Origin: a virus
Reading direction: 5' to 3' (one strand)
Length of the DNA stretch: 28,919 nt
IMG/VR virus record: IMGVR_UViG_3300031851_000129
Span: 1-28,919 of that record
Shown: positions 1-28,919 of the stretch, piece by piece
How the letters are laid out: each line of letters starts with the position of its first letter
Position numbering within the stretch: the first letter of the stretch is position 1
The notes under the pieces: generated by a model
What the model was told of the DNA's origin: nothing
Seen by the model: only the letters and a program-made list of their open reading frames with translations
Databases searched by the model: none
Program-made: the position numbers and the translations under genes

Positions 1-3000
1 TTGGGATATTAGCGCCGTGGCTAAACTCAAACGTATCGCTCGCAGTCTTCCATAGGAGCGAGGCATCTGTCGTACTATTCACTGCGTCTTGGATAGTGAT
101 TCCACTATTATTCGCGGTGCTGGATGAGTCGCCCGTGGAATAGTTAAGGGTTATGTTGGGGTCTTTGACCGTAAGATTGTCAGTATTTACGGTCGTTGTG
201 GTGCCGTTGACTGTAAGGTTGCCAGTGATCGTTAGATTCTGGCTGATAGTCCCGCCAGTCAAAGGCAAGTGACCTATCTGCGAATAGTCATATCCGGTTT
301 TCCACTGCGTAGAATTTGACGCTGCGCCGTCAGCATATACAGATCCAGAGGCTAGGAAATTGCCGTTGTTAGTGAAAGCCCATCCAGGTTGGGTGCCAGC
401 GCCATCTGGATTATAGTCTATGAATAAAGTAGAAGGCTGATTTGGATTAGCGTACATACTCCACGCTCTCACCGAATCGTCAGAGTCAACCCAATTGATA
501 CCTACATCGCTATTTGCTGCTTTTAGGTTTATGTCTCCGCTGATGTTTGCAGTGGTGCCGCTCACCGTTAGGTTTTTAACCGTTAAAGTATCTGTGGAAT
601 CATTGAAAGTGAAGTCAGACGATGCGCCCAGAGATCCGCTATTATTAAACTGCACCTGAGTATCAGATCCCGCTGGGCCTGTTACTGCTCCCGCGTTTAC
701 TGCTACGCCATTAATGTATAGCCCGTCAGTAAAGTTAACATCACCACCAAATGTTAGCTTGCTCCCGTCATAAGGAACGTACATTGAGAATTGTGGGCTT
801 CCTATGCTGCCCAGTATCCCGCTTCCAGAACCTATGGAATCTCTATCGTTAAAGAAGTAAAGGCCATGAAGCGGTCCATAAGCTGCGTTTGGAGTGCCGC
901 CTGTTGTCCCTCTGCCTCCGAAAAATATAGCTGTAGAGTCCTGATCGTCTGCGTTAGCCCCTTCCTTGGACATCAGATAAACAGATCCGCCTTTAATTAG
1001 GGTTTCGTTGTCTCTGTCGTTGTCTGTGAAGATTGTGGTGTGTGCTCCACCAACGAACACAGATTGTCCAAAATCAGGATGAACAAAAGACGACGCATTA
1101 GGTATAGACACCCGTCTCTCTGTAGCAGTCGGAGATCCAGTTGCAGGGTACGGGCTAAGAGATCCGTTTGTTACCGTTATAACCGCTTTTATAAAATACC
1201 TACCCTTCGGAAAGACAAAGGTGTTTTTGCTAATTGGTATGTTAATAAAATAGTCGTTATCAACTAATCCGACCGGCACTGAAGTCCCGTCTAAATCATT
1301 CCCAAACGGGGCTATTGTAGGATAGTCATCTAAGATCCCATTTCTGGTATCTAGCGAAGCAACGTAAGCTCCGCTATCTTTGACTCTGAAGTTGCTAAAC
1401 ATCGCCCCTTGGCCAGTATCTGTATACCAGCTTCCAGCAGTAATACTTCTAAATGATGTCCAAGCGCCAGGACTTCCAGTAGAGGCGTCAGCATAAAAAA
1501 GCTCTACCTTTATGCTATCCATGATGCCGTTTCTGGCATTTGCTTGACTAGATTGCGTTCCTGACGTTAAGGGCCCTAAGTAATAGCTAACAATAAAATC
1601 AGGAAAGGCTAGATCTTGCCTTCTGTTGTCAAACAAGAAATAGCTAGAGTTATTTGCTAGAACAACAGTCGCGCTTTTCTGACTGGTGGTATACCTAGAT
1701 TCTGATGAGTAGTCTTGCTCGCCGCCCGTAGAGAAGCTGACAGTGTTGGCATCTACATTTAGCTTAGACCCGTCCCAAGTCAAAACTTCGCCAGAAGAAT
1801 TACCAACCGATAGTTTGTATGCGTCCGTGTCGTAACCTAAAAAGAAGCCTGAAGTGTTAGCCTTTAAAAACTCGTTCATCGTGCCGCCGTAAATGGCACC
1901 TGTGCTGCCTATGCTAACGCTTCCAGTAAACTCCCCAGCGGATGCGTTTACAGTTCCGGTAAATGTTCCTGATGTGGCTGTGATTGCGCCGGTTATCGTT
2001 GCATCTGTTGCGGTTAATGCGCCAGCTCTTGTTACCCTAAAAGGCGCGTTTGCAAAAGTGTTATTGCCTAGACTAATTCCGTCATCTGTCGATAACGAGA
2101 CCCTTGTTGCGCCGTCACCAGCGATTAAGTCGGTAGAGCTGATTGTAAATCCGCCGACACTACCAGTAGTGGCGCTTATGTTGCCGCGCACTACCGCGTT
2201 GTTAAAAGTGGCATCTCCTGACTTGGTTATTTCCCAGCCGGTTTGATTCTGTAGGCTGTAGTTATCGGATTGAAGTGTTGTGGCTATTTGGTCAGACCCA
2301 ACTGCGTCATCTATAATCTGAGCAGTGTCTATTGAGTCTGAAGCCATTACTGCGTTGGCAATCTTTAATGCAGTGACTGCTGTAGGCGAACCAAACGGGA
2401 CTAATGCGGATTTGGCGGTATTGGTAGCTCCAGCCGCAGGAGTTGCGCCCAAAGGATACTTTACTGCCTGAATCCAATAATACTTAGCCGTCCCGCCAGC
2501 GATTTGATGCGTAAAGCTGGTTCCTCTGAACTTCTCGATTGGCGTTGCTGGAGGCGTTGCCGTATCGCTCGCATAAATCCAAATCTGCTCCCAAGCGCCA
2601 GTGTTAGTTGGATTTGTCCAAGCAAGATTAACCGAGTTGTATCCAGCCGTTGCGGTAAATCCAGTAGGGAGTGGAACGTCAGCTAGGGAAGTAGTGATAA
2701 CGCCAGTGTTAGATATCTGGTTGTATTCGCCCTCTGCTGGGTCAGCGTATCGTGCGGAATCATCTTCGATAAGGCTGAGGTCGATCGCGCCATTCCCACT
2801 TTCAGAAAACGACCAGCCAACAACTTTAAACTCTTTGCTTGGATTCCAATCAGCGTCAATCGTAGCGAAGTCATTCAGCGCAAGCGTAATGCGATCACCA
2901 ACTGCGACCTTCATACCTTTTAGGTTGACAGGCAAACTTAAAGTAGTCTGCAAGAACGATTGATTGACCTTTTTAATTGCCAGCCTTTGTGCAACGTACC

Positions 3001-4309
3001 TGTCGGACGTAAACGTTAGCTTAATTTCTTCTTCTAAGACCTCGCCATTGTCTCTAGCTACAGCTCCTGAAACCGTTCTAGGCGAAAACTCAGTCATCTT
3101 GTAGTTTGATTCTGGGTCTATAAACATGCCCTTAATCGTGTTGAATCGGTCTGCTCTAGGGATTGAAGTCTTGACCGTAAATTCACCAGCGATATCGTCT
3201 TCAGTAAATGCAAGATCAGCAGTTGCGGCTTGATGGACTCCTGCCTTAATAATGTATTTGCCCTGAGAGTAAATCAGGTCGCCGTTCATCCCACTAAGTA
3301 TTTTAGAGATAGACTTTCGGTGATTATCTGACCCAAAGATGACCCCAGACCCAAAGAAGCGTTTTTGAGTCTGACTGACTGGGATGGGAACTAAGAAGTC
3401 ACAAGCATCTGCCGCAGTAACAACCGCAGGCCAATCTATCTTGCTTGCAGGAAGCCCAAGCCCAAACGTAGAATCCATTAAGTAATCAGCAAGCATCAAG
3501 GCTGGGTTCTGCCCTTGCAAGTCTCTTTGATGCGTCGCCGTTGTAGCTCCGTCTGAATATTTTATATAAGCTGCTGTAGTAGGGTTGTCGCCAGCATCAT
3601 TGCCCGCCGCTACATCCAATCGAGGGTCATAAACAGCCTTCCCTTTGACTACTGCCTTAATGTTTTGGATGCCGCCAACTTCGTCCCAAGTCTCCGCCGA
3701 ACCCTCGTGGATGGTCCATCTCGTGTAAATACTTGCTACACTATTGCCTTTATGAGTAGTCTCGTATCCTTTCCCTGAATTAGCCCCAGTGCCAGCAAAC
3801 GCGGTAACTAAATTGGAATATGCTGTTTGAGACAAAGACCCGTCTCGCGTTTCGATATGAACCATCGTCTCAAGAGTGCCAGACTCGTTTGTCTTCTTTG
3901 CAAACTTGCCAGAAGTAACGTCACCATTGCCGTCAACTTGCGTCGACAGGTCAATTGAGTAATCATCAAAAAATATCTTATCTATAGAGGTTAATTTGTG
4001 ACCAGCAATAGCAATAACTTGATGCAGATTCTTGTTGTTAGCCCCATCGACTTGCGCGAAAGAAACCACACCACTGATCATTGTCTCGCCGTAAACTAAC
4101 TTTCTAGGCTCAATGGTGCTTCGTACTGTGGTCTGTCTTGATCGGTCAGTATCAACAACGCCCATGTCTACTTTGGGTATTAAAGATCTAATAGCCATAG
4201 CGGCACTTGCTATTATCAAAGTCCCAGCCACGGTAGCCGCTGTTGTTGCCGCCGCTATTCCGGGAATTAAAGCACCTATTGCTTGTATGGCAGCTATTAC
4301 TGGTGGCAT
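1..4309 (-). CDS. Tail-tip / central fibre protein (gpJ-like position), C-terminus beyond the left edge
   Basis: An open frame of 1436 codons runs from ATG at 4309 off the left edge without a stop. It is the last gene of the tail module and probably forms the tail tip and receptor-binding fibre. The N-terminus begins MPPVIAAIQAIGALIPGIAA, a hydrophobic Ala-rich stretch, followed by about 500 residues of tail-tip-like sequence. Residues about 540-625 look like a fibronectin type III domain (NSVNLAWTNP, then KYYWIQAVKY). From about 650 onward the protein is fibre-like, with Gly/Thr/Ser-rich repeats such as ATITGAITATSGTFTG, and ends in the window with a segment (VKDPNITLNYSTGDSS, GITIQDAV) of a type I recall from aquatic phage fibres. 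The start overlaps the upstream NlpC/P60-like gene by 13 nt. The position matches the tip gene after the peptidase in lambda and gene-transfer-agent modules. Host specificity is inferred. Confidence 0.85.
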   Translation of the reverse strand, partial: MPPVIAAIQAIGALIPGIAAATTAATVAGTLIIASAAMAIRSLIPKVDMGVVDTDRSRQTTVRSTIEPRKLVYGETMISGVVSFAQVDGANNKNLHQVIAIAGHKLTSIDKIFFDDYSIDLSTQVDGNGDVTSGKFAKKTNESGTLETMVHIETRDGSLSQTAYSNLVTAFAGTGANSGKGYETTHKGNSVASIYTRWTIHEGSAETWDEVGGIQNIKAVVKGKAVYDPRLDVAAGNDAGDNPTTAAYIKYSDGATTATHQRDLQGQNPALMLADYLMDSTFGLGLPASKIDWPAVVTAADACDFLVPIPVSQTQKRFFGSGVIFGSDNHRKSISKILSGMNGDLIYSQGKYIIKAGVHQAATADLAFTEDDIAGEFTVKTSIPRADRFNTIKGMFIDPESNYKMTEFSPRTVSGAVARDNGEVLEEEIKLTFTSDRYVAQRLAIKKVNQSFLQTTLSLPVNLKGMKVAVGDRITLALNDFATIDADWNPSKEFKVVGWSFSESGNGAIDLSLIEDDSARYADPAEGEYNQISNTGVITTSLADVPLPTGFTATAGYNSVNLAWTNPTNTGAWEQIWIYASDTATPPATPIEKFRGTSFTHQIAGGTAKYYWIQAVKYPLGATPAAGATNTAKSALVPFGSPTAVTALKIANAVMASDSIDTAQIIDDAVGSDQIATTLQSDNYSLQNQTGWEITKSGDATFNNAVVRGNISATTGSVGGFTISSTDLIAGDGATRVSLSTDDGISLGNNTFANAPFRVTRAGALTATDATITGAITATSGTFTGTVNASAGEFTGSVSIGSTGAIYGGTMNEFLKANTSGFFLGYDTDAYKLSVGNSSGEVLTWDGSKLNVDANTVSFSTGGEQDYSSESRYTTSQKSATVVLANNSSYFLFDNRRQDLAFPDFIVSYYLGPLTSGTQSSQANARNGIMDSIKVELFYADASTGSPGAWTSFRSITAGSWYTDTGQGAMFSNFRVKDSGAYVASLDTRNGILDDYPTIAPFGNDLDGTSVPVGLVDNDYFINIPISKNTFVFPKGRYFIKAVITVTNGSLSPYPATGSPTATERRVSIPNASSFVHPDFGQSVFVGGAHTTIFTDNDRDNETLIKGGSVYLMSKEGANADDQDSTAIFFGGRGTTGGTPNAAYGPLHGLYFFNDRDSIGSGSGILGSIGSPQFSMYVPYDGSKLTFGGDVNFTDGLYINGVAVNAGAVTGPAGSDTQVQFNNSGSLGASSDFTFNDSTDTLTVKNLTVSGTTANISGDINLKAANSDVGINWVDSDDSVRAWSMYANPNQPSTLFIDYNPDGAGTQPGWAFTNNGNFLASGSVYADGAASNSTQWKTGYDYSQIGHLPLTGGTISQNLTITGNLTVNGTTTTVNTDNLTVKDPNITLNYSTGDSSSTANNSGITIQDAVNSTTDASLLWKTASDTFEFSHGANIP

Positions 4310-4689
4310 ATCGCCCACTCCGCTATTACATATTTATATTCAACAGCCTTTAAGCCTTTCTCGGTTATGCAAACCACATTGCCGTTGTACCGAACGCCTA
4401 ACAGCTCGCCAATAGACGGGATAAATAAAACGCAAACATCCCCATCTTTCTCCGCCTTTTTAGGCTCTCCAAGTAGACTTGATATCAAGCCCACTAACCC
4501 GTTGTGTTCTTCTATAATTCTTTGAGCTTCTGCTTCTGATCCATACTCAAACTTAGATGCGTGATCTTCGCCGGTTATCTCTTTGACAACATGGGAAGCA
4601 AATTGGCAGCAATCGGTTGTGCCGTATTCAAAATCGCCTTTCTCCCAAGAGTTTAGGGAAGATAAAAGTTTGTTGGCAACAATATTCAT
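4297..4689 (-). CDS. NlpC/P60-like tail-tip peptidase (DUF6950-like)
   Basis: This 130-residue protein has the short form of a cysteine-peptidase fold found in phage tail tips. TTDCCQFASHVV at about residues 24-35 fits the nucleophile motif (D-C-x-x-F) of the NlpC/P60 superfamily. A central segment, KDGDVCVLFI, fits the strand that usually precedes the catalytic His, but a clear GHVGI-type His is not obvious (the nearest is ICHQ at the extreme C-terminus), so activity is uncertain. In related tail modules this protein sits between the DUF2163-type protein and the tip protein and is thought to cut peptidoglycan during DNA entry, which is the position here. The start overlaps the upstream stop as TAATG, so it is probably translationally coupled. 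Confidence 0.7.
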   Translation of the reverse strand: MNIVANKLLSSLNSWEKGDFEYGTTDCCQFASHVVKEITGEDHASKFEYGSEAEAQRIIEEHNGLVGLISSLLGEPKKAEKDGDVCVLFIPSIGELLGVRYNGNVVCITEKGLKAVEYKYVIAEWAICHQ

Positions 4690-5378
4690 TACTTGCTATT
4701 TAGGTCTAGGTTTTCTAAATCAATATCGTCAAAAGGTGCGCTATCAAATCCCGGAGTTCTCCCTGCAATTCGAGAGCCTTTATTTCCCCAGGACAAAGTA
4801 AGGTCTTCCATATCTTGAAGTTGATTGAAGAATGTGTCGCCACTACTAATGACTTGCTGAGATGAGTTTGTGAACAACAAATTGCGAGATCGCTCAAACA
4901 TGGCAAGCTCGCTCTCACAATTCAATACGAGCGAATCTCCACCTTCAGCTCCAACGCTTGCCGACATTAGGTCCATAAACCCGGTCCACATTACGTCAGG
5001 CGTTGCTACTAGCTGGTCGCTATCGTTTAACGCGCCAACATACAAGGTCACTGGCCGCTGATAGTAGGTTTCTTTAATAGCCTCTCCAACCAAGTCAGGA
5101 TCTAAGCCCGAAAGGGTTAGCTGGATGCCATAAGGGCTGACTTCTTCGCCTTCTTGTATCTTGCTTATCTGTCCTAAATCGCCCGTCCCAAGCCAGCTCT
5201 GACTCCCAGACCCATCATCCCAAGTGTAAGTCCCCAGTCCGTTGTGTAGTCTAATAGTACCGACACCGGCAGTAGGCTGGGCGGTAGTCGGTAAAAATTC
5301 CAGCTTCACAAATGTAATCGGAAATACATTCGTTGATGCGTATTTTATTGCCGTGTTGCTGGCTAAATCTCTGCTCAT
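4689..5378 (-). CDS. Tail-tip component, DUF2163-like by position and sequence feel
   Basis: A 229-residue protein lying between the distal-tail-like protein and the NlpC/P60-like protein, the slot occupied by gp13 (DUF2163) in gene transfer agents and by comparable hub proteins in siphoviruses. Visible features are a beta-rich N-terminal half with GLGTYTWDDGSG, then YGIQLTLSGLDPDLVGEAI and RPVTLYVGALNDSDQLV, which read like a hub beta-sandwich. The C-terminus is acidic (DDIDLENLDL). There are no TM segments or catalytic motifs. It starts in a 4-nt ATGA overlap with the gene before it and ends in a TAATG overlap with the next, so the tail-tip genes form one coupled block. The family name is inferred from context; the tail role is more secure. 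Confidence 0.65.
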   Translation of the reverse strand: MSRDLASNTAIKYASTNVFPITFVKLEFLPTTAQPTAGVGTIRLHNGLGTYTWDDGSGSQSWLGTGDLGQISKIQEGEEVSPYGIQLTLSGLDPDLVGEAIKETYYQRPVTLYVGALNDSDQLVATPDVMWTGFMDLMSASVGAEGGDSLVLNCESELAMFERSRNLLFTNSSQQVISSGDTFFNQLQDMEDLTLSWGNKGSRIAGRTPGFDSAPFDDIDLENLDLNSK

Positions 5379-5980
5379 GTTGCTAAGACATCCTCTATTG
5401 CGTCAATACTGAAGCTAGAAAATAACCCCGGCTTGGTGTCCCAGCTTGCGCTCGAAGTCAGCATAAAAACGCCTGAAGGGGTGTCTAAATCCACCGCCGC
5501 TCCAACTGATGAATTCCTTACCGCTGGAGAAACGCCTACACTAAGCCCCGAAGTCGCCGTAGTCGCGGCCATTGCAGTTGTACACATAAACAACTGCCCG
5601 TTTGCGCTTATGTAGTCGCCTTTGTTTATGCTAATAGAGCTAGTCGCAGACCGCGTAAAATTTAAAGTATTTCCTGAACTTGCAGCCGTCACTAGCCCGG
5701 TATCGGCACCAGAACCCCTGCGAACAAAGGAATGGTCTATGATACTAAATCTATGTTCTTGACCTTCCAGCTTAGTAAGAAATGCCTGTAAATTTGCTCG
5801 ATCTTCACCCGACAAATTATCGAAAGATAAAGATATTTTCCAGTGCGAACCTTTTCTCGCCGCTGTTTGTATGGCATTGGTCAACGGGCTACGGAACATC
5901 CTAGAGTTGCTTACTAGCTCCCAAGCCGATGTGCTGGGCAATACGTTTGGAACATCTGTTGCAAATGCGAAAGTGCTCAT
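5375..5980 (-). CDS. Distal tail-like protein (DUF2460-like position)
   Basis: A 201-residue protein directly after the tape measure gene, where the distal tail protein joining the tube to the tip complex is normally encoded. The N-terminal half carries WELVSNSRMFRSPLTNAIQT and then HWKISLSFDNLSGEDRANLQ with FLTKLEGQEHRFSIID, a pattern typical of phage proteins that form a ring at the tail end. The second half is Ser/Thr/Ala-rich and beta-prone. It overlaps the tape measure gene by 4 nt (ATGA) and the following gene by 4 nt. The tail role rests on position and these motifs; the exact ring identity is inferred. Confidence 0.65.
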   Translation of the reverse strand: MSTFAFATDVPNVLPSTSAWELVSNSRMFRSPLTNAIQTAARKGSHWKISLSFDNLSGEDRANLQAFLTKLEGQEHRFSIIDHSFVRRGSGADTGLVTAASSGNTLNFTRSATSSISINKGDYISANGQLFMCTTAMAATTATSGLSVGVSPAVRNSSVGAAVDLDTPSGVFMLTSSASWDTKPGLFSSFSIDAIEDVLAT

Positions 5981-8196
5981 ATAAATCTACGCCTTCTTGA
6001 TAAGTCGCGTATTGTTTCGATAGTGGTGGCCGCTGTCTCTTGCATTGCCTTTCTTATCTTAACATCTACGCTCGCATCCGCACCTCTAGCGTCTACGTTA
6101 TTTACAATCGTTATGCCCCCGCCTCCTCCAACTGCATTCTTGAGTTGATCGTTGCTCGATATACGACCTGAGCCTCCCATAGTCAACAGCTCTGGGCCTC
6201 GCTCACCGACTAAGTATGATTGCCCGCCTCTAACCTGACCGCCAGTTGCTCTTGCCGCCGCCGCTGAGGTGCTCAAGGCTGATACCGCTGATGCTAACGG
6301 AGCAGTAATACCTATTGCAGTTGCCATCGCTGCGGGTGCTGCTGCTGGGCCTACGACTGGGATCGCGGCTGTACTAGCAAAAGCATTTAGCCCGGCTTGC
6401 ATACTCATTGCTGCTGCATTTAGCCCCATATAAGTTGCGGCACTTGCTGCTGTAGTCTTGCCAATTAGCTTTTCGACAGCGAACAAGGCCAACCGCTTTG
6501 CCGCCATTTGAGCGATCATGGTCAAGAATGATTGCAGCATACTTTTTGTGAAGTCTACGAAGGCTTCCTTAACGGTCATGGTGCCTGTAAGTATTCCCTC
6601 AAAAGCGGTTGCTATACTGGACTCTAGGTTTACCGCCATCATCATGTACATGGCGTCTACATTCTTGATAGCCTCCTGCGTACTAAGCATCCACTTCTCT
6701 ACAAGAGACATCTTCTCATAAGCCAGATCTGCTGCTCTCTGCAATTCCCTAGCCTGTCTCTGAGCCTCTATTAGCTCTGCTTTTTCCTCTTGCTCTTGCA
6801 CAAAAGCAACGTAATCTTCTCTAATTCGTTTTTTGGCTGCAATAAACGCTTCTTCTTCCATCGCACCTTTTGCGTGGGATTCTTTTAATATAGCTAGAAT
6901 GGTCTGCTGCTGTCGTGCAAAGGACAACACAGCAGGGCTGGTCTCGCTGTACAAGGTGGATAATATTTTTTGAGTTCGCTCTACTAACTCAGCTTTTTCC
7001 CTTTCCGCGTTTTCTGTCTCTTTAACTTCTCTATCTAAAGTGGCAGTCAAGCCCTTTCGATTTTGATTAGCCAACTTGTCTCTAGCGTCGAGCTCTGCTT
7101 GTGCAGCAGCAGAAAGGTTCTTCCTTGCTTTTTCTTCAGCCTCAAGTTGAGATACGGTCTTTAAAGTTCCTTCTTGTATCATCGCCGTAACGGCTGCGTT
7201 ATCCTCTAAGGCTTTAGTCCCTGCCCGGATACTCCTTGCTTGATTGACAAAAATATCTGCTAGTTTGTCGTAAGCCTCTGTATTTGTGGTTTCCCCTCTC
7301 AACCTCTTGAATGTTGCTTGTAATTCGTCAAATAGCTCAGGAGTCCTTTGCTCCTTAAACTTGCCAAAAGCTAAACCAAGATCACTAGCTTCCCGAGCTG
7401 TTAAGCCTATACTTCTACCAAACGCACTTATTTTTTTACTTCCCGCAAGGCTTATAGTGCTGAAGTCATTGACAGACTTGCTTACCCCGTTGATCTTGTC
7501 TTGATAGTCTTGGAATAACCTTGACTGTATTTCTAAAGGAAAGTTAAAACCTTCTTCAATCTTTTCTATTGCCTGATCAAGCCCTTTCTCGATCTTGCTT
7601 GCATCTAAAGCCAGCTCAAGCTCTGCTAGTGCGCCTGACTCTCTCGCTAAAGTGGCAAATTCTTGACTAAGAGCTAGAACGCCGCCTTTTGTTCTGTCTG
7701 TTGCCGCTTTCAAGCGGTCGAGAGCTTCACCTAAGTTGTCAACCTTTTCTTCGCTATCCATTAAGCCGGGCAACAGCACACCGGCAATCAATGCGCCAAA
7801 GGCAACAAAAGCACCAGCAACGGCACCGGCGGGGCCAAACACTGAAAGAAGCTGCGGCCCCTGTTGGGCCAAAATAGTTAAACCAGCGGTTCCTGATTGA
7901 GCCTGGACTGCGATATCTTGAAGCTGAAAGGATACTTGCTGAGTAGCTCCTCGCATTGCGCGAAAGCCGCCTCTAGCCTCTTTGTGAACTTTGGCTGCTT
8001 GGCTAACTGCTACGTTAGTTTTGGCCTGCTGGGTTGCGTACTGCTTCTGAGCGGTAGTGCTTTTCTTGGTTTCGTCTTTGTACTGCCTAACCGCGTCTTC
8101 GGCTTTGTCCGCATTGATGCCTAGCTTCTGAAGCGCGAGATGTGCTTCTTTGATACCCTTAGAGGTGACTCTTATGTCTAAATTTGCGTCAGCCAT
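5977..8196 (-). CDS. Tail tape measure protein
   Basis: At 739 residues this is the longest complete gene of the window, placed right after the tail assembly chaperones, as expected for a tape measure protein. Residues about 85-110 (GATQQVSFQLQDIAVQAQSG) and the following GLTILAQQGPQLLSVFGPAG are hallmark sequences of the prophage tail-length tape measure family. A hydrophobic stretch follows (about 120-145), then long charged alpha-helical coiled-coil sequence, an Ala/Met-rich hydrophobic region at about 545-640, and a C-terminal GGQSYLVGERGPELLTMGG motif common in the family. It sets tail length and is thought to help DNA cross the membrane. The start overlaps the end of the GT reading frame by 8 nt. 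Tail length of about 110 nm would follow from the usual 0.15 nm per residue (rough inference). Confidence 0.93.
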   Translation of the reverse strand: MADANLDIRVTSKGIKEAHLALQKLGINADKAEDAVRQYKDETKKSTTAQKQYATQQAKTNVAVSQAAKVHKEARGGFRAMRGATQQVSFQLQDIAVQAQSGTAGLTILAQQGPQLLSVFGPAGAVAGAFVAFGALIAGVLLPGLMDSEEKVDNLGEALDRLKAATDRTKGGVLALSQEFATLARESGALAELELALDASKIEKGLDQAIEKIEEGFNFPLEIQSRLFQDYQDKINGVSKSVNDFSTISLAGSKKISAFGRSIGLTAREASDLGLAFGKFKEQRTPELFDELQATFKRLRGETTNTEAYDKLADIFVNQARSIRAGTKALEDNAAVTAMIQEGTLKTVSQLEAEEKARKNLSAAAQAELDARDKLANQNRKGLTATLDREVKETENAEREKAELVERTQKILSTLYSETSPAVLSFARQQQTILAILKESHAKGAMEEEAFIAAKKRIREDYVAFVQEQEEKAELIEAQRQARELQRAADLAYEKMSLVEKWMLSTQEAIKNVDAMYMMMAVNLESSIATAFEGILTGTMTVKEAFVDFTKSMLQSFLTMIAQMAAKRLALFAVEKLIGKTTAASAATYMGLNAAAMSMQAGLNAFASTAAIPVVGPAAAPAAMATAIGITAPLASAVSALSTSAAAARATGGQVRGGQSYLVGERGPELLTMGGSGRISSNDQLKNAVGGGGGITIVNNVDARGADASVDVKIRKAMQETAATTIETIRDLSRRRRFI

Positions 8197-8530
8197 TTTT
8201 ATTTGCCTCTACCCTTTGGGCTTGGTCTAATTCGACGATTGTTTCTATCTCAAAAAGCGTTAGCTCCCCAAATATGGACATATAATCTTTTATATGAGTG
8301 TAGCTTATTGCCTCTCCAGACGCGTTCTTCAACCGAACAAACATCAACCAAAGGTAAGCGAGCTCGTCCCGTAAAACAGGCGCGGCTTGCAATTCTTTAG
8401 GCTTGCGTCCCAGTGTCTTCTCGACTTGCCTCAAGTTTTCAATACGGCTAACGTTGGAGTCTTTATCGTAACCAGAGGCCCAAAACTGCCACTGTGCATA
8501 CGTAAAGATTTCGTCAGTTAGCCCTTGGTA
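8189..8530 (-). CDS. Tail assembly chaperone GT extension (T part), reached by -1 frameshift
   Basis: This frame has no convincing start of its own; the only candidate nearby is TTG at 8434 without a good ribosome site. Reading upstream it stays open without a stop into the end of the G gene and lines up with an A AAT TTT slippery heptamer at 8536-8530. After slippage the extension begins YQGLTDEIFTYAQWQFWASG and ends EANKNG, giving a fused product of about 232 residues (119 from G plus 113). In lambda-type phages G and GT bind the tape measure and recruit tube subunits before tail assembly. The T part contains LRDELAYLWLMFVRLKNASG. It overlaps the tape measure start by 8 nt, as usual for this gene pair. 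Confidence 0.85.
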   Translation of the reverse strand, partial: YQGLTDEIFTYAQWQFWASGYDKDSNVSRIENLRQVEKTLGRKPKELQAAPVLRDELAYLWLMFVRLKNASGEAISYTHIKDYMSIFGELTLFEIETIVELDQAQRVEANKNG

Positions 8531-8886
8531 AAATTTTGGCGCTGGCTAACAAAAGTCATAACCTGAGTTGCTACATCAGGCGATTGATCGTAAATCTTTC
8601 TAGCTGCTTCAGGAGAGAAAGGAACGTCTTTCGCGTCCTTACCACTTCCTTGCTTCAAGCCCTTCCAACCTATCGTCACTGCGACCAACAGGTTCGTCAT
8701 GCTATCTGCATCGTCAACCTCAAGATTTGCTCGATTAGACTTTAGTATCGCTTTCCTAAAAGTCTTTGAGTCTGGCCCCCTAACTATAAACACCACATCT
8801 GACGGCTCGCCAGTGCTGGGGTTATTTATAGCTACCTCTCGGCCTTTCTCATGCTCATCCGCTGTATAAAAATCATTAATGTCCAT
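8518..8886 (-). CDS. Tail assembly chaperone G
   Basis: A 122-residue protein between the tail tube gene and the tape measure gene, the invariant place of the tail assembly chaperone. It begins MDINDFYTADEHEKGREV and contains PSDVVFIVRGPDSKTFRKAI and LLVAVTIGWKGL, a compact alpha/beta protein without membrane segments. The 3' end carries a canonical slippery heptamer 12 nt upstream of the stop codon, so a fraction of ribosomes should make the longer GT product. It starts shortly after the tube gene (20 nt gap). The functional call depends mainly on the gene order and the frameshift signal, which together are strong. Confidence 0.85.
   Translation of the reverse strand: MDINDFYTADEHEKGREVAINNPSTGEPSDVVFIVRGPDSKTFRKAILKSNRANLEVDDADSMTNLLVAVTIGWKGLKQGSGKDAKDVPFSPEAARKIYDQSPDVATQVMTFVSQRQNFTKG
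8530..8536 (-). promoter_or_regulatory. Programmed -1 ribosomal frameshift site (A AAT TTT)
   Basis: In the G frame the codons read CAA AAT TTT ACC AAG GGC TAA. The X XXY YYZ heptamer A-AAT-TTT allows both tRNAs to re-pair after a one-base back-slip (AAA TTT). The -1 frame is then open for 113 codons up to the tape measure overlap, while the zero frame stops 12 nt later. This arrangement is the conserved G/GT signal of long-tailed phages. No obvious strong downstream pseudoknot was found by eye. Confidence 0.85.
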
Positions 8887-8906
8887 CCTTCCCTCACTTG
8901 GTTTGT

Positions 8907-9830
8907 TTAAGCATCGTCTTTCGTAATTTGTAGCTGGCTGGCGATTCCTGAGTTAAACAACGCAATAAAATCTAGCGTTACTGTAATAGCTCCCGGCCCA
9001 CCGACTTCTGGATTACCGGAGTTGTACTTCACGTTTGGCAGGTTGAAAATGTAGTCATTCCCAGCAGCGTCAGTCAATGTGAAAGTAATAGCCGACGAAG
9101 TTTCGTTAATAAACTTGTCGATAAGCGCAGTGTTCTCGAAGTAAGCAGTAATCGACCCAGTAACCGTAGACTTGGCCAAGGGCGGCTGCAAGGTAGTTGC
9201 ATCGCCAACTACATATTGCGATTCCATTCCGTTTTCGATATTTAATTCAAGAGCCGTTACAACCGCAATACTAGATCCGCCTTCAGTTATAGCTCCGGTG
9301 AAGCTGTCAAACGGGTCTGTGGTGGTTGCTGCTGGGTAACTTGCGTTAGCAATTGCCGTTCCAGCGGTCGTTAGGTCTTTGCCCAGAACCGAAAAAGACC
9401 CTGTGACCATTGAATTAGGCGCAATAGATAAGCTCATGCTGTTAAATGAGCAGCCAGTTGAACGAATATACTTATTGATATCTTCGTGATGCCGTTCGAT
9501 AGTAAAGGATCGAGAGGTTGTGCCTGTTACGATAGTCTCAGGATCTCCGTCAGAGGTCCAAGTTCCGCACATGACAGCTTCAATGAGGTCGTCGAATGAT
9601 CCGTAGGAAAGCTCAAAATTAATGTCGCCAGAAACCGACTTGTTCCCATGTCTATAATGGGCAATTTGTCGATCTTCTCGCAATTCTTCGGACTCAATAG
9701 CATCTTTTGACAGACCTAAAGTTGTTCCGGTGTGCCGAATGGCTTTAAAAGCAGGAGAGCTTGGGGTAGTTCCAAAAGCCGACTCTAATATGTAACCCAT
9801 ATCATGCCGAGCGCCTGTTGCAATAGTCAT
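8907..9830 (-). CDS. Major tail tube protein
   Basis: A 307-residue protein just upstream of the tail chaperones, where the tail tube gene is expected. It begins MTIATGARHDMGYILESAFG, a form shared by many siphovirus tube proteins (a short N-terminal arm, then an ESAFGTTP turn). It contains SVSGDINFELSYGSFDDLIE, the strand-and-helix typical of tube folds, and a repeated core (SMSLSIAPNSMVTGSFSVLG; later TGSITAYFENTALIDKFINE). Ser/Thr/Gly content and beta propensity are high, with no TM segment. Many copies would stack as hexameric rings to form the tube. It starts 6 nt after the preceding terminator-like gene. Length is greater than lambda gpV (246 aa), compatible with an extra domain. Confidence 0.85.
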   Translation of the reverse strand: MTIATGARHDMGYILESAFGTTPSSPAFKAIRHTGTTLGLSKDAIESEELREDRQIAHYRHGNKSVSGDINFELSYGSFDDLIEAVMCGTWTSDGDPETIVTGTTSRSFTIERHHEDINKYIRSTGCSFNSMSLSIAPNSMVTGSFSVLGKDLTTAGTAIANASYPAATTTDPFDSFTGAITEGGSSIAVVTALELNIENGMESQYVVGDATTLQPPLAKSTVTGSITAYFENTALIDKFINETSSAITFTLTDAAGNDYIFNLPNVKYNSGNPEVGGPGAITVTLDFIALFNSGIASQLQITKDDA

Positions 9831-9835
9831 ATTAT

Positions 9836-10252
9836 TTACCTCGGGGCTACGTGAGCCGAATAGTTGATTGAGACTGAGATAACAAACCTGTCATCTACGA
9901 TTAACCCCTCGTTTCGAGAAGTGTCGCCTAAACGAACTGTTACGCCATTATAAGTTAGATCAGTGCCTCGCTTAAAGTGATCTGCAACAGAATCCGCTTT
10001 TGTTTCTGCTTCGTTCCTCCCCTTGCCTGATGGGGCGTAAACGTCCACTTGGTAAATACCAGTGTGTTCGTCTAGTCCAGCAGACCCTAACCCAACTTGG
10101 GCAGATGAAACCGGCAGCAGAGACGGCCTCAAATATAAAGTTCCCTTGATGGGCTTAAATACAGTATTAGGCCAAGCAATCGGGGCGCTCCCGCTCAGAG
10201 AATTCAGCCTTGCGTCTAAAGAGGCGCTAACGTCAGAGAATACAGTGCTCAT
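9836..10252 (-). CDS. Tail terminator / tail completion protein (DUF4128-like)
   Basis: A 138-residue protein between the HK97 gp10-like protein and the tube protein, the position of the tail terminator (lambda gpU type). Visible features are an N-terminal helix (VFSDVSASLDARLNSL), then YLRPSLLPVSSAQVGLGSAG, HTGIYQVDVYAPSGKGRNEA and ADSVADHFKRG. This order, an LRP strand, a YQVDVY strand and then a helix carrying the ADHF motif, matches the DUF4128 family of small phage terminator-like proteins as I know it. Such proteins cap the finished tube and dock it to the head. The start overlaps the preceding gene by 4 nt (ATGA). Confidence 0.75.
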   Translation of the reverse strand: MSTVFSDVSASLDARLNSLSGSAPIAWPNTVFKPIKGTLYLRPSLLPVSSAQVGLGSAGLDEHTGIYQVDVYAPSGKGRNEAETKADSVADHFKRGTDLTYNGVTVRLGDTSRNEGLIVDDRFVISVSINYSAHVAPR

Positions 10253-10719
10253 GGTTGCTTACCAATTACTATTAACCCTTCCCTATCTCTCCTCATAGAT
10301 ACCACCATCCTCTCTACGTTTATTCGGCTCATCCCTTTTGGAGCTTGGGTAGAAAAGCCATTGATCGTCTTTCCTGTCGGGTTCTTTGGTGGATTAGGGT
10401 ACAAGCCAAATTCAACCACTGGCGCATAGGGTAGATTGTTCGAGAATACGATAGTCTCATCGCCTACAACCTTCTTTATCTTAGTCTTTGCTTCGCCTAA
10501 AGCTCTTGACCCGCTTGGGTCTGCACCTTTTAGACTTCTTCCGTTCCTGGAGTTAATTCCTGTTCGCCAGTTGTTAATCAGGACACCTTCGTCTATTGGG
10601 GTGTCTGCCAATACATTCTCTATTAACTTCAATGCCGCGCCCTTCTTAGCGTCAACGACATCTTGTCCGGTCTCGTCTGCCCAAGCCTTAACGTCTAATT
10701 TGAAGCTCATAGAGCACAT
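10249..10719 (-). CDS. HK97 gp10-like neck / head-tail joining protein
   Basis: A 156-residue protein with features of the HK97 gp10 family: an N-terminal helix (KLDVKAWADETGQDVVDAKK), the motif TPIDEGVLINNWRTG (normally TPVDTG.L..SW), and FSNNLPYAPVVEFGLYPNPP (normally N..pYA..vE.G). Members sit at the neck and help join the head and tail. Two starts are possible: ATG at 10719 and ATG at 10710 (MSFKLD); neither has a strong ribosome site, and both overlap the preceding gene, by 32 or 23 nt. It overlaps the next gene by 4 nt. Confidence 0.8.
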   Translation of the reverse strand: MCSMSFKLDVKAWADETGQDVVDAKKGAALKLIENVLADTPIDEGVLINNWRTGINSRNGRSLKGADPSGSRALGEAKTKIKKVVGDETIVFSNNLPYAPVVEFGLYPNPPKNPTGKTINGFSTQAPKGMSRINVERMVVSMRRDREGLIVIGKQP

Positions 10720-11047
10720 CCGTATCTGATGGAGCTATGGTAACGACATCCATAACCCTGTAATTTTCTGAGTCGAACAGAATGTTATCATCTATCTCTG
10801 GCGATCCGTTGCCAGCTTGGAAGTACATCCTAGCATCGTCTCTCTGTACCATCTCGCCGTCAATCTCAGACTTGCTGTAGTTCAGTCTTACAGCCTTGCC
10901 GGTAATCGTAGTCGTACTGCCGCCTGTATAAGACCCGGTTGTAGGGTTAAAACTAGCGCCGCCCGTCCTAGTCGCTGTTGCATCCTCGCCAAACTTGGTC
11001 AAAATGCTAGTCGCAGTCGATTGCGTGGCTGTGTAATTAAAACTCAC
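10688..11047 (-). CDS. Head closure / head-tail connector protein
   Basis: A 119-residue protein between the adaptor-like and gp10-like genes, the usual place of the head-closure (stopper) protein. The sequence has FNPTTGSYTGGSTTTITGKA, then VRLNYSKSEIDGEMVQRDDA, FQAGNGSPEIDDNILFDSEN and YRVMDVVTIAPSDTDVLYEL. This resembles small beta-barrel stopper proteins in phages (GttYdPatG.vt..g.. pattern; ..Yrv..v..i.P....v.Ye.. at the end). It starts in a 4-nt overlap with the gene before it. The assignment to the SPP1 gp16-like class is inferred from sequence pattern and order. Confidence 0.7.
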   Translation of the reverse strand: MSFNYTATQSTATSILTKFGEDATATRTGGASFNPTTGSYTGGSTTTITGKAVRLNYSKSEIDGEMVQRDDARMYFQAGNGSPEIDDNILFDSENYRVMDVVTIAPSDTDVLYELQIRR

Positions 11048-11520
11048 GCCCTAGATACCGCGTTGACTGATTTAGTAATTTTCCGCAACGCCGACCTAAC
11101 TGCTGGCGTTTCTTTGTTCATACTTGCGTTGTTCTTGTAAGTTACGGTGATCTCACCAATTTTCTCTTGGGTGGTCTGTCTGTCTCTAGCAGATAGCGCA
11201 AAATTGCCGTCAGAAACCGTTCTAGTAACTTCATAAAGTGCGTTCTTCAGTTGATTCGGTATCTCATCGGAGTTTACCGAATAGCTGTCTATGTATACTT
11301 CTGTTCTGGGCCACTGCAACGGTTGAGCATCAGTTGCTTTGCGCCCTAAAAAGTTCTGAGCCTCGATGTAGTCCATCGCAGTCAGGATGAATTCTTCGAT
11401 CTTGCTGGTGCTGTGGCTGTGCGATATACCGCGAGCGGTCGCCCACGCATCCCATTGGGCAGCAGTAACGTAGCTGTTCGCATTTGCTACACCAGAACCA
11501 TCTTCGATAATAAGCGCCAT
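11044..11520 (-). CDS. Head-tail adaptor protein (gp6/DnaT-like fold class)
   Basis: A 158-residue protein immediately after the coat gene, in the slot of the head-tail adaptor. It begins MALIIEDGSGVANANSYVTA, followed by WDAWATARGI, AMDYIEAQNFLGRKA and QPLQWPRTEVYIDSYSVNSD. This pattern (EDG(T/S)..A.SY...A..d.Y...RG; yid....ypGr......Q.L.WPR) is characteristic of a phage adaptor family that automatic tools often label putative DnaT-like. The C-terminal half is helical. It is encoded 62 nt downstream of the coat gene, after a UUCG hairpin, so its dosage may be lower than that of the coat protein (inference). Confidence 0.75.
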   Translation of the reverse strand: MALIIEDGSGVANANSYVTAAQWDAWATARGISHSHSTSKIEEFILTAMDYIEAQNFLGRKATDAQPLQWPRTEVYIDSYSVNSDEIPNQLKNALYEVTRTVSDGNFALSARDRQTTQEKIGEITVTYKNNASMNKETPAVRSALRKITKSVNAVSRA

Positions 11521-11544
11521 TACCTATCCTCAAGTAAGAATCAT

Positions 11545-11560
11545 GGGGGCCGAAGCCCCC
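11545..11560 (-). terminator. Strong UUCG-tetraloop hairpin after the coat gene
   Basis: On the minus transcript the sequence reads GGGGGC TTCG GCCCCC, a six-pair all-GC stem closed by the exceptionally stable C(UUCG)G loop. It lies between the coat stop and the next gene. No T-run follows (ATGATTCTT), so it is more likely an RNA-stability or partial attenuation element than a full terminator, because the operon must continue. Confidence 0.6.
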
Positions 11561-11582
11561 AATCATCTAGCGTTAGCCGTAT

Positions 11583-12734
11583 TTAGCCAAGCAAAGTAGC
11601 GATGAAGTCAGGCTTCCAAGCCTTAACACCCCATGCAACACCAACTTCGATCATAGACTTACGATATCCGCGATAAACACGAACCTCGAAGACTAATCCA
11701 CTTCGTTGGTCTTGAACGATCAGGGAGTCATCAGCCAAATCGCCGCCTTCAGGTACAGCAGGAGCGCGAATAGCAAGCTCTAATGCTCTACGGTGCATTG
11801 CGATGTTGGCAGAGAAGTTATCACCAATAGTCATTTCAGCAGCACTAGCCAAGGCGGCTTGCAAGCCCGGAGTCCCGAGAGTTGCATTACCAGCAGCAGC
11901 GGTAAAGCCGCCGTTTACAACGTACTTATTGCTGTCGCCAGCGAAAGTAACGATGTCACCAGCTAACAATGAGCCGCCGTCACCGCCGTCGAGAGCGATA
12001 ACAGAGTCACCAACAGCGTTGCCGCCGTTTGAGTCCAACCCAGTAGCCGTTCCTTTGGTATGGCTTTGGATTTGTGCAGACTCACGAATGCCCATGCCGA
12101 ACAGATCAAGCAAGATACCTTGACGGAGCAAAGTGTCGTTTCCTGACTTGTTGACTTCCTGCAATGCAGCGAGCTTGCGGAGGTTTGCGCCAGCAGAAGA
12201 ACTCAAGATCAATGAGACTTGATCCTGTTCAGCGGGCATACCGTTGTCAACCAAGATCTTTCGCATCTCTGCAATAGCGTGGTTGTTAGTGCCGAACGGA
12301 GTCGTCCCAGCAGTACCGTGAGCGCGTGAAGCGTTCTTGTACGCCTCAACGGCCAAGTCGGTCTCTACTTCGTTACAGAGCGTTCGCATTGCTTGTGCAA
12401 TCTGATCGCCGTAAACAGTCTCGAAGCCAATACCGTTGTTCAAGTGCCGTACATCTTCCCCAGTGTAAGGGATCTGTACTGCGCGAGACTTGGTAATAGA
12501 CAGCGTTTTGTTGTCAACAGTCTGATCCGTTCCTTCTGGAACAGTCATAGACTCAGACACATCTACAGCAGTCGCCGCTCGTGTGAAGGATGCTCGAACG
12601 GTATCGCCTTTAGCGACTCGCTCTGATCCGTTTGCGTTAATGGTAGACGCAGGAATGAAGCCAACAAGCTCTCGACCCACTACGTCAGCCGCGACATAAA
12701 TGTCAGCAGCAAGGTTAGTTAATACGTTAGCCAT
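11583..12734 (-). CDS. Major capsid protein, P22 coat-like family
   Basis: A 383-residue protein that follows the scaffold gene, the standard coat position. The start is supported by a strong AAGGAGG ribosome site 5-6 nt upstream. The N-terminal part (MANVLTNLAADIYVAADVVG, RELVGFIPAS, GDTVRASFTR) and the ITKSRAVQIPYTGEDVRHLN segment match the P22 coat-like family as annotated in many phages. A segment rich in Gly at about 245-275 (SLLAGDIVTFAGDSNKYVV) reads like the small inserted I-domain that P22 coat carries on the HK97 fold. The C-terminus (FEVRVYRGYRKSMIEVGVAW, GVKAWKPDFI) is also typical. Codon use looks clean, with no frameshift. It assembles the icosahedral head with the scaffold. Confidence 0.85.
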   Translation of the reverse strand: MANVLTNLAADIYVAADVVGRELVGFIPASTINANGSERVAKGDTVRASFTRAATAVDVSESMTVPEGTDQTVDNKTLSITKSRAVQIPYTGEDVRHLNNGIGFETVYGDQIAQAMRTLCNEVETDLAVEAYKNASRAHGTAGTTPFGTNNHAIAEMRKILVDNGMPAEQDQVSLILSSSAGANLRKLAALQEVNKSGNDTLLRQGILLDLFGMGIRESAQIQSHTKGTATGLDSNGGNAVGDSVIALDGGDGGSLLAGDIVTFAGDSNKYVVNGGFTAAAGNATLGTPGLQAALASAAEMTIGDNFSANIAMHRRALELAIRAPAVPEGGDLADDSLIVQDQRSGLVFEVRVYRGYRKSMIEVGVAWGVKAWKPDFIATLLG

Positions 12735-12745
12735 TGTTGGCCTCC

Positions 12746-13408
12746 TTAATCATCAAAAAGTTTGCCGCCCGAACGCATAAAATCCGATTGATCAACCGGA
12801 CGTAGTGCATCAAAGTCAGCTCGTGACATTTCTTTGGATCGCGCTTCAGCTCTGCCTTGCGCTCTGACGGCCCCGCCGCCATTTGCTTGACTGCCATCAA
12901 CCAAGAACGGGAAGTTCTGCCTGATGGAGTTAGTGAGGTCATCAAGTGTTGAAACGGTTAATTGCCCCGATTCATCTGCCACTCGAATCTCATTGTCAAC
13001 TAGGGTTAGCCTCTGGCTAATCTGTTGTTGCAATAGTTTTGCCCGGCTTGTGTCTTTTGTCAAGCCTGACGCTATTTTTACGGCTTCTTGGTCAATTTTC
13101 GACCTCGAAATGTCCGAATTCATCTTTTCGATGGTCTTTCGCAGGGTGTCCGACTCTTGCTTCTGCGATTCAAACAATTGCTTGTAGTCGTTCTCAGCCC
13201 TAGCCTTCTCCTCTGCTTCCATCTTGGCTCTAGTCTTTGCTGCTTCGGTCGCCTCTTGGGCTTTCCGTTTCTCAGCGATCAGCTCATCATTTTTAGCCTT
13301 TAGGCCAGAAACCTCCTGATCTAACCTCGATTGCAGCTCTTGCTCAATTTGCTCCGCAATCTTCCCTTTTACGTCATCATCCAGCTCGATGTCTTTTAAC
13401 GCTTCCAT
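12746..13408 (-). CDS. Capsid scaffolding protein
   Basis: A 220-residue, highly charged helical protein just upstream of the coat gene. I chose ATG at 13408 because an AGAGGTGAG ribosome site lies just before it; a TTG 21 nt upstream would only add MQTRGEQ and lacks such a site. Residues about 20-110 are Glu/Lys/Arg/Gln/Ala-rich with coiled-coil periodicity (AEQIEQELQSRLDQEVSGLK; AKMEAEEKARAENDYKQLFE). The rest contains a small helical tail and an acidic and basic C-terminus ending GGKLFDD. This composition and position fit the internal scaffold that directs coat assembly and leaves before packaging. There is no protease motif nearby, so it probably leaves intact, as in P22 (inference). Confidence 0.8.
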   Translation of the reverse strand: MEALKDIELDDDVKGKIAEQIEQELQSRLDQEVSGLKAKNDELIAEKRKAQEATEAAKTRAKMEAEEKARAENDYKQLFESQKQESDTLRKTIEKMNSDISRSKIDQEAVKIASGLTKDTSRAKLLQQQISQRLTLVDNEIRVADESGQLTVSTLDDLTNSIRQNFPFLVDGSQANGGGAVRAQGRAEARSKEMSRADFDALRPVDQSDFMRSGGKLFDD

Positions 13409-13446
13409 TTGCTCACCTCTAGTTTGCAATGTACGCCTCTGGCGTA

Positions 13447-14472
13447 TTAAATACCCAAGTCCTCAAAGACCATGGGTTCCAGTTTCCTGAGTTGGTCGAG
13501 CGTCAATGTTGCCCCTTGTGCATCCACAAAGCGCCCAATTGATATTCGCCCCTCTCGGAACAGTTTAGCTCTGGTGACCCCTAAAACTTCCGTCTGGAAC
13601 GCCCTAGATTGCCGCCTAAGCCATGTTTCGTATCGAGTGCTCTTACTTACTTGCTGCGCTCCAGAATCCCCTAGAGCGGCTCTAAATTGGTCCGGTGAGT
13701 CCTCTTCGAAAATTGGGGCTATGGTGCTGCGACAGTTAAAGTGAGCTGGAGGCTTTGGGCTTTCGTTGCTTTCTTTGAATATCTGCTGATCCCTGCTCGC
13801 GCAGATCAAAGAGGTTCTACCGTCCAACGTGGCCACCCATCTATAACTATTAGTTATATCAGGGTTCTCCCTCATAACCACTTCTCTGGCTTGTACGCTT
13901 GCATAGTTTGTGACAGTTCTAGCAAGTGTTGCCGCTTGCCTTTGCTGCAACTTGGTTAAGTTGTTGATATTGCTAGTAATTTCCTGAGATGTCTGCCCAA
14001 GGGTTACGCCGTCCCTTATGGTCTGCACTATCTGGCGGGATTTTCTGCCTGAGTATTCCTGCAATGCTTCGTTTATGGTGTACGATCTATCGGGTTCTAA
14101 CGGCATTCTCCTTAGCAGCATCGCAGCCTGTAGGATTGCCAAGGCTGGGGCAGTAACCGCAACAGCAGTGGCGGCGCTCTCTAAGAGGTTAACGTTGAAC
14201 TCAGATTCATACCCGATAAACTCCAGCATCTCCTCGACAACCGATCTTTCGTACTCCTCAGACTGGGTTTTTATCTCCTCGGCTACGTCTGCAATGATTT
14301 GGTCGAGCTTGGCCGGTGAGACTGTGGCTATATCCGCCCCTAGACGCTCTGTGACGGCCTCTATGAGCTTTTCCACATAGTCATCGGCCAAACGCTCACG
14401 CCCTTGCGAGTAACGCATGATGAACACCTGGTGGCGTGTAACGGCGTCTTCTATTTTGTCATTGGTTGACAT
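13447..14472 (-). CDS. Mu gpF-like head morphogenesis / minor capsid protein
   Basis: A 341-residue protein next to the portal gene. The diagnostic part is the C-terminal Mu F-like domain: helices around 150-205 (RKSRQIVQTIRDG; LARTVTNYASVQAREVV), then YRWVATLDGRTSLICASRDQ at 210-229 and PPAHFNCRS at 241-249. This order (W.t..D.rTs..C....g, then ..PPaHfnCRs) is typical of the Mu gpF / SPP1 gp7 family, minor head proteins bound to the portal and involved in DNA entry or exit. It is encoded 3 nt after the portal stop, so both are probably made together. The N-terminal 130 residues are helical, with a short hydrophobic Ala/Val stretch (AVAVTAPALAILQAAMLL), unusual for the family. Confidence 0.85.
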   Translation of the reverse strand: MSTNDKIEDAVTRHQVFIMRYSQGRERLADDYVEKLIEAVTERLGADIATVSPAKLDQIIADVAEEIKTQSEEYERSVVEEMLEFIGYESEFNVNLLESAATAVAVTAPALAILQAAMLLRRMPLEPDRSYTINEALQEYSGRKSRQIVQTIRDGVTLGQTSQEITSNINNLTKLQQRQAATLARTVTNYASVQAREVVMRENPDITNSYRWVATLDGRTSLICASRDQQIFKESNESPKPPAHFNCRSTIAPIFEEDSPDQFRAALGDSGAQQVSKSTRYETWLRRQSRAFQTEVLGVTRAKLFREGRISIGRFVDAQGATLTLDQLRKLEPMVFEDLGI

Positions 14473-14475
14473 GGG

Positions 14476-15873
14476 TTAGCCTAGCGGGGCCAGTTCTCCG
14501 AGTTCTTCCTTGATGTCTTCTAGCTGTCGATCAGCGGCGATGATCCCGCCCGCCTTGAGTCGGTCAAAGATGTCTTGATTGCTAATGATCTGCCGGTCTA
14601 AGAGCGTAACCATTGACATCAGCAATTGCGGGTCAACGGACTTGTCATAGAATTCGCGGTTAATCTCAAACTCTGCCAAATCACCAACGCCCATGAATTC
14701 GCCGCACCATACCAAGCATTGTTCAATAGCCTCGCTCAAGTTGTGGACAATATCGCCTAGAACTGAGTTTTCACTTGCAAATCGGATTCTAGCGCCCTCT
14801 GCCGTCTCATTTCCGCCCCTATCCGTGACGATACGCGCACCAATGGCGATCATTGCGTTCTCTTTGGCCTTCATCGCCTCTAAAACTAGGTTATTGGGGT
14901 CAGCCTGTACCAATGTGGCGCTGCCTGTCTCGCCTAGCACATGCCCTGCCCGAGATCCTAGCTTGATGCCGTTCGGGTTGTACTCGAACCACTGCTCCAT
15001 TGAGAGGCTGTGGGTCAAGAAAAGGGTTGGTTGACCAGTCAGAAAGCACGATTCCTCGTAGTCTGCCGAGTTGCGATAATGGGCAATGTTCACATCCGCA
15101 ATATCAGAAAGCGGCGCATCGTCTACCGTCGCGTCATTGTTCTTTGAACCAACGAAAATGCCGGGGATTACGTCCCAAGATGAGCCATCGGCTCTTTTCG
15201 GGTAGAACTCCTCCGAATGCGGCACGCCATCTCTATAGAGTTGTTGTGTATATCCGTCTTCCCTAAGCCGTAGCACTCGATACTGTGTATCGGTATCGTG
15301 CGAGAACTCATCCCCGCCATCTTTGTACCGCTCCGCGATCACGCAAAGGGTCAACAGCTTACGGCCTCGGACTGACTCAGTACGCCAGTTTATGACCTGC
15401 TCTGCTGTAAATGGGACGATTGAGGCCTTTAGGTCTAGCGTGGAAACATCTTCGGCACTTAGTCCATCTTCCGCTTGGGGATAGTCAACCAGCAAGAAGG
15501 CGCGGCCTGTTTCGAGAAGGTTGGAAAGCTCATCCTTTGCCATCTGAATCAACCCTAAGCCGTCGCCGGTTGCGTCATCAAGAAGGTAATCCAAGGCTGT
15601 AGGGATCTCAAGAACTGGCATTTTTCGGAATGCCGCCCCAACCAACGCATTTTTGGTGCGTCCGGTGAAGTTGGTGAACAATGCACGCTTGAGGTATTGC
15701 CGGTATCTCATCGACTGAGAGCCTACGCTGTCATCATTGGATTCTGAATCGGGTACGGGCAGATAGTTCTGGCGCTGATCCTTGACCGCGACCGATCCCC
15801 TTACAGCATCGCGGGTCTTTTGCCATACGGGCAGATAGGTTTCATAATCGGGGTTCTTGTTTTCTACTGTCAT
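14476..15873 (-). CDS. Portal protein (DUF4055-type)
   Basis: A 465-residue protein between large terminase and gpF-like protein, the portal slot. The N-terminus has WQKTRDAVRGSVAVKDQRQN, YLPVPDSE and then YRQYLKRALFTNFTGRTKNA with ALVGAAFRKMP, a combination typical of the DUF4055 group of portals. Further family-like parts are VDYPQ at about 130, IPGIFVGSKNNDA, LSDIADVNIAHYRNSADYEE, and TAEGARIRFASENSVL near residue 360. The last is the wing-to-clip helix region where portals have E.A.ar......s.L. Twelve copies would form the DNA entry ring. It starts 12 nt after the terminase stop. Confidence 0.88.
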   Translation of the reverse strand: MTVENKNPDYETYLPVWQKTRDAVRGSVAVKDQRQNYLPVPDSESNDDSVGSQSMRYRQYLKRALFTNFTGRTKNALVGAAFRKMPVLEIPTALDYLLDDATGDGLGLIQMAKDELSNLLETGRAFLLVDYPQAEDGLSAEDVSTLDLKASIVPFTAEQVINWRTESVRGRKLLTLCVIAERYKDGGDEFSHDTDTQYRVLRLREDGYTQQLYRDGVPHSEEFYPKRADGSSWDVIPGIFVGSKNNDATVDDAPLSDIADVNIAHYRNSADYEESCFLTGQPTLFLTHSLSMEQWFEYNPNGIKLGSRAGHVLGETGSATLVQADPNNLVLEAMKAKENAMIAIGARIVTDRGGNETAEGARIRFASENSVLGDIVHNLSEAIEQCLVWCGEFMGVGDLAEFEINREFYDKSVDPQLLMSMVTLLDRQIISNQDIFDRLKAGGIIAADRQLEDIKEELGELAPLG

Positions 15874-15885
15874 GGGTTGATTCTC

Positions 15886-17130
15886 TTAGGTGGCAAAGGC
15901 AAAGCGTACATTGGCAACCGGCTTCATGACCGGCATCTCATACGCGATGGGATACGTTGTCGCATCGTTTTGGTGATCTACGCCGCTAGACTTGTCTGGC
16001 TCACCGTTCTTGTATACTTGCTGCTCTAACGATTCGGCTGTGACCTTGCACGCCTCAGCGTTGATTCTAACCCTTCCCTGCCCCAGCGCCCTATTCATGG
16101 CCGCGACCCTATCCTTGACCGCTGGATTCTTCTTCTTCGCCCTCACCGTGAACCCTGCCTGCTCTAGCAATGCAAGGTCACTCAATGAGGCGTTGACCGT
16201 CTTTCTGGCCCCGCCTGACGCATCGGGGTAGATATAAATCGGATTGTGCGGATATCGGCCTTGCAAGATCCTGATCATCTCAGGCGTATCATACATGTTT
16301 ACAAGCTCATCGACCCCATGCCATACCCTGCCGCCTTCCCGCTGGACGTACACGGTCGCCGCCTGTTTGGTAACGTTGAAGTCGCAACCAATGAACAGCG
16401 GCTCATTCTCCTTGATCGTCTCAGTTGATCCGCAAGCGTGCCGATCATAGCTCATGTATACCGTCCCGCTGGTTAGGTTGACAAATTCCCCGTCCAAGTA
16501 AGCCGCCAGCAAGTGTTCAGGGTAGATCGCTTTCAGGCTGTCGATATACCCATCTGGAATGTGCGGGTTGCTCTGTGTTGGCGCTTGGATGATCTCATAA
16601 CCTTTCTTTGGGTCTTTCTTCCATGCCTGATATACGAAGCGGAAACCTTCGGGCGTTGTCGTTACGCCAATGGTGTTGGCCTTTCCGCCTTCCTTCTTCT
16701 GTCGATTACGCGCCAAGATCTGACGCCAAGCATGGGCGGCCTCTTCTGGCTTCATGGTGTCCAGCTCATCAACGTCCGCGTCGGCGTGCTCATAACCAAC
16801 AATACGGTGAGGCGCATCCATCGACCGGAAGAAGACCGCACCCATCCCGTTGATCTCAAGATAGTTCAGCGGTGACTTATAAAGTCGGTATGGTATGTCT
16901 AGCTCGGTTAAGATTTCCTCAAAGCGTGGGAAGGCAATCATGCGGATCAGGTCATAGGTCGGCGCATAAAATCCCCGGTTCGTTGTGGGGTTTCTCAGCT
17001 TGCCAATGATTGACCGATGGATAGCCGCCTCTGTCTTACCGGCACCGAATCCCGCCACCATTGCGGGAAATTGCGCCTCGCTTGTGATGTAGTCAAATTG
17101 GGGCTTGGTTGGGCTAATCGTCGAAGACAT
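15886..17130 (-). CDS. Terminase large subunit
   Basis: A 414-residue packaging motor with both enzyme halves visible. The ATPase half has Walker A GFGAGKT at 27-33, and ADADVDE at 116-122 fits Walker B with the catalytic Glu. TTTPEGFRFVY at 157-167 fits the coupling motif. The nuclease half has an RNase H-like core: FIGCDFNV with Asp 250, IYIYPDASG at about 296-304, and DHQNDATTY near the C-terminus. The protein is somewhat short compared with common 450-550 aa terminases but has no missing motif. It overlaps the small terminase gene by 17 nt and is followed closely by portal. It cuts concatemers and drives DNA into the procapsid. Packaging type (cos or headful) cannot be decided here. Confidence 0.95.
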   Translation of the reverse strand: MSSTISPTKPQFDYITSEAQFPAMVAGFGAGKTEAAIHRSIIGKLRNPTTNRGFYAPTYDLIRMIAFPRFEEILTELDIPYRLYKSPLNYLEINGMGAVFFRSMDAPHRIVGYEHADADVDELDTMKPEEAAHAWRQILARNRQKKEGGKANTIGVTTTPEGFRFVYQAWKKDPKKGYEIIQAPTQSNPHIPDGYIDSLKAIYPEHLLAAYLDGEFVNLTSGTVYMSYDRHACGSTETIKENEPLFIGCDFNVTKQAATVYVQREGGRVWHGVDELVNMYDTPEMIRILQGRYPHNPIYIYPDASGGARKTVNASLSDLALLEQAGFTVRAKKKNPAVKDRVAAMNRALGQGRVRINAEACKVTAESLEQQVYKNGEPDKSSGVDHQNDATTYPIAYEMPVMKPVANVRFAFAT

Positions 17131-17458
17131 GCGGATTAACGATCTCGATACTGATTGGCTTGTGTTCTTGCACCGTGTCGATCTGATCCCGCTGGCCTAA
17201 GAGCTGTTTACCTAGCCAGATGGCCATCGTTGGGTTGCCGCCTTCCATGATCTCGAATTGTTTACGCCTAACCGATAGCATCCCGTCCGATCGGCCATGC
17301 TCGATGATCTCTGCGAATTCCTCATCCTCTGCCATTCGACGTTCAATAGTCCGTTTATTGCACCCATAGAACGCGGCGACCTCGGCCATCGTGCAATGCA
17401 ATTTCATCAGCTTTCGCAGTTCGTCAAGGTCGATTTCTGTTCGAGGTCTTCCCGCCAT
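17114..17458 (-). CDS. Terminase small subunit
   Basis: A 114-residue DNA-binding protein upstream of, and overlapping, the large terminase by 17 nt. The N-terminus (MAGRPRTEIDLDELRKLMKL) leads into a helix-turn-helix, TMAEVAAFYGCNKRTIERRM at about 23-42. Then an oligomerization helix pair (DGMLSVRRKQFEIMEGGNPT, MAIWLGKQLLGQRDQ) closely matches the form of many phage small terminases (R...f..A..Gn..m.i.lGk..LG..d). The protein recognises the packaging site and stimulates the large subunit. It starts 1 nt after the preceding tiny gene. Confidence 0.9.
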   Translation of the reverse strand: MAGRPRTEIDLDELRKLMKLHCTMAEVAAFYGCNKRTIERRMAEDEEFAEIIEHGRSDGMLSVRRKQFEIMEGGNPTMAIWLGKQLLGQRDQIDTVQEHKPISIEIVNPHVFDD

Positions 17459-17459
17459 G

Positions 17460-17552
17460 TCATCGGCCCTTTTTCTTGCCCATTGGCTTTGCTTTCTTGT
17501 CGCTTGTTTTCTTGACCTTCTGGCCTTGTTTCTTGAGGTCTTTGTATGGCAT
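17460..17552 (-). CDS. Very small basic protein of unknown function (30 aa)
   Basis: A short gene starting at ATG 17552 and read as MPYKDLKKQGQKVKKTSDKK followed by AKPMGKKKGR. About half the residues are Lys or Arg. The start is supported by CGGAG 8-9 nt upstream and by the compact spacing to small terminase (1 nt). A longer frame exists upstream but overlaps the 93-aa gene in another frame and lacks a ribosome site. Tiny Lys-rich proteins that begin MPYK are common next to packaging genes (from memory), with no known function. It could bind nucleic acid. Confidence 0.55.
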   Translation of the reverse strand: MPYKDLKKQGQKVKKTSDKKAKPMGKKKGR

Positions 17553-17616
17553 TGGTTCGTCTCCGTGAGTGTCTAAGATGAGGCCATGAGCCTCGCTTTG
17601 GTTGTCTGGGCCACAC

Positions 17617-17898
17617 TTACCACTTGACCCGATTCGACCAATAAGAGCCGCTGAGTTTGCCCTTGGCGATTCCCTTGGCATGCCTGGCCTTGAAGCTGGC
17701 ACGCCTTGCCGCATCCGCTTTGCTTTCACCCTTGCGAGGTGGTGAGCCTTTGACGCCTTGCTGTCCAAACCGGATCAGCTTAACGGTGTCGCCATCCTTA
17801 GCGAGCACCACATGTGACTTCGAGGCGTGGCTGGGCGTTCGCTTTGGCTTGTTGTATCCGTCAAGATTGTATCGGTCAAGCCTTGGGTCTTTTGCCAT
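17617..17898 (-). CDS. Small conserved basic phage protein (DUF6321-like)
   Basis: A 93-residue basic protein encoded between endolysin and small terminase. I recognise the pattern VKLIRFGQQGVKGSPPRKGE, then RRASFKARHAK, GIAKGKLSG and SYWSNRVKW as a conserved block found in small proteins of many phages with this gene order; its function is unknown. The first 25 residues are variable. There are no Cys pairs and no membrane segment. An AAAAGG sequence just before the ATG could serve as ribosome site. The link to DUF6321 is from memory and should be treated as tentative. Confidence 0.7.
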   Translation of the reverse strand: MAKDPRLDRYNLDGYNKPKRTPSHASKSHVVLAKDGDTVKLIRFGQQGVKGSPPRKGESKADAARRASFKARHAKGIAKGKLSGSYWSNRVKW

Positions 17899-17925
17899 GT
17901 TGGGCCTTTTATAGTTGCGACAATA

Positions 17926-18300
17926 TTACGAGTACGACCAAACCCTTGGGGCGGTATTTCGGCTGTCAACGTGAATAAATGAGCGAGCGACTCCGATTCC
18001 CTGAAAGCCTAGCTTGATCGCATTGCTGACAATCACAAACCTTTGGTGGGCGTCTGTCGTTGCAATGTCCGCTGCGAGGCCTTGCGCGTGCGTTCCCGGC
18101 TTGGCCTTTGCCGCTTCGATGGAATGCTTGGGCGATCGGTAACCGCTTGTGATTGTGAAGCTGAATCCGCATTCATGGCGCAAAGCGTCAAGCATCAAAA
18201 GGAATTCGGGAATCATGAGATTCTCGCCGGTTTGCTGACAGTCGAACTCTGAGGTCTCGAAGTATCGCAGATCGGGCGCTTTTGGTTTCGCTTTGGTCAT
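17926..18300 (-). CDS. Endolysin, M15-family zinc peptidase (D-Ala-D-Ala carboxypeptidase-like fold)
   Basis: A 124-residue cell wall hydrolase. The Zn-peptidase M15 (subfamily A/C-like) signature is complete: FTITSGYRSPKHSIEA at 48-63, THAQGLAADI with ligands His71 and Asp78, and GIGVARSFIHVDSR with ligand His110 and the following Asp112. Such phage enzymes cut peptide cross-links in peptidoglycan. There is no signal peptide, so release must depend on a holin. It is the first gene after the terminator at 18351-18374, and a candidate promoter lies directly before it, so it probably starts the late operon. AAGG about 8 nt before ATG serves as ribosome site. A role as virion-associated lysin is an alternative. 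Confidence 0.9.
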   Translation of the reverse strand: MTKAKPKAPDLRYFETSEFDCQQTGENLMIPEFLLMLDALRHECGFSFTITSGYRSPKHSIEAAKAKPGTHAQGLAADIATTDAHQRFVIVSNAIKLGFQGIGVARSFIHVDSRNTAPRVWSYS

Positions 18301-18324
18301 GATGAAGCCTTAAGATTTTCGGCC

Positions 18325-18352
18325 TTTATATCATAACTCTATGAATACGCAA
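18325..18352 (-). promoter_or_regulatory. Candidate late promoter before endolysin
   Basis: On the minus strand TTGCGT (18352-18347) is followed after 16 nt by TATAAA (18330-18325), about 25 nt before the endolysin ATG. The -35 box is poor, the -10 box is good. Its place directly after a terminator supports a new transcription start for the lysis-packaging-structure operon. Its upstream edge overlaps the terminator T-run. Confidence 0.4.
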
Positions 18353-18374
18353 AAAAAAGCCCCATTTAAGGGGC
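18351..18374 (-). terminator. Intrinsic terminator ending the small-gene cluster
   Basis: The minus strand reads GCCCC TTAAAT GGGGC followed by eight T. The five GC pairs, six-base loop and perfect T-run make a textbook rho-independent terminator 30 nt after the stop of the 35-aa membrane protein gene. Confidence 0.9.
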
Positions 18375-18403
18375 GATTGATTTGGAAGGGGTAAAGGGTC
18401 AAC

Positions 18404-18511
18404 CTACAAGAAGAAAGACCCCACAAGGACCGACAGGAAGAACAGAGCGCCTGCTATGATCATCCATTCGTCTTGCACTAAATGCTTATGACTTGTGCTG
18501 TGTCTTCTCAT
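18404..18511 (-). CDS. 35-aa single-pass membrane protein
   Basis: A tiny gene that starts in an ATGA overlap with the stop of the preceding gene, and ends at TAG 18404. The protein has a polar, basic N-terminus (MRRHSTSHKHLVQDEW) and one hydrophobic segment, MIIAGALFFLSVLVGSFFL, which reaches the C-terminus. N-in topology is expected from the positive-inside rule. It lies two genes-lengths from the endolysin but is separated from it by the terminator. It could be a small holin or anti-holin-like protein, or a host-interaction peptide; neither is shown by sequence. The coupling and the clean TM segment make a real gene likely. Confidence 0.65.
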   Translation of the reverse strand: MRRHSTSHKHLVQDEWMIIAGALFFLSVLVGSFFL

Positions 18512-18738
18512 GCTGTCGCCTCGCTTGTGTAGTAAAGATCGGTTAATTCACTGGAATCTGTGCCGGTTGCGTATCGGTTAGACTGGCAAACTGTAAAAAG
18601 GCCATCAAATCCGCCTGATTCTGATTTGTCATGCTTTGGCCAATACTCGACGCGGTAGTTGCTTTGCTTCCAATAGACAGAAACCCCTGATTTTACTAGC
18701 TGGAGAAGCTCTTCCCTGCCTTCAATCATTGATTTCAT
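18508..18738 (-). CDS. Hypothetical protein (76 aa)
   Basis: A small soluble protein, starting MKSMIEGREELLQLVKSGVS and continuing VYWKQSNYRVEYWPKHDKSE, with Tyr/Trp-rich strands that suggest a compact alpha/beta fold. I do not recognise the family. The start overlaps the stop of the 59-aa gene (TAATG) and its stop overlaps the start of the 35-aa membrane gene (ATGA). The three genes thus form a translationally coupled set ending at the terminator 18351-18374. Confidence 0.7.
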   Translation of the reverse strand: MKSMIEGREELLQLVKSGVSVYWKQSNYRVEYWPKHDKSESGGFDGLFTVCQSNRYATGTDSSELTDLYYTSEATA

Positions 18739-18917
18739 TATATCACCCCTTCGAGCTTTAATGAGTGGTCGACCAGTTTACAGTCTAAGTCTCGAAACTC
18801 TTTGTCTGTAAAGACCCCGGCATTGTACATCCGTTCGAGCCAGTCTTCGACCTTGCTTAATTGCTCGATGGTTTTGGTGATCTTGATCTTGCTGATCGAG
18901 TATTGATAATAATTCAT
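18738..18917 (-). CDS. Hypothetical protein (59 aa)
   Basis: The gene starts at ATG 18917 after GGGGGCGGA and ends in a TAATG overlap with the 76-aa gene. The protein begins MNYYQYSISKIKITKTIEQL and continues with helical charged sequence (EDWLERMYNAGVFTDKEFRD; LDCKLVDHSLKLEGVI). It is amphipathic, with no TM segment and no known motif. The intergenic gap to the upstream 119-aa gene is 8 nt, so it belongs to the same transcript. Confidence 0.65.
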   Translation of the reverse strand: MNYYQYSISKIKITKTIEQLSKVEDWLERMYNAGVFTDKEFRDLDCKLVDHSLKLEGVI

Positions 18918-18925
18918 TCCGCCCC

Positions 18926-19285
18926 CTATCTACACTCGAACAATTCTTGGCAAGCGCCGTGAATGTCCATTGCATCGACAAACTCAGCCGAAGCCGAATC
19001 ACCCCACCAAAACGCTTCGATCTTGTTAAATCGAGTATCGACCCAGATATTAGGACCGCCAGCGGCAACCATTACGCGAGCGCCCAAGAAGTGACCATCG
19101 CTTGAAATGGTAAATTCCATGTCTAAAACATCTTGCAACCAGTCGAAGGCGCTAATCATGTCGTCAGGTTCGCACCCGTTTTCTTCGTGATCAATACCAG
19201 CATCCTCGAAGGTCATTCCATTGCATAACGTTTCCGCGATGTGATCAACGTGGTTTTGTAAATCTTGCTTTTCTTGTGCGCTCAT
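18926..19285 (-). CDS. Hypothetical acidic protein (119 aa)
   Basis: An acidic protein with an N-terminal helix (SAQEKQDLQNHVDHIAETLC), a DAFDWL-like helix (MISAFDWLQDVLDMEFTISS) and an antiparallel strand region (GARVMVAAGGPNIWVDTRFN, KIEAFWWGDSA). I recognise no family. This accessory-type protein is preceded by an ACGGAGC leader box at 19294-19299 and by its own promoter at 19318-19346, so it begins a four-gene unit that ends at the terminator 18351-18374. Acidic small early proteins of phages often act against host enzymes, but nothing here shows that. Confidence 0.75.
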   Translation of the reverse strand: MSAQEKQDLQNHVDHIAETLCNGMTFEDAGIDHEENGCEPDDMISAFDWLQDVLDMEFTISSDGHFLGARVMVAAGGPNIWVDTRFNKIEAFWWGDSASAEFVDAMDIHGACQELFECR

Positions 19286-19317
19286 TGTTGTTGCTCCGTT
19301 TTGTTTTTGATGTACTT

Positions 19318-19346
19318 AGAATGCCCGAATGTTTTGATGGTGTCAA
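19318..19346 (-). promoter_or_regulatory. Sigma70-type promoter of the 119-aa gene
   Basis: TTGACA (19346-19341), 17-nt spacer, CATTCT (19323-19318) on the minus strand. It is directly preceded by the conserved A/T block GTAAAAATAATCC, also present at the two other promoters of this cluster. Confidence 0.6.
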
Positions 19347-19360
19347 GGATTATTTTTACT

Positions 19361-19630
19361 TTATCGAGTATGAATGCTTAGGGCTTTGATTGACGCCTTG
19401 AGGCCTTCCGTGTCCAAAAGGTTGTTTAGATAATCTTCAGTGTCTTGCCGGTCTTCGTCCGCTTCTTGTGCATCGCAAAGGTCTTCCGATACCTCATCTA
19501 GCAGCTTGACCGCTTCCGCTAACTTGGCCAAGGTCTCGCTGTTTTGGATGCTGTAGCCGCGATGCGCTTGGGTATTGATGACCGCCGCGTAGTGTTCGAG
19601 GTCTTCCGCTATTCTGTCAAAGTCGATCAT
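19361..19630 (-). CDS. Hypothetical acidic helical protein (89 aa)
   Basis: Start chosen at ATG 19630, just after an ACGGAG ribosome box at 19640-19645; an upstream ATG in frame lacks one. The protein begins MIDFDRIAEDLEHYAAVINT and is helical and acidic throughout (LAEAVKLLDEVSEDLCDAQE, ADEDRQDTEDYLNNLLDT), with no TM segment. No family is recognised. Its promoter-like element is at 19663-19691. Its 3' end is close to the promoter block of the next gene, so it may be a monocistronic unit without a visible terminator. Confidence 0.7.
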   Translation of the reverse strand: MIDFDRIAEDLEHYAAVINTQAHRGYSIQNSETLAKLAEAVKLLDEVSEDLCDAQEADEDRQDTEDYLNNLLDTEGLKASIKALSIHTR

Positions 19631-19662
19631 TTTGGTTTGCTCCGTTTTTGATTGATGGGGCC

Positions 19663-19691
19663 AGCTTGCCATAGCCTGACCCCTTCGTCAA
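19663..19691 (-). promoter_or_regulatory. Promoter-like element of the 89-aa gene
   Basis: TTGACG (19691-19686) with a 17-nt spacer to CAAGCT (19668-19663) on the minus strand. The -10 is weak, but the upstream GTAAAAATAAACC block matches the two sister promoters, which supports a common design. Confidence 0.4.
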
Positions 19692-19700
19692 GGTTTATTT

Positions 19701-19916
19701 TTACACAGACCCAGAACCGTTAAAAGTTCCCATTTCCGCCGCGTCGAAATATTCCAAAGGCTCAACCCCTCGCGCTTGCAATTCTTCGGCGTACCGCTTC
19801 GCTTCGGCTTCGTTCCGGTGTGATTTGCCATGACCCAAAGCAAGGCAAGCTGTCGCCGCCGCGTTGGCGTATGAGCTTTTGAGGGTTTCGATTGTTGCGT
19901 TTTCGATTGCTTCCAT
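19701..19916 (-). CDS. Hypothetical protein (71 aa) with a ribozyme-bearing leader
   Basis: Start at ATG 19916 after an ACGGAG box (19925-19930). The protein begins MEAIENATIETLKSSYANAA and contains ATACLALGHGKSHRNEAEAK, RYAEELQARGVEPLEY and FDAAEMGTFNGSGSV. This looks like a short helical hairpin followed by a small strand, with no known family. Its leader contains a complete hammerhead ribozyme whose cleavage point is 32 nt upstream of the ATG. Cleavage would leave a short leader with a 5'-OH and an intact ribosome site. No separate promoter was seen, so it is probably co-transcribed with the 87-aa gene. Confidence 0.7.
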   Translation of the reverse strand: MEAIENATIETLKSSYANAAATACLALGHGKSHRNEAEAKRYAEELQARGVEPLEYFDAAEMGTFNGSGSV

Positions 19917-19939
19917 TTGTACCGCTCCGTTTTGTTGTT

Positions 19940-20008
19940 GGTTTCCTAGACGCCTTTCGGCGTTTCGGCCCGTACCAGTGGGCCTCATCAGTAGGATTAT
20001 TAGCAACC
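19940..20008 (-). ncRNA. Type I hammerhead self-cleaving ribozyme
   Basis: On the minus strand all conserved core parts occur in order. Stem I 5' strand TCCTA (19996-19992), core CTGATGA (19991-19985), stem II GGCCC / loop ACTGGTAC / GGGCC (19984-19967), core GAAA (19966-19963, last A pairs in stem III), stem III CGCC / GAAA loop / GGCG (19962-19951), then U (19950) and C17 (19949) as cleavage nucleotide, and stem I 3' strand TAGGA (19948-19944). Stem I continues past an eight-base bulge as GGTT (20008-20005) with AACC (19943-19940). Open ends are in stem I, so it is type I. Predicted cleavage is between 19949 and 19948. The stop codon of the 87-aa gene lies in the bulge. Confidence 0.92.
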
Positions 20009-20263
20009 TAATCCAGCAGTCCGCGCTAAATCCTTGTAATAACTCAAGCTGTCTTGTAGATATTCAATTGCCCGAATTTCAATTCCGAATTCATCATATA
20101 ATCGAATATTCGCCTCAATTATTCTGATCTTGGCATTGAGCCTCAACAAATGCGCGTCCCAATCATCGCCTGCTTTTTCATCATAAAGGATCTGATCACA
20201 TTCTCTGCTTTTTAGAATCTGGCCTAAATCGTCCGCTGCTTCCTGGCTAATCTTGTTTTTCAT
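20000..20263 (-). CDS. Hypothetical helical protein (87 aa)
   Basis: Start at ATG 20263 after an ACGGAG box (20272-20277); upstream in-frame ATG at 20299 would overlap the promoter -10 region. The protein begins MKNKISQEAADDLGQILKSR and is mostly helical and charged (DDWDAHLLRLNAKIRIIEAN, IEIRAIEYLQDSLSYYKDLA), possibly a coiled-coil dimer. No family is recognised. Its last codons and stop form the upper part of stem I of the hammerhead ribozyme, so translation termination and ribozyme folding could interfere with each other (inference). It is first gene of the leftward unit from the promoter at 20298-20326. Confidence 0.7.
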   Translation of the reverse strand: MKNKISQEAADDLGQILKSRECDQILYDEKAGDDWDAHLLRLNAKIRIIEANIRLYDEFGIEIRAIEYLQDSLSYYKDLARTAGLGC

Positions 20264-20297
20264 TTGTGTTGCTCCGTTTTGTTGATTTGATGAGTAC

Positions 20298-20326
20298 ACT
20301 TTACCCCGTCCGTTTCATCTTGTCAA
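20298..20326 (-). promoter_or_regulatory. Strong sigma70-type promoter of the 87-aa gene
   Basis: TTGACA (20326-20321), 17-nt spacer, TAAAGT (20303-20298) on the minus strand. The A/T block GTAAAAATAATTC lies directly upstream. This promoter should transcribe the 87-aa gene, the ribozyme and the 71-aa gene. Confidence 0.65.
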
Positions 20327-20345
20327 GAATTATTTTTACACTTAG

Positions 20346-20375
20346 TTGGAATAAACCCGCCACCTCTTATTCCAA
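20346..20375. promoter_or_regulatory. Perfect 9-bp dyad between divergent promoters (candidate operator)
   Basis: TTGGAATAA (20346-20354) and TTATTCCAA (20367-20375) are perfect inverted arms around a 12-nt spacer. The centre-to-centre distance of about two helical turns, and the place between the leftward promoter (-35 at 20321) and the rightward promoter (-35 at 20404), suggest a regulator binding site. A hairpin in RNA is an alternative. Confidence 0.5.
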
Positions 20376-20403
20376 AAGGTTCTATCCTTTGTCGCGTTTT
20401 TGT

Positions 20404-20434
20404 TTGACAATGAGGGGGCTTTGTGCGCTAGAAT
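20404..20434 (+). promoter_or_regulatory. Plus-strand promoter of the 58-aa gene
   Basis: TTGACA (20404-20409) and TAGAAT (20429-20434) with a 19-nt spacer, longer than ideal. The transcript would start close to 20441 and has an ACGGAG ribosome box (20451-20456) before ATG 20466. Confidence 0.5.
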
Positions 20435-20465
20435 GTTTGGACAACTAGAAACGGAGCAATCAAAA

Positions 20466-20642
20466 ATGCGGTATTTTAAACGGGCGGCATTTGTCGCCTT
20501 CATGCTTGCGTGCGTCTATTGGGCGGGCGATGGGGATTATCAAGAAGCGAAACGGGCCGAAGCTCAATATCGGGCCGATTTTTGCGCGGGCGTCATTCCA
20601 GACTACAACCAGAAGGGGATCAAATGCGAGGCGATAAACTAG
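20466..20642 (+). CDS. Small exported or membrane-anchored protein (58 aa)
   Basis: Start at ATG 20466, after AAACGGAGCAATCAAAA. The protein begins MRYFKRAAFVAFMLACVYWA, a short basic N-terminus then a hydrophobic core, so it is a signal peptide or membrane anchor. MLAC resembles a lipobox, but with Met at -3, so lipidation is doubtful. The rest is charged, with two Cys (FCAGVIPDYNQKGIKCEAIN) that could form a disulfide outside the cytoplasm. This Cys-spaced C-terminal pattern with PDY is frequent in small phage exported proteins (from memory), function unknown. The gene overlaps the next one by 19 nt. Confidence 0.7.
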   Translation: MRYFKRAAFVAFMLACVYWAGDGDYQEAKRAEAQYRADFCAGVIPDYNQKGIKCEAIN

Positions 20643-20869
20643 AAGGACCGCGACATCCACAAAGCACTCGACCAATGAAGCGAGGCCGTCCGTTATTTCG
20701 GGCCGGTTTTCGCACGCGGGCGGAATTCTTGGAAGCGGTAGCGGATCGACGGGCGCGAGGCTATACCGTGTCCCATCTTGCGAAGGTCTTTGGCATCGCA
20801 TGGTGGACGGCTCATCGGGCCGTGGTCGATTCCGAGGCGATTTTACCCGATACCGAAAAAACCCTTTAA
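20624..20869 (+). CDS. Small helix-turn-helix protein (81 aa)
   Basis: Start at ATG 20624, preceded by AAGGGGATCAA, overlapping the 3' end of the 58-aa gene; an internal ATG at 20678 (MKRGRP) has no good ribosome site. Basic N-terminal half (RPMKRGRPLFRAGFRTRAEF) and a likely HTH at about 49-70: GYTVSHLAKVFGIAWWTAHR, with the usual Ala-x3-Gly turn spacing. It could bind DNA, for example the GGTCTAG repeats that begin 62 nt downstream, or the dyad at 20346-20375; both are inferences. The paired Trp in the recognition helix is unusual. Confidence 0.65.
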   Translation: MRGDKLEGPRHPQSTRPMKRGRPLFRAGFRTRAEFLEAVADRRARGYTVSHLAKVFGIAWWTAHRAVVDSEAILPDTEKTL

Positions 20870-20930
20870 AATCAAGGGGTTGCGATTTCGGGGTGCTCGA
20901 TCTGGACGATTTTGTGCATTTTTTGGCCGA

Positions 20931-21080
20931 TTTTGGTCTAGGGGATGCAGAAATTTTGGTCTAGGGGATACGGTAAACCTTTGACACGATGTGTCAGGCT
21001 TATCGCCTCACCCGTTAAACCTGACATTTTCCATCTGTAGGTTAGCGTTTGGTCTATGGGTTTACGTTTGGTCTAGGGGA
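20931..21080 (+). repeat. Four direct copies of a GGTCTAGGGG repeat upstream of the 116-aa gene
   Basis: TTTTGGTCTAGGGGAT occurs identically at 20931-20946 and 20954-20969 (period 23). GTTTGGTCTATGGG at 21047-21060 and GTTTGGTCTAGGGGA at 21066-21080 follow (period 19). The pairs straddle an otherwise non-coding 235-nt stretch before ATG 21105. Spacing of about two helical turns suggests protein binding sites or iterons. Confidence 0.75.
20982..20996. promoter_or_regulatory. TGACAC-GAT-GTGTCA palindrome
   Basis: Perfect six-base arms around a three-base centre, in the non-coding region between the two repeat pairs. It overlaps a TTGACA (20981-20986) without a clear -10. It may be an operator; the call rests on symmetry only. 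Confidence 0.35.
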
Positions 21081-21104
21081 CACATTAAAACGAAGGAGGG
21101 AACG

Positions 21105-21455
21105 ATGAGCGAGTCAAGACTCGATGAAATGAGGGAGCAAGTCCAAAGATTCCACGAAGATAACCCAGATGTTTGGCGCTTATTCTGTGGTTTTACATTT
21201 GACCGGATCAACTTAGGCTTTAATAACTACTCTGCTAACGCCATTTTTGAGCGTATACGGTGGGAAAAGGACGTTGGGGGCGATGGGGCCGTTCAATTTA
21301 AGCTCAACAACAATTATCGGGCATTTTACGCCCGAAGATTTATGAAAGCCTACCCTGATTATGATGGATTCTTCCGAACCCGAGAACAGACCTCTGAGGC
21401 GAAGGATGCGACCCAGCTTGACGAGCTAGGGCCGAAGTTTTGGTCCTCGGTCTAG
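21105..21455 (+). CDS. Conserved phage protein of unknown function (116 aa), flanked by repeats
   Basis: Start at ATG 21105, after a very strong AAGGAGG. The protein contains REQVQRFHEDNPDVWRLFCG, FTFDRINLGFNNYSANAIFE, RIRWEKDVGG, FKLNNNYRAFYARRFMKAYP and DGFFRTREQTS. I recognise this as a phage-encoded conserved protein (nP.vw..F..ft......gf..yga..i.erirwe, then lnn.y...yaR.f....P...gfF..R), function unknown. The alpha-helical, aromatic-rich character suggests a globular DNA- or protein-binding role. GGTCTAG repeats lie on both sides, and the stop codon is inside the downstream pair. Confidence 0.75.
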   Translation: MSESRLDEMREQVQRFHEDNPDVWRLFCGFTFDRINLGFNNYSANAIFERIRWEKDVGGDGAVQFKLNNNYRAFYARRFMKAYPDYDGFFRTREQTSEAKDATQLDELGPKFWSSV

Positions 21456-21490
21456 TGGCAAGGTCTGGTCCCCGGTCTAGTGGCAAGCCC
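21441..21490 (+). repeat. Two tandem 25-bp copies containing GGTCTAGTGGCAAG
   Basis: The units start at 21441 (TGGTCCTCGGTCTAGTGGCA...) and at 21466 (TGGTCCCCGGTCTAGTGGCA...), nearly identical. The first contains the TAG stop of the 116-aa gene. The GGTCTAG core is shared with the four upstream copies, so the gene is bracketed by related repeats. Confidence 0.7.
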
Positions 21491-21507
21491 TACCGTAAAT
21501 TGACCGT

Positions 21508-21543
21508 AAAAAGGGCCTGAACAATTAAGAGTTTTTTAGGCCC
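21508..21543 (-). terminator. Hairpin with T-run on the minus strand (weak, possibly bidirectional terminator)
   Basis: GGGCCT (21513-21518) pairs with AGGCCC (21538-21543), with AAC/GTT pairing inside the loop. On the minus strand the stem is followed by TTTTT (21512-21508). On the plus strand, TTGTTT after the stem is less good. It could stop leftward antisense transcription or end the 116-aa transcript. Confidence 0.45.
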
Positions 21544-21545
21544 CT

Positions 21546-21561
21546 TGTTTCATGTGAAACA
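21546..21561. promoter_or_regulatory. parS-like 16-bp site
   Basis: TGTTTCATGTGAAACA differs in one base (position 8, C to T) from the bacterial chromosomal parS consensus TGTTTCACGTGAAACA bound by ParB. Arms TGTTTCA / TGAAACA are perfect. It lies in a non-coding region between two plus-strand genes. No ParA or ParB gene is visible here. Confidence 0.45.
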
Positions 21562-21646
21562 TCGGAGTTTAACTACAATGGTAAGTTGTTGATTTGTATA
21601 GAGTTTAAATAAACAGGGCATTGAATTGCCCCAAGGAGAGGAAGGG

Positions 21647-21811
21647 ATGAGTATGAAACCAACTAGGACCGAGCTTTTAACGGCTTGGATGACGTTAGTT
21701 AAGGTCAAAGCGACCTACTATCAGAAAGATATTGATGAATACGAGCAAACCGTTTTGGTTGATGTTCTGAAGATGCTGGATCGTTTACAAGAAGTTGAGG
21801 GGAAACGATGA
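21647..21811 (+). CDS. Hypothetical small helical protein (54 aa)
   Basis: Start at ATG 21647 after AAGGAGAGGAAGGG; an upstream ATG would put the ribosome site inside the protein. The sequence MSMKPTRTELLTAWMTLVKV, then KATYYQKDIDEYEQTVLVDV and LKMLDRLQEVEGKR, is all helical and amphipathic. No family recognised. It ends in an ATGA overlap with the 34-aa membrane gene, so both are translated together. Confidence 0.65.
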   Translation: MSMKPTRTELLTAWMTLVKVKATYYQKDIDEYEQTVLVDVLKMLDRLQEVEGKR

Positions 21812-21912
21812 TCAAGAAACAACTGGATAAGCTGACTATCCCAAAATATACCGGCGGAGCAATGATTGTCGCCTTTCTGTGCGGCTACGTGATTGGAGCT
21901 ATCTTGCTTTGA
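21808..21912 (+). CDS. 34-aa single-pass membrane protein
   Basis: Starts at ATG 21808 in an ATGA overlap with the preceding gene. The protein is MIKKQLDKLTIPKYTGGAMI followed by VAFLCGYVIGAILL: a basic cytoplasmic N-terminus and one C-terminal TM segment with a GxxxG-like motif (GYVIG). The TGA stop abuts the TCA of the convergent gene, so the hexamer TGATCA ends both. The overlap and clean composition support a real gene; role unknown. Confidence 0.6.
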   Translation: MIKKQLDKLTIPKYTGGAMIVAFLCGYVIGAILL

Positions 21913-22149
21913 TCACCAAGACGGCTTCTTAGGTTGATCCTTCGGAGCCGTTTCCTTTTCTATCAGTATTTCGCAATAGTGTATTGCTTTCCGTAGATCT
22001 TCTACCCCGCCTTTATCCCGCCACCTAGAGATATATTTTACCACCGCGTGCTCACAGATCCCCAAATTATTGGCGAGCGCATATTCCAAGGGCTGGATCA
22101 TCATAGTCTTGTAATGGTTTCCAGAAATTTGCCGATCCATTGCGCTCAT
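21913..22149 (-). CDS. DUF3310 family protein
   Basis: Start at ATG 22149 after AGGAG and inside an ATGA overlap with the preceding phosphoesterase gene; the longer upstream frame lies within that gene and is not real. The 78-residue protein matches the DUF3310 pattern: DRQISGNHYKTMMIQPLEYA at about 5-24, then NNLGICEHAVVKYISRW and RDKGGVEDLRKAIHYCEILI. These phage proteins are sometimes labelled nucleotide kinase because DUF3310 is fused to such enzymes in T7-like phages, but no P-loop occurs here. Function is unknown; a role in nucleotide metabolism is often assumed. Confidence 0.85.
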   Translation of the reverse strand: MSAMDRQISGNHYKTMMIQPLEYALANNLGICEHAVVKYISRWRDKGGVEDLRKAIHYCEILIEKETAPKDQPKKPSW

Positions 22150-23327
22150 ATCAACTCCTGAATGTTTGCTTTCAATCTTCCCTGCTCTCCGAACGATTTG
22201 TGAAGGATTACGCAAGTCATACTGCGAGAACTGGCATAACCAGAGCCAGCGTGCCAAGCGTCGGCGGGTGCGAGGATGTTCCAGGACTCGAACAATGCGC
22301 CGCCATATTCCTCTTGGTTCTTGTGGTGTATGTGTCCAGTCCATACGAAAGTGTGATCGCTTGATCCCCATTCTTGCCTTAGATTGCTCACGATTGAGCC
22401 ATGTAGGTTGGACATTTTAATCCGATCACCGTGATGGGTCACTACCAAATTCTTGCCCCATTGCCACCAGATAAATTTGCTCGCGTTGTCAAAGACCTTA
22501 ACCCTTGGGTCTTCCTCGAAGTACAACCGCATCACCTCGTTCAGCCACAGAGCCGCGTCTGGATCGTGATTACCCCTGACGTTGACTAGCCAGACTTGGT
22601 TGTGCTTTTCAAGCATACGCAAAACGGTACGCTTTATGACATTGCTGGCAGCTCTAATGGTTTTAGAATAACGACCATCGCTATCGAGCAAGTTTTTGCT
22701 GTTAGGCGTTGAGCTGGTGCTGTCGTTGATGTGCATGAAGTCGCCAAGGTTCACCAGAACCCCGACCTCTCCTGCCGGCGCTGAACCGACCAACCTTTCT
22801 ATGGCGCTTTCCAGAAGGGTTTGACTAATCTTAACGTCGTAGTCATCGCCCATCGTTTCGCTGTGATGAGCAAGCATACCAAGGTGATGGTCGCCAATAA
22901 TGTAGCTAACCATAAGATCGTCATCAGTGCCTGTAGGCGCGTCAAAGGGAGTGTGTATTCCGGTGAGTTCATCTTTAAACCCCTCCACAAACTGAGCAAT
23001 TAGCTCCTCGATCTTTTGCCGCTCTGGCTCTTGTATATGCCACTGTAGGACGATATCGCCGTCCATATTGTAGGCTGTGCTGACTCTCTTGGTTGTAAAA
23101 CCCGGCGCGACTTGGCGGTTAAGATTTTGATCTGGCGCTACGCCGCCCAAAGCAGCTCTGGCGTGAACCTTATTGATAATTTCGGAAATGGTTTTTGGGT
23201 CTCGACTTAATTCTCTGCCCATCGCTGCGAAGGTTAAGCCCTGCATGTGCAGATTTATAATCTTTCTTTGGTATTCGGTATTACAAAATTCGAGGTGCTG
23301 CTCTACACTTCTATTCGTCATGCTCAT
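22146..23327 (-). CDS. HTH plus calcineurin-like metallophosphoesterase
   Basis: A 393-residue protein with two parts. Residues about 18-53 form a helix-turn-helix (EYQRKIINLHMQGLTFAAMG, RELSRDPKTISEIINK). Residues from about 138 on form a calcineurin-like phosphoesterase with all metal-site blocks: GDHHLG (145-150), NLGDFMH (193-199), RGNHD (251-255), THHGD (297-301), GHIHH (331-335). Known relatives include nucleases, cyclic nucleotide phosphodiesterases and 2',3'-phosphatases. The HTH suggests that it acts on, or is guided to, DNA. It ends in an ATGA overlap with the DUF3310 gene. The product is common in lambdoid-like aquatic phages, with unknown substrate. Confidence 0.85.
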   Translation of the reverse strand: MSMTNRSVEQHLEFCNTEYQRKIINLHMQGLTFAAMGRELSRDPKTISEIINKVHARAALGGVAPDQNLNRQVAPGFTTKRVSTAYNMDGDIVLQWHIQEPERQKIEELIAQFVEGFKDELTGIHTPFDAPTGTDDDLMVSYIIGDHHLGMLAHHSETMGDDYDVKISQTLLESAIERLVGSAPAGEVGVLVNLGDFMHINDSTSSTPNSKNLLDSDGRYSKTIRAASNVIKRTVLRMLEKHNQVWLVNVRGNHDPDAALWLNEVMRLYFEEDPRVKVFDNASKFIWWQWGKNLVVTHHGDRIKMSNLHGSIVSNLRQEWGSSDHTFVWTGHIHHKNQEEYGGALFESWNILAPADAWHAGSGYASSRSMTCVILHKSFGEQGRLKANIQELI

Positions 23328-23562
23328 CTGCCCATGTCATGTGGGAAAAGACATTAGAAGCCATTTGCAAGCGGCCTATTATGCTTGCAATTGCATCGGG
23401 GTCTGTCGAGAAAGTTCCGGGCATGTCAAGGTCAAAACCGTCCTGATACTCGGTAACTATAACTGCTCCAGTAATCTCACCAGCTTCGCAAGCGTCCAAA
23501 AGTTTACGCAAGACTGTGCGTACTTCCTCTGCGTTACGATCTAAGATTGAGACTTCGCCCAT
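23311..23562 (-). CDS. Hypothetical protein (83 aa)
   Basis: A small acidic protein: SILDRNAEEVRTVLRKLLDA (helix), CEAGEITGAVIVTEYQDGFD (strand), FSTDPDAIASIIGRLQMASN (helix). The order helix-strand-helix with DAxxxGxIxGaviv resembles small phage proteins that come before metallophosphoesterase genes (from memory), but I cannot name a family. It overlaps both neighbours (22 nt with the NinG gene, 17 nt with the phosphoesterase), so it belongs to the replication operon. Confidence 0.7.
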   Translation of the reverse strand: MGEVSILDRNAEEVRTVLRKLLDACEAGEITGAVIVTEYQDGFDLDMPGTFSTDPDAIASIIGRLQMASNVFSHMTWADEHDE

Positions 23563-24086
23563 TCTTTATTCTTCGCCTGATATATCGACAGCAAGTCTTG
23601 CAGCTCATCGATTGAGTATTTCTTTGGATCATGCGGCCCCTCAAGCCTCTCCACTTCATCCAACCCTATTTTGTCAATTAAGTTTGGACGATATTCAACT
23701 AAATTACCACTTTTATGATTATTGCAAACACTGCATTGCTTATGGGTATTTTGTTCATCAAACCGTAAGGCAGCAGAGTGGCCGCCAACGCTCATATAGT
23801 GACCGGCATGGTATTGCCCTGTGTGATGACGCTTGCAGCTTATACACGGATCTCTGTGGTCTCTACTTCGTATATACTTGTTGAACTCCGTCTGAACGCG
23901 CTTTATCCAGTAGCCGCGATCTTTCTCCCTAGCCTTTTTCTTCTCTTGCCTGACAGATCTTTTGGTAAGCCGAGACGCTTCTTGTTTTCCGAACAGTATG
24001 ATGCAATCCATGCTGTTGCACGTTTTCTGGAAGCTAGTGAACTCTGGGCTGAACGCGGTAGAGCAAATCTTACATTTCTTTGGCAT
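23541..24086 (-). CDS. ninG: NinG / Rap recombination endonuclease-like protein
   Basis: A 181-residue protein matching lambda NinG (Rap). The N-terminus has a zinc-ribbon-like Cys set (C5, C8, C23, C28: KCKICSTAF, TCNSMDC), followed by a Lys/Arg/Gln-rich helix, then the nuclease-like part: YIRSRDHRDPCISCKRHHTG, YHAGHYMSVGG, RFDEQN, HKQCSVCNNHKSGN. These match the conserved NinG blocks (C.SCg......y.AGHy...G....lRf...N.h.QC..CN...sGn). Rap is a structure-specific endonuclease that acts on recombination intermediates. The C-terminal DPKKYSIDELQDLLSIYQAK helix is also typical. Together with NinB and a Sak3-type annealase it forms the recombination set. Confidence 0.92.
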   Translation of the reverse strand: MPKKCKICSTAFSPEFTSFQKTCNSMDCIILFGKQEASRLTKRSVRQEKKKAREKDRGYWIKRVQTEFNKYIRSRDHRDPCISCKRHHTGQYHAGHYMSVGGHSAALRFDEQNTHKQCSVCNNHKSGNLVEYRPNLIDKIGLDEVERLEGPHDPKKYSIDELQDLLSIYQAKNKEWAKSQS

Positions 24087-24124
24087 ACCCTTTCTCTCTA
24101 AATATCTCAGCCGCTAAGGATATG

Positions 24125-24682
24125 TTATTTTTTCGGCAAGTCCCAAGTGTGAGGGTTGGTTAGCTCAAATCCCAACCCTTCAAAGTGCTGCTTAACCTCG
24201 TCTAAGAATGCGCCATGTTGCGCGATGTTCATTGCGGATGTTACAGGGAAATCGAACGGCTCTACCATCAATTCTAGCTTTTGCTCGTAAGGCATTGGCC
24301 TGATTATTCTGTCGTACTTTGCTCGATACTCTGGGCTGTCGCGTCTTAGAATCGGAACGCCAAAGTGCAACTTGCAATAGGCCCGATACTCCCACGCCTT
24401 CTGATCGCCCTGCGACTCTGCATCCCTAAACCATTGCCATTGAGTCCTGTTTTGAGACAACGACCTTGATCTCGACGCCTTCTTGATAACTACGTCTATG
24501 GGATACTGTAGCTCGATTTGCTGAAGCGTTGTCAACAAGCTGTTCTTGTCTCCCTCGTCATGCAGGACCATGTGTATCTCAGACGCTGACAGAAGACCCC
24601 CACTGTTACCATTACCTAGTGTTTTAATTTCTGCGAGACGTTGTTTTTGGCGGTCTACCGCCTTTTGCGAGGCCTTTCTCAT
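24125..24682 (-). CDS. NinB-like recombination protein
   Basis: Start at ATG 24682, in an ATGA overlap with the preceding gene. The 185-residue protein has a charged N-terminus (RKASQKAVDRQKQRLAEIKT), then PIDVVIKKASRSRSLSQNRT, WQWFRDAESQGDQKAWEYRA, YCKLHFGVPILRRDSPEYRA and AQHGAFLDEVKQHFEGLGFE. The SRSLSQNRTQW core followed by a compact helical part and LTNP near the end matches the NinB/YbcN-like family, a ssDNA-binding recombination mediator of the lambda nin region. It is longer than lambda NinB (146 aa) owing to the N-terminal part. Position next to NinG supports the call; similarity is moderate. Confidence 0.65.
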   Translation of the reverse strand: MRKASQKAVDRQKQRLAEIKTLGNGNSGGLLSASEIHMVLHDEGDKNSLLTTLQQIELQYPIDVVIKKASRSRSLSQNRTQWQWFRDAESQGDQKAWEYRAYCKLHFGVPILRRDSPEYRAKYDRIIRPMPYEQKLELMVEPFDFPVTSAMNIAQHGAFLDEVKQHFEGLGFELTNPHTWDLPKK

Positions 24683-25152
24683 CGTAGTTGTGCAAACATT
24701 GCTTTGGTTTCCTCTATCTGCTCGTCGGTCACTTCGTATAATGACTTTTCCCCGGTGACACAAACTTCATGGTGATGACGAGTAAATGCGTATGATCTAC
24801 ACACGTCACAGATCCTAGTATCCTTTGTTGGTCTATGGGCTGGCTCTAGCTTTATCTCGTCGAGCAACTCCTTGAACTCGCCCAAGGTAGGCGCAAACTT
24901 CTTAAACTTGTGAACGACCTCCAAGGTTGCTTTGTTCATCAACGCCTGATCGTAGTCCTTGAGGTATGACCACCACATCTTTTTAGTAGATGCGATGTCC
25001 TCATTGGAGGTGTCATTCAGGAACGACGGATAGTTCAATCTCATCACGCCAAACAACTGATTTATGTGCGACTTATCTAGCTCCTCACCAGTCCGTACTT
25101 GTGGCGATCTTCGTTGCGCTGTGACGGCGTTGCTGACGATTCTTGTGCTCAT
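24679..25152 (-). CDS. Helicase-loader-like replication protein (lambda P / G39P position)
   Basis: Start at ATG 25152 after GGAAGAC, overlapping the O-like gene by 68 nt. The 157-residue protein has a basic N-terminus, a helical core (LDKSHINQLFGVMRLNYPSF, TKKMWWSYLKDYDQALMNKA, VVHKFKKFAPTLGEFKELLD) and a C-terminal metal-site candidate, CDVCRSYAFTRHHHEVC (C115, C118, His126-128, C131). The core pattern (W...L.dyd...v..A.......fPPti.ei) resembles the phage helicase loader G39P group. The position after an O-like initiator is that of lambda gpP. It probably loads the host replicative helicase, as no phage helicase is seen. Confidence 0.65.
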   Translation of the reverse strand: MSTRIVSNAVTAQRRSPQVRTGEELDKSHINQLFGVMRLNYPSFLNDTSNEDIASTKKMWWSYLKDYDQALMNKATLEVVHKFKKFAPTLGEFKELLDEIKLEPAHRPTKDTRICDVCRSYAFTRHHHEVCVTGEKSLYEVTDEQIEETKAMFAQLR

Positions 25153-25789
25153 ATATTGTCTTCCATCCATTGCTGTTTGCCTCCTCGAATAATGTTTTTA
25201 TGTCTTCCCCGTTCTGAGAAAATTCCTCTGCCCTGCTCGCCAAAGTCGCCAGTGCCCTTGCGGTATTGTTGGCCTTTAACTTTACCCTAGTCTTCAAGAA
25301 TTCATTCCATAACTGCCTATCAACCCCCAGTGCGGTAACGCGCTGGAAGATAGCTTTTATCTTTCTCTTTTCTGTATCTGCTTCTGTATCTGTATCTGTA
25401 TCTTGGGTCGTCACCTTAGCGTTTTGGTGACGTTTTGGTTCCGTCACGCTTTTGCTAACCTTTTGTTTTTCCCTGTATTTTCTCTGACGTTCTTTGCTGG
25501 AATCCGACTTGTATTGTCGTTCTTCCCACTTGATGACATCCCAATTCTTATCAACCAAATTAACGTCTTTAAGACGCTTCTTTAGCTCATCAAGGGCGGG
25601 TAGTTGTAAGCCTAATTTGACTGCCAACGATCTGTTGACAAACTCTGCATCTGCGTTCTCAAAGATGCCTGATTGCTTGCACGCCATAATTGCTATGAAA
25701 TGCCATCGATCCTCGAATGCAAGTAGCCGCATCTTGTGGTTATCGACAATATTCGTGTATACTCTGAACCAAGGTAAACCATCTGACAT
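25085..25789 (-). CDS. Replication initiator-like protein (lambda O-type organisation)
   Basis: Start at ATG 25789 (MSDGLPWFRVYTNIVDNHKM) after ACGGAGCAGTT; an upstream in-frame start would extend through the 25845-25870 hairpin. Residues 1-95 form a winged-helix-like N-terminal domain (RWHFIAIMACKQSGIFENAD, KRLKDVNLVDKNWDVIKWEE), typical of phage replisome organisers. A charged linker follows (KERQRKYREKQKVSKS), then TTQDTDTDTEADTEKRK encoded by GATACA repeats, and a C-terminal helical domain (RQLWNEFLKTRVKLKANNTA; SNGWKTIYEHKNR). The last motif (GW.gi.e) is common at the end of these proteins. It likely opens the origin and recruits the loader encoded next. Confidence 0.82.
   Translation of the reverse strand: MSDGLPWFRVYTNIVDNHKMRLLAFEDRWHFIAIMACKQSGIFENADAEFVNRSLAVKLGLQLPALDELKKRLKDVNLVDKNWDVIKWEERQYKSDSSKERQRKYREKQKVSKSVTEPKRHQNAKVTTQDTDTDTEADTEKRKIKAIFQRVTALGVDRQLWNEFLKTRVKLKANNTARALATLASRAEEFSQNGEDIKTLFEEANSNGWKTIYEHKNRQQRRHSATKIATSTDW
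25371..25404 (-). repeat. Tandem GATACA repeats inside the O-like gene
   Basis: The minus strand shows GATACA units in tandem with one GAAGCA variant, encoding the DTDTDTEADTE linker. Lambda-type origins lie within O as iterons, so this could mark the origin, but the units are short and may be simple slippage-prone linker DNA. Confidence 0.6.
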
Positions 25790-25844
25790 AACTGCTCCGT
25801 TTTGTTCCTTCGTTGCCTTTGCTTCCTGTTCCGAAGAAGCTATT

Positions 25845-25870
25845 AGCCCCCTTAATTGGGGGCTTTTTTT
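25845..25870 (+). terminator. Intrinsic terminator, plus strand
   Basis: AGCCCCC (25845-25851), loop TTAATT, GGGGGCT (25858-25864), then T-run to 25870. The seven-pair stem with seven T is a strong rho-independent terminator for plus-strand transcription. On the minus strand, where the flanking genes are encoded, there is no T-run after the stem, so leftward transcription from the Cro-like gene can continue. Confidence 0.8.
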
Positions 25871-26064
25871 CACCGCTCCCAAATGGTCTTGGTATTGACC
25901 GACTCGATACGATCAATCTCAAAATCATCGGAACAATGTACCCAAGTCTCTCGACAGTTAGCCCAGTACCAGACCTTTTGCCTGGAGCACCCCATCAGCC
26001 TAGCGACATCGCTAAACGACTTGCCTGATTCTTCGCAAAAGAATGTCAATTGCATCTTATTCAT
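25870..26064 (-). CDS. Small Cro-like HTH regulator (64 aa)
   Basis: Start at ATG 26064, after GGAGGGACTT; a longer frame upstream has no ribosome site and would cover the promoter. The protein begins MNKMQLTFFCEESGKSFSDV and has a HTH, KSFSDVARLMGCSRQKVWYW, at about 15-34, with D-V-A-x-x-M-G turn and S-R-Q-K recognition helix. The C-terminal part (DDFEIDRIESVNTKTIWER) is a strand-like dimer tail as in Cro. Size, HTH and position next to a divergent promoter match a Cro-type repressor. No CI-type partner occurs in the window. The stop codon lies directly at the T-run of the antisense terminator. Confidence 0.72.
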   Translation of the reverse strand: MNKMQLTFFCEESGKSFSDVARLMGCSRQKVWYWANCRETWVHCSDDFEIDRIESVNTKTIWER

Positions 26065-26088
26065 AAGTCCCTCCATTTGTTCCTGCGA

Positions 26089-26117
26089 ATTATAAGCACA
26101 AAAAACTTGTCTCGTAA
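26089..26117 (-). promoter_or_regulatory. Leftward promoter of the Cro-like and replication genes
   Basis: Perfect TATAAT (26094-26089) on the minus strand with TTACGA (26117-26112) 17 nt upstream. The -10 is ideal, the -35 poor. Predicted start is about 20 nt before the Cro-like gene's ATG. Confidence 0.55.
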
Positions 26118-26121
26118 AGTC

Positions 26122-26150
26122 TTGACAATGCTTTTTGTAAAATATATATT
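26122..26150 (+). promoter_or_regulatory. Strong rightward promoter of the recombination operon
   Basis: TTGACA (26122-26127), 17-nt spacer, TATATT (26145-26150). It lies back to back with the leftward promoter, only 4 nt between the -35 boxes. TTGTC (26107-26111) and GACAA (26124-26128) form a short inverted pair over the -35 that could be an operator. The ATG at 26180 has an ACGGAG box. Confidence 0.8.
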
Positions 26151-26179
26151 TAACGGGCATTAACAAAACGGAGAAAACA

Positions 26180-26395
26180 ATGCGTATAGAAAAAGGTGTT
26201 CCATACCCGAAGCCAGTACCGACAAGTAGGATTGACTATTCAGTTCTTGATGACATGGAGGTCAATGATTCTGTGTACTGCGAAAGTCAAAACGTAGAAA
26301 TTTGGCGGTACATGAAGAACAAAGGTTGGACTGTTGCCTCGAAGTATTATCAAGTGGAAGGAAAGCGCCACATGCGAACTTGGAGGATGTCATGA
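26180..26395 (+). CDS. Small conserved phage protein (71 aa)
   Basis: First gene after the strong rightward promoter. The protein begins MRIEKGVPYPKPVPTSRIDY and contains LDDMEVNDSVYCE and IWRYMKNKGWTVASKYYQVE, ending HMRTWRMS. The layout I.kgvp.P, then M.vgDSv.v, a helix, and a final R.WR. is a recurrent small phage protein (DUF7303-like from memory), function unknown. It is usually near single-strand annealing or replication genes, as here. It overlaps the annealase gene by 4 nt (ATGA). Confidence 0.75.
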   Translation: MRIEKGVPYPKPVPTSRIDYSVLDDMEVNDSVYCESQNVEIWRYMKNKGWTVASKYYQVEGKRHMRTWRMS

Positions 26396-27165
26396 GCGAC
26401 AGCAAAGCGCATAACGTGTTTAGAAACCTTGCCTCAATTGATGTCAACAAGCACACATCCAAGAAGGGTAAATTTACATACCTAAGTTGGACATGGGCAT
26501 GGGCGACCTTGATGGAGGAATACCCAGAATCAACCTATGAATTCCTGCCGAACGAGATCCATAACGACGAGTCAGTAACTGTACACTGTACTGTGACGGT
26601 TGAAGGCATCAGCAGAACGATGTGGCTTGCTGTAATGGATAACAACAACCGCGCCATCAAGAACCCGTCATCTACCGACATTGCGAACAACAAGATGCGT
26701 TGTTTAGTCAAAGCGTTGGCGATGTTTGGTCTAGGGCATTATATCTATGCAGGGGAATCAATGCCTGAAGTTGACTTGTACTCAGAGCTTCATCTTGTCC
26801 TTAAAAGCGGCAGTTCTTTAGATCTTCTTGATCATTTGGACCGGCTGTCTGATACAGAGCAAGCAGAGGCCTTTAACGGCGCTCCTAAAGGCCAGAAGCA
26901 AGCGTTTAAAGACCAAGTAAGGGTTGCTACCAAGGCTGCTCACGACGCCTTAGACGGCATTACAGCAGACCTAAGGGAGCTGATGAAAGATGATGATAAA
27001 TCGGGTCTTGACGAGGTGTGGGATGACACCACACCGTTGCAGAAAAAACTTATTGGTGCTCGGTTTACGGCAGCAGAAAAACATGCCTTCAAAGCTATTA
27101 GAGCTGCTGGAGATGTTGAGGCCACAGAAGGCGTTATCCATTATTTAGAAAAGAAAGGAGAGTAA
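26392..27165 (+). CDS. Sak3-type single-strand annealing protein (DUF1071 family)
   Basis: Start at ATG 26392 after GGAGGATGTC, in an ATGA overlap; the upstream extension is the preceding gene in another frame. The 257-residue protein has the DUF1071 core: KGKFTYLSWTWAWATLMEEY at about 23-42, PESTYEF, VTVHCTVTVEGISRTMWLAV, then NNKMRCLVKALAMFGLGHYI with YAGESMP. The last two blocks are conserved across Rad52-like phage annealases (R.l.KA.a..GlG..iy.ge). The acidic Lys/Asp-rich C-terminal third is variable. It should pair complementary single strands in phage recombination, together with the SSB-like protein encoded next and NinB/NinG on the other operon. Confidence 0.88.
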   Translation: MSDSKAHNVFRNLASIDVNKHTSKKGKFTYLSWTWAWATLMEEYPESTYEFLPNEIHNDESVTVHCTVTVEGISRTMWLAVMDNNNRAIKNPSSTDIANNKMRCLVKALAMFGLGHYIYAGESMPEVDLYSELHLVLKSGSSLDLLDHLDRLSDTEQAEAFNGAPKGQKQAFKDQVRVATKAAHDALDGITADLRELMKDDDKSGLDEVWDDTTPLQKKLIGARFTAAEKHAFKAIRAAGDVEATEGVIHYLEKKGE

Positions 27166-27166
27166 A

Positions 27167-27484
27167 ATGAGTACAGTTGGAATTAGTTTGTCAATCGACG
27201 TTACAAAGCTCAGAAAAGAGCGGCTTTATAAAGGGAAGAAAGGCACTTATGCCGATCTAACTGTCTTCGTCAATAGCGATAAAGATGATTACGGCAAGAA
27301 CGGCGGCATCATGGAGTCGTTGTCCCAAGAAGAGAGGGACTCTGGCGCTGATAAAAACTGGCTAGGGGATGCTAAGGTCTTCTGGAGCGACTCAGACGAG
27401 TTTAAGCAAGCTCCTAAGCAGGATGCGGCACCAGCTCATCATAAGCCAGCTACAGATGAGTTTGACGATGACATTCCTTTTTAA
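27167..27484 (+). CDS. SSB-like single-stranded DNA-binding protein
   Basis: A 105-residue protein directly after the annealase, with an AAAGGAGAG ribosome site. The first 70 residues are beta-prone (VGISLSIDVTKLRKERLYKG, GTYADLTVFVNSDKDDYGKN), followed by a short flexible region (KQAPKQDAAPAHHKPA) and an acidic tip, DEFDDDIPF. This tip is the same as that of bacterial SSB, which binds exonucleases, RecO and other partners. The N-terminal YKGKKGTYADLTVFVN pattern occurs in phage SSB-like proteins next to Sak3 or RecT genes. The ssDNA-binding call rests on the tail and context. Confidence 0.78.
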   Translation: MSTVGISLSIDVTKLRKERLYKGKKGTYADLTVFVNSDKDDYGKNGGIMESLSQEERDSGADKNWLGDAKVFWSDSDEFKQAPKQDAAPAHHKPATDEFDDDIPF

Positions 27485-27626
27485 GCCGTCTTGCGGTTAT
27501 TGCGGAAAGCCTGTTAGGAGAGATTTCAAAATCTGTTCGAGATGCAGGGAAAAGAAACGAAGAAGCCCAGCAGACCTGTCAATGTCCGCTAACGCTAATA
27601 AATGGCTCCAAAGGAGTTGGGGGTGA
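27468..27626 (+). CDS. Small zinc-ribbon protein (52 aa)
   Basis: Starts at ATG 27468 inside the last codons of the SSB-like gene (17-nt overlap, other frame). The protein begins MTFLFKPSCGYCGKPVRRDF and has two Cys pairs, SCGYCGK and KICSRCRE, 11 residues apart, a classical zinc ribbon, then a basic KKRRSPADLS stretch and NANKWLQRSWG. It probably binds nucleic acid or a protein partner. No ribosome site of its own is needed if translation is coupled. Its TGA stop is the first part of the folded element at 27624-27695. Confidence 0.7.
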   Translation: MTFLFKPSCGYCGKPVRRDFKICSRCREKKRRSPADLSMSANANKWLQRSWG

Positions 27627-27695
27627 TTATTCAAGGAATCGAACCTTGATACGACCGTGAGGGAAGGAGGGGAATCGTAGGCCCAGCCATAATCA
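27624..27695 (-). ncRNA. tRNA-sized three-helix element with a perfect tRNA T-arm (tRNA-like, not a normal tRNA)
   Basis: Read on the minus strand: TGATTAT (27695-27689) and ATAATCA (27630-27624) form a perfect 7-bp acceptor-like stem. TCAAGG TTCGATT CCTTGA (27649-27631) is a T-arm with the complete T-loop consensus and GG/CC closing pairs. TACGA (27679-27675) and TCGTA (27654-27650) form a 5-bp middle stem, with a 20-nt loop. The D-arm slot holds only GGCTGGGCC. Total length is 72 nt. CCC follows instead of CCA. The element can also fold on the plus strand. It could be a degenerate tRNA, a tRNA mimic or an attachment-site relic. Confidence 0.5.
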
Positions 27696-27721
27696 ATTTG
27701 GTAGGGCTTGCGAAACCCGTT

Positions 27722-28120
27722 TTAACTGTCTCTATGCACCGCGTTTTTTTTCTCATATGACCTCATTGCTCCTAATCCTAGCATACCCATCAGCACAGGC
27801 ATCATGGTTTCTAGGGGGACTAAAGGTATAACTATGTTTATACCTAACAAGGCCAAGACAAAGTTGCTAAATGGGATAGTAATAAAGTTCCCAAACATTC
27901 CTAAAACGCAAACCCAACCCACTGCGGGTCGCCATCCGGACACAAACAGCGACTTGTGGGCTGCTTCAACCTGATTAATAGCCATCTGCCCTTTAGCAAG
28001 CTCCTGAGCGTGTTGATCGGCCATTGTGGCGAGATCATGCGCCAGTCTAGCCTTCTGGTCTTTGTCCTCAATAAACTTGTCCAGCAACCCTGTAACTGGG
28101 CCTATAAGAGCCTGTATCAC
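27722..28120 (-). CDS. Holin, three-TM type (PF11351-like)
   Basis: A 132-residue membrane protein starting with GTG at 28120 in a GTGA overlap. N-terminal half is helical and charged (DKFIEDKDQKARLAHDLATM). The C-terminal half has SGWRPAVGWVCVLGMFGNFI, then FVLALLGINIVIPLVPLETM and MPVLMGMLGLGAMRSYEKK. This WRP..gw pattern followed by hydrophobic segments and GlgalRt.EK is the signature of the 3TM holin family also found in gene transfer agents. It forms membrane lesions that release endolysin. The endolysin is 10 kb away on the same strand, but if the genome is circularly permuted or the operons share timing, the two still act together. Confidence 0.85.
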   Translation of the reverse strand: MIQALIGPVTGLLDKFIEDKDQKARLAHDLATMADQHAQELAKGQMAINQVEAAHKSLFVSGWRPAVGWVCVLGMFGNFITIPFSNFVLALLGINIVIPLVPLETMMPVLMGMLGLGAMRSYEKKNAVHRDS

Positions 28121-28269
28121 TGCTTGGCCTTGCCGACATTAAGTGCGAACATTTCCAGCACCTTGTAAATCTTGCCTATGACGGCATCGTCTTTAGGTGT
28201 AGGGGTTACTGCACAAATTGCGCTAGCGAGGGCCACCAACATTGTCGCTATCTCTAAGTATTCCAGCAT
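28117..28269 (-). CDS. Small membrane protein (50 aa) next to holin
   Basis: Start at ATG 28269, after GGAGAACAAT. Sequence begins MLEYLEIATMLVALASAICA, one TM segment, followed by VTPTPKDDAVIGKIYKVLEM and FALNVGKAKQ. The T-P-T-P-x-D-D-x-x-x-G-K-x-Y turn-and-helix is a pattern I know from small phage proteins encoded beside holins. It overlaps the holin start as GTGA and the preceding gene by 47 nt. It may be a holin partner or antiholin (inference). Confidence 0.72.
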   Translation of the reverse strand: MLEYLEIATMLVALASAICAVTPTPKDDAVIGKIYKVLEMFALNVGKAKQ

Positions 28270-28411
28270 ATTGTTCTCCAATTTCGCAAGCCGTTACTAT
28301 CTTGCCGTAGTTTAGTTTTTCCGCCGCCACTTCACACTGTTCTAGGGTGTCAAACTCTATCCGATCAGGAGACACCCAGCTCCCAATCATGATAATTAAA
28401 ATAACCTTCAT
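28223..28411 (-). CDS. Small exported protein (62 aa)
   Basis: Starts at ATG 28411, in a 4-nt overlap with the preceding gene. The protein starts MKVILIIMIGSWVSPDRIEF, a short signal or anchor segment, followed by DTLEQCEVAAEKLNYGKIVT and ACEIGEQYAG. The F.t.eqCe.Aa......a.C pattern with two Cys is common in small periplasmic phage proteins; they may be lysis-related. The 47-nt overlap with the next gene is long, but both frames are well supported. Confidence 0.65.
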   Translation of the reverse strand: MKVILIIMIGSWVSPDRIEFDTLEQCEVAAEKLNYGKIVTACEIGEQYAGILRDSDNVGGPR

Positions 28412-28803
28412 TTGTTTGTTTTTATGTCCTCTACTTCGTTCTCTAGGTATTCCAGCCTAATTTCTTGTGCGTAGTTGGTTCTTATTGACTCTTGAACTTC
28501 CGCAGGAGGTGCCCAGTTGTTCCTGAAATCGGTATTGAGGCCAACAACCTTTTCCAGCGCAGAAATCTGGCTGTTCTGCAATAGATCATCAGGTAACGCG
28601 CCTAACTCACCTCTAGGCCACTTAACACGAAACTCTGAGTTCATCTTCAGATCCACTTCAAGAATCGTCATCTGACGTTCTAGGACGCTGATACGGTTAG
28701 TCACTTCGGTGTACGCAAAAACGGCAACTACTACGCCAGCAATAATGGCCACTAAGTTCCGAATCGGAATCTCTATGGTCGTGTTGTCGTTTATTTCAGG
28801 CAT
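28408..28803 (-). CDS. Membrane-anchored coiled-coil protein (131 aa)
   Basis: Start at ATG 28803, which overlaps the stop of the upstream partial gene (TAATG); the longer frame would run into that gene. A TM segment at about 16-34 (IRNLVAIIAGVVVAVFAYTE) is followed by a coiled coil (VTNRISVLERQMTILEVDLK), a Pro/Gly-rich section (WPRGELGALPDDLLQNSQIS) and a second helix (IRLEYLENEVEDIKTNK). N-in, C-out topology would place the coiled coil in the periplasm, as in inner-membrane spanins, but no outer-membrane partner is seen. It is part of the small membrane protein cluster that includes the holin. Confidence 0.72.
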   Translation of the reverse strand: MPEINDNTTIEIPIRNLVAIIAGVVVAVFAYTEVTNRISVLERQMTILEVDLKMNSEFRVKWPRGELGALPDDLLQNSQISALEKVVGLNTDFRNNWAPPAEVQESIRTNYAQEIRLEYLENEVEDIKTNK

Positions 28804-28919
28804 TACTTGCGAATCAGCTCGTTGATCGCCTTCCAAGCCTCTACCATTTTAGATTCCAGCACTTCCAGCCGGTTCAGAATCTTGCCTATTGTCAGCACTA
28901 AGATAAATATTCCCGCAGC
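28803..28919 (-). CDS. Partial gene at the right edge: membrane protein with C-terminal helix
   Basis: Only the last 38 codons are inside the window. They read AAGIFILVLTIGKILNRLEV then LESKMVEAWKAINELIRK and end in a TAATG overlap with the next gene. A TM segment followed by an amphipathic helix is visible. The start lies beyond the right edge. It belongs to the lysis-type small membrane gene cluster. Confidence 0.65.
   Translation of the reverse strand, partial: AAGIFILVLTIGKILNRLEVLESKMVEAWKAINELIRK

Follow-up and report, generated by a model that had tools for sequence, protein, structure and literature searches.

Hammerhead ribozymes around variable phage genes are already known. According to the main text of Perreault et al. 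(2011), clustered hammerheads flank single prophage genes of inconstant identity, all three hammerhead types occur, and a triple array was cleaved in E. coli (PMC3088659). Processing of a long phage RNA to single-gene mRNAs was proposed there. Later work found hammerheads enriched near phage genes, for an unknown reason (PMC10085705), and a 2017 review still regarded the role of phage hammerheads as open (PMC6155905). Their function has been an open question since 2011. The theta ribozymes of gut phages likewise cleave themselves and thereby process a phage transcript; they have an HDV-like fold and lie beside tRNAs, whereas the hammerhead described here, whose cleavage is predicted, lies between protein genes (PMC10879173).

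The window, a stretch of 28,919 nucleotides of viral DNA (IMG/VR record IMGVR_UViG_3300031851_000129), carries a ribozyme that belongs to this known kind. Like the loci of Perreault et al., the window and its related loci have small phage genes that vary in identity, with a ribozyme in sense orientation between them. The main text of that paper (PMC3088659) does not describe what is seen here, namely homologous slots that exchange the upstream gene yet keep the leader, ribozyme and downstream gene, or that exchange type I for type III. No account of such slot-level exchange of genes and ribozyme types at hammerhead junctions was found in the open-access papers searched.

The source record is siphophage-like, with a terminase about 55% identical to those of Guernseyvirinae-type phages. 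The ribozyme is part of a two-gene unit on the minus strand (Table 1), in the order promoter-like element, short leader, 87-aa gene, ribozyme and 71-aa gene. Transcription would start near 20291, as placed from the promoter match; the stretch around the promoter is 96% identical in the related locus L083 and 91% in L129. The 87-aa gene is an orphan without a family in Pfam or PHROGs, and its stop codon ends 3 nt ahead of stem I. Neither the 71-aa protein nor the DNA of the ribozyme region has a match among named phages. Elsewhere in the window (22146-27165) lies a compact recombination set that could drive gene exchange; it comprises a DNA-repair exonuclease, NinG/Rap, NinB/Orf and an annealing protein of the Sak-like kind.

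Table 1. Positions of the ribozyme, its neighbours and the type III counterparts in related loci (window coordinates unless a locus is given).
Feature	Location	Strand	Remarks
Type I hammerhead ribozyme, core and stems I, II and III	19944-19996	minus	Direct reading, fold, Rfam, covariation, own model
Predicted cleavage site, 3' of C17 (19949)	19948-19949	minus	Position from hammerhead consensus
Putative pseudoknot, loop II strand UGGU	19974-19977	minus	Pairs with 19939-19942, covaries
Putative pseudoknot, 3'-flank strand ACCA	19939-19942	minus	Overlaps bases originally assigned to extra stem I pairs
Sigma-70-type promoter TTGACA-17-TAAAGT	20298-20326	minus	Consensus match only, 10/12 positions; serves the two-gene unit
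87-aa gene, variable slot occupant	20000-20263	minus	ORF with ribosome-binding site CGGAG
32-nt leader on downstream mRNA after predicted cut	19917-19948	minus	Ribosome-binding site GGAG
71-aa gene, orphan	19701-19916	minus	Directly downstream of ribozyme; 94-98% identical DNA in L003, L083, L129
89-aa gene	19361-19630	minus	103-aa ORF with earlier start; next in array; promoter-like TTGACG in front
Type III hammerhead at leader-controlled slot	L130:3873-3923		
Type III hammerhead at leader-controlled slot	L131:11130-11180		
Type III hammerhead at leader-controlled slot	L132:4482-4536		
Type III hammerhead at leader-controlled slot	L133	minus	

Read directly, the minus-strand letters at 19944-19996 are UCCUA-CUGAUGA-GGCCC(ACUGGUAC)GGGCC-GAA-ACGCC(GAAA)GGCGU-C-UAGGA. 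All elements of the hammerhead core are present: CUGANGA (CUGAUGA, 19991-19985), GAA (19966-19964), the A15.1-U16.1 pair (A19963-U19950) and an H17 that is not G (C17, 19949). Stem I is formed by UCCUA (19996-19992) and UAGGA (19948-19944), stem II by GGCCC-ACUGGUAC-GGGCC (19984-19967) and stem III by A-CGCC-GAAA-GGCG-U (19963-19950), each with 5 bp. The topology is that of type I, by direct reading and by fold, with stem I open and loops capping stems II and III. RNA folding recovers the same three stems (z = -2.25). By all the sequence and covariation tests applied this element is a type I hammerhead, and its cleavage is predicted. The original prediction had described a complete core on the minus strand, three paired stems with five pairs in stem II and a GAAA loop on stem III, and a ribozyme in sense to both neighbouring genes; each of these features was found. 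Its predicted cut, between 19949 and 19948, agrees with the coordinates and would leave 32 nt ahead of the 71-aa gene, whose ATG is at 19916. The observation is confirmed and its interpretation is supported by the sequence, with two corrections. One concerns the tertiary contact. The other is that the gene exchange around the ribozyme, rather than the single copy, is the main interest.

Stem I had originally been given a further 4 bp (GGUU/AACC) after an 8-nt bulge. The 5 bp of the stem proper stand. The extension was rejected because it is not conserved: GGUU is absent from L003, L083 and L135, in which the remainder is kept, and the AACC side pairs with loop II. Judging from compensated variants, the tertiary contact is supplied not by a longer stem I but by a pseudoknot between loop II and the 3' flank. 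Its strands, UGGU/ACCA in the window, become UGGC/GCCA in L033 and L062, UGAU/AUCA in L037 and UGGUUA/UAACCA in L109, and the pairing covaries within the window's own hammerhead subfamily. Of all 75 distinct type I copies, 18 can form a pseudoknot with at least four pairs, where re-dealt flanks give 9.8 on average and 17 at most; it is therefore a feature of some type I copies and not of all. As given in the main text of Perreault et al., about 40% of hammerheads use a pseudoknot joining stems I and II, and such pseudoknots are required for fast cleavage in the cases tested (PMC3088659).

Covariation was analysed in an alignment of 15 related sequences. Standard pairs make up 93.2% of the pair cells, partly by construction because these hammerheads were found with pairing required. 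Both sides have changed at 13 of the 19 pairs, and all three helices covary (4/5 pairs in stem I, 4/5 in stem II, 3/5 in stem III). The covariation score is 0.42 versus 0.16 in shuffles, none of 500 shuffles reaches the observed value, and shifting the pairing partners by 1-3 columns abolishes the signal. In the close relative L083 the compensatory changes in stems II and III are legible by eye.

The motif is also far from chance expectation. Among 88 pattern matches chosen on core and stem I letters only, with stems II and III disregarded, 51 have both of these stems; 0.14 would be expected after shuffling. A strict finder for types I, II and III, which allows all three permuted forms, was run on loci totalling 1.16 Mb. 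It detected 97 type I and 14 type III hammerheads there but not one in the reversed DNA, and this zero is the informative number because the loci were largely chosen for the motif.

The Rfam type I model (RF00163, Hammerhead_1) aligns end to end with 26.3 bits (E = 9e-5 for 151 nt), under its gathering score of 34, and the window contains no gathering match. An Rfam match above threshold had been proposed as a check on the original prediction and its absence as grounds to reject it, so the formal outcome is negative. That outcome is uninformative, since 12 related loci bearing plain, clearly covarying hammerheads give no gathering match either; it is judged a limit of the threshold and not counter-evidence. 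Because these thresholds miss such ribozymes, phage annotation under-counts them. The RAGATH-1-hammerhead model (RF03152) aligns over model positions 20-77, including the UAA before stem I. The window differs from it in a shorter stem III and a stem II of 5 bp with the pseudoknot, and its score for membership, 23.8 bits, is far under the gathering score of 56.3. A model built here gives the window 88.6 bits, with the window belonging to the training set.

In IMG/VR relatives the ribozyme closes a swappable gene slot, in which the leader and mostly also the ribozyme and the 71-aa gene are kept and the middle gene differs. The leader is 90-100% identical to that of the window in L003, L083 and L129. 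The ribozyme is 76-98% identical in L003, L083 and L135; the L129 copy is disrupted. The gene between them is unrelated in all four loci (42-53% identity, shuffled mean 48%). In L129 (2695-2967) the replacement upstream gene enters stem III and terminates at a UAG belonging to what is left of the ribozyme, and no match to the hammerhead model was found. The 71-aa gene is intact there although the ribozyme is destroyed. Since most of the ribozyme is lost and the downstream gene kept, the ribozyme is dispensable at least in L129. The order of genes changes as well. In L135 the ribozyme is followed by a homologue of the 89-aa gene, which in the window lies one place further downstream; in L136 this homologue comes directly after the leader, without any hammerhead; and in L126 a homologue of the 71-aa gene lies upstream of a hammerhead.

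The ribozyme type is exchanged too. In four loci (L130-L133) the window-type leader is followed by different genes, after which comes a type III hammerhead of the form GGGUC-UACCAG...CUGGUA-CUGAUGA-GGCC...GGCC-GAAA-CCC. Another kind of site has a homologous gene with type I in front of it in three phages (L033, L062, L091) and type III in two (L145, L152). Several cassette genes are found at both kinds of site, small genes that adjoin type I in one phage turn up beside type III in a different one, and elsewhere the same small genes are found on either side of hammerheads. The occurrence of the same genes beside type I or type III argues for the retention of cleaving activity rather than of particular DNA letters. 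Relatives with swapped flanking genes, a switched ribozyme type and one ribozyme loss form a natural experiment that makes the question of function testable.

The type I hammerhead probably cuts the phage mRNA into two, uncoupling the genes so that those in the slot can be exchanged. One mRNA from the promoter at 20326-20298 would span the ribozyme together with the exchangeable small gene before it and the 71-aa gene after it. The RNA would form three stems, locked by the loop II / 3'-flank pseudoknot, and cut itself after C17 (19949), converting one polycistronic message into two single-gene messages. The 3' end of the upstream message would be shielded by the folded ribozyme; two stable hairpins (-18.9 kcal/mol) are predicted at this end. 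The downstream message would carry a 5'-OH and open with a short leader like a promoter-made one. This 32-nt leader is predicted to be nearly unstructured (-3.1 kcal/mol) and is similar to the one that the promoter gives the first gene, both containing AACAAAACGGAGC. Each gene would thus be uncoupled from its neighbour, and unrelated genes could be exchanged at the junction without polar effects. Cleavage can stabilise RNA and uncouple genes, and both effects would apply here. The compensatory changes in all three stems and the pseudoknot, together with the complete core, support the splitting of the mRNA, as do the placement of hammerheads and the gene exchange around them. The loss of most of the ribozyme in L129 counts against it. 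Structure, covariation, sense orientation, spacing and the exchange of genes and ribozymes among relatives are seen in the sequences; cleavage, its occurrence and timing in infected cells and its benefit to the phage are inferred. Extended to a group of siphophages known only from metagenomes, the same idea is more tentative: exchangeable gene slots may regularly end in a ribozyme, with every cassette gene bringing a hammerhead at its stop codon or landing beside one. Cleavage would then give the new gene its own message, and activity would be what is selected, so that types I and III substitute for each other.

The main rival holds that phages retain the hammerhead DNA chiefly as a short block of homology at which cassettes recombine, with RNA cleavage incidental. 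Exchange boundaries do fall at or inside the ribozyme. L083 is a mosaic, with stem III (ACCCUUCGGGGU) and the upstream gene family as in L062 and the 3' flank and 71-aa gene as in the window, and the boundary in L129 falls within stem III. The recombination proteins encoded in the window fit this picture. However, compensatory stem pairs reduce DNA identity, and type III substitutes for type I at equivalent junctions without a shared linear order. A role mainly in recombination is therefore unlikely, though it can act together with the splitting of the mRNA.

The placement of hammerheads was compared across 163 loci. There, 108 of 134 hammerheads lie between two genes co-directional with the ribozyme. 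The number that are mostly intergenic is also 108, although intergenic bases make up only 17%; no related locus has hammerheads on both strands. From the type I cut to the next ORF start with a ribosome-binding site the median distance is 30 nt. For type III the median distance to the next start is 65 nt, and the ribozyme body would stay on the downstream RNA. Among 73 distinct type I cases, 59 have the upstream stop codon adjoining or overlapping the ribozyme. This last feature would suit a translation gate: a ribosome at the stop codon would cover the first part of the core and the 5' strand of stem I, and a well-translated mRNA would then stay uncut and a poorly translated one be cut. Phage genes are tightly packed anyway, however, the median gap without a ribozyme being 11 nt, and gating is less likely still than a homology block. 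That the ribozyme is a decaying relic without present activity is very improbable: most of it is lost in L129 and L136 has the leader without a hammerhead, but the core is intact and the stems covary in all other close relatives.

Splitting of the mRNA at an exchange point is also consistent with the conservation of neighbours, which is 7-11% across hammerhead junctions versus 26-28% at other, unmatched junctions. When pairs were matched for gene size and location at high identity, the values are 26% versus 47% in one direction and 37% versus 37% in the other. The matched contrast holds mainly in one direction, or where one locus of the pair alone has a ribozyme. Being uneven once matched, this lower conservation is support and not proof.

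Genes beside hammerheads are mostly orphans, since 13 Pfam families were found, each in one of 123 gene families. A defence-island reading was considered and rejected, one ArdC-type anti-restriction protein being insufficient. At least 119 stretches matched the pattern in viral contigs; when 84,980 bacterial and archaeal genomes were scanned with an almost unchanged pattern, 4 matched. By pattern, type I hammerheads are present in bacterial genome records of Legionella londiniensis (L174) and an Anaeroplasma MAG (L173).

Runs of 2-4 hammerheads, about 200-1200 nt apart with one or few small genes between, occur in L099 (12886-13870), L171, which has type II forms, L035 and L176, a record whose title names a Verrucomicrobia MAG. 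The near-identical flank GAAACCCGUGCYGCCCGG marks a distinct subfamily of type I, found in L006, L010, L013, L042, L068, L074, L096 and L108. In L013, L042 and L068 its hammerhead is followed by one conserved gene family.
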